Position numbers and translations under genes: made by a program. This document shows positions 1-64,000 of a stretch of DNA of 64,000 nt, in pieces (position 1 is the stretch's first letter; every line of letters begins with the position of its first letter). The notes beneath the pieces are model-generated. The model was not told where the DNA came from. It saw only the letters and a list, made by a program, of their open reading frames with translations, and searched no databases. This stretch comes from Haliclystus octoradiatus (taxonomy: Eukaryota > Cnidaria > Staurozoa > Stauromedusae > Haliclystidae), in contig OU744451.1 of assembly GCA_916610825.1 (NCBI GenBank), forward strand, positions 11,596,864-11,660,863, read 5' to 3'.

Positions 1-1910
1 TTGATTCATAAGGTGTTGATATCTTTCCATTTATTTTGACAGATTGTGTTCTATTGCTTAAGTAGCTTTCGATCAGTGTGCAGCTGCTGTTGTCCAATCC
101 ATAGCATTCAAGCTTTCTAATCAGGAGCTTGTGATGAATCATGTCAATGCCTTGGATAGGTCAAGTGCAGTAATGATTGAAGAGTTTCCATTGTAGTATT
201 CGTTTATACAGTCTTGAGTGAGTTTCAGTATGGCTAACTCTGTACTGTGACCAGGTCTAAATCCAAAAACATCATCGGCAAATATTGTAGAGAAATGATT
301 CTGTAATTGCTTTGTTATTACGTGTTCAAAGGTTTTAGAGATGTGCGAGAGAACAATGATAGGGCGGTAGTTACATTTATCGAGAGCATCCCCTTTTTGT
401 ATACTGGTGTTGTTAATCCATACTTCCAATCTGATGGGATCTCGTTTATTGTCAGTAGATGATTGAAGAGATCAGTTAAAGGTTGAACAATTGAGGGGGA
501 AATCATTTTCAGGAAGGCAGCTGATATATTATCAGGGCCAGTTGATGTTTTTATGTCAATTTTCTTTATTATTTTCAGTACTTCTTCATCATTTGTATAT
601 TTGAAAGTGAATGAAAGGAAAGCTCTTGATTTAATATTAGACACACTTGGGTTTTCATCTAATTGAGTGTTGTTAAGCTTTGCTGGCTCCGGTGTGCAGG
701 TAGAGAAATAGGATGAAAAAATTTCAGACATTTTAATTGAGCTTGTGAAATGTTTGTTTCCTTCAATGAGTGACGTAATTGATGAATTTTTGTCTTTACC
801 TAGTCCAGTTAGCTTTTGCAGATTTTGATGGAATTTCTTAGGATCGACTTTGGTGTTTTCTGATAGGTGCTGTTGTATGGCTCTTCTTTTCATCAGTGTT
901 ACTTTGTTGCGTTGTCATTTGAAAGCACCTGGATTGTTTTTATCTTTTGATAGTCTATCACGTTCTCTGATAGCGTTTTCAACCTCTGAGTTTATCCATA
1001 GAGGTCTGTTTCCACGTACTAGTCTTTTGGTTAATGGAGCATGCTTTTCGATCGTATGATAAAGTAATGAACACCATTTCTTCCATGTTTTATCAGCCGA
1101 GAGTAGATTGTTTGATGAATCAACGTAACAGTCATACCAGGGAAGCTGGCTGAGGTCATTATTTAGTAATTCGAAATCTGTGCATTTCGTCTTTCTGTAT
1201 GTGGATATTTTAGGCTGTGGACGTTAAATCCTTGACTTTATTGAAGTGTTACATATGCTATGGTCTGATCCACCTGTGGGTGTTATTGATGTTTCGTTGA
1301 AAAGTCGCGGATGACTCGTCAATATCACGTCAAGAAGAGTCCCTGATGACGGTCTAGTTGGTTTGTCTATTAAATTTGTCAGTGCGTAGTCATCAATAAT
1401 GGTTTGAAGGGAGTTACTGTTATAGCTAGGTATATTCAACATATCACAGTTTAGATCACCCAATAATATTAAATGCGATCTCTTACAAAGGATTGCTTCG
1501 ATGGTACTTCTTAGGTGTTTATAATAAAACGGAATTGACATATTAGGTGGTCTATAAGTAAGGAGCATAGTTTGTGTTATCGTGCCAAGTTTTATTTCTG
1601 CTTTAATGTTTCGATGTAGTGATTTTCCAGAGATGGTCTTCTTCTGCATTGAATTCCTTCTCGCACATACATTAAGAGTCCTCCACCGCTTTGATCACCT
1701 TGTCTGTCTTGACGTAATAACCTATAATTATTAATATTCAATTGATTATCCTTAATTAGCTTTGTTAGTTTTGTTTCGCAGATACAAATGGCTACAGGAT
1801 CATTGTCATTAACTATAATGTCTATTTCATGCATCTTGTTTCTGATACTGTTGCAGTTCCATAAAGTTATGCTATTTTGTTTCTTTTTATTAGTTTTTAA
1901 TGGACCAGGA
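1..1910 (-). pseudogene. Degraded APE-type non-LTR retrotransposon (endonuclease plus partial reverse transcriptase), cut by the left window edge
   Basis: Read on the minus strand, the fragment starts near 1,880 with an endonuclease-type opening (LWNCNSIRNK). It continues with CETK (about 1,770), a GGG-LMYVREG segment, LLGDLNCDML (about 1,450) and a GGSDHS motif (about 1,260), all typical of the apurinic-type endonuclease of LINEs. Downstream come RT blocks: TSTGPDNISAAFLK and SDWK--TPVYKKG (about 560-440), a YRPI-like block and GFRPGHSTELAILKL (about 260), then KAFDT-like HHKLLIRKLECYGL running to base 1. The frame is broken several times, for example between 1,592 and 1,649 and between 318 and 429. 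The element continues beyond the window, so its 3' end and the catalytic FADD box are not visible. Family and enzyme assignment rest on motif recognition; the exact clade is not determined. Confidence 0.85.
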
Positions 1911-2700
1911 TTCGGGTGGATGTCTCCACATATTGTTCGCCATATGTACTAGTTGCCGATTGTGTTACTGCTGGATTACCATTCAAAGATTGAATTTGCA
2001 CCATATTGATTGAATTGTTCAATTTTTGGGCAATAATTGGCCCAATAGCTTATGCTACTTTGTGGAAAATTGAGCGTTGATCCTGTGCATATAATAAAGT
2101 ACGATGGTGATGGGTAGGAATAGAATTGATACTAGCATCCTGACTGTTTCTTGTTGATCGAGGCATATGAATTTGTAATACAGTAGCGTAACAGCGTAGT
2201 AGGAAGTATACGTACTGTTGCTAGCAATTGTGAATCAGCATGAAACCAATAATTTCTTACCTCAGACATGGCATCATTCACACCCAGAAGGAGCATACTT
2301 CCCTATAAGGCAACCATCATGTGAACAGGCTCTGCAACGCACGTGCCGATCCTGGACACTAGCATCAATTAGTTAATCACAAATCGAGACATTCATGTGC
2401 TGTGAATGACACTACAACACCTGAAGTGAGCCTTACCAAGGACCTTTTCTATGTCCTAATAACAATAAGCAACGTTTTTTTAACTTTAACTGAATGTAAT
2501 GTAGTCTCCAATTAAAATTAATATAATTTACAATAAATTCAATTTTTATTTTAAAAGTTGAATTCAGCATTTGAATGTCGTTTAATAATTTTAGACATTC
2601 CTATTCTGTCGTCTTAGTTGGGGGGCTTTTTTGACCAAGATGTTTTGACCCATTTATGTATAGCAAAGCCATTTCTTTCATTGGTCACTTGCACTTTAAT
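1911..2700. other. Intergenic DNA, no feature recognised
   Basis: No open reading frame with recognisable motifs, no tandem array and no obvious inverted repeat was seen here. It may include the 5' UTR of the adjacent minus-strand LINE. Confidence 0.4.
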
Positions 2701-2716
2701 AACAGCTGGAATGCAG

Positions 2717-2776
2717 CTATCTACTCTTTCTCTCAAGCTCAAATGTTTCCAACTCCTGGCCACCATCCATTTCTTA
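2717..2776 (-). repeat. Copy of a ~60-bp exon-like segment also present at 5,246-5,305
   Basis: The roughly 60 bases match 5,246-5,305 with few differences. Both copies encode EMDGGQELET on the minus strand, but this copy is followed by stops. It is probably a relic of the same gene family represented at 4.2-6.3 kb. Confidence 0.6.
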
Positions 2777-4210
2777 AAGAAAGGCTAGCATCTTAGCTAT
2801 TTCTCGTTCGACAAGGCATACTGCTCAAGCTACAAAATGTATACAAAGGCTAGCAAGACGTTAGTAAAATGCGTGGCTAGCTAGCAAATTCCAATCAAGA
2901 ATGAATTAGATAATTAATTACCTTCACCTAATTTGACCTCCATATGATGGCTTCCTTATAAGATCCTCACATGCACACACTCGGTAACGCACGAGTTCAA
3001 CCAAGAAGAGCCAATCGCTGCGTCGACTTCACGTGCTGATTGCGTGTGTAATGAATCTATGCGCATGCTACCTGGCCCTAGCTCTTGTAACCCGGATTAC
3101 TTACTGCACTGTGTGGCGTCACAATGGGTCAAGTTTAACTCAGCCTAATTAAAAGTAACCCCCTTAAAAAAACGGTGTATAATTTTCAGAATCTTTTCCA
3201 GTCTGTTGAGCAAATGTTTGGAAAAATGTATACAAAAATAGTGAAATATACCAACATACCTGATATGCATTATGCTTATGCAGGTCACTGGTATATAATT
3301 TAGCTTTACAAAATACAATCATATATCAAAATACGTTAATAAGAATAATAAACATAATATGTATAAAATTTATCATGTATATAGAAACAGATACTGTGGT
3401 AAAAACATGGTATATGACTGTATTACAATACAAAACATCATTGTGAAAACGGTTGGATATCATGCTTTGCGAACAAGGTTTGAACATGTCTGTTCTTGAC
3501 CTGGCATCCCATGTAACGCTCTACAACTGCATGGCTAGTTGAACATCCATATTTATCCTCTAGTTGGACATCCAAATCTATATTTATTATCCAATGATTG
3601 CATAGTTGTAGAGGAACAGCCGTCAACAACTTTGGCAGATCCTAATACAGCATTCGATAGTTGAACAGAACGTCATACTTAACCTTTTTTTTCGTTGAAA
3701 CATACAATAAGTTGCTTTGATACTACACTCTGAAACACAAACAACCAAACGGGGTGTTTACAAAACATCTATCCAACATGTTGACACAGTTCTGCTGTAT
3801 AGTCACTGAACTTACAATATACTGTAATTCATACTGATTGCAGACATATCAAAAAACATTTTTTTTCCAAATTTGGCATCATGTTCATAAAGAATAGCTG
3901 GGTATAGTTAAATCCGGGGGTTAAATGACGTTAAATATGTTACTATATAAAAATACAGTTACCAGATAAATGGGAGTAACATCAGGGTCTGATCAGTAAA
4001 TCCAGTTACAATATTTAAAGGCTGAAATGTAAAACGCTTTGTCATAGTCAGATGTAGTTCTGCAAAACGATAGTTTAAATATGATATGATGAATATATAT
4101 TACCTCCAGCCGAAAATGACATTGATAGTTATTAGTTTACACTACATAAAATTAAGCTGGTTATTCATAATGATATATGTTTCATTAACCATGATTGATT
4201 AACTAATCAT
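2777..4210. other. AT-rich intergenic DNA with no clear gene
   Basis: The only longer minus-strand frame (3,438-3,629, 63 codons, containing the stretch VVERYMGCQVKN) has a plausible composition but no recognisable motif. No structured repeat was found. Confidence 0.35.
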
Positions 4211-4223
4211 CTATGAATACCAG

Positions 4224-4300
4224 TTAGGAATACTCTTACAGCACTCTGCCTTCATCGATGATATAATATCGCAGTGGTCTTCTGATAGACGGTCAATAAT
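4224..4300 (-). repeat. Broken duplicate of the exon-like segment at 4,864-4,942
   Basis: About 77 bases are nearly the same as 4,864-4,942. On the minus strand this copy reads IDRLSEDHCDII--MKAEC and then hits a stop codon near 4,215. The other copy stays open through IDRPSEDRCDIIPLLKAEC. This indicates duplication of an exon with decay of this copy. Confidence 0.65.
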
Positions 4301-4399
4301 TAATTTACTTATATGAAATGTTATGAATTGCATACAAGATCTAAATTTCTACCCATAATTCTTTGGATATAGGCAGCGACAACTGGGATAAATACATAA

Positions 4400-6262
4400 T
4401 ATTAATATTCTCCTCACCTGCATAGTATTCATTATCAAGTTCCTGATATTCAGGCAATTTAGACAACTTTTACTGAAGCTTTTCCCTAAAAGCTGTAGCA
4501 ATGCCTCAAATACCAACTCCATATTATCCCAGCTCACATTTGATTTCATTAACTCAAAAGCTTCTTTCTATACCTACATCAAAATGAAGCAGCTTGCAGA
4601 AATTAGTCCAAACACTCAACAACAAAAAACAGAAAGAGAGATCAAACATTCTCTACTTGCTAAATATTATTTGCTGAATAAGGGGAAATAGCCTACTGTT
4701 TATTTAAAATTAAAACATACTATGCTATATAAAATGTTTACTCACAACGTCATGAAAATTGAATGCAGCCCACAATTGATGTTCAGAAATTAAATCTGCG
4801 GACTCTATTCTCTTAAAGCGATCACTGCAACACTTAAAAAGCAGGTCTGATAGAATATACTCATTAGGAACACTCCTACGGCACTCTGCCTTCAACAATG
4901 GTATAATATCGCAGCGGTCTTCTGATGGACGGTCAATAATTATGAGTGAAACAGATTAAAAATAATTTATCAGTGGATATCAAACCATGCTCGACATTAA
5001 CAACACTATTCATGCACATGAAACTGGAGAACCAGTAAATAATATACCTTCTTGTTTGGTGATGCAGGAGAGTAGTATTTAGATTTTATTCACATTTATG
5101 CCCCCCATGAACTTGCAAATTTAACCTTCTTGGTTGCTTCAGCTGTTATTTCTCTGTTGTACTAAATTTTCTTATCAGCTTGGTTGTCCACAGAGTTCCA
5201 AATGTCAAGCAGAAAATAGTTATATAATTATAAAGCAGCTAAAGAAGCTATCAACTCTTGCTCTCAAGTTCAATGTTTCCAATTCCTGGCCACCATCCAT
5301 TTCTTGTTTTTCTACTATTCTGTAATGAGACACTGCTGTGGTCTCTGTCCTGTCTTTGCAGATATAATGTAGACGATAATACAGAACTCTCTACCAATAT
5401 GCTGATAAAGGTTTGTATTTGTGTATATTGCAGAGATTAATTTTCTTTGAGGACAACCACAACTTTTTTGGCATTTGAAATTTCTATGTCGTGCATATTT
5501 TCCAGACAGAATTTCCTGTTGACAAGTTTCTTGAAAAAGTTAATTTGTACATATCTCCCAATGTGAAACTTTTCTAGATTGTCTTCCAGAGTGAAGCACC
5601 TTTTAAAAAATGTTGTAAACATTTAATGTAGCAATTCACCCCCACACAACTTGGATAAATTTATTTTAAATTGCCAAAACATCTCTCCCAAGTTTTCGTC
5701 TGTTACCACATTTATGACATGTGGAAGAGAGCTTGCAAACTCCGCACAGTTTTTAAAGGCAGCTGCCCCAACTTTGCTGAATTTTATTTTATCTACTGGA
5801 CACTGCTTGATTTGTCAACTATTCCACATATCCCATCAAACAGGTGACCAAAATCCATGCACTCAGCTGGAATCTTCAACAATTCAGGCATTTTCTCACC
5901 TCTTTCTTCATGTTTATCTCGAATTGATAATTCAATGACACCAGCTCCATTTCGCAGTTGTTTTCTTCTCATAAGTTCTAGGTAAAATGTGGACCAACAT
6001 TTGAAGCTCTGGAATCAACATTAGGTGCAGTATTTCCATGTTCAGTTGATGTATCTTTGTTCATTTGTCCCGCCTTTAGCCATCCTTCCACCAAATCAGT
6101 CTTACCATATTTTATATATTGCCTTGATTCCGCTGCCGTGTTTTCTGAAGAATGGACATGTTTGCTTTGAAGTACTTGTTTTTTTATTTCTATGGCAAAC
6201 TTTTGAAATTGTTCAATTGCTTCTTTTACCCAGCGGTGGAAATTCCACCAAGGACACATCAA
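4400..6262 (-). pseudogene. Unidentified multi-exon gene or gene relic on the minus strand
   Basis: Several consecutive minus-strand blocks have protein-like composition but lie in different frames. Block 1, 6,262-5,978, contains WVKEAIEQFQKFAIEIKKQ. Block 2, about 6,010-5,815, contains FYLELMRRKQLRNGAGVIEL and ends IVDKSSSVQ-stop. Block 3, about 5,815-5,635, contains KIKFSKVGAAAFKNCAEF. Block 4, 5,622-5,437, contains NLEKFHIGRYVQINFFKKLV. Block 5, about 5,410-5,235, contains VEKQEMDGGQELETLNLRAR. Block 6, about 4,940-4,748, contains IDRPSEDRCDIIPLLKAEC and ends before a GTGAGT donor. Block 7, about 4,560-4,405, contains EAFELMKSNVSW and ends before GTGAGG. Some junctions look like splice sites (a CAG acceptor before block 2), but blocks 2 and 3 meet through a stop and a frame change. 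I do not recognise the protein. It could be a living gene with short introns or a decaying member of a duplicated family. Confidence 0.45.
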
Positions 6263-6628
6263 ATCCTGGCCATGTCAACTTTCTTTAGTTAGTCACAACA
6301 TTCACAATCTTCTTTGATGAATTAATGACGCAAATTGTGTAAGTGAAGCCACTGAACAATCAATTCAGCCACTCTCATCTTTTTCCTGCTCTTAATTGTT
6401 ATAATTTTAATGATTGTATAATTTGATAATAGTTATTTGAATTTAACTAAATTGAAAGATGGAAAAGACCCCTACACTATTTAACTCAAAGAATCTTGCT
6501 GCAATGATTAATTTCAACAAAGAGCATTTGCATCCAAGATTGCCTAAAATCAATTTAATCTCAAGAGATAACACTTCCTAAAAAAGAAAATGTACTAATA
6601 TTGGCCTAAAAATTAAAACAAAGTAGAT

Positions 6629-7249
6629 CTAATAGAATCTCCTTGTCGATTCAACTCTGGCTGCAAACAACGAATATACAGTTTTAATTTTCATAAACAA
6701 GGCAATCGTCAATGCTGTCCTGAAAATATCTGTTTTTAATTTATTTAATGTCTCAATTTGCATCAATACTGTTAGATGTGTTGATAGAGAGTTCCGCAAT
6801 ATGGGAACAGCGCAAGAAAACACTCTAGATCCGTATGTCTGTAGGTTACATCTAGGCTGCATCAATACTCTGTTGTTAGCAGAGCGCAATTTTCTTTTAG
6901 GTGTATGCTCCTTTTTATAAGGTCTGTTAGATAACCAGGTGCTAATACATTCAAAGACTTAAAAGTTATTATTATAATTGTATATACAATTATTTATTCT
7001 ACTGGTAACCAATGTAAATTAAACATAACTGGCGTTATGCTTTCATATCTGTTGAGACTCATTAAATTTATTGCTGCTGCATTTTTGACATTTTGCAATA
7101 TTTTTTATTTGGTATGATAGTAGTCCATATATAATAGAGTTGCAATGGTCTAGTCTGGATGTAATGAGGGCATTGACAAACAGTTCAGCGGATTTGCGAT
7201 TTACACAATGCTTGATTCTGTTACGAAGATGAAGAAACGAGGCTTGCAA
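6629..7249 (-). pseudogene. LINE 3' relic: C-terminal part of an L2/CR1-like reverse transcriptase ORF
   Basis: Two minus-strand frames carry the characteristic tail of vertebrate/invertebrate L2/CR1-like RT proteins. The first, 7,249-7,043, is built around HLRNRIKHCVN, then ALITSRLDHCNSIIYGLLSY. The second, 6,889-6,629, reads RSANNRVLMQPRCNLQTYGS, then PILRNSLSTHL. They are in different frames and separated by stops, so the copy is dead. Only the region downstream of the RT catalytic core remains, as expected from 5' truncation during target-primed insertion. Confidence 0.8.
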
Positions 7250-7345
7250 ATGTCTGATACATGCTTTTCTAATTATAATGTTACTCCATTTTTATTATAC
7301 AAAATTAATCAATAAACGGGAAATTTGTTTAAAGGTATAAAATTA

Positions 7346-7558
7346 GGGTCCTACGAAAAGGGTGACCATGACCATGACTATGACCATGACTGGCTACGAA
7401 AACGATGACCGGTGACTGCTACCGGCTATGAAAACGGTGACCAAATTCGGTGACTGGCTACAAAACCGTGACCAAATTCGGTGACTGGCTACGAAAATGG
7501 TGACCATGACAAGTCAGCCATGATGGTGACTTCCTACAAAAACGGTGACCGACCGTAT
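7346..7558 (+). repeat. Left TIR of the Mutator-like element, GGTGAC minisatellite
   Basis: The arm contains repeated GGTGACTGGCTACGAAAAC and CCATGACCATGAC-type units. It matches the reverse complement of 9,643-9,811 apart from unit-number differences. Confidence 0.85.
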
Positions 7559-9642
7559 TTATTCAAAAATGAAATTGAAAATAATGTTGAAATTTGTAAA
7601 CATTTTCTTGACTTTAGCCATTTTCAAAGAATAAATTTTTTAAAACGTACATAATTTAAAATTTATAGTATTAAAATTGAAAAGAGTTAATGTAATTTAC
7701 ATGCTAGTAATTTTTAGATTTATGACTAAAACAATACATGCAAGGAATTTTTTACATTTTTTATTTATTTTATTATGATTAAAACAATACAGAGCGGATT
7801 GAATCAGCTTGCGAATTAAGATCAGGCTTAAGGTCTTTAATATACAGCATTTCATAGATGGCATATAGAGGCAATCCCATATTAATTTCTTGTATCTCTC
7901 TGTGAAATTTAGTTTATTTTTTAATCCTTACTCTTAATTCTTCTTCTATTACATCTTGTTGATAAGATTCTGTGGATTGCTTCCATTCAAGCAAAGGCTA
8001 TTCAAACAAACTCTATTCAATTTTAAACTTATAAGTCTATGTACTTTTTAAAATTTTATTCTCTTGAAAATGGTTGAAGATATCAGTCGAAATGATGCTG
8101 AGTCAATCAATAACTATTAAATATTCACCAGCTCCATACCTTTGTTTTTGCCTGCCTGAAGATGGAATAGATATAATAGTCCCCAGAAATTTAATTCTTT
8201 ATTCAAATCGGGATTCATACTCTGACGTTGATGAGCAATAGCAGAGGTAGAAGCGGAGAGTTTCCCGAGCTAGCAGTTGACGGTACGTTCATTGGGCCAA
8301 TGTTTCGATAAAGACAAGTCAATATAGAGTGGACTGTAGTTGAGAGAACCCACGTTTCAGATGCGTATACCGTAGTAGCAGAATAGGCTCTATCGTGTGT
8401 CTGAACAGACGTAACTTATTTAACGTCAGTGTTAACAGTATTAACATTGGATGCCCAGAATTTGTTCAGGCCTTTACGATGGGTTAGACCATCTGAAGAT
8501 GGTGGAAGTACACAGGACCTATATAGCCATTTGAGCAACTTCACGCCTTCTATGTCATCATTTGATCTAGCAAGGTGTGCCTGTCCTATGCCTAAAGAAA
8601 TAAATTCCGTCTTATAGACGTGTTGATTGCAAGCCTACAGTTGTACCCAGAGCCATCTATTTACAAGAGTTGGGACACGCTTTCATGTGCCGCTATCGTC
8701 TCCTATTGGGCAGATGCCATTCACGTGATTTTTTGGACGCCATTTTCGTACTTTCGGCACCAGGGTTCTTGTTCTTTTGGCGCCAGGTTTCCTGTTTTAA
8801 GCGAAGCGCGCGGAAATATACAACTTTTGAAAACAAACATAGGCTACTAAATTATTAATTGTTGTGTTAATAGGCACATAGTAATCAAAATAAAAGTATT
8901 GTTTACTATTCCAACTGGGGACAAGAATTAGAAAAAGTTGTCTTTGACTGCAAAGAATAAGCGTAAGAGCATAAGAGATACTCTTTTAACTCTACAAACT
9001 CCTTGTCCATTTAGCAATTCCAATAGCATTGATCTGATTTACCCTTGAGCAATATGCTGATGAGATCAATAACATAGTATACATTGAAGTAAATTTGTAT
9101 TCTAATTTTAAGAATCCAGCAAATAAATATGGAGAAAGACAACTCATAAATGGTTATATTACTCTTGCTAAACAATCGCAAACCATTTCACAGAGTTCCA
9201 AAATGGCTGTAAAAAACACAACATTCTCTTACACATGCGCATTGCTGTTGAAAACGTGCTCGGGTCCAGGCCAAAAAAACATAAATGGCATCAGTGTTCC
9301 AACTCTTGTAAATAGATGGCTCTGGTTGTACCAACTCAGTCTATAACTAGCCTGCACCACAGACCATAATTCATTCACGAATGAAAATAAGCGAACATCT
9401 TCAAAATTGTCCTGTGAAAAACTCTTGTATTTATGAATTCGTTTTGCTTTGAAACGCCAAGAAAAAGTATGACATTTCAGGCAATACTCTATTTTTATCA
9501 GGATTTTAATAAACATATGTTATGGAATAATTTAAAGGAAAAAATATTAGAATTATGGAAAGCATGGACACTATTTAACCAATCTAAGCAATCTGTTTTG
9601 CAATTACTTTAACATTTTTCCATTTTCTAATACATATGATAT

Positions 9643-9811
9643 ATACGGTCGGTCACCGTTTTTGTAGGAAGTCACCGTCATGGCTGACTTGTCATGGTCA
9701 CCATTTTTGTAGTCAGTCACCGAATTTGGTCACTGTTTTCGTAGCCAGTCCCCGTCATGGTCACCGTTTTCGTATGCAGTCATGGTCATGGTCACCGTTT
9801 TCGTAGGACCC
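9643..9811 (-). repeat. Right TIR of the Mutator-like element
   Basis: The reverse complement of the left arm, beginning ATACGGTCGGTCACCG and ending CGTAGGACCC. It has fewer internal minisatellite units than the left arm (169 versus 213 bp). Confidence 0.85.
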
Positions 9812-9915
9812 ATAAAATTATATTTACATTGATATTTTATTACATGTTTAAAAAAGGTTGCTAACTCCAGCTAACTATCTATCTATATCTATGGATAATT
9901 TACATTTGTAAATGT

Positions 9916-10560
9916 TAATTGTTCTGGGAAAGTCCCCAAGACACACAGTGCATTGGTCCCTGTATGATGATGCTGATATTCTCCCGGATGTAGTGCTTCG
10001 GTTTTTCCTGATCAACAGTGTAGGCCTACATTAAGTTTTCCAAATGGTCTATTAGTCTGTTCGCACTTGGGCCAAATGGTCCCATCGTCTCCACAGCAAC
10101 TGGTATTGCTTGATACAACTGGTCAAATTCTGCATATTTGATTGATTTTGCATTCTCAGCTTTGGCAGCTCCAGCAGATTTAGATGTGTCTTCCAAGTGA
10201 CTGGGAGCCATGGTGTCTGGGCATGTGGAGTTCCACACTGCACGTTTGCCATGGGACCAGGGAATCTGTGTGAGACCATCAGGACGTTTCAAATCAGATT
10301 GACATAAGCCCTGAGGTTCAAGAATGGATGGTATACCAGCTGATCCCATGGCACGCTTTATGATGTTATTCACAGCATGGTGTCTTGCAGATCTTCCAGC
10401 ACTAATCTAGCACGATAAACCATGCATTCCCAAGGCATCAACTGTTTTCATTTTTGCAGACATGCTCTTCTGCATTTTTGCATCCAAGGCGTAGAGCTGT
10501 GGTAATTCTGAGCTGCGTGTCGTCAAGAAATAGGCCAAGCAAGGGTAATGGTAAACAGCT
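9916..10560 (-). pseudogene. Relic of a retroelement-type ORF C-terminus with a possible PD-(D/E)XK-like segment
   Basis: The minus strand reads DALGMHGLSC, then AGRSARHHAVNNIIKRAM (about 10,440-10,340). It continues open at 10,373-10,026 with SILEPQGLCQSDLKRPDG, then TCPDTMAPSHL and PVAVETMGPFGPSA. After a stop and frame change it ends near QGPMHCV and LGTFPEQ (about 9,920). From memory, this ordered set of motifs recurs in many uncharacterised invertebrate proteins, often attached to reverse transcriptases. The RPDG...D-TC spacing resembles a restriction-like nuclease, but that is inference. Stops at about 10,408 and 10,026 show that this copy is broken. Confidence 0.6.
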
Positions 10561-10924
10561 CAGCCATCCCCCAGGGTATTTTCCATTGACAGCCCTTAGA
10601 CGACTGATGGACCGTTGATGGACGGCTGATAAAAAATTGTAATGTTGTGTCCATTAATACCCTCAATATTGTGTGAATGTGTGGATCTTGTTACTGTAAT
10701 GCTACAAGCATCTTGCCTTTTAATTATAATATTCTTCTTCTGTCCAACAATGCATTTTGCAATACAGATGAAGAACTCTCTCATCTGATCAAAGCAGGCA
10801 TGCATATGGAATTTCAGAATTTTCATCATTGATCCTTGAAGAACTGGAATTCTTTGACTGCTGGTGGAGGTGGTTGGGAATAGCTGCCGCATTTCAGGAC
10901 CAATGTCGGATGATTGGCCTTTTT

Positions 10925-10929
10925 GTTGC

Positions 10930-10962
<33 letters not shown>
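10925..10962. repeat. (GTT)n microsatellite
   Basis: An uninterrupted run of about twelve GTT units. Confidence 0.9.
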
Positions 10963-12380
10963 AGATAACATTACCATATTAGTTATCAATACCTCCTACA
11001 CTACTACAACATACTGATTTGTTTTCCTCTTTTGAATATTGTATCTATACGAAGCAGATTACAGGCATTTAATGTATATATTGCTACAGGGGTAAATGAT
11101 ATTTAGCAACTTAAACTTATTATTGGAATTTTTTTAAAACAACCTAAACATGATACCTGCATAACAAAATGCATCCCATGTATTGCCCCAGACAGTTATG
11201 GAAGTCTCTAAGTATTGCTCTTGAATTTAAAGCACTTCGGCGATCTGCTTATATTTTATGCATTAGGTCTTAAAATATATGCTTATGGCAGACCTTTTTC
11301 AACTCAATTGGATACTTGCTATCTCCATTTCTATTTTAAGGGTCAATTGATTGAAAATGAATAATCCACCTAGCCATCATCTAGCACCTAGTTAACATTG
11401 ACTAATGATAACATATTTGGTTTCCTACTTATTTTTTCAATGAAATTTGTTTTACTCTTTCCATCCTTTATTTCAGGAGACTAAGCCAATTTCTTCCCCC
11501 CAAAAGAATGGTAAGTGACCATACCCTTACTGGTAGGAGGCTGAGAAAGAAATGCATAGAAGATATTGTGTAGTAAATATTATGCATATTTATAGGAAGA
11601 CTGACTAATTTACCTATAAAGAATTTACGTAAAGGAAGGGTAAGGAATAAAATGCATTTCAAGCGTGTGCTTGCATCCCCTCGGGAAATTCCATGAATTT
11701 CCCTTCAACCACAATTGAAACTTACTAACCAGTACACATAGTTTCCCAGTTTGACTGATTTATGACTTAGTCATTCAAGTTCTACGCCTATAAAAACGGT
11801 TCATGAGGTTTATGACATTTTTGAGGTTCATGAACTCAGTAAATGTTCTTGCATAAGTTGTTGTTGTTGTGGGATGAGTGCTTGCTTGCTCTAAGCAATT
11901 TGTTGTCTACACATGGGAAATGATATATGTGTTACATTATGGGAGAGGGGTTATGGAAGTGCTGTTGAATTGTTCCACTCAATAGTTTTATTATTTCAAT
12001 TTAAGTGCTGAAAATTATGATACTTTCCCAAATATTTATAATTGGTTCACTCTCTCGCTCTGCTGCAAGTAAGATAAGTATTAATAAGAATTCCGTTGGG
12101 GTAGGACAGTGTGACAATGTGCTTGGTTTTTATTGTTGATGGATGGCGCCGGCAGTTATGGTGATGTGATTTGGATGCTTACATTTGGATCATCCACCAG
12201 CATTTATCGGCCAGGCAACAGCAAATACTCTAACTTAATAAATTGACTCTAATATACTGACCCTAATAAAAATGTATGCAATATCCTCACCCAATAGCTT
12301 TACATTCATTCTGACATCTGCGGAATGTAAGAACCTTCTAATGTCACCACATTCTTACCTAAAATGAATAAAAGTAACTA
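10963..12380. other. Upstream flank of the recognised SORD exons, no exon recognised
   Basis: The SORD N-terminal exon (about 34 residues) was looked for here and not found. A short GTTCATGA-rich patch lies at about 11,800-11,845. The rest is unstructured AT-rich DNA. Confidence 0.4.
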
Positions 12381-12563
12381 CAGTGTAACCCGCTTTAGTG
12401 CAAGTCAAAATTGTCAACTTTTCATTGCAGTTATCCGAAGTTGCTCTTATCCAAAATTGTTTAATAAAATCATAACTAAAAAATAGTCAATAGATTTTTA
12501 AAGCCAGTTTGTATATAAAGGGGGATTTCACTTATCCGAATTGCACTTAAGCGGGTTCCACTG
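12381..12563. mobile_element. 183-bp MITE with TA target duplication
   Basis: The ends are near-inverted repeats: CAGTGTAACCCGCTTTAGTGCAA and TTGCACTTAAGCGGGTTCCACTG. They are flanked by TA on each side (12,379-12,380 and 12,564-12,565). Another member of the family is at 48,820-49,019. TA duplication and CAGTG ends suggest a Tc1/mariner- or pogo-type non-autonomous element. It ends only 24 bases before the first recognised SORD exon, inside the acceptor region of that intron. Confidence 0.8.
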
Positions 12564-12587
12564 TACTTCTATTTTGTATATTTCCAG

Positions 12588-12752
12588 AGGTTCTCATTGG
12601 CATGCAGTCAGTGGGGATATGTGGATCTGATGTTCATTATTTAAAAGCAATGAAGATTGGGGATTTCATCGTTAAGCAGCCTATGGTTCTTGGACATGAG
12701 TCAAGTGGGATTATTTTGGAAGTTGGTGAAGGAGTAACCCATTTAAACAAAG
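12588..12752 (+). CDS. SORD: Sorbitol dehydrogenase, exon with catalytic zinc ligands
   Basis: This is the first recognised exon of a zinc-dependent medium-chain dehydrogenase that oxidises sorbitol and related polyols to the ketose with NAD+ in the cytosol (polyol pathway). It reads [20 protein letters not shown] and then [10 protein letters not shown]. The Cys of GICGSDVH and the His-Glu of GHE are the catalytic zinc ligands of this family. It is bounded by TTTCCAG and a GTTAGT donor. Seven recognised exons (12,588-22,757) join in phase to 321 residues. The family is about 355 long, so roughly 34 N-terminal residues are missing, probably on an upstream exon. The neighbouring MITE lies directly upstream. 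Similarity along the whole protein to animal SORD, including exon-internal motifs, makes the assignment strong. Confidence 0.95.
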
Positions 12753-14700
12753 GTTAGTGTTTATCATGATTGAAAACAGTTGATATGACTCTGCTACATT
12801 GTCAAATCTGTTGATTAACCATAGATGCTATAAATAGCTGGGAGCTGATGTTGGTTAATGTTAAATGCACAGAATTTGAATTGTCAGCTGCAGTGATTGA
12901 TCTCACTTAAAATTTGAATTCTTCTTTAATAGTTATCTTCATCGATAATCAAGATGATGCCTACATAATTCAATATGTTGATTCTAAATTCAAAGCATTT
13001 AATCTGTCCAGCTTCTAACTCTGTTGAAATGCCAACAACATCACAGTTTATAGTTATCTTCAAAGTCTTCACGTTTTTCCTTAAGAAATCTAATTGTTTC
13101 AATAACACATCTGAAAAATCAGTTCATGGAGTTCTTGGAAAGATCACAAACAAAATTTTATCAACAATCAACAAATGACTTAATGGTTCATGAACGCTAA
13201 ATTGCCAAGATGTTTCTCTGTGTTGAATTTTTATGAAATTGTTCATAAAGACATCTGTGTAGGGTCTACCAGGCAAAAATTTTTCCAGCTGTTAGACCAT
13301 TTATATTTTTTATACTTTGAAAAAACTCCAACATTTGCCTATTGCCATTGAAAATCAATTTTATATGATGTGTCTAATTCGTAAATATAAATCTGCTCAG
13401 AAATATACACAATTAATTCAGCAATATCAATGTACCTATGTTGTCTTTACTGTTTCAATAGTGCTCGATGCCATAAATGCAGAGCTGATTAATAATAAAT
13501 AAACGGAAAAATCAGACATTCATATTTGCTACTATTAGTTTCGCGCCAAGGCGATCATCAGGCAATTTAATCCAGACAATTAATTTATTTATATATATAT
13601 ATTACTTAATATTATTAGATATTATCTAATAGCAAAGAATATAGTGCTCAATGTCATAAATGGCAGAGCTGTAAATAGTAATAATAGAAATAGAAAAGAG
13701 TCAGAGACCACACATTCTTATTCACATTCTCACTTTTATTCTCTTCTTATTTTTCTCATTCAATATAAGAATGTGTGGTCTCTGACTCCTTTCTATTTCT
13801 ATTATTACTATTATATATTACTTAATATACTATTAAACTCATCCGATGATGAGCTCTGGGTTAGGTGCTTGGTTGGTGGGATATCTATTAACATGCTTCT
13901 ATTTAGATATTTATATGCACAACTAATAAGCTTCAATAACATCTATATGCTTTATGTTCAATGCTTGCTCTCTGCGTTAATAACATCTCTCAGCTGGCTT
14001 TATGCGTTTAACTTCTACATGCTTGTTGTATGCTGCTCTTGCTATGGCGAACCTGTCACTCTCCGACTAATGCGTGGATCCCGAACCAACCAAGCACCCG
14101 TCACACTGATAATCAGTGGAAATTACACATAATGAATACATAATGAATACAAACCTGACCTCACTTACCAACTTGAGAAACCTAAATAAACCTAAATGAA
14201 AAAGCACAATTATGGGATGGGTGGGAGGGAATCAATTAAAGACAATAACAACCAATAAACTTATAAAATTATAATAAAAATACTTTTCACGATATCACTC
14301 AAAGCATTGAAGCATTGAAACATAAGCATGTGCGTATCATAAAGCGAGGATAAATGCGAATGCGTTAGATAGCTTTCGATCCCTTCAAAGGATGACTTGA
14401 ACACAAAAGTAGGTGCGCCGAAATTGCTACTCAACTTCCGCAAAATTAGCTAGAGGCTCGGACCTTCACAGTATGATAATTACCTAATCTGGATAAACAC
14501 GCTGAGACATTGTTAATGCTTACATCACTACTTTTTGGAATTGACAGGCTACCTTTCCCCTGGAGCTATAAACAGCATCCCCTACAACAGGGAAGAATAA
14601 TAACTCTGCAAATGCAACACATCGGCTGATTTTAACTTCGCCTAAATTAAGAAATGTAAGCTATATTATATTAGTATACATGCTTTCCAATCCATTTCAG
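12753..14700 (+). other. SORD intron holding MITE-like inverted repeats
   Basis: The intron contains GTTCATGA-rich DNA (about 13,115-13,195), a 47-bp-arm hairpin (13,676-13,814), and a further inverted pair around GGTGCTTGGTTGG (13,865 and about 14,080-14,099). A ~45-bp segment (AGTGCTC-ATG-CATAAAT-GCAGAGCTG) occurs at about 13,458 and again at about 13,640. No exon was recognised inside. Confidence 0.7.
13676..13814. repeat. Hairpin repeat (MITE-like) in a SORD intron
   Basis: The arms at about 13,676-13,722 and 13,764-13,814 are inverted copies around GTCAGAGACCACACATTCTTAT, with a loop of roughly 40 bp. The arms give rise to a spurious 162-codon frame. Confidence 0.8.
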
Positions 14701-14860
14701 GTGATCGTGTTGCAATTGAGCCTGGTGTGCCATGTCGTTATTGTTCGTTTTGCAAAGAAGGGAGATATAACCTATGCAAAGACATGGTATTTTGTGCTAC
14801 TCCTCCCTATGATGGATCACTTTGTCATTATTATACACATCAGGCTGATTTCTGCTATAA
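14701..14860 (+). CDS. SORD: Sorbitol dehydrogenase, exon with the structural zinc cysteines
   Basis: Bounded by CATTTCAG and GTAAGT, it reads [20 protein letters not shown] and then [20 protein letters not shown]. Four cysteines in a C-x2-C-x2-C-x7-C arrangement form the structural zinc site of this superfamily. In the vertebrate enzyme, as I recall it, this site has been lost, so the animal here keeps the ancestral form also seen in insect and microbial polyol dehydrogenases. Phase with both neighbours is exact (G|GT before, AA|G after). Confidence 0.95.
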
Positions 14861-14952
14861 GTAAGTAACAGAAACCCATCACACCCATGTCATACCATGG
14901 CGATTGTTATCTGTGAAATAATAACTGATTAATCAATGCTTTTTGATTGTAG

Positions 14953-15071
14953 GTTACCTGATCATGTATCATTTGACGAGGGTGCTTTTCTTGAGCCACT
15001 TTCTGTTGTTGTCCATGCGTGTCAAAGGGCTGGCATAGGAATGGGTGACCATGTCTTAATATGTGGTGCAG
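14953..15071 (+). CDS. SORD: Sorbitol dehydrogenase, exon with third zinc ligand and start of the NAD fold
   Basis: Reads LPDHVSFDEGAFLEPLSVVV and then GDHVLICGAG. The Glu of LEPLSV corresponds to the third catalytic-zinc ligand of sorbitol dehydrogenases. The exon ends inside the GxGxxG dinucleotide-binding turn. Acceptor GATTGTAG, donor GTATGT. Confidence 0.95.
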
Positions 15072-15188
15072 GTATGTCTATTTATGTTATGTCATCAATA
15101 CTAATTAATTAACATCAATCTATGTCAGATGCAATTTTAAAAGCAGTTTTAATAAACTCTGTCTGTTTGGTTATTATTATATTGTTAG

Positions 15189-15254
15189 GTCCTATTGGTC
15201 TTGCTTGTTTACTTGTTGCTAAAGCATCTGGAGCGACTCAAGTGGCTGTCACTG
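15189..15254 (+). CDS. SORD: Sorbitol dehydrogenase, short exon of the Rossmann fold
   Basis: A 66-bp exon reading GPIGLACLLVAKASGATQVA-VT. It completes the GAGPIG coenzyme loop begun in the preceding exon. Acceptor TATTGTTAG, donor GTAATA. Confidence 0.93.
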
Positions 15255-16179
15255 GTAATATCTTCTGTTCTATTTTTCTTTATTTGTAATTATTTATTGA
15301 TGTAAGTAAGGATTTAATCGTTAATGTGTATTTTGATCGTAGAATAAAGAGTCAACTAAAAGACATGCTAGATTAAGCTACTTCAATTTTCAAATCATAA
15401 AATGATCATCAGGCAATTTATTTCAACTATACTTCAAAAATAAATCGGTATCTTATATGAATTATTATGAGCTACTAAGCAATTGGCGCATAAGTGGGCA
15501 CGAACGGAGAAAACGAGACAAAATTAAAAAATTGCGGCGGCTCGTGATTTACTCCTTCGAGTTTATTCCTGGAGTGACTCGAGTACGCCAAATATCAATA
15601 GCTCATAGGAAACTGTGTGCCAATTCCTTTGTATTAAAACTTACATATCTATTTTGCACATTGCAATGCTTTTGAAAACTTCTGATAAAATTAGAAATTC
15701 TTATTCGTGTTGTCAAGTCCGAATGGTAAGATCGATTATGTTTTACAACCTAGTTTTGCTATGGCGATTTGGCGTCATAACTCTAAACCAATCAGATTGA
15801 TCGAATCAATTTCGTTACGGGTGCCTTCGGTAGGGAGATACCGCCTTTATTGCTTTTCACTATTCAATGAGGCCCATCGAATAATCTATTTAAGAAAGTA
15901 GACAATTATAGTGAGGTGTCTAAATATTAATTTAAAATCTACGAATAATCTTTGGCTGATTTTGAAGCATGCATGTATCCTAGGAGTTGTGATGCACTGT
16001 CACTGGTCAGCGAATACGTATATGAAAGGCGGCGAGGTTACCAATCAGAAAGATCCAGTTTGGCACAATTCAGTTATAATTCCCTAAAGTAGTACCAAAT
16101 ATTGCGATATTGTTTGAGATTGTGACTGAATTTTCAATTGATATCATATACCCTATATCATCCTTTGTTTAAATCACAG
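15255..16179 (+). other. SORD intron with a degenerate interspersed repeat
   Basis: About 15,470-15,570 resembles the loop of the hairpin at 24,360-24,520 (GGAGAAAACGAGA, then GGAGTGACT-GAGT). About 15,700-15,915 resembles 25,480-25,740 (GCTATGGCGATTTGGCGT and CCAATCA motifs). It is therefore probably an interspersed element rather than an exon. Confidence 0.5.
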
Positions 16180-16352
16180 ATATTGATCAGGGCAGACTTG
16201 ATGTGGCCAAACAAATTGGTGCAGATGTTGTGCATAAGGTAGAGTCTAGGGATGGCAAAGTTGTGGGTAAGCAGATCATCGAACTATTTGGAATGGCTGA
16301 TAGAACTGTTGAATGCACGGGTGTTGAATCCAGTATCCACACTGCAATTCAT
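16180..16352 (+). CDS. SORD: Sorbitol dehydrogenase, NAD-binding domain exon
   Basis: Begins DIDQGRLDVAKQIGADVVHK and continues through GKQIIELFGMADRTVECTGV. The split codon gives VTD-I-D; an acidic residue at the end of the second Rossmann strand is typical of NAD rather than NADP preference. Acceptor AATCACAG, donor GTAAGT, phase exact. Confidence 0.95.
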
Positions 16353-16656
16353 GTAAGTTGCACGATATGAGTTAAAAGCATATCCCCTCATAGAAAAATC
16401 TATTCTATTTCAGTAGGATGATGTTTGGTGAAACTGATTGTTCTGTGCGTCATTTAAGAATGTTAAATTGCAGCCATGATTCCGCTTTTTGCAAGAGATT
16501 TCGATAGACCTGAATTTACCTATCCATTCAACTACATAAGCCTGTCCTTGTTTTCCTATTCCACTATCCTTGTGTTTTCATTTACACATTTCGAAATTTA
16601 CTTCGTAGCCCCTTTGATGATATGATTTCATATTGTTTTTGCATCTTTTTTTGCAG

Positions 16657-16778
16657 GCGACAGTATCTGGTGGTGTTGTTGTGATTGTTGGAATGGGTAA
16701 ACCAGAGATCCAATTTCCTGTGTTTGATGCTCTTGCAAGAGAGATTGACATCCGGGGAATATTCAGATATGTGAACTG
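16657..16778 (+). CDS. SORD: Sorbitol dehydrogenase, C-terminal catalytic fold exon
   Basis: Reads ATVSGGVVVIVGMGKPEIQF and then EIDIRGIFRYVN, the conserved FRY-N stretch at the substrate-side lobe of sorbitol dehydrogenase. Acceptor TTTTTGCAG, donor GTAAGA. It is followed by a 5.8-kb intron packed with mobile DNA. Confidence 0.95.
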
Positions 16779-16854
16779 GTAAGATTTTTAGTCAATAAAA
16801 ATGGTTACATGATAAGAATGTTCGTCCATCTCGTGTTTATATATACTTTTAGTA

Positions 16855-19334
16855 CAGTCATTTTAAGCCAATATAAGCCTTAACCTCACACAAATTGCAA
16901 CAGAAGCTTGCTAACAACATATCCAAAATGTTCTGAAATCGGAGTAGGCAAAATGCCTTAATTTCGCAATTTGATTTATGGCAATTCCAGTAGAAACATG
17001 AAAGCGAGGCTGTCCAGTTTCAGTGCAATCATGTGATTTAATTTGAAGGAATACCATCAGACATTATAGCCCTGCATCATTTAGCTCATAAAATGTGCTT
17101 AAAATTTCTTTACTGTCACTATGTATCAAATTATCAAAACGAGGCTATGTATGAAGATTAAACAAATCGACATAGGAAAACTAGAAAAAGATATATACAG
17201 TAAGTGAAAAATGTTATTCATTATATTTTAACATTCTACTAGCAGTATAGATCATGTAAATACTTAATTTATCTTATTTAGAAAATACAACCAGGTAATA
17301 TATATTGTTCACAACGAACAATTTCAGGCAAATGCCTAGGAATGTTCATGGTCGCCATTATTTTTGACAGAAATTGACTATTACGATTTAATGATAGGCC
17401 TGCAGAAAAATAGCAGAATAAGATATGCAATAGAAACGTCAAATTAAATTAAACTAAAGAACTAATACCTTCATTAATCATCGACAGGAAATCAATGCAA
17501 CTTCGTATATAGACTACAGTTACCCACTCGTTTATGTTACTAATTTAACCATGGAATGAAAATTGAACACAGGAACTTCATCTAAAGGTTATGCCCAAAA
17601 TGTTAACTATATACTATACACATATACAATCGGACCTGTTATAACAGCCGTCCCAATACAGCGACCACCTGTCTGAAGTGGTCACTCTTGCAATGTTCTG
17701 AAATAGTATTTTCTATTGAATCGAAGATTGATGAGCTTGGCTGCAGTTTTAGTGAGTTACTCTTTTTCTAGCTCTTGGTTCGTCTGGGCAGATAAAGGAA
17801 ACTTGTATAAAGCAAATAATTTGTGCCACTTTTGAAATTTGCAAATTTCCCCGACCATTAGCTCTCCATTCATTTTAATCAATAATGGTTTAACATATTT
17901 TCGAAACTTCGAATACAAGTGAGTAAAACTTTAGGGTTCACAATATGTGTTTGGCAGCTCTTCATAATATCCCTGCGAAAAACAGTTCAGGAGTTAATGA
18001 ACAGTCCATGAACAGTTCATGAACGTTAAATGGTCCAAAGTTTTCATGGATTGTTTATGAACTGTCCGTGAAGGTTCATGAGCTGTTTTTGAATAGTTCA
18101 TGAATTGTTCTAAGCTTTTGAACTCCTGAACATTTTGCAGGGGATGTATCAAATCTGTTGTATAAAAATCTTCTGTGGAAAAATAGTTCATAAATGTTAA
18201 ATGGCAAAGTTTCATGAACAATTTATAAGCAGTTCATGAACTGCTGAATTAATTTATAAATTGTATAATTTATAATAAATGAAAACTCGGGAGCATTCAA
18301 TAACAATGTTCATGAACTGTTCATGGACTATTCATACGAGTTCATTGAGTATGGACCATTTTCTCCATACGAGCTTCCTTTGTCTGCTCAGAGAAACCAA
18401 GGACTGAAAAAGAGGAAATCACCAAAACTACAGCCAAGCTCATCAATCTTTGATTTAATAGAAAATACTATTTCAAGACATTGCAAGAGTGACCACTTTA
18501 GACAGGTGGTCGCTGTATAGAGATGGCTGTTATATAGCAGGTTTGATTGTATATGTGTATAGGATATAGTCAACATTTTGGGCATAACCTTTGGGTGAAG
18601 TTCCATGTTCAATTTTCAATCCATGGCTAAATTAGTAACATAAACGACTGGATAACTGTCTATATACAAAGTTAATTGATTTCCTGTCAAGAAGTAAAAG
18701 GTATTAGTTCGTTAGTTTAATTTAATTTAACATTTCTATTGGATATCATTTTCTGCTATTTTTCTGCAGGCCTATCATTAAATCGTAATAGTCAATTTCT
18801 GTCAAAAATAATGGCGACCATGAACATTCCTAGGCATTTGCCTGAAATTGTTCGTTGTGAACAATATATATTACCTGGTTGTATTTTCTAAATAAGATAA
18901 ATTAAGTATTTACATGATCTATACTGCTAGTAGAATGTTAAAATATAATGAATAACATTTTTCACTTACTGTATATATCTTTTTCTAGTTTTCCTATGTC
19001 GATTTGTTTAATCTTCATACATAGCCTCGTTTTGGTAATTTGATACATGGTGACAGTAAAGAAATTTTAAGCACATTATATGTGCTAAATGATGCAAGGC
19101 TACTATTCCTGATATTTTCCTCTCAAATTAAATCACATGATTACACTAAAAGGGGACAGCCTCGCTTTCATGTTTCTACTGGGAATGCCATAAATCAAAT
19201 TGCAAAATTAAGGCATTTTGCCTACTCCGATTTCGGAACATTTTGGATATGTTGTTAAGCATAAAATTTGACCCTAGAATTGATGAAAAATGCTTCTGTT
19301 GCAATTTGTGTGAGGTCATTTTTTATAATGACTG
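16855..19334. mobile_element. 2.48-kb foldback-like transposon with ~950-bp inverted arms, nested in a SORD intron
   Basis: The element begins CAGTCATTTTAAGCC and ends with the inverted counterpart AATGACTG. TA flanks both ends (16,853-16,854 and 19,335-19,336). The left arm (16,855 to about 17,802) and right arm (about 18,371-19,334) are inverted copies with scattered differences. Nested within each arm, at about 17,628 and 18,556, is a sequence (GACCTGTTATAACAGC and its complement) similar to pogo/Tigger-like termini. The central loop holds a GTTCATGAAC-rich element. TA duplication suggests Tc1/mariner or pogo mobilisation. No transposase ORF was seen. Confidence 0.8.
17968..18345. repeat. 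GTTCATGAAC-rich palindromic repeats in the loop of the foldback element
   Basis: Many partly palindromic TTCATGAAC units occur. The first part (about 17,972-18,143) is itself bounded by inverted ends, CCCTGCGAAAAACAGTTCAGG and CCTGAACATTTTGCAGGG. Related patches are at 13.1, 56.2, 59.0 and 60.4 kb. Confidence 0.7.
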
Positions 19335-19735
19335 TACTATTTTTACTGTAATGTGTTTAGTCATTTCCTTATTGCCGGATCCGTACTGACTACTGATTAT
19401 ATCAATCCCAAGAACCTCGACAAATCAAAGTGATGTTGATTAAGTAGAAAAAGCCATTGAAATTTTCTCAATACCCTAGTAAAAGAAAAGAAAATAAAGA
19501 GCTACAATATGATCCTTGGGTTCACTGATTAATTGTATGATTAATTGTATGATCATTCGAGAGCAGACCTTTCTTTGTTGTTCCATTTCTACCCTTAACA
19601 CAGATAACACCTTACCAAAATAACAAAGACCCAGACGATCATCAACCAATAGTGATGGACGGTAATAGCCCACAAACCAAACAAAACGTTATTCAGGTCC
19701 GTTCTGATTATTAAACGGGGTATGCACATTTGGTC

Positions 19736-21530
19736 TGAATGGGAAGGAATGTAAATTCGACCACCCTAAGCATTGTCGGCGTTTCGCAACTAATGGTAAT
19801 AAAAAAGGAGGTTGCAATAGAGGGAGTAAAGGCCCATTATTTCATTTCAAAATATGCAAGACTTCCTATCAGCGACTTGCGTGCTTTGAAGATTGGAATG
19901 CATTTAAAGGGCAACCGAAGGTGGATAACAAATAGCCACCAAATCAACACCACATATCAGATTCTCAGTCCACTAATGTTAATCAATCAAAGACAATGCC
20001 TCATCTTCAACTTAGCTCTGGGCCCAGTTCTGAAACTGCCAATACAAACATGCAAAATTTTTTAGACTCAGGACCATTGATGGCCCTAATCAACAATGCA
20101 GTGAGCAAATCTATACAATCTGTTGTCCCCATGATTCAGCAGTGTATCGACCAGAGGCTGTCCGCACTCCAAGCTCAAACCGGTCAGTTCAATCAGAATC
20201 AAGCATCTCACCCCCCATTTCAGCTCATTCCCCAACCTTATGTTCAAAGGCTGTTACTCCGTCAACAGTATTACCAACCCATGATATAAACAATGATGTA
20301 AATAGCACATCTAATTATCATGCTGATCCTTATCTCAATTGTATCTATTTTAATTCGCGGTCTTTGATGACTAAACCAGAGCGATTGCATGCACTTTTGG
20401 ATTCATAAATTTATGACATTATTTCTTTCACTGAGACCTGGTTGTCTCCAACAGTCCCCGACCAATTACTTTTGCAAGGAACTCCTTATTGTTTACTATG
20501 TAAAGACCGACCCTTGGACACACATGGTGGTGGTGTAACAATATTCTACAAAGACAATTTAAAAGTTATTTCTATTGATATTCCAAGTCGATTTGATTTT
20601 CTTGAATCGGTAGTTGCTGATATACTACTATCTGGTGCAAAGTATCGCTTTACCTGTATTTATCATTCTCCTTTATTTGCATCAGACAGAATAAAGTCTG
20701 ATTTATTATTTTCTTTTATTGACTTTTGCACATCGTGCCAACACCCTTGTATCATCAGTGGTGATTTCAATTATCCTCTTATCGACTGGACAATTCCATG
20801 TTCAATGGATCAAGTAGCGATGGTCATTATCATTTTCTAGATGCTGTCACTAGAAATGGCCTATTTCAATTAGTAAATGAACCAACTCGAAACAACAATA
20901 TATTGGACCTACTACTATCCACTAATCCATCACATATCCTCACAGTAAAAGTCGATTAACCCTTCACATTTTCCTGTGATCATTGTTCAATTATTTATAA
21001 AATTTCTCTACGATCTCCACCTACTCAAAGTATCAATTTTAAAAGTGGTTACAATTTTCGCAAAGCCGATTATGAAAAGTATGAATAAGTACCTCAATAG
21101 AATCGATTGGCTCTATATTTATAATGATAGTCAAGGTAATGTTGAGAAAATTTGGAACTCGATCACTAATATACTCGACATTTGTATATCTACATTTGTT
21201 CCTGTTAAAAGCAATCACAAAAGTAAACATTTATCCAAGGAACATCGCAAGACGAAAAAATGCGGCTTACAAATTATCTAAAAAGAATGATGAAAATAAA
21301 TCTCATTATGAAATTCTTAGTCGTCAATATAAGAAAGCTGTTCACAATTTTAATATCGAACGTGAAAACCAGTTATTGGCTGATCCTTCACTTCATTTAT
21401 TTTACTCTTTTGTTAACAGTAAATTGAATACTAAAATATCATTTTCTGCAATTCTAAATGATCAAGATGAGCTTATTACTGTCACTGTAGTAAAGATGCA
21501 GTTCATATGGAATTGTTTGAAAATCTAGAG
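19736..21530 (+). pseudogene. 3'-truncated copy of the CCCH-type LINE (end of ORF1 plus endonuclease half of ORF2)
   Basis: The fragment parallels the LINE at 29.2-33.7 kb. An ORF1 tail (about 19,996-20,289: SQSTN, then QQCIDQRLSALQAQ) is followed by YFNSRSLMTKPERLHALLDS (about 20,340), GGGVTIFYKDNLKV, CIISGDFNYPLIDWT (about 20,750) and a linker ending FYSFVNSKLNTKISF (about 21,440). Several stops and frame changes show it is dead. It ends before the reverse transcriptase core, so the 3' half is missing. That is opposite to the usual 5' truncation and implies later deletion or recombination within the SORD intron. Confidence 0.85.
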
Positions 21531-22597
21531 ATAGATTTACTAGTAGCATATACTCGACGCTGTTTGAATAATTACGTTCACATTTCCCGACAATTTTTCA
21601 TCAACATTCAGAATGTCAGCAGCACACAGGAGTTAGTAGATTTTATATGTTAGGAGGATTCCCCGGGGAGGATTCAAGCATATTAGGAGATTTTAAGGTC
21701 ATGCTTTTGATTTTTGCTGCTCTGTGCACAAACAATCAACGTATCAGGCTAAATCACAAACACTTTGAGGACAAACCCTAGCTCCAAGCAACACTGCCTA
21801 CTTCACTTGGCGATATTGAAATTCGCCCCAGCACAAATACTGATCTCCCCTTTTGCCTTTTTGTAAATTGCACTTCAACACTGTTATCCATACTGACTCC
21901 TGCATAGCATGAAAGGTGTACTGTACCAGTTATACAAAGAGACCATCGCACATTGAAGCAATATATCTAATGTGCCCTTCCTCCCGTAGACTCTATATCA
22001 AAATCAATAAGACTGACAAGGGGGATCATTCATTCACTGCATAAGTAGCTGTAGATACTCTCCAATATAAAGAAAACGTCATTCTACTGATATGTCTGTT
22101 CCACTTTGTTCTGTTTGAAATGACTGTAGCTGTCTTAAATTGGTAGCGTTTATCAGCAAACGTATCATTCTGATTTAGTTTCTGACATTCTTAAACTACT
22201 ACCTTCTTATTACCAAATTTGCTCTGCTTCTCGGTCTTGTTCTGTTTGTAACCAAGCTACTGTATGTTAGTATAACGAGAAAAATGGACGTTTTATTACA
22301 TCCGTTTAGCGTTATCCAACTTCTTAAAACGTGCCTTTATTAGATGTGTCTCGAATAGTCAGAGATTCTGTTTCATCATTTTCAATCTCATCATAGATCT
22401 CATGTAGATAGGTAGGCTACCATGTCAGTTCCGATATCTTTTATCTTTACAGCAGTTCTTTCTTGATTATTTTCTCCGTGTTTAGAGAGCTATAGATAAA
22501 CTATAGAGTTCGATGTAAATACCTCTTAAATATATATATTTTTATCAAGGAATGATATTCATCTCGCTGACTTCTGTTTGCTTCGTTTGTTTTGTAG
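21531..22597 (+). other. Remainder of the last SORD intron
   Basis: No exon-like or repeat structure was recognised. It ends in a pyrimidine-rich TTTGTTTTGTAG acceptor. Confidence 0.5.
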
Positions 22598-22757
22598 CTA
22601 TCCCATTGCCCTAGAATTGATTGCTTCCGGTAAAGTAAATGTGAAACCCCTCATAACTCATCACTTCAAACTAAAAGATACACTGGAAGCATTCAAAACA
22701 GCCAGCCTTGGACAAGATGGGGCCATCAAAGTCATTATTCAATGCGGAAAGGAATGA
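22598..22757 (+). CDS. SORD: Sorbitol dehydrogenase, final exon
   Basis: After a split TG|C codon it reads YPIALELIASGKVNVKPLIT and then HHFKLKDTLEAF, ending VIIQCGKE and TGA. This matches the C-terminal KVNVKPLVTH and leucine/phenylalanine-rich tail of sorbitol dehydrogenase. An ATTAAA about 40 bases downstream could serve in polyadenylation. The reading frame is open and in phase with every upstream exon, so the gene looks functional apart from the unlocated N-terminal exon. Confidence 0.95.
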
Positions 22758-23385
22758 AGAAGTAATAGCAATAGAATACACCACAATTGAATCAATTAAA
22801 TCTTATTAAATTATTTATAGCTACTTTTTAGCACTACATATAGCATGCATCTTAACTATAATAAGCAATTATATTATATATATCAATAACATAGAGTAGA
22901 CAAACAAGGCTTTCGGGCATTCACATATTTATATTTAAAAAAGTTTACTATTGTTCACGTCCGATAATGTATGTGTTTCAGATTTAATATAATAGAAAAC
23001 TTATAATAATAAATCAAAAAAATTAATTATAGTGAGTGTACTTCAGATACACATATGTATATGAAAGTGGTCAATGTTGGCTAACACAGAGCATTATAGA
23101 ATAATTAGAGAAAAAGATGAGGCAAAAGCCTTTTTCATAATTTCAAACTTATAATAAAATATAATACTGATTCAGTTGTGTGATTTGGCATAGTTCGATC
23201 GATCAACTTGAACGCTTTGCATAACCAAATTGCCGTAATAATCCCACAATATGATCGATCGGGGCATCTTAATTCTTGCTTCACACCTTGATGCCTCTCA
23301 TCACACCTCCTGTCCCAATGACACACGGACATCACCACTGGACGATACGACTGGTAACCCGAAGGACGCGTATATGAATAATTAA
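22758..23385. other. SORD 3' flank, no feature recognised
   Basis: AT-rich sequence without repeats or coding motifs that I could recognise. Confidence 0.4.
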
Positions 23386-23386
23386 A

Positions 23387-23686
23387 TACTATGCGATGTT
23401 CGGAGTAGTTGATGGAGATTGCTATAATGATTTGATATGTGCAAATACTGATGGAAGATTTACTAAATTCCGTATTTCTGAATCAGTTGGAGGGACATTT
23501 GGAGCATTTGCTGTTAATCAAGCAACCCAATGTAATCACGTATGCCCGTTTGGAACTTCAAATGGCAAAGCGCTTTTGATTAGTTCAGATCAACGGAGAT
23601 ATTGTGATGATGATATTGTGTGTCGCTATCTGACACTTACTGGCTATGCAGTTGGTGTAGTCTATTCAGATATGAATAAATATTGA
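23387..23686 (+). pseudogene. Fragment of an FG-GAP/VCBS-like protein family
   Basis: A single open stretch (ATG at 23,396) contains GVVDGDCYNDLICANTDG and then a second weaker repeat with SSDQRRYCDDDIVC. The pattern D-G-D-x3-D-L-I/V-C is the calcium-binding loop of FG-GAP/VCBS beta-propeller blades, here in the cysteine-bearing form also found at 37.1-38.2 kb. The piece is 96 codons, with no signal peptide and no visible splice partners. It is either one exon of a larger gene or a relic; the role is probably that of a secreted or surface protein, but no function can be given. Confidence 0.55.
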
Positions 23687-24359
23687 TGCTTTAAAAGAAA
23701 TTTGTGTGGATAACCAGTTGATGATCATCCTCTTTTTCTATATCTCTGTCAATCCCACACATTTTCCTCGCAGGCAACAGGCATATGAATATAGTTTCTT
23801 TTGCATCATGTCTTTTGAAAAACCTTTCTTAAATGAGACCTCCATTGACATCTGAATGAGACATATAAACTAGTTATAATCCAAACCCCAGTTCAACTCA
23901 TAGCATGGTTTGGATTGACAGCAAAACACATAAATATATATAGCTATAAGAAAACAAGAAGACTACAAGGATAGCACCTCTGCTCATCTGGGATATAACT
24001 TATATATAAAATACCGTAACCAATATATATATACATATATAAGATATACATCTGGGAAACTATATGGTCTGATGCTGTCGAGTAAAAAGAAGGTTTGGCC
24101 ATGAGATATCATCATTAAATAGTATTTCCATACCCTTTCTCGGTTTATAAGAGAGTATCCTGATTTACAAGAGATACGAAGAAACAAACGGCGTATCCTT
24201 TCTAGAAGATAAGATTTTATCAATTCAATATTTATATATGACCAATTGCGAATATACACGCATGGAATACCGATATAATACAACAATCGTGTTTAGACTG
24301 CGATTACAGTCGTGTCACTCGGGAAAATAACTAGACGGCGATTGCTATAGCAATCGATT
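23687..24359. other. Intergenic, no feature recognised
   Basis: AT-rich with short TA runs near 24,010-24,050. No gene or clear repeat was seen. Confidence 0.4.
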
Positions 24360-24520
24360 AAACAAATAGTTCATACTTTCCGTGAACTATGCTCTGATAG
24401 CACCACGAGAGGCAGGTAAGGAGAAAACGAGAAGGCATCAGAAAATTACGAGCCGCCTCCTGAAGTGACTGGAGTGATGCTATCAGAGCATAGTTCACGG
24501 AAAGTATGAACTATTTGTTT
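24360..24520. mobile_element. 161-bp hairpin MITE with 43-bp perfect arms
   Basis: The arms 24,360-24,402 and 24,478-24,520 are exact reverse complements (AAACAAATAGTTCATACTTT...), enclosing a 75-bp loop. The loop shares GGAGAAAACGAGA and GGAGTGA with a segment in a SORD intron near 15,490-15,570. Flanks read ATTA and TATTA, so a TTA or TA duplication is possible. Confidence 0.85.
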
Positions 24521-25860
24521 ATTAGAACATAGCCAACCCCGATTTGTGAATGTTGGGTACGTTTTTTAAGAGCATTTTCTGATCTTACAATCCATGATCA
24601 AGTATGTAATTCTCCTATTTTCGTGACGTCACAGGAAGAAAGCTGAGTCGAGAGCTGTACACTTGCTTTTTTGAAATCAGCTAAAAGCTGCGAGGAAAAA
24701 TTGATATCGAAAAAATTTATATTCCTCTTCTTGAAATTTAAAGAATGGATGCTTAACATCGTTTTCTTACATAATCATGGATTCGTATCTTTAAACAATA
24801 TTTTCTATTCTTTTATGTGTGTTATTCATTATGGAAAACTGACTGGGAAAACTTGAAAAGGAAAGAAAATGTTTCTTACCTATAATTTGAAGAATTTCGT
24901 AAAAAGCCGTGACGCGAAGAAAGAAATGAAACAACGAAAGATTTATTGAATAAATGTTTGCTAATTGCCTATTTGAAAGAGCAGATTATTGAATTGATGA
25001 TAATTCTTTAGAATGCTGCTAACTTTCATTTGGAGAAATGGTTTAATATTTGAAATTTTAGCGGTTGATTCTGTTTAGCCTATATGTTTTGGTTTCGGTA
25101 GTTTATCGAAAGCTTTCTTTTCTATGCTAGGAATTTAGTTTTTACTTATATCTAGGAACTTGCAAAAATTGACCATTAAAATATAAGGGGATGTATTAAT
25201 GAAATGAAGTTATGTTATCTTATGTTTTCACAATTATCAATAAAGTTATGCAAATTGTTTTTGAATTGTTAATTTGTGCAAAATATTTCTATACACTTTA
25301 AACATGTTTGTTTACTGGCTCAGATATTTCTCCTGCAAGCCATTTGATTTATTTTGAACAACTTAGAAAATGAAATTGTATATGACTCTACACATATTCG
25401 CTGTATTTGCTTTTTACTTTTAATTACTTGCTGTTTATAATGCCATATTTAAATAATTATTGGCTGTTTGGTATTTTCATAAATTTCTTGAAATCGATGG
25501 GGTCAAGCTCGGCTATGGTGAAATGGCGTTATTGGCGTTAACCAATCAAATTGCAAGAATAAATCGTAGCAGATTCTTGATATGTTCTAAAACTAATTCG
25601 AAACAAAATAGCAACTTTGCCTTCTCGACGCTATTTAGTCATGTGTTTTTATTAGGACGTTAGAACCAATGGAGTAACATACATCGAAAGTATATAAGCA
25701 GGCCTAAGCATTCTAGTTTCTTAAATAATAAGCCCAATGAAATAATCCACGCAAGCAAAAAACATATCATCCTTTGTAACAAAATATCAATAGATGTTCC
25801 TTATCATACTAATGCGAGTTATTAACACTGACATACAATATCACATCATTGAGCTCAAAG
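24521..25860. other. Intergenic; includes a possible LTR-like or promoter-like repeat at 25,480-25,740
   Basis: About 25,480-25,740 contains GCTATGGTGAAATGGCGT, two CCAAT motifs and GTATATAAGCAGGCC (TATA-like). It resembles 15,700-15,915 in motif order. It may be a degenerate solo LTR or other repeat; no paired copy was found close by. Confidence 0.35.
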
Positions 25861-25865
25861 CATAC

Positions 25866-26036
25866 TCAAAGGAAGGGCATTTCTGAACATGTTCTGAATG
25901 ATGAAATAAATGAGTTGATTCTAGAAAGTGAAATCTGTACCAATGTAGTAGCAGATATAAAATTATCATTATTCCGATGGTTTGTCCTCCCGGTTGCGAT
26001 TTGGCAGAATTGAAGAAGTTGAGTCCATGCAGCCAT
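25866..26036 (-). pseudogene. Detached copy of the first exon of the FG-GAP-like gene at 37 kb
   Basis: Read on the minus strand, the start region and first codons (CGACGCGCGATCCATAATGG, then MAAWTQLLQFCQIA) match 37,060-37,115 very closely. After Ala-14 the two diverge, and this copy runs 42 more codons of unrelated sequence to a stop. It lacks the hydrophobic signal-like stretch. It is best read as a duplicated 5' end without its gene body. Confidence 0.6.
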
Positions 26037-26917
26037 TATGGATCGCGCGTCGTCAGTACATTTGAATGCGTGCGATATAAATCACCAAGCGTTTTAACGC
26101 TTTCTTACTGATAACAGTTCAAGTTGTTCGGCCAGCAATAACATCCCCTCAAATAATCAATGGAGGAGTAATACGTGATTATAGGCCGTCGGAGAGGGAG
26201 CATTTCCAAAACTTTCCCTCCGATATCAATTGTGTCAATTATGTTCACGATATCCATATAAACGTACGAAAAAATATGAGACTTAGTATAATAAATTTAG
26301 CATAAAATTAAGTAAGCCTGAGTTATAAGATTATAATAAAATGAAATCGAAACTACTGCAGCCTTTGAATTTTGTAATAAAATGTTTTACAAAGAAGATA
26401 ATTATCAGAAAAATTGATACAATTAATAAAGGAGAATAAATTAATATTAAATCTGTCCAAGAAGTAGCTTTATTTTCTATATGAACCCCAGAAGTGTGAC
26501 CAATTGACTTTTGTAACTAAAATAACTGCTTATTATCATCATCAAGGATGGCAGACTAAGATGTTAAATCATAATCCTGATACAGCGAATTTGTGATTCA
26601 TTCAACTATTTAAAATACTTTTTCATTGAAAAGTAAAAAATAAAACAGATAATAATAAACCTTTATCTTGGCAGTTGCGTATATTTCAAAATATTGCTTG
26701 TATACCAACATGATAATTTTATTTCACCATGTCTATGGTGCATAAACTTTCAACTAATCCAAGGCATTAGGCAAATAATGTTTTGGTTTTACCAAATTCA
26801 CTATCCCTTTATTGAAGTAAGGAGCAATCGAGATCGATCAAAGATAAAAAAAAATTGAACATATGCCATGAAATATTTCAATTTTTCTTTCGCTCATATA
26901 TCCCGCAATAGTTAATA

Positions 26918-26956
<39 letters not shown>

Positions 26957-28040
26957 TCTCTATAGACTGATCATGCATTTGCATACAACAATACAGAAGT
27001 TGTCTATGACAACTTGGACTGGTATGGTTCACAATGTGTTTAGCTTGGTTTTAGCAAATGTTTCAAAACGTTAATATATAAAACATTAATAATTATCGAA
27101 AGAGTACCGTAGTTGTAGCATTATTTAGCGTTGATTGCAAATTAAAAGCTGTCATTGATTGATATGGTTACAATAGAATATAAACAAACTTTTTAGACAG
27201 GTAAAGGTTTACATGTTGATTCAATAGATGAGACAAATTATCAATTCAGACAGGTGATCGCATCACAGAGGTAACTGTATCAGATGAGACATATAAATTT
27301 ATTGAAGTTTCTTCTTCTAGTAGTTAGATGGTGCTGACGTAATTTCTGATCCTTTCTTTGATGCCAATGCTACACAGGCTTGGAATTCACAGAAATAGAA
27401 CATTGTAACATTTAATAGGCAATTGAAAGGTAAGGCATCTTTATTCTGAAAGGACAATGTGTTCCCAATAATAAGGAATGTCTAAACTAGAATAGAAAAT
27501 AATAATTAAATAATAAGTTAGTAGGAGTAGCCTTCTTTGAAATTCCTTCTTCAAATTATCAATTGAAAGTATCCACAAATAATCATGAATGAGATTGATA
27601 CAGTTTATGAGATTTATTCATTATAGTAAAAATAGTCTCAATGTCTGTGACAATGAAGAATAACTACATATTTTACGCTGTCCGAAGTTTCACCAAAAGA
27701 AGATCTAATAACTGGTCACATTTTCATATCTAGAGCTATAGTCATATTTCCTTTCAACCAAGTGATTTTACCTTTGAATGGACTCTGTTAATGTTGACAT
27801 TAACTATAAAGAATCACAACCAGCACTATACCAAATCATTATAGTATTATGGTAAAGTCAAACCTGTCATAACAGTCACCTCTATCTATACCACAGCTCT
27901 AGCAATGTATAAAATAATATTTTCTATTTAATATTACATTTAAAGTCATTCATGACTGAAAGTCACCCCTTAAGCACAAGTGACTGTTTATTGGAGGACA
28001 TTAACACATTTATATAAAAAAATTATGCTACAAACAATTA
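26037..28040. other. Intergenic, with an AT microsatellite and a pogo-like MITE fragment
   Basis: An (AT)n run lies at about 26,921-26,952. Near 27,850-27,980, AAACCTGTCATAACAGTCACC resembles the termini nested in the SORD-intron element. Nothing else was recognised. Confidence 0.5.
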
Positions 28041-28047
28041 ACATGTG

Positions 28048-28124
28048 TGCACTGACGAGGAATCGAACCGCGGCCTCCCGCACAGAGTGCGGACACTCTG
28101 CAACTGAGCTACCATTGACTATTG
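28048..28124 (-). ncRNA. tRNA-like sequence (decayed tRNA or SINE head)
   Basis: The minus strand reads GGTAGCTCAGTTGCAGAG (A-box and D-arm), then TCCGC-loop-GCGGG (a pairing anticodon stem) and GGTTCGATTCC (B-box and T-loop). The loop would give anticodon TCT but has C rather than T at position 33. The acceptor stem has at least two mismatches. It is probably not a working tRNA; a tRNA-derived SINE or pseudogene fits better. Confidence 0.5.
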
Positions 28125-29090
28125 ACCAACCCTGTTTATAAATGTCACCCACATACCAGTCAATTTATATACCTCTCATGGCTGGCTGTGATAATTATTC
28201 ATGCTAACGTGTTTTACTGTAGGCAGTGTAAAAGGAATCATTTACTTTCCTTCTATATCCTTTTTATTATAACAATTATAACAACGAAAATATAATATCT
28301 AATAGCTATTGAAATTAGTGATCAATGCCATTTGACAGAGTAGTAAATAATAAGACTGTAACACAATTGATGTGTGAATTTCCGAGTTACGAAAAAGACA
28401 ATTATCCCCATCTTTGTTTTTAATACCTTTGTTTCTACTGTATATCATTTTTGTTATAAATGGCCTTTTATACATCATATCAAAGGGGTACCAGAGGGAG
28501 TCCAGAGGGGGATGCAGTCCCCCAGTTGAAGATGACCAGCCAGCCCTATCGGGGAAATCCTGGTGCCATCCCTGTTTCACCTGTATTCTTAAAAATAATA
28601 ATTGCTATTTGGTGCTATTGCTACTCTTGCTTGATAGTGATCAATTCAAGATTATCATTTTGCTGCAAATAAAATTTGAAATTTGAAAAATATCATACTA
28701 ATTACACCTTGACTCCCGTTGAGGATATGCTATGTCGAGGCTCATTCCCCCTACATAAATGGGGTTTTTATCATTATTATTGGTGGCTACCACATTAGAT
28801 ATACTCATAAGTGTTGTGCAATCAGCATATGCTTAGACTTAAGTTTGAACTTAATGTGAATAAATCATAACTAGACAGTACCCTAAATATTAAGTCAGGC
28901 ATATAATATGTATTAGATACAGTGAAAACTGCATATAGCAGTCACTTGTTAAGTCTATTATACAGGTTGACATAGACACATTGACCACTTAAAAACAGAT
29001 GACATATGTATTGATTGCAGGGTTGATTCAATTTCAATAGAATATTAATTTTTTGTAAATACTCAAATGGTCTGTATATACAGGTGGTCA
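28125..29090. other. Intergenic DNA upstream of the intact LINE
   Basis: A segment at about 28,916-29,095 (CAGTGAAAACTGCATATAGCAG, then GTATATACAGGTGGTCACTC) resembles the pogo-like MITE family in the SORD intron. No coding motif was recognised. Confidence 0.4.
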
Positions 29091-29224
29091 CTCTAGGCTG
29101 CTAGACGTTGGACGTGCTAGACGTGTTATAATTCAACGTTGAAGTTTAACTTTATATTGTTCTATTTCAACTTAAAATTTATTAATTTCTTTTAAATTTT
29201 CATTGAAAGTATAATTTTATTACT

Positions 29225-30361
29225 ATGTCATCAGTAAATTGTTCTTTTGCCTCAAATCTGTCTGAAAATCAGCTACCTGAAGTGATGTCCACGACTGTAA
29301 ATGTTATTCTTCAGGAAGAAACAGTCAAAATAGTTCAAAATGCCGACAAAGAAGAGATGGTTGAGTGGAACAAAGGCTTTATGGAGATTCTGTATAATAA
29401 CAGCGTAGATGTTTCAAGGAAAAAGTTGAACAGGGCAAAGAAAGGAGATTTGCTGGAATTATGTATATATTTATTCGAAATCAGTCGCGATATTTTATGT
29501 AAAACTGATCAGACTGTGGTTTTACCCGCCACAGATTCAAACGAAATTATACCGGAAACGTCAGTAATTCAGGCTATTGTTGATCAGCCTTTGGTTTCAT
29601 CCGCCATAGACTTGATGGAAGCGTTACCGGAAACATTAGCAGAAAATTCACTCTCGTCACTCAATGAAGATATAGATATTTATCAAAATGAATCAGCTGT
29701 TGTTAACAACATTGAAAGAACAAAACCTATTGTCTGTAATGATCTGCTAAATGGAAAGTGTACATTTGGGTTTTCAGGACGGACAGGCGGTCATTGTTTG
29801 AATTATCATCCGAAAATATGTTATCAACATCTAAAGCATGGAAATTACCCCGGTGGTTGTCCTCATAAGAAAGAACAGTGTTCACGATTTCACTTATTTA
29901 TCTGCCCCTCATCTTTTCAAAAGAAGGAATGTTTCAACAAACGGTGTCATTTTGCTCATCTAAAAGGAACACAAAGGGTCCCAAACAAGAACCCACCCCC
30001 AGCTTTTCCTTCTCCTTTATCACAATCAAATTTGCCTAGAAACATCCCTGTATCTAGTTCGGTTGATAACAGTCAAGGCATAGGTGGCACCGCATCACCT
30101 CCACAACATCCCAATATATTACTACCTCAACATTTACAACAACCTTTTTTATGCAATGTGCGACCTCACCCATTTCCTTACGAAAATCTCCAGGGTCAAG
30201 CGAGGGGCACTCATCATCACCTCACACAGAATCTACCATCCCCATTCGGACAACCATGGCAGGATGTGCTCCGAAACCAAAACGAAAGGATGACTCAAAT
30301 GTGTCAACAAATGAGTCATATGATGTCATTCTTCAAACAGTACATCCACGGTCCAGCATAA
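29225..30361 (+). CDS. LINE ORF1 protein with three CCCH zinc fingers
   Basis: A 378-residue open frame. Its first ~165 residues are acidic and unrecognised. About residues 170-250 carry three CCCH-type fingers: C-x7-C-x11-C-x3-H starting at CNDLLNGKC; C-x12-C-x6-C-x3-H starting at CYQHLKHGNYPGGC; and C-x8-C-x4-C-x3-H starting at CPSSFQKKEC. The C-terminal part is rich in Pro, Gln and Asn. CCCH fingers bind RNA in other proteins, so the natural inference is an RNP-forming role with the element transcript. Most LINE ORF1 proteins use CCHC knuckles or RRM/coiled-coil folds instead. ORF2 overlaps its last ~210 bases in another frame. A degraded homologue lies at about 19.7-20.3 kb. Confidence 0.85.
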   Translation: MSSVNCSFASNLSENQLPEVMSTTVNVILQEETVKIVQNADKEEMVEWNKGFMEILYNNSVDVSRKKLNRAKKGDLLELCIYLFEISRDILCKTDQTVVLPATDSNEIIPETSVIQAIVDQPLVSSAIDLMEALPETLAENSLSSLNEDIDIYQNESAVVNNIERTKPIVCNDLLNGKCTFGFSGRTGGHCLNYHPKICYQHLKHGNYPGGCPHKKEQCSRFHLFICPSSFQKKECFNKRCHFAHLKGTQRVPNKNPPPAFPSPLSQSNLPRNIPVSSSVDNSQGIGGTASPPQHPNILLPQHLQQPFLCNVRPHPFPYENLQGQARGTHHHLTQNLPSPFGQPWQDVLRNQNERMTQMCQQMSHMMSFFKQYIHGPA

Positions 30362-33324
30362 ACTCCAGTGTCATCACCTCATCTAACCCAATAATCGCAA
30401 CATGTCCTAATTCCAAGGCTGAAGTATATAATTGCCAAAGCATGGATACAGCTACATCTACTAACGATATTCCAGCTATAAACTCTTCAAAGAAATTAAC
30501 ATCCTTAAAATGCTATTATTTTAATTCACGGTCCCTCATGAACAAGTTAGATCAGTTTCACATGTTACTTAATTCAAATCTTTATGATGTCATTCTTGTA
30601 ACTGAAACATGGCTTACTTCTATTGTTCCAGATTCTTTATTAATCAATTTAACCCCGTATAGTATTATTCGCACTGATAGACGGCATGATGGAAATGGAG
30701 GCGGTGTTGCTATTATTTTAAGAAATACCCTACGATACACTATTCCTGACATACCATCCAACTTTTCAAATTTAGAAGCAATCATTATGGACATTCATTT
30801 TTCGTCGAGAGAGCAGCAACGACTGGTATGTGTTTACCATCCGCCTTCGGCAGCATGTAGTTCTAGCAGCACATACTCACTATGTTCCTTTATGGACTTC
30901 TGCACAAATTATCATTTCCCTTGTTTCACTTTTGGTGATTTTAATTTTCCTTCAATCGACTGGACTGTTCCGACAAGTTTCGGAGATATTTGTCATGATT
31001 CCTTTCTTGAGTCTATTAACAGAAATAATCTCAAACAAATTATTACTGAACCCACACGTTTGGATAATTGTCTGGATCTCGTTATTACTTCAACGCCAGA
31101 CTCGATTACTGAAATTGATGTTGTAGAACCATTCACGAACAAATGTGACCATAACGCTATTGAAATATCAATTAATATACCATTACATCCACATAGCAAA
31201 AGATCTATTAATCGTAATTTTCGCAAGGCAGATTATCCATCAATATGTCAAAGTTTACAACACGTTGATTGGTTATCCATTTACCACAATTGTAATAAAG
31301 ATGTCCACTCTTTTTGGGACAGCATTTGTAACATTCTTGATACAGCTATAGAATTACATGTGCCAACATCCAACAACAGTTCACGTAAATCAAAATATCC
31401 TAAAACAATAAGACATCTAATGCTAAAACGCCGATGTGCTTACCGATTACGTAACAATTCCGATACACAAAAGCAAATATATAAATCTATATCTCGTGAG
31501 TACGATAATGCTGTCAAAGAACATAACATTAAACGTGAAAGCTCTCTTCTTGATGATGTCTCTCTTACAAGGTTTTATTCATTCGTTAATTCAAAATTAC
31601 ACTCGCAGCCTTCAATACCTCCAATTTATGATGTTAATGATGAACTACGAATTGATGACATCGACAAATCTACAATTCTCAATGATTACTTTACTTCAGT
31701 TTTTAGTCAAGACGATGGAACAAGTCCAGCATTTGAAAGCAAGGTAAATCCAGAGAAAAATCTCAATTTTATTCAATTTTCTTCTTTAAATGTTCTGAAG
31801 GCATTACATAGCCTTCCAAACAAAACATCGCGTTCACCTGATGGATATCCGGCCCTATTTCTGAAGTCAATCGCTTATGAAATAACACTGCCTTTATCAA
31901 TGCTATTCGAACTATCAATTTTAAGCGGAGAGCTACCTACAATTTGGAAAACCGCTATTGTTGTTCCTATTTTTAAAAAAGGAAAATCCTCAATGAGACA
32001 GAACTACAGACCTATATCTTTAACATGCATCATCTGTAAAGTCATGGAATCTATAATCAATTCACAAATTCGTACATATCTATTAGTTAATAACATTATT
32101 TCAAAACAGCAGTATGGTTTCCTTGCCCGACGATCAACCTGCACACAATTACTGGATACGCTACACGAGTGGAGTAAGGCCTTGAATAACTGTTTTAAGA
32201 TAGACGCCGCCTACATTGATTTCAGCAAGGCGTTCGATACCGTTAGTCACCAAAAGTTACTAATCAAATTGAAAGCTTATGGCATTGACTATGAATTACT
32301 AACTTGGATATCTTCTTTTTTAACCGGTCGTACCCAAAGAGTATCTGTTGGTAATAGTTTATCGTCACCCTCGAATGTAGTTAGTGGTGTTCCTCAAGGT
32401 TCCGTATTGGGACCTCTATTATTTATATTGTTCATAAATGACATTGCTGATTGCCTTGAAGGTGATTGTAAAGTAAGTTTATTTGCAGACGATTCAAAAT
32501 TTTATTCTGCCCGAAAAAACGGGACTTCAGCAAATTTATCAAAAACTCTCGAAAATCTGGCACAATGGGCGAAAACTTGGCAGCTGAGGATAGCATTCGA
32601 AAAGTGCTCCTTGTTTACAACATCTAAACCGAACTGTAACAATACTTCCTACAATTTAGATGGTCATCACTTACAAACAGTTTATAGAATTCGAGACCTT
32701 GGTATCATAGTTACGTCCGATTTGAAGCCTTCGTCTCATTGTTCAATGATAGCAGCAAAAGCGTATTCACGTTCTTACTTAATTATGAAATCATTTACAT
32801 CAAAAGATCCCTTATTATTATTAAATGCATTCAAAGTCTATGTAAGACCTATTCTAGAGACTTGTTCCCCAGTTTGGAACCCTTGCTTAGCAAAAGATAT
32901 CGTATTGCTAGAAAAAATTCAGCGATTTTTTACAAGATTCATATGTAACGCTGCCAATCTCAAATTTATTGATTACTGTGATCGCCTAAAGCTCCTCAAG
33001 CTAGAATCATTAGAGTCGAGGAGGGTTAAAGCTGATTTAATCATGATTTATAAAATCACGCATGACTTAGTTGATTTATCTCTTGATTCGATAAATTGTA
33101 AATATCTTGTAAACAAATATACAATGCGTGGTCATCCTTACAAACTATATTCAACGCAAATGTGTAGGACCAATATTACGAAATTTATGTTTAACAACAG
33201 AGTGATACCATGGTGGAACTCACTACCGGACTTTGCAGTTAATTCTAAGACTGTCAAAGAGTTCAAGGCATCACTCGAAAAAGTAAACACGTTATCACAT
33301 TGCAAAATTTTTGGCCATGGTTAA
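30151..33324 (+). CDS. LINE ORF2: APE endonuclease plus reverse transcriptase
   Basis: An uninterrupted 1,057-codon frame. The endonuclease occupies about residues 118-340, with FNSRSLMNK, VTETWL (about 149), GDFNFPSIDW (about 264) and KCDHNAIEI (about 332). The reverse transcriptase spans about residues 560-850, with NYRPISLTCI, QYGFLARRSTC, AYIDFSKAFDT, SGVPQGSVLGP and the catalytic LFADDSKFY. A C-terminal domain ends in NRVIPWWNSLP. All catalytic motifs are present and no stop interrupts them, so this copy may have been active recently. The true start is uncertain: the first Met overlaps ORF1 by 211 bases, and a later Met at 30,256 is also in frame. Reinitiation or frameshifting from ORF1 is possible. 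Confidence 0.93.
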   Translation: MQCATSPISLRKSPGSSEGHSSSPHTESTIPIRTTMAGCAPKPKRKDDSNVSTNESYDVILQTVHPRSSINSSVITSSNPIIATCPNSKAEVYNCQSMDTATSTNDIPAINSSKKLTSLKCYYFNSRSLMNKLDQFHMLLNSNLYDVILVTETWLTSIVPDSLLINLTPYSIIRTDRRHDGNGGGVAIILRNTLRYTIPDIPSNFSNLEAIIMDIHFSSREQQRLVCVYHPPSAACSSSSTYSLCSFMDFCTNYHFPCFTFGDFNFPSIDWTVPTSFGDICHDSFLESINRNNLKQIITEPTRLDNCLDLVITSTPDSITEIDVVEPFTNKCDHNAIEISINIPLHPHSKRSINRNFRKADYPSICQSLQHVDWLSIYHNCNKDVHSFWDSICNILDTAIELHVPTSNNSSRKSKYPKTIRHLMLKRRCAYRLRNNSDTQKQIYKSISREYDNAVKEHNIKRESSLLDDVSLTRFYSFVNSKLHSQPSIPPIYDVNDELRIDDIDKSTILNDYFTSVFSQDDGTSPAFESKVNPEKNLNFIQFSSLNVLKALHSLPNKTSRSPDGYPALFLKSIAYEITLPLSMLFELSILSGELPTIWKTAIVVPIFKKGKSSMRQNYRPISLTCIICKVMESIINSQIRTYLLVNNIISKQQYGFLARRSTCTQLLDTLHEWSKALNNCFKIDAAYIDFSKAFDTVSHQKLLIKLKAYGIDYELLTWISSFLTGRTQRVSVGNSLSSPSNVVSGVPQGSVLGPLLFILFINDIADCLEGDCKVSLFADDSKFYSARKNGTSANLSKTLENLAQWAKTWQLRIAFEKCSLFTTSKPNCNNTSYNLDGHHLQTVYRIRDLGIIVTSDLKPSSHCSMIAAKAYSRSYLIMKSFTSKDPLLLLNAFKVYVRPILETCSPVWNPCLAKDIVLLEKIQRFFTRFICNAANLKFIDYCDRLKLLKLESLESRRVKADLIMIYKITHDLVDLSLDSINCKYLVNKYTMRGHPYKLYSTQMCRTNITKFMFNNRVIPWWNSLPDFAVNSKTVKEFKASLEKVNTLSHCKIFGHG

Positions 33325-33742
33325 TCAGTTAATCATTGCAACAATATCTTTAAATTAATTACTTATTTACAATCAATTTATCACACATTAATTATCTTCT
33401 TATTCATGTATTATATATATTACTTAGGCCACATGTTAGTGAGGGTGCAAACTCTCCTTTGTTCTTGCCTGTCATTTTTTTTTTGGCAAATAAATGAATT
33501 ATATAATATAATCATCAACTTCCTTTAATATAATTTTTTATGTTAATCTTACTTTTGTTATTGTGTAAGGATGTATGTAAGTGGAATTATTTGTGAATTT
33601 AATCCCCTGTATTTTCCTGTTATATTTTATATTTTAATATGACGAATAAATCAAATCAAATATAGAGGTAGTTGCTGTAGGATTACGGAAGTCAATTAAA
33701 ACATTTTATTGTCTATAAACAGTTTCAGTCTTTAACTGGATT

Positions 33743-34480
33743 TTATAAACTGATATTCATAATTGACATAATTGACAAGATTGTCATTCATAAATCATAT
33801 TCATATTATTGTATAGCTTCGGTTTCGAATCTCATTCATGGTCATTTAAAAAAAAACCTCACAATAAAATAATTAATGATTGCTGAAATATCAGTAAACA
33901 CTTAAAGGTAATAGGAATTTCAATTTAGCCTCTAACAAAGGTCCCCTCTTTATAGAGTAATATCTAGGACTATTAGTTGCTCACTATAGACATAGAAAAA
34001 TAAACTGTGCGCAATTATAGTTTTAAGCTTCAAATCATAAGTCTGTGAAAAATGGAGTTTATATATGAAAGTACTAGTGAGGAAAGGAGCAGAATATAGT
34101 TGACCAGACATACAGGCCCTGCTGCGATCGCGGCCCTGCTACACTTAAAGACATGTGAATACAAGTTATACAACTGTTGAGTTCAGTGACTATGGTCATC
34201 AAGTTACACTCAACAAGTGTAATTTCGTCAAATAATATAGTACTCTTATCCTTACAACTAAATAGTATATGTGTCTTTATGTGTACTGTGCGTTTCGGTT
34301 AAATTATTTAAAGTAAGAGGCCTCAGAAGTAAAGGTGCATACATCACAAGATCACTGATATCTCAGCAATCATTCATTATTTTATTGTGAGGGTTTTAAA
34401 ATGACCATGAATGAGATTCGAAACCATACAATTTTAAATTTATGAATGACAATCTTGTCAATTATGCAAAAGTTTATAAT
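33743..34480. mobile_element. ~740-bp foldback/MITE-like element with ~165-bp inverted ends
   Basis: About 33,743-33,905 and 34,335-34,480 are inverted copies (TTCATAATTGAC, then TCGAATCTCATTCATGGTCAT, then CCTCACAATAAAATAATTAATGA). The interior shows no coding motif. Its precise ends and target duplication were not resolved. It sits just beyond the LINE tail. Confidence 0.65.
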
Positions 34481-36090
34481 TTTTTGGAAAATTTTAATTG
34501 ATCTATTTTTAAATTTGTTTTCAACGATATACTGCGCTAAAGTAGGTATTATTGTAATTAAAGTAACTTGTTTACATTTTTAACTCGTTTCATTTTTATT
34601 CAAAGTCTGTGTTTCAATATATGTTTCATGCTGTTCACTGCATACATATCTTCATTGGCTCAAGATGTAGGCTAAATTATTGGAACACATTTCATATCTA
34701 TCTTCTTCTAAATCGACGCCCCGGGATCGACGCTATTTCCAACCGAAGAGTTTGTTTACATTTTATTGTGTTTCATTTGTGTCGTCTTGTTGTTAAACAT
34801 ATCATGAGAACGTCAAACTACCATAGTACCGAAACAATAAAGGTTGTTCTGCTTCAATGTTCTAGACAATAGAGTGTTTATCGTGTATGGAACTGTATGG
34901 TTTGACGTATGAGCTCCATTGAATAGAGCAGGATTGTGGAAGAGTAAAAACAGTTTTGTTTGGTGATTTTTTACGACAAACGTTTCTAACTGAGGAAATA
35001 AAGCATTGTAGGGACACCATCGTTTATGAAAAGTCCACATACACATAAATGGAATAGTGTCAATTTAGAAGTATACAAAGGGGTTCTTCAGGAATCTACA
35101 AAGGAACATCATTATAATAGTTATACATATGAGGTACATATTTAAATTCTAACAGAATCCAACCGTTATACGTTCCTGTGCTCCATAAGTCAGCTAAACT
35201 TCCCTAAGTAGGCTATTTCCCCCTGCTTACTGGGGTGTCTTAGGGTGTTTCTACTTTGGATGTTATCAACATCAAATAAGTATCTTACATCGGCCTATTA
35301 ATAAATCAATGTTTTAATTTTAGTGAATTTCCTATTAATTCATATTATGCTGTAAATAGGTATATATACTTAGATACTATACAATTAATATAGTGATGAT
35401 TAGAACGTAGACTATAATTTGAAAAACTATGTCGTCGTTATCAAATGTTATTACGTTATTAGCAGGTAAAACATTATAAATGCTGAGCTACTAGAAAACT
35501 AGGTCCATTTCAATTCGTTTGGATAATACTATTGAGATAAATTATAATACAATAATAAATTCAGCTCAGGCTTCAGTAAGATGCAGCATAGCATTACAGT
35601 TTCACTAAAGGGGTAGCACAAGATTTGATTCATTTGGATAGCCTTCGCTCTTACTGTCACATTTAATTCTACATGAATATGAATATTCAAAATTGGTCAT
35701 TGCATAGCGTAATTGCTTTGTCGAGTTTGTCTGTATGCCTAGGCTAAAAATTGAAACTGAAACAGTCAAACCTACTGCATGTAATGAGTTATAGCTGCAA
35801 ACTCTTACCTTGTTTCTGGAATAAACATCATAAGATTGAGAGAGGAGACTTCACTTCAAGGTGGGTCGATGAAAATAAACTAAAGTTTAAACTTCCAAGA
35901 GCAAACAAAAAGTCAAAAATAGTAGATGCAATAACCAACACGAACATAAAGTAGTGCGAATAATTATTATTTGGTATTTTAACTCGAATAAAAGTGATCA
36001 TTCTCCTACCAATGTGAATTTACTCAAAATAAGAAGCTCAAGGGAACTGCTTAAGCTGTTGAAATACTGGCAATGGCCGCCAAATAATAG
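34481..36090. other. Intergenic, no feature recognised
   Basis: Short frames on both strands have no recognisable motif. No tandem or inverted repeat was seen. Confidence 0.4.
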
Positions 36091-36094
36091 CGCG

Positions 36095-37055
36095 ATAGAT
36101 AATGATGCAGCGCCATAGACATAATAGATATAGACTGCTGATGACGTTCGAAAACGGGCTTAAAACGTAGCACCTATGGGGATCCATAATGGCTGACACA
36201 TGCTCCCAAAGTGGCGGGGAAAGCAGTGTTTTGACCTAATATTGTTGTTAGAAAATAAAAGAATAGATGAGCCGGATTATTTCGAGCTACTTTTAAAGCA
36301 ATTAAATATGATTGTATTTAACAGGTTTGTTGTGCATCACTCAATTTCGAATCAAATCCGCTTAATTATTTTATCAAATTTTCACTGAAATATTCCAATT
36401 TTGTAAGTAGATATATCGCCGCTTTTGTAACAATAAGACATCAAAATTTCAGAGTTTGCTCTGATTTAACATTTATTAATCATCCAAGCTGTATTTACAT
36501 GACAAGGCGCATGTTTGCTGCTGGTTACAGCAAAACACAGGACGCAGAATGAGTGTAGAAAAGTTGATATTGAACAATAACAAACAAATTTCAATAATGC
36601 TACGAAAAATATTCAAATTTAATTCACCAAATATCCAAATATTTTACACCCCATAGGGATAATAGTTATAAAGTCTAAGATTGATGAAGATAGCCACAAA
36701 TTAAGCCTCATAACCAGCAGTACCATCGCAAACAAGCGTAGCGGATACCAATTAATATCAAAATATGCAAATTTTTATTATAATCAATGTTTCCATATCA
36801 TTAAAACCATATTAAAAATGTTCAAAAGCAAGACAAATAGATATATGCAGCGATTTAAATCAATTCAAGCACTTTGTGTCTACTTCAAATACCAAATTGT
36901 ATTGGAATTTAGACTTTTGCGGTCAGTTTACAACATACAACTGCAACTTTTGGGCGCATGTGTCTACCATTTTGGCTGCCCATGAGTGCCACGCGTCACG
37001 TGACCCCATCAGCGGTCTATATCTATTATGTCTATGTGCAGCGCGCTCCAAATGT
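36095..37055. repeat. Inverted repeat pair around CATAGACATAATAGATATAGAC
   Basis: About 36,095-36,140 and 37,005-37,055 are inverted near-copies with matching flanks (GCGC, then GCAGCGC / CGCTGATG). They delimit ~960 bp without coding motifs. The right arm abuts the start of the FG-GAP-like gene. Confidence 0.6.
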
Positions 37056-37076
37056 ATTGACGACGCGCGATCCATA

Positions 37077-38155
37077 ATGGCTGCATGGACTCAACTTCTT
37101 CATTTCTGCCAAATCGCCTCCCGGTTTGTCCTATACATAACCGGAATCGTCATCGTGTTTGGCCAAACAGAAACAGTACTGCATTACGTTTCAATATAAT
37201 TTTGACTTCTATTATGCCTCATCGTTGTCTGCCATCACAATACTACCAGGTTTAATAATACAGGATACGACAAAGTTGATTAAGGTTGGAGAATTCTCGT
37301 CTATTGAAACAATAACGGAAAAGATGATGCAAACAATCAACGAAGCAAACTATTGCAATTCTGTTAACGAAATATTACACGCTGGCGATCTGAAAGGGGA
37401 CGGAAGAAAGGATTTAATATGCCAACAATACGACGGTTCTTTTACAGCTAGAATTTATATTTATCCGACATTTTACAAAAGAGTGAACATAGCAAAAGAC
37501 TTCAAATGCCGTATTTCTGATCAATTGTTATTTTTAGGTGATTATGATGGAGATAGTGGCACATAGTGGTATTGATTTCCTATGCCTTGATTCCGACAGA
37601 CAAAGTTACAAAGTACATTATAACCGCAGAATTAGTATCTCGTCTGTGTATCATAGACAGCACTATGATAAATTAAACTGGAAATATGTTTCAAACCATG
37701 TTAACGCCCCTATGCAAGACAGTGTCATCGTTCACTCCACGACATTCCCCTGTAGTGTACCAAGGGATTTAATTTACATTTGAGACACTAATGGAGACAG
37801 AAGAGATGACGTCATTTGTCATAAATCAGATGATTCAGTCCCAACTTATTTATCGTCGCCATAAAGTTCAATTAATGATTTGTCTCCTACTCCATATTCT
37901 ACCATCCTTGCATCAAATGGTTGCCCATTTACAACACATAATATTGCAGTTGCTGGAGTGAATGGTGATAATAACGCAGATCTGGTTTGCTACTTGATTC
38001 CGTCAGCTATACCAGGAGACATCACTGTTGCTCATTCATCCAATGGTTTGTACAAAGAATTCACAGGAAATTCACAACCATGTTTCAGTCAGCCATCTTG
38101 TGTTGATATGAGTTGCTCTGTCGGTTTTCACCTACGCCTGATCCTGGCGTAGTAT
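37077..38155 (+). pseudogene. FG-GAP/VCBS-like secreted protein gene, frame-broken
   Basis: The ATG at 37,077 opens with MAAWTQLLHF and a hydrophobic stretch (about residues 13-31) that looks like a signal peptide. That frame stops near 37,199. The body continues in another frame with GDLKGDGRKDLICQQYDG (about 37,390), GDYDGD (about 37,540), DTNGDRRDDVICH (about 37,790) and GVNGDNNADLVCY (about 37,960). These are repeated Asp-rich loops of a beta-propeller family ending in a Cys-bearing strand. A 10-base duplication (ATAGTGG at 37,553 and again at 37,563) shifts the frame, and in-frame stops follow near 37,782 and 37,863. The signal-to-body break could be an intron, but the later lesions mark a pseudogene. 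Related pieces are at 23.4 and 25.9-26.0 kb. Confidence 0.7.
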
Positions 38156-38330
38156 CCATGACATTGTTCTCGAGGCAAAGATGATCGCTTTTGTTTTACA
38201 TTGACTTAAATTAAATTATACTTCAGACTGTACCAGTTGTTTAATGTATTTTCCTGGTCTTTGAGGAGATATAATTAAGGGGGCGTGGCTAGATCAGGGG
38301 GTAACTTAGGGACATGTTGACTTTTTATAG
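38156..38330. other. Short intergenic stretch before the satellite-bearing region
   Basis: No feature recognised. Confidence 0.3.
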
Positions 38331-38334
38331 CTGC

Positions 38335-38465
38335 TTTTATTTCGAAGTTTGTCTTTATGGAGAAAAGTTTAATGTAGAAAAGTTTAATGAAGAAAAGTTT
38401 AACGCCGAAAAATCCGCCGCGTTTGAAAAATGTTTAATAGAGAAAAGCGGAAAAATATCGTAAAA
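38335..38465 (+). repeat. Left AAAAGTTTAATG-type border of the satellite-bearing region
   Basis: Repeated GAGAAAAGTTTAATG(T/A)AGAAAAG units. Inverted counterparts (TTTTCTACATAAAACTTTTC) occur at about 54,940-55,115, on the far side of the satellite arrays. Confidence 0.6.
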
Positions 38466-38699
38466 GTGCGATTTTTTTTCAAAATGTGGGAAATAATTTA
38501 AGTAAATGCGGTTTATTATAACAACAATTCGAAAACATAGTTAATGGAGAATCTACATTGATTAATCGAATTAATAAATATGGATTAAACTTTATGAACA
38601 TGTTCTTATCAATTATACTGAATCTACGAAGTTTGCAACGAATATAATTAACGTGTGAAACAGTAGGGATTAGATCGGAAAGTTTCACAATCCAGGAAT

Positions 38700-40732
38700 A
38701 AGTTTATGTCGAAAATGATTAACCATCACAATATAACCATAATCGTTATAGCTATTTCTTCATATAAAGGTACATCAGTATAATACCTTGCTATAGTGCA
38801 CAAAAGTTCGTATCTTAAACAGTTTTATCATCGACTTCTTAATTTTCCTCATTAAACTTATCGGTACAATAGCCGATATTCTTTACTAATAAACACGTAT
38901 AATTTAATCCAAACAAATTCATCGTTAATAACTATAATTCGTGAGTAATACTTCATACAAAGGTGTATCCGTATCATACGTTGCTATAGTGCACAAAAGT
39001 TCGTATCTTTTACAGCTTTTTCATCGACTTATTCATTTTCCTCATTAAACTTATCGGTTCAAATCAGGATTTTTTACTACTGAACACGTCTAATTTACCC
39101 CGATTTTGATCAAAACAAGTCATTTTGAAATAACTCCAATTTGTAGCTAATTCTTCACACAAAGGTGTATCAGTATCATACCTTGCTATAGCGCACAAAA
39201 GTTTGTATATTAAAGGGTTTTTTCATCGACTTATTCATTTTCCTCATTAAACTTATCGGTTCAAATCAGGATTTTTTACTACTGAACAAGTGTAATTTAC
39301 TCCGATTTTGATCAAAACAAGTCATTTTGAAATAACTCCAATTTGTAGCTAATTCTTCACACAAAGGTGTATCAGTATCATACCTTGCTATAGTGCACAA
39401 AAGTTTGTATATTAAAGGGTTTTTTCATCGACTTATTCATTTTCCTCATTAAACTTATCGGTTCATTTCAGGATTTTTTGATCAGTACTAAACTCATGTA
39501 GTTTAATCCACGCTAATTCATGGTTAATCGCTATAATTGCTAGCTAATACTTCACACAAATGTGTATCAGTATAATACCTTGCTATAGTGCACAAATGTT
39601 CGTATCTTAGACGGCTTTTTCATCGAATTATTCATTTTCCTCATTAAACTTATCGGCTCAAATCAGGATTTTTTACTACTGAACACATCTAATTTACCCC
39701 GATTTTGATCAAAACAAGTCATTTTGAAATAACTCCAATTTGTAGCTAATTCTTTGCACAAAGGTGTATCAGTATTATACCTTGCTATAGTGCACAAAAG
39801 TTCGTATCTTAGACGGCTTTTTCATCGACTTATTCATTTTCCTCATTAAACTTATTGGTTGAAATCAGGATTTTTTACTACTGAACACGTCTAATTTACC
39901 CCGATTTTTATCAAAACAAGTCATTTTGAAATAACTCCAATTTGTAGCTAATTCTTCACACAAAGGTGTATCGGTATCATACCTTGCTATAATGCACAAA
40001 AGTTTGTATATTAAAGGGTTTTTTCATCGACTTATTCATTTTCCTCATTAAACTTATCGGTTCATTTCAGGATTTTTTGATCAGTACTAAACTCATGTAG
40101 TTTAATCCACGCCAATTCATGGTTAATCGCTATAATTGCTAGCTAATACTTCATACAAATGTGTATCAGTATAATACCTTGCTATAGTGCACAAAAGTTC
40201 GTATCTTAAACGGCTTTTTCATCGAATTATTCATTTTCCTCATTAAACTTATCGGTTGAAATCAGGATTTTTTACTACTGAACACGTGTAATTTACCCCG
40301 ATTTTGATCAAAACAAGTCATTTTGAAATAACTCAAATTTGTAGCTAATTCTTCACACAAAAGTGTATCACTATCATACCTTGCTACAATGCACAAAAGT
40401 TTGTATATTAAAGGGTTTTTTCATCGACTTATTCATTTTCCTCATTAAACTTATCGGTTCAAATCAGGATTTTTTACTACTGAACACGTGTAATTTACCC
40501 CGATTTTGATCAAAACAAGTCATTTTGAAATAACTCCAATTTGTAGCTAATTCTTCACACAAAGGTGTATCAGTATCATACCTTGCTATAATGCACAAAA
40601 GTTTGTATATTAAAGGGTTTTTTCATCGACTTATTCATTTTCCTCATTAAACTTATCGGTTCATTTCAGGATTTTTTGATCAGTACTAAACTCATGTAGT
40701 TTAATCCACGCCAATTCATGGTTAATCGCTAT
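38700..40732 (+). repeat. ~200-bp satellite array, left part
   Basis: Ten occurrences of CTCATTAAACTTATCGG spaced about 200 bases apart. Two unit variants alternate irregularly: one with TTTTTTACTACTGAACACGT, the other with GATCAGTACTAAACTCATG. The array is interrupted at 40,732 by the BEL/Pao element and resumes at 47,371. Confidence 0.92.
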
Positions 40733-41098
40733 TGATCGATTAATCTTATATCCGCCATTTTTTTAATATAAACGTCATGTTATTTGTGTTGATTTACGTC
40801 ATTATGTTATTTTTATAGCTTGCGAAATATTTTAAAATAATTTTGATTATGTAAGCAAAATATACCTTTAGAAAAGCCTAGACTAATTCAGAAACTTCAG
40901 TATGAGAAGCTACATTCGAAACGAAATCATACAACATTTTAGAAATTATATATATTGAAACATGAGATGATTACGAAATAAATTGTTATGAACTTATGAA
41001 TCGTCCGTGTGTTTGTATTCGACCCCGTATTCGAACCCTCATACTCAAATAAGAAGTCAATTAATATGTGAATAAGGATTTTCAAAATTGGCAAAACA
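40733..41098 (+). repeat. 5' LTR of the BEL/Pao element
   Basis: Starts TGATCGATTAATC and ends GGCAAAACA. It matches 47,005-47,370 throughout. A primer binding site directly after it was not convincingly identified. Confidence 0.95.
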
Positions 41099-41165
41099 GT
41101 TTCGAATCATAGTTCGAATTAAAGTCTCGATAAAGAAATTAGAAATAAAAAGAAATTAATCAAGA

Positions 41166-44100
41166 ATGGCCGACGACGCTGAAGCGATTCGGAGGAGATT
41201 TGAGAGGAGATCAAAGGCTTATAATAGAGAAATAGAAGAATTTACAACGATAAAAGAACAAGAATTTGTAGCAATAGGCACTTGGAAGTCAATACTATTC
41301 AAGGTAACTGAAGCTAGAAAACAAGTAGAAGAAACAGCGTCGACTTACCTAGACGTGCTCGATGAAAATAACGCTTTAAATGGCCAATTAGAATTGGAAA
41401 TAGATCACAGAGTTGATGAATGCAGAAAACTTCACTTTGAAATCAGAGCAGAAACTACGAAGATGATCCATGAACTTGAAGAAAATGAAGCAGAAAAAAC
41501 TCACAAACGCGCGTTAGAGATCGCCGCCGCAACGCAAAATAATCAAGTAAACATTAATGAAGAAAACGCAGGAGGTGAAAGCAGCCATCATGAATCAGCC
41601 TCTTTCGAACAAAATGATCAAAATGACGTCACCGATGTAAACAACGACGGAGACGACGCAGACTCTGTTGTAGAAAGAGAAAGACCAACAGAAAATAACA
41701 AAGAAAAAGAAATCACAGCAGGAAATCAAAAACATCAGGAAGAACTCACCCATGAAGAGGGGCAACAAAGCAAAGAAAACGAAAGTGGAAATGCAACCAA
41801 AAGAGATGACAACATAATCACAATAGAATTACTCAAAGATTTATCAAAAACAGCAGCTGAAGCTGCTGCAGTTGCAGCCATCAGAGCAATTAACATAGAG
41901 GGCAAGGCAACACACTCAAACAAAACATCTATTCGTTTAGCTGGATTCACCCCCAATTCATGGAATGGAGAATTTAAAGGATTTCCAACCTTCCAAAAGC
42001 GATTTACTTCAGCAATGAACAATGCCGGAGTTTTGGATGATGATGTCAAGCTACAATGGCTTGAAAAATCAATACCACAGTCTTACCATACAACTATTGA
42101 AGGACGCTCAACATTAGTCGAAGCATGGAAAGCGTTAAAGTTAGTTGTAACTGACAAAAAAATATCTGATGAACTGATGTGGAATTTCCGAAAATTAAAA
42201 CCTATACAAGATAAAGACCAAAACGTAATCCAAACATTTGTCACAACAATACGTACGCATATGATGTACCTAAAAGATTTTGGGAAAGGAAACCGTACAG
42301 AAGATGAGGAATTCATCAAAGATTTGAAGAGAAAGACAGGAGCGGAATTCGAAGATCAAATTGAAGACCAGTTGGCACAAGAAAACAGAATCGCAAGAAA
42401 AATGAACATGAAAGAAGAAGAACTCTCAGCCGACTATATTTTAGAATTCTTGGAAAGAAGACTGTTATCATCAAATTCTTACAGAACAGAAAAGAAACAG
42501 CAAACATTATCAAAGAAAGAGTCAAGGAACTTCAAAGAAGCAAAAGTCAACGTCTTGCAAACAACCAATGACCTCAATTGTCAACTGTGTAACAATGGAA
42601 AACATGGATTAGAAGATTGTAACAAGTTCAAAGAATTTGAAGTAGCAGAGAGATCTGAATACTGTAAAAGCAAAGGCCATTGCTTTGGATGTCTTGGAAA
42701 GGGTCACATTAGACCACAATGCAAATCAGAAGTAACATGTCAACATTGTAGAAAGAAACATCACAGTTTACTGCACAGAAGTACATATTCAAATCAAGAA
42801 GCCTCAACAGCCAATATCACACAGAGGACAGCATCAACTAACACAACAACGAAACGTCTCAACAGTTCACAAGAATCTACAGCAACAAGACTACCTGTAC
42901 TAAAGATCTGGATAAAAACTGGTTATAAAAATGCTGATGGTACAACACAAATTAGAGCTGCAACATGTTTGATGGATGGAGGTGCTGATACAACTCTGGT
43001 TCGAAGAAACTTTGTAGAATCATTAGGCCTTCAAGGTGAAGACACTACTATTCATTATGAAGTCGTTGGAGGAAGCCATCATAAAGAAGTCACACAGAAG
43101 TATGAACTCACTGTAGGACGTTTGGAGCCCATGGCAGAGAAAGGAAGAATTACAGCTTATGCAATGAAAAGACCATGTGGCGCAGCAGCATCACTTCACA
43201 AAGAATTCTTTGCAAAAAATGAACATTTGAATCAAATCAAGGAAGTTGTAGACACAGATGGTGGTGAGATTGATGTTATCATTGGGAGAGATGCTCAAGA
43301 GTTACACACAGAATTACAAAGAATGACGAAAGAGAGCAGCAAATCAGCCCCAATTGGAATCGAGTTTCCATTAGGATGGACAATCGTTGGTGGAACAACT
43401 CATGTCAGTAAGAAGTCAGGAGCAACAAGAAAAGTCACATCAGTCACACTAGCAGAAGAAACAGACATATCATCTACTGAAAATATGAGCACACTAATGA
43501 TGTCAGATTTGGTTGGTGTTAACACAACGCAACGCTGTGTTTGTACAGATAAGGAAATCGAAGAAGCTAGATTTATAAAGATAGCAAAAGAAAACACGAC
43601 AATCAATGAAGATGGGAGAATAGAAGTCAGATTACCTTGGAAACCTGGCTATCCAGAAGGACTACCAAATAATTACAAAGAAGTTTCAACCAATCTTAAG
43701 AGGAAAGTAAAACGACTGCAAGAAACAAACAAATTGGAGGACTACCAAAGAGCAATTCAAGAAGTAATAGAATCTGGATTTGTGAAAAAGGTAGAACTCA
43801 AAGAAGGAGAAATGGCCCATTACTTAGAACACCATCTAGTTGAAAGAGATGATAGTGCATCAACTCCCAAAAGAGTAGTTTGGAACTCTGCAAAGATCTA
43901 CCGTGGACAATCAGTAGCTAAAGCATTGGAAAAGGGGCCAGATTTACTAAACTCATTGTTCAAGGTCTTCATTGGTTTCAGAGAGCAACAGATTGGATTC
44001 ACAGGAGACATAAGAAAAATGTTCAATATGATCAGCATTTCTGAAGAAGATCGAAAGTATCATCGATTCCTATGGATTGAAGAAGGAAATGAAAACCCAA

Positions 44101-46934
44101 CTGCTTATGAATGGCAAAGACTTGTTTTTGGTGACCCTCCAAGTCCTGATTTGTCACAGGAAAGTCTTCACTATTTGGCAACAAAATTTGGAAAGGACTA
44201 TCCAATTGGATCAAGCATCGTAAAGAATCACATCTATATGGACGATGTTGCCAGCTCCAGAAATCAACCTAGAGAAGCAGAACAAGTCATCAAAGAAACA
44301 ACTCAACTGTTATCAAAAGCAAAGTTTGAAATAAAGAAATGGCATTCCAATTCCATTGAATTAGAAGAAAAAATGAACAAGAAGATTGAAGACAGTAATA
44401 ACCTATCAGAAAATCGTGATACAACCATTTTGGGTCACTACTGGGAGAAAGACATAGATACAATCTCACTGAAATTGAAAAAACTACCAAAGATTGAAAT
44501 TGATGCATCTTCAAAGACCCAAGAACATAAACTGTCAAAAAGAATCATTTTAAGCATGATAGCCAAAGTTTGGGACCCTCTCGGAATTCTGTCACCAGCA
44601 TTGGTAAACTTGAGAATTCCTTTACAACAACTGTGGAGAAAAAAATATGATTGGGACACAGCCATAGTGGGAGAAGATGCTGATGACTGGGTGGATAGAT
44701 TCAAACAATTAGAAGGAAAGCTGTCAACCAAAATTGAGCGCTGCATCACTGAAGAAAACAACACCGAATTGCCTGAGCTGCATGCATTTTCCGACGGCGG
44801 AGATAAAGCTTTTGGCACATGCGTTTACCTACGACAGAAAAGAGAAGATGGCACATTTAATGTACACTTTGTAGCAGCCAAATCTTTTGTAACACCAGTC
44901 AAAGGTTGGACAATACCTCGAACGGAATTAGTTGCTACACTAGTAATGTCTCGACTAGTAAAGAACATTGTCTCAGCATTAATGATCAAACCAAGCACAA
45001 TTTCATACTGGGTTGATTCTAAAGTGGTATTGCATTGGATTAGATCAAGAACTCCTCAGATGAAGGCATTTGTTGAAGCGAGAATTAACGAGATTCAAGA
45101 AACAACCAAGATTGAAGATTTCCATTATGTTCCTTCTAAAGAGAATGCTGCAGATGCACTGACAAAACCGAACAATGTAGACTTAGAGCAATGGCACCAA
45201 GGACCGAAATTCTTACAAGAAAAGATTATTCCAGAATTTGAAACAGCAAATATCACTAAAGAAATTGAGCTAAGAAAAGATTTGACTGAAATAAAACCTG
45301 AAAGAAAAAAGCGCAAAAAGAAGACCTGTATAGCAAAGAAGGTGAATGCTTACTTCTCGGTTGCAAACACAATTACAAAGATGAGTGATGAAGAATGTAA
45401 ACAAATACTACAAATTGCAGCAGATAGCAACTCAATGGAAGAAGCAATTAACAAAATTTCAGAAAAATCAAACAAGACTGATCACAAAGGAGGTAAAATG
45501 AAGATATATCAAGCTCTGCAAAGAAATACTAACTTTGACGATAAGAATTTCAAGAAACTCTGTCCTTTCATTGATGACGAAGACAAAATTTACAGATTAG
45601 GTGGAAGATTAGAACACCTTAAAGATTTCAAGCCCGACTTAGCAGCACCAATAATCATTCCGAAATGTAAAAGGAACAAAGAAAATGACCATTATACTAA
45701 TCACAAAAAAGTCATCAACATGGTTACGAAAGAATTTCATGAACAAACAGGACACTGCGGAGTCAACCGAACACGATCTGCGATTGAACAATCAGGACTC
45801 TGGATAATTGGAGTCAACAGAATATTGAAAACAATTGGAAAGAACTGTCTATACTGCAGAAGAAGGAAACGTCCTCTGTTGGAACAAAAGATGGGTCAAC
45901 TCCCAAGTTTTCGACTGGACTGTGACAAACCTGCCTTCTGGTCATCTGCTGTCGACTTCTTTGGTCCACTTAAAACGAAGCTATACCGTGGAACTGTGAA
46001 AGATGCTCATGTAGCCTTATTTGTATGCACCGTCACAAGGGCAATACACCTTGAGTTCTGTTACGACCAGGAAGGTGGGGAAGGTCTTTCAACTGAAAAA
46101 TTTCTAATGGCTCTTAGGAGATTCGTCAGCTTGAAAGGAATTCAGCCTGTACAACTGTACAGCGATAATGGACCAAATTTAATTGGAGCATCTCCAAAAG
46201 TAGAAAAGTTAGTAAAAGAATGGGATATAAAAGTGCTAGAAAACGGAATTAAAGGAAATGGTTTCCAATGGTTATGGAATTGTCCTACTGCGTCCCATCA
46301 CAATGGAGTTGTTGAGACATTTGTCAACTTGGTCAGAAAAGCATTGGACGCCATGGCAGATTGCTATAACAACACTTTAAAGCCTGATGAATGGATGACT
46401 GCTCTTGCTGAAGTAGCTTATCTTATAAATTCAAGACCACTTTGGCCAAACTCAAGTGCGGATCCTATTGATATGAACGAGATTATAACACCAAATTCCT
46501 TGCTGTATGGACATCATCTGACTCTTCCACAGCCACAAGATGAAAATAAAATACATCCAAAAGATCGTATGGCATCAATTCAGAAGCGTATTCAAATTTT
46601 CTGGAATTATTGGTCATCGAATATGCCAAATCGTCTATTATGTCGAAATAAGTGGTTTTCACAAAGAAGAAACCTGGAAGTTGGAGATATTGTTTTGGAA
46701 AAAAAGAACAACTTAAATGGAATTACCCCGAGAGCAATATGGCCAGTCGCTATGGTAACTGAAACGTTCCCTGGTACAGATGGACTTGTCAGGAAGGTGA
46801 AGATTCAAAACAAAGCTGGAAGTTATGATAGACCTATTGCAAAGCTTATTCTATTGGCAACAAAAGAAGAAATAGATGCAAAAGCCATCAACGGTACAGA
46901 AGAAATCCTGGCTGGTATAAAAAGAATAAGATAA
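41166..46934 (+). CDS. BEL/Pao Gag-Pol polyprotein, intact
   Basis: A single 1,922-codon frame. Residues 1-130 form a charged coiled-coil-like N-terminus. The Gag region, with IRLAGFTPNSWNGEFKGFPT near 255, is followed by three Cys/His clusters near 474-530 (CQLCNNGKHGLEDC, CFGCLGKGHIRPQC, CQHCRKKHH). An aspartic protease carries DGGADT near 602. The reverse transcriptase has GDIRKMF near 945 and YMDDVASS near 1,024. RNase H has FSDGGDKAFG near 1,208. The integrase has its HHCC zinc region near 1,525-1,563, DFFGPL near 1,597, YSDNGPN near 1,666 and HHNGVVET near 1,712, supplying the D,D,E residues. The C-terminal segment has WFSQRRNLEVGDIVL near 1,830. Domain order PR-RT-RH-IN and the shape of these motifs are those of BEL/Pao. 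Everything needed for replication is in frame, so the copy may be competent. Confidence 0.96.
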   Translation: MADDAEAIRRRFERRSKAYNREIEEFTTIKEQEFVAIGTWKSILFKVTEARKQVEETASTYLDVLDENNALNGQLELEIDHRVDECRKLHFEIRAETTKMIHELEENEAEKTHKRALEIAAATQNNQVNINEENAGGESSHHESASFEQNDQNDVTDVNNDGDDADSVVERERPTENNKEKEITAGNQKHQEELTHEEGQQSKENESGNATKRDDNIITIELLKDLSKTAAEAAAVAAIRAINIEGKATHSNKTSIRLAGFTPNSWNGEFKGFPTFQKRFTSAMNNAGVLDDDVKLQWLEKSIPQSYHTTIEGRSTLVEAWKALKLVVTDKKISDELMWNFRKLKPIQDKDQNVIQTFVTTIRTHMMYLKDFGKGNRTEDEEFIKDLKRKTGAEFEDQIEDQLAQENRIARKMNMKEEELSADYILEFLERRLLSSNSYRTEKKQQTLSKKESRNFKEAKVNVLQTTNDLNCQLCNNGKHGLEDCNKFKEFEVAERSEYCKSKGHCFGCLGKGHIRPQCKSEVTCQHCRKKHHSLLHRSTYSNQEASTANITQRTASTNTTTKRLNSSQESTATRLPVLKIWIKTGYKNADGTTQIRAATCLMDGGADTTLVRRNFVESLGLQGEDTTIHYEVVGGSHHKEVTQKYELTVGRLEPMAEKGRITAYAMKRPCGAAASLHKEFFAKNEHLNQIKEVVDTDGGEIDVIIGRDAQELHTELQRMTKESSKSAPIGIEFPLGWTIVGGTTHVSKKSGATRKVTSVTLAEETDISSTENMSTLMMSDLVGVNTTQRCVCTDKEIEEARFIKIAKENTTINEDGRIEVRLPWKPGYPEGLPNNYKEVSTNLKRKVKRLQETNKLEDYQRAIQEVIESGFVKKVELKEGEMAHYLEHHLVERDDSASTPKRVVWNSAKIYRGQSVAKALEKGPDLLNSLFKVFIGFREQQIGFTGDIRKMFNMISISEEDRKYHRFLWIEEGNENPTAYEWQRLVFGDPPSPDLSQESLHYLATKFGKDYPIGSSIVKNHIYMDDVASSRNQPREAEQVIKETTQLLSKAKFEIKKWHSNSIELEEKMNKKIEDSNNLSENRDTTILGHYWEKDIDTISLKLKKLPKIEIDASSKTQEHKLSKRIILSMIAKVWDPLGILSPALVNLRIPLQQLWRKKYDWDTAIVGEDADDWVDRFKQLEGKLSTKIERCITEENNTELPELHAFSDGGDKAFGTCVYLRQKREDGTFNVHFVAAKSFVTPVKGWTIPRTELVATLVMSRLVKNIVSALMIKPSTISYWVDSKVVLHWIRSRTPQMKAFVEARINEIQETTKIEDFHYVPSKENAADALTKPNNVDLEQWHQGPKFLQEKIIPEFETANITKEIELRKDLTEIKPERKKRKKKTCIAKKVNAYFSVANTITKMSDEECKQILQIAADSNSMEEAINKISEKSNKTDHKGGKMKIYQALQRNTNFDDKNFKKLCPFIDDEDKIYRLGGRLEHLKDFKPDLAAPIIIPKCKRNKENDHYTNHKKVINMVTKEFHEQTGHCGVNRTRSAIEQSGLWIIGVNRILKTIGKNCLYCRRRKRPLLEQKMGQLPSFRLDCDKPAFWSSAVDFFGPLKTKLYRGTVKDAHVALFVCTVTRAIHLEFCYDQEGGEGLSTEKFLMALRRFVSLKGIQPVQLYSDNGPNLIGASPKVEKLVKEWDIKVLENGIKGNGFQWLWNCPTASHHNGVVETFVNLVRKALDAMADCYNNTLKPDEWMTALAEVAYLINSRPLWPNSSADPIDMNEIITPNSLLYGHHLTLPQPQDENKIHPKDRMASIQKRIQIFWNYWSSNMPNRLLCRNKWFSQRRNLEVGDIVLEKKNNLNGITPRAIWPVAMVTETFPGTDGLVRKVKIQNKAGSYDRPIAKLILLATKEEIDAKAINGTEEILAGIKRIR

Positions 46935-47004
46935 TTATATGAATAAAGATTGATCTCATCTATCGTTCAAAATTTGTTAAATTAAACTTCTCACTAAGGG
47001 GGAG

Positions 47005-47370
47005 TGATCGATTAATCTTATATCCGCCATTTTTTTAATATAAACGTCATGTTATTTGTGTTGATTTACGTCATTATGTTATTTTTATAGCTTGCGAAAT
47101 ATTTTAAAATAATTTTGATTATGTAAGCAAAATATACCTTTAGAAAAGCCTAGACTAATTCAGAAACTTCAGTATGAGAAGCTACATTCGAAACGAAATC
47201 ATACAACATTTTAGAAATTATATATATTGAAACATGAGATGATTACGAAATAAATTGTTATGAACTTATGAATCGTCCGTGTGTTTGTATTCGACCCCGT
47301 ATTCGAACCCTCATACTCAAATAAGAAGTCAATTAATATGTGAATAAGGATTTTCAAAATTGGCAAAACA
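47005..47370 (+). repeat. 3' LTR of the BEL/Pao element
   Basis: 366 bp, matching the 5' LTR, followed by the GCTAT target duplication. Confidence 0.95.
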
Positions 47371-48305
47371 GCTATAATTGCTAGCTAATACTTCACACAA
47401 ATGTGTATCAGTATAATACCTTGCTATAGTGCACAAAAGTTCGTATCTGAAACGGCTTTTTCATCGAATTATTCATTTTCCTCATTAAACTTATCGGTTG
47501 AAATCAGGATTTTTTACTACTGAACACGTGTAATTTACCCCGATTTTGATCAAAACAAGTCATTTTGAAATAACTCAAATTTGTAGCTAATTCTTCACAC
47601 AAAAGTGTATCACTATCATACCTTGCTATAATGCACAAAAGTTTGTATATTAAAGGGTTTTTTCATCGACTTATTCATTTTCCTCATTAAACTTATCGGT
47701 TCAAATCAGGATTTTTTACTACTGAACACGTGTAATTTACCCCGATTTTGATCAAAACAAGTCATTTTGAAATAACTCAAATTTGTAGCTAATTCTTCAC
47801 ACAAAGGTGTATCACTATCATACTTTGCTATAATGCACAAAAGTTTATATTTTAAAGGGTTTTTTCATCGACTTATTCATTTTCCTCATTAAACTTATCG
47901 GCTCATTTCAGGATTTTTTGATCAGTACTAAACTCATGTAGTTTAATCCACGCCAATTCATGGTTAATCGCTATAATTGCTAGCTAATACTTCACACAAA
48001 TGTGTATCAGTATAATAACTTGCTATAGTGCACAAAAGTTCGTATCTTTTACGGCTTTTTTATCGACTTATTCATTTTCCTCATTAAACTTATCGGTTCA
48101 AATCAGGATTTTTTACTACTGAACACGTGTAATTTACCCCGATTTTGATCAAAACAAGTCATTTTGAAATAATTCCAATTTGTAGCTAATTCTTCACACA
48201 AAGGTGTATCAGTATCATACGTTGATATAGTGCACAAAATTTCGTATCTTTTACGGCTTTTTCATCGACTTATTCATTTTCCTCATTAAACTTATCGGTT
48301 GCCTA
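47371..48305 (+). repeat. ~200-bp satellite array, part right of the BEL/Pao insertion
   Basis: Five further occurrences of CTCATTAAACTTATCGG at about 200-base spacing, in the same orientation as the left part. Confidence 0.92.
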
Positions 48306-48496
48306 TCACAATATTCTTCAAAATTAAACTTGTGTTATGACTACGGAAAATTATCAAGTCTTTATCAAGTGGTTGACCTAAGTGTGATTTCACTACTTTT
48401 CAGAATTAAAAAAAAAAGCCGGTTTTTCACTTTCTCGACTTTAAATGGCTCTCACGCCACAGCCGGCGAAACAATTCACTGTTAATTTTAGTATGT

Positions 48497-48552
48497 CCAT
48501 AGTTTATAGAGACAAACCCTGGTAATATAGTGTTTGTCTCTATAAACTATGG
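48497..48552. mobile_element. 56-bp perfect-hairpin insertion with 5-bp target duplication
   Basis: The arms CCATAGTTTATAGAGACAAA-C and its exact 21-base complement surround a 14-base loop. TATGT flanks both sides, whereas neighbouring satellite units have a single TATGT followed by CATACGCAG. The array therefore supplies the empty-site control. Confidence 0.8.
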
Positions 48553-48819
48553 TATGTCATACGCAGATATGTATCGAAGTGATTTAAAAAAAACTTCAAG
48601 TCTATATTTACTAGCTAGCAGCAATCTAGGTTGACCTGTGACTTCACCCATTTTTCAGAATTTGAAAAAAGCTGTTTGTTCTCTTTCGCGACTTTAATTG
48701 TCTCTCACACTATAACCGCCTATACAATTCACTATTAATATTAGTATGTCATACGCAGACATGTATGGAAGTGACTTTAAAAAACTGGATTAAAAAATGT
48801 CAAGTCTATACTTACTATA

Positions 48820-49019
48820 CAGTGTAACCCGCTTATGTGCAATTCGGATAAATGAAATTCCCGCTTATTTGCAAATTGGCTTTGAAACCTGTTAAAAACA
48901 ATTTTCTGGTCTTTTCCTTGAGTCTTTTCCTTGGTAAACGATTTCGGATAACTGCAAATTCGGATAAATGCAATGAAAACCTTTGGCAAATTTGACTTGC
49001 ACTTAAGCGAGTTACGCTG
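48820..49019. mobile_element. 200-bp TA-flanked MITE, same family as 12,381-12,563
   Basis: Begins CAGTGTAACCCGCTTATGTGC and ends GCACTTAAGCGAGTTACGCTG, flanked by TA. Other units of the array read CTTACTAGCAGCAATC or similar without the insert, confirming the boundaries. The interior has further GCAAATTCGGATAAATGCAA-type near-palindromic blocks. Confidence 0.85.
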
Positions 49020-49299
49020 TAGCAGCAATCTAGGTCAACCTAAGTGTGATTTCACCACTTTTCAGAATTTGAAAAAAAAGCTGGTTTTTCACTTTTTCGA
49101 CTTTAAATGTCTCTCACACTATAACCGCCGATACAATTCCCTATTAATTCGCTGTTATAGTATATCATACGCAGGCATGTATCGAAGTGATTTAAAAAAA
49201 CTGGATTAAAAAATATCAAGTCTATATTTACTAGCAGCAATCTAGGTTGATATTGACATCAGGCATAACCTTGTAGATTTATCAATAGATAATCCAAGT

Positions 49300-49430
49300 T
49301 AATACTACCCTATAATACCCTGGTGGAACAATCTGACGGGTGATATTTACATCAAAAACTATTGCTCAATTCAAGGAGAAACTACGATCATTGAATTTGT
49401 CATCATTTTGCAAAGTTATTATATAGATAA
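49300..49430 (+). pseudogene. Tiny LINE ORF2 C-terminal relic
   Basis: IPWWNNL, then (frame-shifted) FKEKLRSLNLSSFCKV correspond to the IPWWNSLP...FKASLEKVN tail of the LINE at 29-33.7 kb. Confidence 0.6.
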
Positions 49431-49639
49431 ATTAATCAGTCGTATAGTATTACATCACATAGCTAATGTATAGATACGTATCTTTACATTCATAGTTGTT
49501 AACCTGATACTATATGTCATATACGGTATTTATGCATATAACAAATTAATAAATGATAGGGTCATATTCATGTTTTAACTAGAAACCTTTAGATTTATGA
49601 CAAAATATAATGATTATTTATGATTCAACAAAATGACAA

Positions 49640-49702
49640 AATATATCATATCATATCATAACATATCATATCATATCAAATCATATCATATCATATCATA
49701 TC
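49640..49702. repeat. (CATAT)n microsatellite
   Basis: Repeated ATATC/CATAT units. A related run occurs at about 51,432-51,466, before another LINE fragment. Confidence 0.85.
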
Positions 49703-49744
49703 TCTAAATCCCTCGGAATCCCTAAATATCTCGGAATCCCTATC

Positions 49745-50318
49745 TCATCAAGGACATAAATATTTTAGAAAATGTTCAGCGCTCTTTCACAAGATATGTT
49801 TGTTTGAAAAATAATTCTTACAAGCCCTATGTAGATCATCTTACCTACCTCAACCTTGAGTCTCTAGAATTACACCGCCTTAAGTTTGATCTTCACATGG
49901 TCTTCAGAATTTTGAAAACTTGATTGACTTGGCTCCAGATGAATTTTTCATTATTAAATATTCCAAATATTCCTTGCGTGGACATTCACTGACGCTGTAC
50001 CCAACTAAATCATTTAATTATGACTGTTGCAAACATTACTTTGCAAATAGAATAATCAAGCCATGGAACTCTCTTCCTGAAGAAGTTATATCGTCTAATT
50101 CTTTACAAACATTCAAATTTAAACTTAGTCACGTTAATTTATCACAGTTCTGTAACTTTTACTTTGCCTGTTAATTATTTCTGATAACATAGTTTTCTTT
50201 ATATATATATACTTTTTTTTAAAGGTCACATGTAAGTGAGGATACATTTAAAAATATCCTCCTTTGTTTATTTGCCTGTTAGCCATTGTGCTACAAAATA
50301 CATACATACATACAAACA
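49745..50318 (+). pseudogene. 5'-truncated LINE: C-terminal part of ORF2 and 3' UTR
   Basis: Coding remnants read NILENVQRSFTRYVC (about 49,760), then YLNLESLELHRLKFDLHMVF and, from 49,920 in another frame, SKYSLRGHSLTLYPTKS and NRIIKPWNSLPEEV. The 3' UTR has CACATGTAAGTGAGGATAC and ends in ATAC-ATAC repeats (about 50,297-50,318). These match the tail and 3' UTR layout of the 29-33.7 kb LINE, so it is a related family member. Confidence 0.8.
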
Positions 50319-51325
50319 TATCATACCCATTAGAAGCCTTTCAAAAAAAAGTAATGCGTAGTATGCTAAATGCACCAAAGAATGTTACCCTGACTGCGAT
50401 ACGCGGTGACTTAGCATTATTACCATTAAATATCGATGTTAAAGTTAAAATAATTAAATACTGTATTCATTTGTTAAACTCTGATCAAAATTCACTAGTA
50501 TATAAAGCTTTTGGAGAACAAGTCTTAGATAGTTCCCCCCTTACTTGGCTTGCAAATGTCAAAAATATTTTGAGAGAAGTTGGAGTTGATTTTACACTCC
50601 TTTGCAATAAGGATTTATCAACCTTGACTTCTCAAAACTTATTTATAAAAGCAGTAGAGCAAGATTTGACGCATAAATTTATTCAATTATTTGAAAATAA
50701 TCTCTCCGCCAATCAAAACTCTAATCAATTGAACTTTTACCGAAAAATTACATCAAAGTTTCAAATCGAAAACTACCTACTTATACCTCATACAAAAGCT
50801 AGGATAACGTTAACTAAACTGAGAGTAAGTTCTCATAAATTAACTGTACAGACAGGACGCCATATTGGTATCCCATACGAAGATCTCCTGTGTCCAGTTT
50901 GCAACAAAGATGATATTGATGACGAAATTCATCTTCTCTTTTTCTGTTCTTCAAACCATAATAATAGGATATCCTTCTATAATGCAATAAATAGAATGTA
51001 TATAGTAGTTTTAGCTCGTCGACAACTGAAGAAAAGATTCACTTCTTATTCTCGGATCCACCTACTATCGTGAACAATGTTCTTGGGGCATTTGTACTCA
51101 ATTCTTATCGTGCAAGAGGCTTATAAAATATTAAAAAAAAAAAAAAAAAAAAATGATATTAGATTATACTATATTTTGGTTGTATTAAACAATGGTAGAA
51201 TAATTAATAATTATCACATATTATACCAGATTTGTAATAATTGGTCAGTTATTTTATTAGGATTGTTAATAGTTACTATCATTGTAAAAAAATAATAATA
51301 ATAAATAAATAAATAAAATAAATAT
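50319..51325 (+). pseudogene. 5'-truncated LINE of a different family (post-RT domain with CCHC-like motif)
   Basis: The open frame through 51,073 carries AFQKKVMRSMLNAPKN, then LRVSSHKLTVQTGRHIGIPY and the Cys/His element CPVCNKDDIDDEIHLLFFC. This is the C-terminal region that follows the reverse transcriptase in several LINE clades. The RT itself is missing. It ends with an AATAATAATAAATAAATAAA tail near 51,290-51,325. The first Met (50,264) lies in the preceding LINE's 3' UTR and is not meaningful. Confidence 0.75.
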
Positions 51326-51410
51326 TGTATATACATATATGTTATATAAATAGAACATAATTATGTAATTATCACACATCCTGTAAAATTGGGTATATTG
51401 ATATTAAAGT

Positions 51411-51466
51411 GACAACAACAACAACAACAACATATCATATCATATCATATCATATCATATCATGTC
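51411..51466. repeat. (CAA)n and (ATATC)n microsatellites
   Basis: ACAACAACAACAACAAC at about 51,411-51,431, directly followed by ATATC repeats to about 51,466. Confidence 0.85.
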
Positions 51467-51474
51467 ATAATATA

Positions 51475-52980
51475 TCCTTAAAACCGCTCTAGTCATTCCA
51501 CTTTATAAAAAGGGACTATCATCAAAGAAACAGAACTATCGTCCAATATCTCTAACATGTATTGCCTGTAAAGTAATGGAAAAAGGTCTACACGATGAAT
51601 TACTTTGCTTTCTTCTCAGTAATAATCTTATCACCGACAAGCAATGTGGTTTTTTTCGCCGAAGATCTACATGTACTCAGTTGTTATTAACAATCAATGA
51701 ATGGTGTGACGTGATCAACATACGAGCGCGAGTAGATGCAGTTTATATAGATTTCAAAAAAGCATTTGACACTGTCACTCATTCAAAATTACTTTCAAAA
51801 CTCAAAGCATACGTTTTGAGCTTTTGAATTGGTTAGAAAGCTATTTAAATGGTCGTTCGCAACAAGTAGTTATTGGAGATTCTTTATCGTCATCAAAAAA
51901 TGTTACTAGCGGGGTACCGCAGGGTTCTGTTTTGGGACCTTTATTGTTTCTAATTTATGTAAATGACATTGATTCTTGTTTAAAGCAGAATTGTGAAGTT
52001 GAACTTTTCGCTGCTGATGCTAAATTTTCAGTTGGTCGTTACACTAACTCAGACGATAATGCACTCCAATACACGCTTGACGCTTTTTGTGATTGGGCAA
52101 ATGCCTGGCAACTTCAAATCGCCATAGGAAAATGCGATGCTATCTCTTTTGGAAATAAGAACTTATCCATATGCAAATATTATCTGAATAGTGAAGAAGT
52201 TGTTAGAATAGATAAAGTTAGAGATCTTGGTGTTATTATATGTTCTGATTTAAGGTCATCAAGTCACTATGCTAAAATCGCTGGTAAAGCTCATTCAGCA
52301 TCTTACCTTATATATATATATTCAACTGTTTCTCTTCTAAAGACCATAGATGTCTAATAAAAGCCTATACAACGTATGTACGTCCTATATTGGAGTCTAA
52401 CTCACCAGTATCATGCCAGTATGGAGTCCTTATTTATTAAAAGATGTTAAATGCATAGAAAAAGTTAAACAGAGATTTACAAAACGCGTATGCCGAAAAT
52501 GTTCAAATTCTGATAATTCTGATTATTGTACTCGACTTAAGATGCTAGGTTTGGCTTTCTTTAGAAGTTCGGCGAATTTACGCCGATCTATGTATGGTTT
52601 ACAAAGTTGTTAATGGAATGGTTGATTTAAAAAAAGAAATGTTTCTTGCCTCTCACAAAACCAAAACTAGAGGACATTCTCAGAAATTATATCAAAGGCA
52701 TTTACCTGTTAATAACACTGTAGCTAATATATTTGCAAACCGCGTAATACCAATATGGAACTCATTACCAGAATCATTAGTTACTGCCCCTTTTGTTACG
52801 TTTAAAAAAACTTTAGACCGAATAAATTTTTCAAATTTTTGTAGAGTTAGCTTTTAATTATTATCATGTTGTATTTCAAAATTAGGCTCCAATGTAAGTG
52901 TAAGCTATATGTAACTTACCAGTGTTTGCCAGTCAAACTATTATTTCATTTGACAAATAAAAATCAATCAATCAATCAAT
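51475..52980 (+). pseudogene. 5'-truncated LINE with mutated RT active site
   Basis: Reads LYKKGLSSKKQNYRPISLTC, then CGFFRRRSTCTQL and YIDFKKAFDT. After a frame change near 51,825 it continues with SGVPQGSVLGPLLFL. The catalytic box is LFAADAKF where active relatives have FADD, so the second catalytic Asp is gone. Two more frame breaks (about 52,360 and 52,600) precede the tail NRVIPIWNSLPE. It ends in AATCAATCAATCAATCAATC (about 52,960-52,980), the same type of tail repeat as the 29-33.7 kb LINE. Confidence 0.9.
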
Positions 52981-53257
52981 ATCATGAGGGGTATTTTAGG
53001 TGTTTTTCTTAATGCTGGTTTTCTCACTTTCCCCAACTTGTAGGTCTCTCAAATCAGAACGAGGCGTGCGGATGACTCCATACTACTATATATGCTCTTA
53101 GTATAGATGTTCATCGTATTTAGAAAGCTTTCATGAAAATATATTATGCTTCTATTCAGATACAGTCATTGCAGGTTGTCCCTTTCTCCAACTTGTAGTA
53201 GGTCTATCCAATCAGTCTTGTGAAAAAAAGCTTTTAGCTTATTCAAGTTCTGAATAA

Positions 53258-53288
<31 letters not shown>

Positions 53289-53600
53289 CGATAAATGGAT
53301 ATATTATTATATATAGTTCTTAGATGTGTAGTCGAGACAATGGAAAAGATTTTTGAAAATACATCATGTATTTATCATTAGATACAGCCAATGGAGTTGA
53401 TCTAGGTTGTATCTTAGGGTTTTTCAAAATGCCGGTCTTCCATTTTCTCCAAAATTTATACGTCTCTGAAATTAGAATGAGGCATTACCGATGAATACAT
53501 ATCTGTAAATGTAGTTTTTAGACTGTATCGGATTTAAGTAGAAAAGTGAAGTAATAACTAGCAATTATAGTTATTTACCATAATCATTCCATAAATTAAA
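52981..53600. repeat. Degenerate tandem units related to the 48.4-49.2 kb repeat, with a (GAT)n run
   Basis: Three loose units start near 52,985, 53,165 and 53,395, each with TTTCTCCAA-TTTGTA or similar, GTCTCT-AAAT-AGAA and a TAGATACAG-CA-T segment. A (GAT)n run lies at about 53,258-53,287. Confidence 0.55.
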
Positions 53601-53639
53601 TGCTTCGATTAAACTACAGGTGATAAATAGTGACTTAGA

Positions 53640-54860
53640 ATATCGCGATAGGGAATTAACCGATAAGTTTAATCAGGAAAATGGATAAGTTGATGAAAAA
53701 TCCCTTTAAGAAACGGAAGTATTAGCTACCAATTATAGCTATTTCTAAATTACTTGTTTTGATTAAAATCGGATTGAAATACAAGTGTTCAGTAGTAAAA
53801 AAATCCTGATAGCCTAAGTTTAATGAGAAAAATTAATAAGTTGATGATAAAGCCGGTCAAGACACGGACATTTGTGCACTATAGCAAGGTATTCTATTGA
53901 TACACTTATTTGTGAAGTATTAGCTACCAATTATAATTATTAACCATGAATTTGTTTGGATGAAATTATACGTATTTAATAGTAAAGAATATCGGCTTTT
54001 GTAGCGATAAGTTTAATGAGGAAAATTAATAAGTCGATGATAAAACCTGTAAAGATACTAACTTTTGTGCACTAGAGCAAGGTATTATACTGATGCACCT
54101 CTATATGAATTATTACTTACGAGTTATAGTTGTTAGCGATGAATTTGTTGGATTAAATTATACGTGTTTATTAGTAAAGAATATCGGCTTTTGTACAAAT
54201 AAGTTTAATGAGGAAAATTGAGAAGTCGATGATAAAACCCGTAAAGATACGAACTTTTGTGCATTTTAGAAAGGTATTATACTGATGCACCTTTATATGA
54301 AGTATTACTTACGAATTATAGTTATTCACCATGAATTTGTTTGGATTAAATTATACGTGTTTAATGGCAAAGAATATCGGCTTTCGTATCGATAAGTTTA
54401 ATAGCAAAGAATATCGGCTATTGTACCGATAAGTTTAATGAGGAAATCTATAAGTCCATGAAAAAACCCGTAAAGATACGAACTTTTGTGCACTAGAGCA
54501 AGGTATTATACTGATGCACCTCTATATGAAGTATTACTTACGAGTTATAGTTGTTAAGCGATGAATTTGTTTGGATTAAATTATACGTGTTTATTAGTAA
54601 AGAATATCGGCTTTTGTACAAATAAGTTTAATGAGGAAAATTGAGAAGTCGATGATAAAACCCGTAAAGATACGAACTTTTGTGCATTTTAGAAAGGTAT
54701 TATACTGATGCACCTTTATATGAAGTACTACTTACGAATTATAGTTATTAACCATGAATTTGTTTGGATTAAATTATACGTGTTAATAGTAAAGAATATC
54801 GGCTTGTTTCCCGATGAGGTTAATGGGGAAAATGTTTCCCGATGAGTTTACCCAAAGCAA
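53640..54860 (-). repeat. ~200-bp satellite array in inverted orientation
   Basis: About seven to eight occurrences of GATAAGTTTAATGAGGAAA-like sequence, spaced about 190 bases apart. They also contain GAACTTTTGTGCACTA-AGCAAGGTATTATACTGAT, which is the reverse complement of the satellite at 38.7-40.7 and 47.4-48.3 kb. These units are more divergent than the left array. Confidence 0.85.
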
Positions 54861-54929
54861 CGGTAGATGATAACAGAGTAAAACGACGTGGCGCATTTAT
54901 TGGAGTCATTTTTCAATTGTTTATTTAGA

Positions 54930-55120
54930 CATTTCCCGCTTTTCTACATAAACTCTTCGAGAAAATTTTAAAAATCGCGCGTGTTATTTATTGTTCTCGC
55001 GCGGGAAAATTTTAAGTTTAACGTAGAAAAATTTACAAAATGGCGGTTATCGTGGAAATTTAACGTAGAAAATCGCAAAAATAAAATTTTCTACATAAAA
55101 CTTTTCTTCATTAAAACATG
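54930..55120 (-). repeat. Right border repeats of the satellite-bearing region
   Basis: Contains TTTTCTACATAAA, GTTTAACGTAGAAAA and TTTTCTACATAAAACTTTTC, the inverted relatives of the border at 38,335-38,465. Confidence 0.6.
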
Positions 55121-55718
55121 TAATCTTTTATTTCTACTAAATTCTGTTTTCAATCGATTTTCAAAATTCTTTTTACATCCGGTACCATAGTACATTTACT
55201 ATAAATCTCCCGATAAATTTACCATGAATAAAATGAAAAGTAAAAAAGTTTTTCAACTAATAAACTGAACTTGGTGGTAAACGTTTTTGTCTGACTTGCT
55301 TTTGATGCAATAACTATTTATTAACTCGCTCGGAGCTCGAGATTTTTTAGTGCTTCACTCGTGTCTCCCAAATTTTCTCGTTTAGTAAATATGAATACAA
55401 ACATGGCAAGTGTGTGGCAGCCCTTTAATGGCAGAAGGTATAGCAATGATAATTACTTTATGCTGAATAATCGTTATAATGCGCATCCGAATTCATAAAC
55501 ACTATTTTGCCGTCTTAGATTGGTGCTGTTATGAACATGCTAAAACCCGCTTTCTTACAACCAAAATTTCGAATTCATTGCCGCAAAATAAAGTAGTCCA
55601 CACCCCGTATCAATTTAGTTGTCGTTATATTTACAGTTTTAAGAATATAAGTGTATCATTCAAAATATCATAGCATATTCTATTGATGATGCATATACAT
55701 TTGCAAATGATCACCAGA
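55121..55718. other. Downstream flank of RSPH3, no feature recognised
   Basis: Short frames without motifs. It presumably holds the RSPH3 3' UTR; no canonical AATAAA was noted close to the stop. Confidence 0.35.
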
Positions 55719-56011
55719 TTATTGATCAATGCCATCTTCTAATACCTCTCCATCAGATGCATCAGAGTCACGGTCTTGTTCGCTAACAATACTTCGATCT
55801 TCTTCTTCTTGACTAATCGGTCCTGAATCTACATCCAATGATTCCTTAAGTATATCTTCTTGGTCTTTCTCAGTAACGTTTTCATCAGCTGTTTCATTTT
55901 TCTCGGCTGCCTGATTTTGTATCTTTATTCTGTTGTCAATGTGTCTTTGAATTTCAGCCTCGAGTTCAGTGTAATCACAATGCCGAGTTGCAACCACTGT
56001 CTTTATCATAC
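55719..56011 (-). CDS. RSPH3: Radial spoke head protein 3, terminal exon
   Basis: Last exon of the gene that runs on the minus strand from 59,894. After an ACAAG acceptor and split codon it reads MIKTVVATRHCDYTELEAEI, then a Glu/Asp/Ser-rich tail (KDQEDILKESLDVDSG, then SEQDRDSDASDGEVLEDG) and a stop. The animal protein likewise ends in a long acidic tail that is poorly conserved. RSPH3 is a stalk-associated component of axonemal radial spokes in motile cilia and flagella and an A-kinase anchoring protein in mammals. The five recognised exons encode about 280 residues, covering the conserved core. Confidence 0.85.
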
Positions 56012-56583
56012 CTTGTATAAAATAGCACAAAACGATCAGTGTCATCAAGCACAAGTGGTTACACTTAACCAAAAGCATCTCACATCTCAGAAATACTTCC
56101 ACCAAGTGAATACCATACCAAAGGTTAAACATTTTCTTTGCAATATGAACTCATGTGAATTCGATTTATGCGAGACAAAAAATAGGGAATGGTACCCCTG
56201 CGAAAAATATTTTGAGTTCATGAACTGTTCATGAACATCTTATAAACAGTTCATGAGCAGTTCATGAACTCTGCAAAAATTCATGAACTCTTCAGAAAGG
56301 TTTATGAACAGGTCATGAAAGGTTCATTAAAATTGGGCCATTCAACGTTCTGTTAACAAACTGTTAGCACAGGGGACACTTGACAAAAACGATCGATCGC
56401 TAAATGTATATATATCATTGTTAGCAGATGCCCTCGAGCATAGTAGCAGAAGTGCAGTACAGATGGTCATTCTCACATTATAAGGATCCCTCTATCACCT
56501 AGCATACACTGTATCAATCCATATCCCTAGCAGTCTGCATACATATCCATTATAAATGTATACATTACAATTGTTATTCTTAC
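56012..56583 (-). other. RSPH3 intron with a GTTCATGAAC-rich repeat
   Basis: About 56,205-56,345 contains CCCCTGCGAAAAATATTTTG followed by dense TTCATGAACTGTTCATGAAC units, matching the family seen in SORD introns. The rest has no recognised feature. Confidence 0.7.
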
Positions 56584-56670
56584 TGTCTAGTAATAGTCTT
56601 GCGGTGCGTGTTTGGTCGAGGCTGTTTTCAACTTCATCCATTAGCCACGGCATGAACATGCTTTCAACAT
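56584..56670 (-). CDS. RSPH3: Radial spoke head protein 3, penultimate exon
   Basis: 87 bp, acceptor TTGTTGTAG, donor GTAAGA. Reads DVESMFMPWLMDEVENSLDQ, corresponding to the conserved FLPWLMNEVE segment of RSPH3. Phase matches both neighbours (G|AT and A|GT). Confidence 0.9.
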
Positions 56671-56877
56671 CTACAACAAGATTATTAATAAGATTTTGGT
56701 TAATTATTGATATGGCTATTGATTTTGGTTAGTTATTGATATGGCTATGTTACGTAGGCCTACATAATGTGCATATTGAAAGTGTTGATCATCAGTAGAA
56801 AAATAAATACAAATAAATGATCTTATAAGTACAACAAATGACAGGTTGATATTTGATATTATTGTATGGTATGATAC

Positions 56878-56956
56878 CTCGTTCAACGTTGTCGTAGAAG
56901 AAGCCATTTTCTCCTAATGTGCCAAACACAGATGGCACTAAATCGGTCAAATAACT
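56878..56956 (-). CDS. RSPH3: Radial spoke head protein 3, exon
   Basis: 79 bp after a CCTATTTCAG acceptor. Reads SYLTDLVPSVFGTLGENGFF and then YDNVER, matching the LADLLPSVFGSL...GYFYDPIER region of the family. Donor GTATCA. Confidence 0.92.
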
Positions 56957-57923
56957 CTGAAATAGGATAGCAGCAATCACTCATTAGAAGTTTAGAACTA
57001 TGAAAGAATGTATCTATCATTATTATCCTACCTAATTGAGTAGCATGAGCTTTTGTATAACAACTACGACACTCACAGTAGGTCAATTTACTGCCAGGTA
57101 CTGTAGTTTAGATTCATCCATACTGAATATTTGTGTTTCAAAATGATGCATTTGATTGTATGGCTTCCACTGTGATTTTGACAGATTATAGAAATGTGTG
57201 GTTTTCTATAAAACTAAAAATAGGTGTAAAATGGAAAGGTGTTGACAAATTTAGTTATTCTTGAACTTTGGAACTTTGCTATGCTTTTATTTCCCAACAA
57301 AAAGTACAAAAAACCACTGTCCATATTAGTGGTTTTATTACAAACAGTTTCCAACAATTATTTAAAAATCTGTCAACACCTTCACAGAACAGAAAACCAC
57401 ACACTTGCTAGCCTGCATGCAGACTTGTATGATTTGTCAAAATCATAGTGGAAGACATATTCAAATGCATCACTTTGAAACACAAACTTTCAGTATAGGC
57501 TGTAAATCCAATGGACTTTTAACTGCCACAGTAATATTTCTGAGATTGTTAGCTTCATAGACGTAAATAATTATTCAAAAATACTTATACTGAGATTTAA
57601 TTATATTTTTTTGAAATTTTGAAGCATTTTCCCCATTGACATTGTGTATTAATTTGGGGGGCATTGAACGCCCATTTCACAATCTTTTTTGAACTCAAAT
57701 TTTGCACTTATGATTTTTTTTACCCATAAGAACAATAAAATGGAGAAAGCAATTCAACTTTCAAACTTTCATTATTTTGGACCAGTCTAGAGAACAGGTT
57801 CATAAATGTTAACCTTACACAGTGGTCATCTGTGTAAATGGTTTCATATTAACCATTTCATATTAACTATTGAATTAACCATTGTGGTGACTCACATTTA
57901 TATACAACCTAACTCGTGTATAC

Positions 57924-58211
57924 CTGTGCAAATGCCCTTGCTGCTATTTTTTCGTTTGTTTCTTTCTCTTTAATGGCTACTTCCAACTGTTGCTGCATTC
58001 TCCTTTCTTTTTCTTCCCGGTGGCGTCTTTCTTGTTCCTCTAACCGTTGAGTTTCAACTAGTTCTGCATTTCTCAATTCTTCAAATTGTCTTTGCTGAGC
58101 ACGGAGATTTGCAAGTTCTTCTTCTTCCATGACTTCTAGCAATGCCTGTTCAACTGTCTTGCCAATGAGAACTTCTAAAATTGGTTTCACCTCTACATCG
58201 AAATCAAACAA
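57924..58211 (-). CDS. RSPH3: Radial spoke head protein 3, central coiled-coil exon
   Basis: 288 bp (96 codons, phase 0). It starts LFDFDVEVKPILEVLIGKT, continues EQALLEVMEEEELANLRAQQ and RLEEQERRHREEKERRMQQQ, and ends IAARAFAQ. The long charged helix is a predicted coiled coil and is the most conserved RSPH3 segment. In mammals the amphipathic helix in this region is, as far as I recall, implicated in PKA regulatory-subunit binding. Acceptor TTGTTGCAG, donor GTATAC. Confidence 0.97.
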
Positions 58212-59606
58212 CTGCAACAAATAAAAGTTCCAACTATTAAGAATAATGTGTATGAAATAAAGAAATAGTGAAGTAAAATAAGCAAAACAATTACTAAAAT
58301 AAAAATGGGGAACATGCTAAATTGAGTAATAAATGAAATGGGGAACTGTAAACAGTTTAATATAACATTCCTTAATATGATTTATTTTAAAGTAGCTCTA
58401 GCTTACACTTTAAAGTAAAAAGGCAAAGGCATATAGTACCAAAGGAGCATTACTCTTCTATTTTAAAGGAAAAATGTGTTTTGGAAAATACCTTTTGAAA
58501 AAAATCCATGAGTTCATGAAAACGTGAAAGTTCTAAAAGTTCATGAATAGGACATCACAGGGGATTGCAATGATGTGGGAGGCTGCATATCTTCTTTCAG
58601 GGCGTGTGCCAGCCGAAAGATTGAACTTGGTGGGCAGATATTGTGATGTTTTCCTGCTATTGATAACACTGGTTTTTTCTATATACTTGACCATTGACCT
58701 TATATATGTTCAGCAAAATTCAAGGTTGGGTTGAGCTTGAGAGCTTCAAACTGCAGACCTTTAAATGGTAGCAGCTGTTCATTAAAGAAGCACTTCCTTC
58801 CCAATTTGATGCAATGGACACTGCACATTGCAGCTCCCATAAATAATGACTGAAGACGTAACCACCCTCTGTAAAATTTATTATATGAGACATATTTGAA
58901 ACCAAGTTACTATCTTCATGTTAGCATAGTGAAAGCATCATAGTTATAAATAATTACTACATTTTCACCAAAATGTTTATAGATTTCTTTGAAATATTCA
59001 TGAACATCCTTAACTGTTTGCGAACATATTATAAACAATTCATGGATTGCTCATGAACAGCTCATCAAAAGTTCATGAACCTTAAATGGCCTGTTTTTGT
59101 GAACCTTTCTTGAACTGTTTGTGAGATGTTTTCATTGCATCTTATCATGTGATTCTACACTTTTCTTGAAAAGTTCAATAACGTTAGATGGTGTTATCTT
59201 CTAACTCATATAGCAATTTGTAGTAATTTATGAACTGCATTTCTTTACAAACCAAGTATAATCATTGACATAGAATCTAGGCATAGAAAACAATTTTTTA
59301 AACAAACTTTTTATTTCGACTTGTTTAAGCTGACTGAAATAATTGATGTTGGACATCTAGTTGGAATGAGAAGATAAGTTACTATGGCATATTTACTCAC
59401 TGAAAAATTTTAAACGTTTCAAACATTGATATCTTCTGTATTGGTAAAGAAGACAGTACAGCAAACTAGCTTCCTTGGAGGTTTTATAAAGACACATTGA
59501 CTTTGAACTTAAATCAGAGTGAATTTTAATGTTTTGAAATGCAGATTAGCTGTTTGTATACGATTTCACAGGGCCATTCACTAGATTTCCTGTCATCATA
59601 CGATAC
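58212..59606 (-). other. RSPH3 intron with GTTCATGAAC-type repeats
   Basis: Repeat patches lie at about 58,503-58,550 and 58,998-59,135 (CATGAACAGCTCATCAAAAG, then TTCATGAACCTTAAATGGCC). No exon was recognised inside. Confidence 0.65.
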
Positions 59607-59894
59607 CTCGCCGTCCAAGATTTGCGTTGCCACGTCTCTTCCTGTCTTTGCTGGTATGTAAAGAGGTGTTGATGGTCTGTCTAAGAAGGCGTCTGTTTGA
59701 GTCGAGATATCAGCCTCTTCGACACGATCAGTCAGTTCTTCAAGATATAACTCTGTTTGTATATCAATATGTCTTCTGCCCTCTACTGGTTCTGGTGTTG
59801 CTGACTTGAGTTGGGCTTTTGGCTTCCTCCTAGCAATGGCTCGTTTCCTAGCATCTTGTTGCTTTTGGACATCTAAAGGATCTTGCTGTGCTGT
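59607..59894 (-). CDS. RSPH3: Radial spoke head protein 3, first recognised exon
   Basis: 288 bp (96 codons). Reads DPLDVQKQQDARKRAIARRK, then TPEPVEGRRHIDIQTELYLE, DISTQTDAFLDRPSTPLYIP and AKTGRDVATQILDGE. It joins exactly in phase to LFDFDVEVKP of the next exon, reproducing the family sequence. Human RSPH3 has the same TPEPVEGRKHVDVQTELYLE, QTDAFLDRP and AKTGKDVATQI signatures. The acceptor is taken as CAAAAG|ACAGCACAG; an alternative AG four bases later (ACAG|CACAG) would change the phase. The N-terminal exon(s), with the NIMYDRRV-type motif, were not found before the window edge. Confidence 0.96.
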
Positions 59895-60917
59895 CTTTTG
59901 AACAAAACAAAAAGCATAGAAAATGTTATCATGTGGTCTATAGTAGAAATACATACTGTCAAAACATGCACGCTACAGAGTGACAGAAAGGCGTGAACTG
60001 TAAGATCAACAAAAATGAAGTATTTTTTACAACATGCACTGAAAATTGGAAATTTGAGCATGGAATACTGGTATAGTTATCCTTATTTTCAAATTGCTAT
60101 AACAACTGAAGCAGCAGCAATAACATATGGTTGATATATTGAATTGAATATAATTTTAAGTTGAACATGAAACACTAGACCTAATACAACAAGTGAGCGG
60201 GCGACAATGAGGTACAGAAAAGAGATTTATTTCAAAATATGACACACAATTTACAAGCTAACATAATATATGACAATATTGAAACAGAAAAGTGTGATAT
60301 ACCGCTAAAAAAATTTTGTTAATATTTATTGGACTTGAGAATGGGGAACTCGTTAACTTTTCATGAAAAGTTCATTAAATGTTTATAAAGTGCTCATGAA
60401 ACCTTGAAAGTTCATGAACTGTTCATGTCCATGAAATGCTAAAAGGTTCATGAGTTGTTCATGAACTCATTAATTTTTCAAAGGGGTACAGAAAGAGGGT
60501 TATATCAAAATAAGACATACAAGTTACGAGCTAAATAGCACATCACAATATTACAACAGATAATGTGACACACTACAAAACAAAAGTTTGCAAATATTTA
60601 TTTGACTTAGGTGTGATGTCAGATAGATGCTGAATTGCTGTTAATAATAATTGTATGATTTAATTCTCACACAACTTCTATTAAACTGAATGTTCTTGCT
60701 ACTGTACTAGAGTGAAAAATGCCATTGCCGTTAACTTTTTTTTTATTACATCGTAATTAAAAGTGAGCAAATGCAGCCTGGATAAATTAGATTATATCAT
60801 GTCTGTTCAGATTTATTAATTAATTGTGCATGGTTTAGAATTTGATCAGATTTTATCATTTCTGTTGGGTTAAATTGAATTTAAAATGTTGTTTTTAGAA
60901 AACAGTTTACAGCGTTA
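59895..60917 (-). other. Probable RSPH3 intron or upstream region with GTTCATGAAC-type repeat
   Basis: About 60,352-60,478 is dense in TTCATGAACTGTTCATG units. Two similar sentences of sequence (GAGGTACAGAAAAGAGATTTATTTC at 60,210 and GGGGTACAGAAAGAGGGTTATATC at 60,483) suggest a partial local duplication around it. No exon was recognised. Confidence 0.55.
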
Positions 60918-60951
60918 TTGATATTATATAGCTATTATCAGTTCATTATTA

Positions 60952-61440
<489 letters not shown>

Positions 61441-62196
61441 ATGCTGAATCAAGCATTTCATTATTCATTGTATTAGAATAATCTGGCATTTACCGAATAT
61501 AGAGTAACTAATTGTCATTATCATTTGAGTAGAAGCATCAGACTGAAGAGTTTGCTGTCTGTGGATCTGGCTAAGATCTTAGCCGCAGAAGAAGAATTTT
61601 AAAATTGATATTGGTCTCTATGGTCTTTTCTGACCTTACATTTTGTCTTGTTTTTACAATTTTCTATACGTTTTCAACTTAATCCAGCCGCAGAACAGGA
61701 GAAAAGTAACGAAAATAGTGCTTGAAAAATGAAGCAATCAACAATAACTACCAACGAGAAATTCTCCTTCTGTCTTGGCCCCCTTTGCTAAGGAGTCAGA
61801 AATGAGATGTGCGAATGCGCATCGTATGACCAGTGCAAAGTGAATCGTTGACACGACCGGTCACGCGAAAAAAATGGCAAACCGGAAAACAAACAAAACC
61901 AAAGTTTCTGTCGTTTCTGAGTCATATCTAACGGCAGATGAATCGATGAAAAAGTTTGCAACCATGTTTGATCGAGTTTTCATCAAGTCTGCAAATGAAC
62001 TTTGATGACAATCTGTCTGCCTCTGGATTGAATGACCAACCTGGTATGTCGACACCTTCGATCAAACGAAAACAGATTGTAAGCAGCAGCCAGTCTTATA
62101 AGTCGGAATCATGGTACAGACACAGACTTGGAAGAGGACCCCTCTAATAATTTAGTGTCATCAGCAGCAAAGAAATTATCAAAGGATAATGGAGAT
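61441..62196. other. Stretch between microsatellite and Gypsy relic
   Basis: A 44-codon plus-strand frame at 61,874-62,008 (MANRKTNKTKVSVVSESYL-) and a following frame (about 62,009-62,147, containing DQPGMSTPSIKRKQI) have protein-like composition. They could be a short gag-like or gene fragment. I do not recognise them. Confidence 0.3.
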
Positions 62197-64000
62197 TTAG
62201 TTGAGGGGAGATTTGCTGCTCAACGAAATTGTGAAAGAGTTACGCCCTCCGGAAATTATTGGCGGTATCGTTGGTGAACAGCTTAGCACAGTTGTAACAA
62301 CGATTATGTGAACAAATAGCAAACAAATGCCAGTGTTAGCAAATAGCTGCATTAATGCCAGACACAATGGTGAAGTCGTAGTATCTTTGCCGAACTTTAC
62401 TACACTTGGCCACCCAGAATAACGATCTACATACACCAGAAAATGCTGACCTTGAACTTCGAAGAAGTCGGCTGAAGTTGACTCAAAAATGCGAGTTGGT
62501 AGCTCATCTTCTTTGTATGGCTCCTTTACCTGACTTGGGAGTAATTGCTGACAAGCTGTACACGTTTGAATAATTCGATCAATGTCATTTGATATTTTTG
62601 GCCACCAAACAGTTTGACGTGCCCGTTGTTTAGTGCGAGTAATCCCTTGATGGGATGAATGCAGTCTTGACAGTATGTCAGAGCGACAGCAGGAAGGGAT
62701 AACAATTTGCGAACCACGCAATACAAGTCCATTTTCAATTGAGAGTTCATGATGGATTTTATGAAATGGTTGTAGGCTCGTTGGAAGAGCATTGGCATGT
62801 TTAGGAAAACCATTTGTGATCAGATTTTTAAGTGATGAATAGTCAGTATCATTCTTGGCTTTATCTTGAAGAGACTCTAGAGTGCGATCAGGCCAAGGTG
62901 ATGTTTGGTGTGACGTGGAATTAACAAATGAGGTCATCATTGCTTCGATTTGAAGATTACATTCTTCTGCTAATTCATCTCCTGGTTGAGGCTGAGAAAT
63001 TGGTGACCTAGAAAGGGCGTCTGCTATATGGTGGTCTTTTCCTTTGGTCCACTCAGTCTTGAAACTGAATGGAGATAATTTGTATAGAAGTCGTTGTAGT
63101 CGAGGATTGTCTGTATCCGTGATTGAATAACTGTTCAAAATTGGAAGAAGTGGCTTATGATCCGTCACGACGGTGAAATTCGATTGACCCTGTAGATACA
63201 GACGACATTTAAGAGCTGCCCATGAGACTGCCAGACATTCTAGCTCAATGGTGGCGTATCGCTTCTCAGCATCACTTAGGAAACGAGATCCGCATTCTAA
63301 AAGTCGCCATTGACCATTCTGTCGTTGTAGCAGGGCGTATCCCAAACCATGAAGTCTAGAAGCATCAGTCTGCAGAACTAATGGAAGATCTTGTTGATAA
63401 AACGATAAAATTGGAGGCTTTTGAATAGCCTCTTTGACTGCTTGGAAAGCCGTATCGTGAATTGGCAGCCACTGGAATACATTAGTTGACTTAAGTAAAG
63501 GTCTCATTGGCTCTTTGAGAGCAGCTATGGATGGACAGAAGTTCGACAATTGTTCAACCAACCCAAAAAACGATCTCAGTTCTGTCAAGTTTAATGGGGT
63601 TGGGAAATCAGTTATAGCTTTGATTCTTTCTGTACTTGGTGTAATGCCTGAATGACTTATGTTATAGCCGACATACTTGACCGACGACTGTGCGAATATA
63701 AATTTGGTAGGATTCAAAGTGATGCCATGACGACGGCATTGCTGTAACAAAGATTGCATGTGCTCAACATGATCCCCGAATGATGTATCATACAACAGTA
63801 TGTCGTCAACCACTTTGCATGTTCGTGGTATTCCTTTCAGTGCCTGATCACCACGAAGGTTGTATTCGTCCCCACTGCTGATCAAACCCATGGTGGCACG
63901 TAAATATTTATATCTACCCCAAGGGGTTATAAATGTTGTTAGGGATTGACTAGACTCTTCCAAGGGGACTTGCCAGTACCCACTAGTTGCATCAAGTGTG
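62197..64000 (-). pseudogene. Ty3/Gypsy polyprotein relic (RT-RNase H-integrase), truncated, runs off the right edge
   Basis: The minus-strand frame is open from base 64,000 (LDATSGYWQVPLEESSQSL-TTF) to 62,197. The RT retains the VVDDILLYD active-site box and VGYNISHSGI. The RNase H has LQTDASRLHGLGYALL, ATIELECLAVSWA and VVTDHKPL, ending in HHIADALSR. The integrase zinc region (HQGITRTKQRARQTVWWP, then CTACQQ) and DFFEVQG follow. After LMQLFANTGI the sequence stops resembling integrase: the remaining catalytic Asp and Glu are absent, and the frame ends about 50 codons later. This indicates a deletion or truncation. Gag, protease and any upstream LTR lie outside the window, and no downstream LTR was seen. 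It looks non-autonomous or dead. Confidence 0.9.

What the first reader, a model, noticed from the sequence alone, without database searches (positions are those of the whole stretch)
7337..9820. Mutator-like element whose terminal inverted repeats are minisatellites
A perfect 9-bp duplication (ATAAAATTA) and matching GGGTCCTACG/CGTAGGACCC ends define the element. Each arm is made of variant GGTGAC/GGCTACGAAAAC units with different copy numbers (213 versus 169 bp). TIRs that expand and contract as tandem repeats are uncommon and could multiply transposase-binding sites. The 2-kb interior matches no transposase I know, so captured host sequence is possible.
Basis: partly seen in the sequence, partly recalled or inferred. 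Interest (0 to 1): 0.75.

Follow-up and report, generated by a model that had tools for sequence, protein, structure and literature searches.

The report
Foldback-type transposon with repeat-built ends
This is a worn, apparently non-coding "jumping gene" whose two ends are built from tandem copies of one short motif; it belongs to a small family in this genome and is a new example of a long-known design (Foldback elements), not a new kind of thing.

Summary
At 7337-9820 a 2,466-bp element with a perfect 9-bp duplication has inverted arms of 217 and 173 bp made of repeats sharing a 17-bp core, 6 copies against 5. It is a real insertion: it sits in a dispersed repeat, and all 20 other copies of that repeat that I aligned across the junction lack the insert. 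At least about 18 family loci exist. Arms differ in core number in 6 of 7 two-armed copies. I found no recognisable transposase in the copies read, by selected ORFs or by eye. The 2-kb interior is not captured host sequence but family sequence, internally deleted, plus two nested small transposons. Best reading: a non-autonomous Foldback-type element, probably moved in trans by a Mutator-superfamily transposase. That is inferred from the 9-bp duplication and long arms; the genome search for the MULE domain did not complete, and three of the seven two-armed copies show no duplication. Minisatellite arms are the hallmark of Foldback elements. New member of a known kind; low to moderate interest.

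The parts
7337..7345 (.). left copy of the 9-bp target-site duplication ATAAAATTA
   Evidence: no second copy of the target in 20 of 20 fetched empty paralogues (in L060 the target is partly deleted, in L056 diverged)
7346..7562 (+). left arm, 217 bp, 6 cores CTACGAAAACGGTGACC, spacings 43,32,32,31,45
7563..7611 (+). left subterminal family sequence
   Evidence: window element positions 1-270 match L026, L027, L028 and L030, and 81-270 match L029
7612..8110 (.). nested fragment of a dispersed inverted-repeat element (MITE-like), left end apparently trimmed
   Evidence: 91 matches listed, 3 of them the window itself (40 of 93 candidates scored), the two ends matching each other inverted; no match here in the 13 other copies compared
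8115..8639 (+). family interior retained after internal deletion (8115-8221 matched only in L042; about 8221 onward in several copies)
8640..8647 (.). left 8-bp TSD GTTGTACC of the nested hAT-like element
8648..9324 (.). nested 677-bp hAT-like element, ends CAGAGCCATCTATTTACAAGAGTTGGGAC
   Evidence: 32-nt arms, 97%; second copy with its own 8-bp TSD in L027; 7 family copies uninterrupted at the window site
9325..9332 (.). right 8-bp TSD GTTGTACC of the nested hAT-like element
9333..9638 (+). right subterminal family sequence
   Evidence: 12 matches, one itself; 7 of the other 11 cover at least 200 of 306 bases
9639..9811 (-). right arm, 173 bp, 5 cores, spacings from the end 30,32,32,45
9812..9820 (.). 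right copy of the 9-bp target-site duplication ATAAAATTA

Best explanation
A non-autonomous Foldback-type cut-and-paste DNA transposon. SHOWN: it inserted into a copy of a dispersed repeat and duplicated 9 bp. It is one of at least about 18 loci of a low-copy family. The same 17-bp core forms the outermost unit next to the end (after GGGTC) and the tandem units of the arms. The family sequence examined shows no coding signal. The window copy is an internally deleted derivative that holds two other small transposons. INFERRED: a transposase supplied in trans, most likely of the Mutator (MULE) superfamily, binds the repeated core, so that several cores per arm hold several transposase units and give specificity. 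Slippage, unequal exchange and arm-to-arm conversion change the number of cores, which costs little as long as the outer terminal unit stays. Probability that it is a Foldback-type DNA transposon: about 0.95. Probability that the mobilising enzyme is MULE-type: about 0.7.
For: 9/9 TSD and 97% complementary outer ends. Empty paralogous sites. A second family copy with a 9/9 TSD, TATCTCGAC, at C1:17785293/17947818; 7/9 at L029; 8/8 at the 346-bp copy L037. Arm anatomy in 21 arms: 1-6 cores; unequal between arms in 6 of 7 two-armed copies. Family interior: no clear codon-phase bias in 6 pairwise alignments, 13 of 70 gaps a multiple of three, longest ORF of L026 109 aa against about 120 at the 95th percentile of 100 shuffles; 20 selected ORFs without a significant Pfam domain. 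Multiple transposase-binding sites in tandem-repeat arms are reported for Galileo (PMC3688188, abstract seen). A Foldback-like family with 9-bp TSD and a Phantom-like MULE transposase is published (Tm1, PMC3169594, passages).
Against: No transposase was linked to these ends. Three of seven two-armed copies (L026 2/9, L027 and L028 5/9; the last two are one duplicated segment) have no TSD; recombination between copies could explain that, but it does not help the case. Whether the cores bind protein is untested. Arm-to-arm homogenisation is weakly supported: inner-arm identity within six elements is 0.90-0.96, and between elements, printed for 6 arms of 3 elements, mostly 0.85-0.96. The codon-phase test spans gaps and so is blunt, and one alignment leans (6, 10, 16 changes by phase).
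Confidence: 0.85

Rival explanations
1. A Foldback-like element moved by a different transposase, for example P-superfamily (as Galileo) or Merlin, with similar repeat-built arms by convergence.
For: Galileo has Foldback-like arms but belongs to the P superfamily (PMC3688188 abstract), so arm structure alone does not name the enzyme. No MULE domain was found in the ORFs scanned. One copy (L037) has an 8-bp, not 9-bp, duplication.
Against: Two copies have exact 9-bp duplications; P-type elements give 7-8 bp and Merlin 8-9 bp (recalled). Tm1, a Foldback-type family with 9-bp TSD, has a MULE-type enzyme (PMC3169594 passages).
Confidence: 0.22
2. Pack-MULE-like element that captured a host gene fragment.
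For: About 2 kb of interior without a recognised transposase.
Against: The interior is accounted for: family sequence, a dispersed MITE-like fragment with 88 matches elsewhere in the list, and a hAT-like element with precise 8-bp TSD absent from 7 family copies.
Confidence: 0.03
3. Not a transposon: an inverted pair of minisatellite arrays that arose by local duplication.
For: Minisatellites can arise and invert locally (general knowledge).
Against: Dispersed copies with the same termini on seven contigs, 9-bp duplication, empty sites.
Confidence: 0.01

Closest known systems
Foldback (FB, FB4, FB-NOF) elements of Drosophila melanogaster
   Same: Palindromic termini, strongly variable modular interiors, non-coding copies taken to be non-autonomous (PMC2955051 passages). 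Arms of short tandem repeats with a unit near 31 bp and a 9-bp TSD are recalled, not from a call.
   Different: Arm sequence differs. FB4 termini are over 400 bp in all but two of the ten copies of that paper, longer than the arms here (217 bp at most in the window). No NOF-like gene was looked for by name.
Tm1 Mutator/Foldback family of Meloidogyne nematodes
   Same: Composite arms of tandem units whose number differs between arms and copies, 9-bp TSD, MITE-like derivatives (PMC3169594 passages).
   Different: Tm1 units are 13-15 bp and its outermost 7-bp motifs are asymmetric, outside the inverted repeat. Here the outermost motif is symmetric and contains the repeat core. Tm1 has members encoding a putative transposase; none was found here.
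Tetris (D. virilis)
   Same: Foldback arms with tandem repeats, 8-9 bp TSD in its three complete copies, autonomous copy not found (PMC4079207 passages).
   Different: Repeat unit about 220 bp, arms up to 1,735 bp.
Galileo (P superfamily, Drosophila)
   Same: Works-like model: tandem repeats in the arms hold extra transposase-binding sites (PMC3688188 abstract).
   Different: P-superfamily enzyme with THAP domain; 7-bp TSD (recalled).
Rehavkus
   Same: 9-bp TSD, a minisatellite, grouped near MULEs (PMC6446971 passages).
   Different: There the minisatellite is described as lying before the 3' TIR; here both arms are the minisatellite. No PHD-finger transposase was found or searched for.

Membership tests
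Foldback-type DNA transposon (structural class) | long terminal inverted repeats made of short tandem repeats | tested here: met
Foldback-type DNA transposon (structural class) | repeat number varies between arms and copies | tested here: met
   unequal in 6 of 7 two-armed copies; 1-6 cores over 21 arms
Foldback-type DNA transposon (structural class) | insertion with target-site duplication and an empty form | tested here: met
   (empty form shown for the window copy only)
Foldback-type DNA transposon (structural class) | multiple dispersed copies with variable interiors | tested here: met
Mutator superfamily (MULE) | 8-11 bp TSD (PMC6446971) | tested here: met
   window 9/9, C1 copy 9/9, L029 7/9, L037 8/8; against: L026 2/9, L027 and L028 5/9
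Mutator superfamily (MULE) | long TIRs | tested here: met
   16 arms with a clear inner motif measure 97-218 bp up to it; published range 14-500 bp (PMC6446971)
Mutator superfamily (MULE) | MULE DDE transposase in an autonomous member | tested here: inconclusive
   20 selected ORFs of L026, L027, L030 and the window gave no significant Pfam domain; seven other copies were read by eye only, apart from two ORFs of L036; the genome-wide PF10551 search did not complete (22 calls, first 12, last 83)
hAT superfamily (nested element 8648-9324) | 8-bp TSD and CAGAG... ends | tested here: met
   two copies; the end motif as a hAT mark is recalled
hAT superfamily (nested element 8648-9324) | hAT transposase in an autonomous member | not tested
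   not searched
Pack-MULE | captured host gene fragment | tested here: not met

The most novel reading that the evidence does not exclude
The repeat arrays are graded transposase landing platforms in which the cleavage-proximal site is the same motif as the internal units, kept interchangeable by exchange between arms. The family's pairing of arms also drives local rearrangement: 6 of 18 loci lie in 2.74 Mb of one chromosome, and two pairs of copies share 94.8-98.6% identical flanks, as segmental duplications would. The mobilising enzyme could be an undescribed 9-bp-TSD transposase rather than a MULE.
Probability: 0.12. Interest if true: 0.5.

Novelty: new member of a known kind. Interest (0 to 1): 0.27.

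Why it matters
It adds a Foldback-type family with short-unit arms and a proven empty site, in a genome that I could not name. In it the terminal unit and the tandem units share one motif, which makes the "many binding sites per arm" idea simple to test. It also shows that an interior which looks like captured host DNA can be family sequence plus nested small transposons.

Tried and rejected
Captured host sequence: rejected. Giant transposon: the two ends on C1 lie 162 kb apart with a 9/9 TSD. On closer reading the element is colinear with the 4.7-kb copy L026 and is split by a 156-kb insertion. That insertion has its own 9-bp duplication TACGACGAT and 52-bp inverted ends (94%), and these ends belong to a common MITE-like family (92 matches, many in pairs about 355 bp apart). 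I therefore read it as a nest of insertions, not a giant element; only about 4.7 kb and 8.2 kb at its two ends were read. Autonomous copy: two larger members of that other family (L046, L067) were read in the hope of a 9-bp-TSD transposase; the longest open frame of L046 is 142 aa, and L067 carries a different nested element that I did not classify. Coding signal in the 4.7-kb interior: none clear. A THAP-domain ORF near copy L036 (Pfam E 1.9e-5) lies outside the matched family sequence and was not taken as the transposase. Arm homogenisation: weak. Host identity: one protein search gave five distant GPCR matches and no host name.

Full report
What is there. The arms are 7346-7562 and 9639-9811. 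Their outer 34 nt are 97% and their inner 101 nt 95% complementary; the middle differs in repeat number. A 9/9 duplication by chance has probability near 9e-6 at this composition.

Proof of insertion. I joined 250 bp of left flank (with the TSD) to 250 bp of right flank and searched the genome. The tool scored 40 of 101 candidates and listed 42 matches; 2 are the window's own flanks. Of the other 40, 30 run across the junction, so the element sits in a dispersed repeat, whose shared part begins near window 7285 in most of them. I fetched 20 of those 30. All 20 lack the 2.47-kb insert and none has a second copy of the target. Seventeen align across the junction with gaps of at most 1-2 bases; three (L054, L058, L060) have small deletions there, which in L060 remove part of the target, and L056 is diverged at it. 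Most read GGTAGTAAAATTATATTTAC where the filled site has one base fewer. Both TSD copies agree with the shorter form, so that difference should predate the insertion.

The family. The left arm finds 25 matches, two of them the window's own arms. A 27-base end pattern with up to 3 mismatches finds 21 places and its reversed control 0. A 22-base pattern finds 37, controls 1 and 2, so a few of its 3-mismatch places may be chance. I count about 18 loci, two or three of them weak fragments; the tool states that such counts are lower bounds. Seven copies have both arms: window (2,466 bp), C8 L026 (4,696), C2 L027 (8,934) and L028 (7,374), C7 L029 (4,734), C10 L037 (346) and a C1 copy of about 6.3 kb split in two (L030/L031). 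TSD: window 9/9, C1 9/9, L029 7/9, L037 8/8; L026 2/9, L027 and L028 5/9, i.e. none. L027/L028 share flanks at 98.6% (left) and 94.8% (right), and L029/L035 share the one flank compared at 98.2%, so these pairs look like duplicated segments rather than separate insertions. Six of 18 loci lie within 2.74 Mb of C7; random placement reached that in 1 of 20,000 trials, but the window size was chosen after seeing the data and one pair there is such a duplication.

Arm anatomy. I dissected 21 arms; L036 (outer end missing), the fragments L040 and L044, and the unfetched C7:13904192 were left out. The 17-bp core CTACGAAAACGGTGACC (up to 4 edits) occurs 1-6 times, with spacings mostly 31-32 and 43-45. 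Twenty of 21 arms begin GGGTCCTA; L032 differs. The innermost unit, ending ACTTCCTACRAAAACGGTGACC or nearly so, is clear in 16 arms, which measure 97-218 bp up to it. The values that the script gave for L037 (135 and 65), L038 (93) and L039 (65) rest on a loose match, and L043 gave none. In most clear arms the innermost unit lies 45 bp from the unit before it; the middle varies. Core numbers left/right: window 6/5, L026 6/6, L027 6/5, L028 6/4, L029 4/5, C1 6/4, L037 4/2, so unequal in 6 of 7; L037 is diverged, and in L028 one right unit has been replaced rather than lost. In both window arms about 24 bp are missing just inside the innermost unit (also in L042) and both carry CTACAAAAACGG in it. 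This fits exchange between arms, but over six elements the within-element identity (0.90-0.96) hardly exceeds the between-element values printed for 6 arms of 3 elements, mostly 0.85-0.96.

The interior. Against the 4.7-kb copy L026 the window copy lacks about 3.4 kb, some of which may be insertions in L026. What it keeps (7563-7611, 8115-8639, 9333-9638) is family sequence (8115-8221 is matched only in L042). 7612-8110 is a fragment of a dispersed inverted-repeat element (91 matches listed from 40 of 93 candidates, 3 of them the window itself). 8648-9324 is a hAT-like element with 8-bp TSD GTTGTACC. Seven family copies (L026, L027, L028, L029, L031, L032, L036) carry the uninterrupted site, and another copy of the same element with its own TSD GGTGTGCC sits elsewhere in L027. 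So I see no captured host gene. Parts of the L026 interior are themselves higher-copy repeats (more than 1,100 candidates each, 40 scored).

Coding. Six pairwise alignments of interiors show no clear codon-phase bias; the test runs across gaps and is blunt, and one alignment leans (6, 10, 16). Thirteen of 70 gaps are multiples of three, and the longest ORF of L026 (109 aa) is within the shuffle range (about 120 at the 95th percentile of 100 shuffles). Twenty ORFs (12 of the 21 of 50 aa or more in L026, 4 of L027, 2 of L030, 2 of the window) gave no significant Pfam domain (the weak hits at E 0.013-0.042 fall below their cut-offs). ORFs of 130 aa or more in L032, L033, L035, L036, L038, L039 and L042 were read by eye only, apart from two of L036 put to Pfam; L040, L041, L043, L044 and L045 were not examined for ORFs. 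L029 holds a 730-aa frame and L027/L028 reverse-transcriptase-like pieces, which I take for nested retroelements (by eye; Pfam gave no match to the L029 frame at E 0.01). The copies read therefore look non-autonomous. Whether a MULE transposase exists in this genome could not be tested: the family search was unanswered in 22 tries.

How it works (inferred). A transposase in trans recognises the core. [quoted passage not shown] Here the terminal unit and the tandem units share one motif, so arms with few or many units should all work in some degree, which would explain why unit number drifts.

Comparison with the literature. Foldback-type arms are described for D. melanogaster Foldback4 (PMC2955051 passages), Tetris (PMC4079207 passages; 8-9 bp TSD, no autonomous copy found), Tm1 (PMC3169594 passages; 9-bp TSD, Phantom-like MULE transposase) and, for Rehavkus, a minisatellite before the 3' TIR with 9-bp TSD (PMC6446971 passages). 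PMC13359780 (passages) treats arthropod MULEs, with TIRs of 13-1193 bp by its discussion. Composite units of hundreds of kilobases framed by Foldback elements are known as Ising's TE (PMC6431247 passages), which is why I followed the 162-kb pair on C1 before setting it aside. I searched the paper library six times and did not look for this particular family sequence in print, so I make no claim that it is unpublished.

Verdict.

Noticed in passing
G000:C1:17789981-17946225 (ends in L030 and L031): A member of the family is split by a 156-kb stretch with its own 9-bp duplication (TACGACGAT) and 52-bp inverted ends (94%) of a common MITE-like family; a LINE-like gene (endonuclease and reverse-transcriptase ORFs, read by eye) lies near its left end. 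Read as nested insertions; only its two ends were read.
   Followed up: partly
L067 (G000:C2:25546420-25553640): A 7-kb member of that MITE-like family with 9-bp TSD TCCGCCATC holds what looks like a second element with inverted ends and several ORFs ending in a cysteine-rich stretch; not classified.
   Followed up: partly
L029 1089-3278 (+): 730-aa open frame nested in a family copy; I read reverse-transcriptase and GIY-YIG-like motifs by eye (Penelope-like), but Pfam gave no match at E 0.01.
   Followed up: partly
C7:11.17-13.90 Mb and C2:20.90-20.97 Mb: Family copies cluster (6 of 18 loci in 2.74 Mb of C7), and two pairs share nearly identical flanks, as segmental duplications would.
   Followed up: partly
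window 60956-61437: About 80 near-perfect copies of the hexamer TTACTA.
   Followed up: no
window 38749-40708, 47382-48300, 53815-54833: Three arrays of a related roughly 200-bp tandem repeat, the last in the opposite orientation by its consensus.
   Followed up: no
window 41160-46934 (+): 1,924-aa open frame that looks by eye like a Pao/BEL retrotransposon polyprotein; it lies between two of the roughly 200-bp repeat arrays, which may be its terminal repeats.
   Followed up: no
window 30070-33324 (+): 1,084-aa open frame that looks by eye like a non-LTR retrotransposon ORF2 (endonuclease and reverse transcriptase).
   Followed up: no
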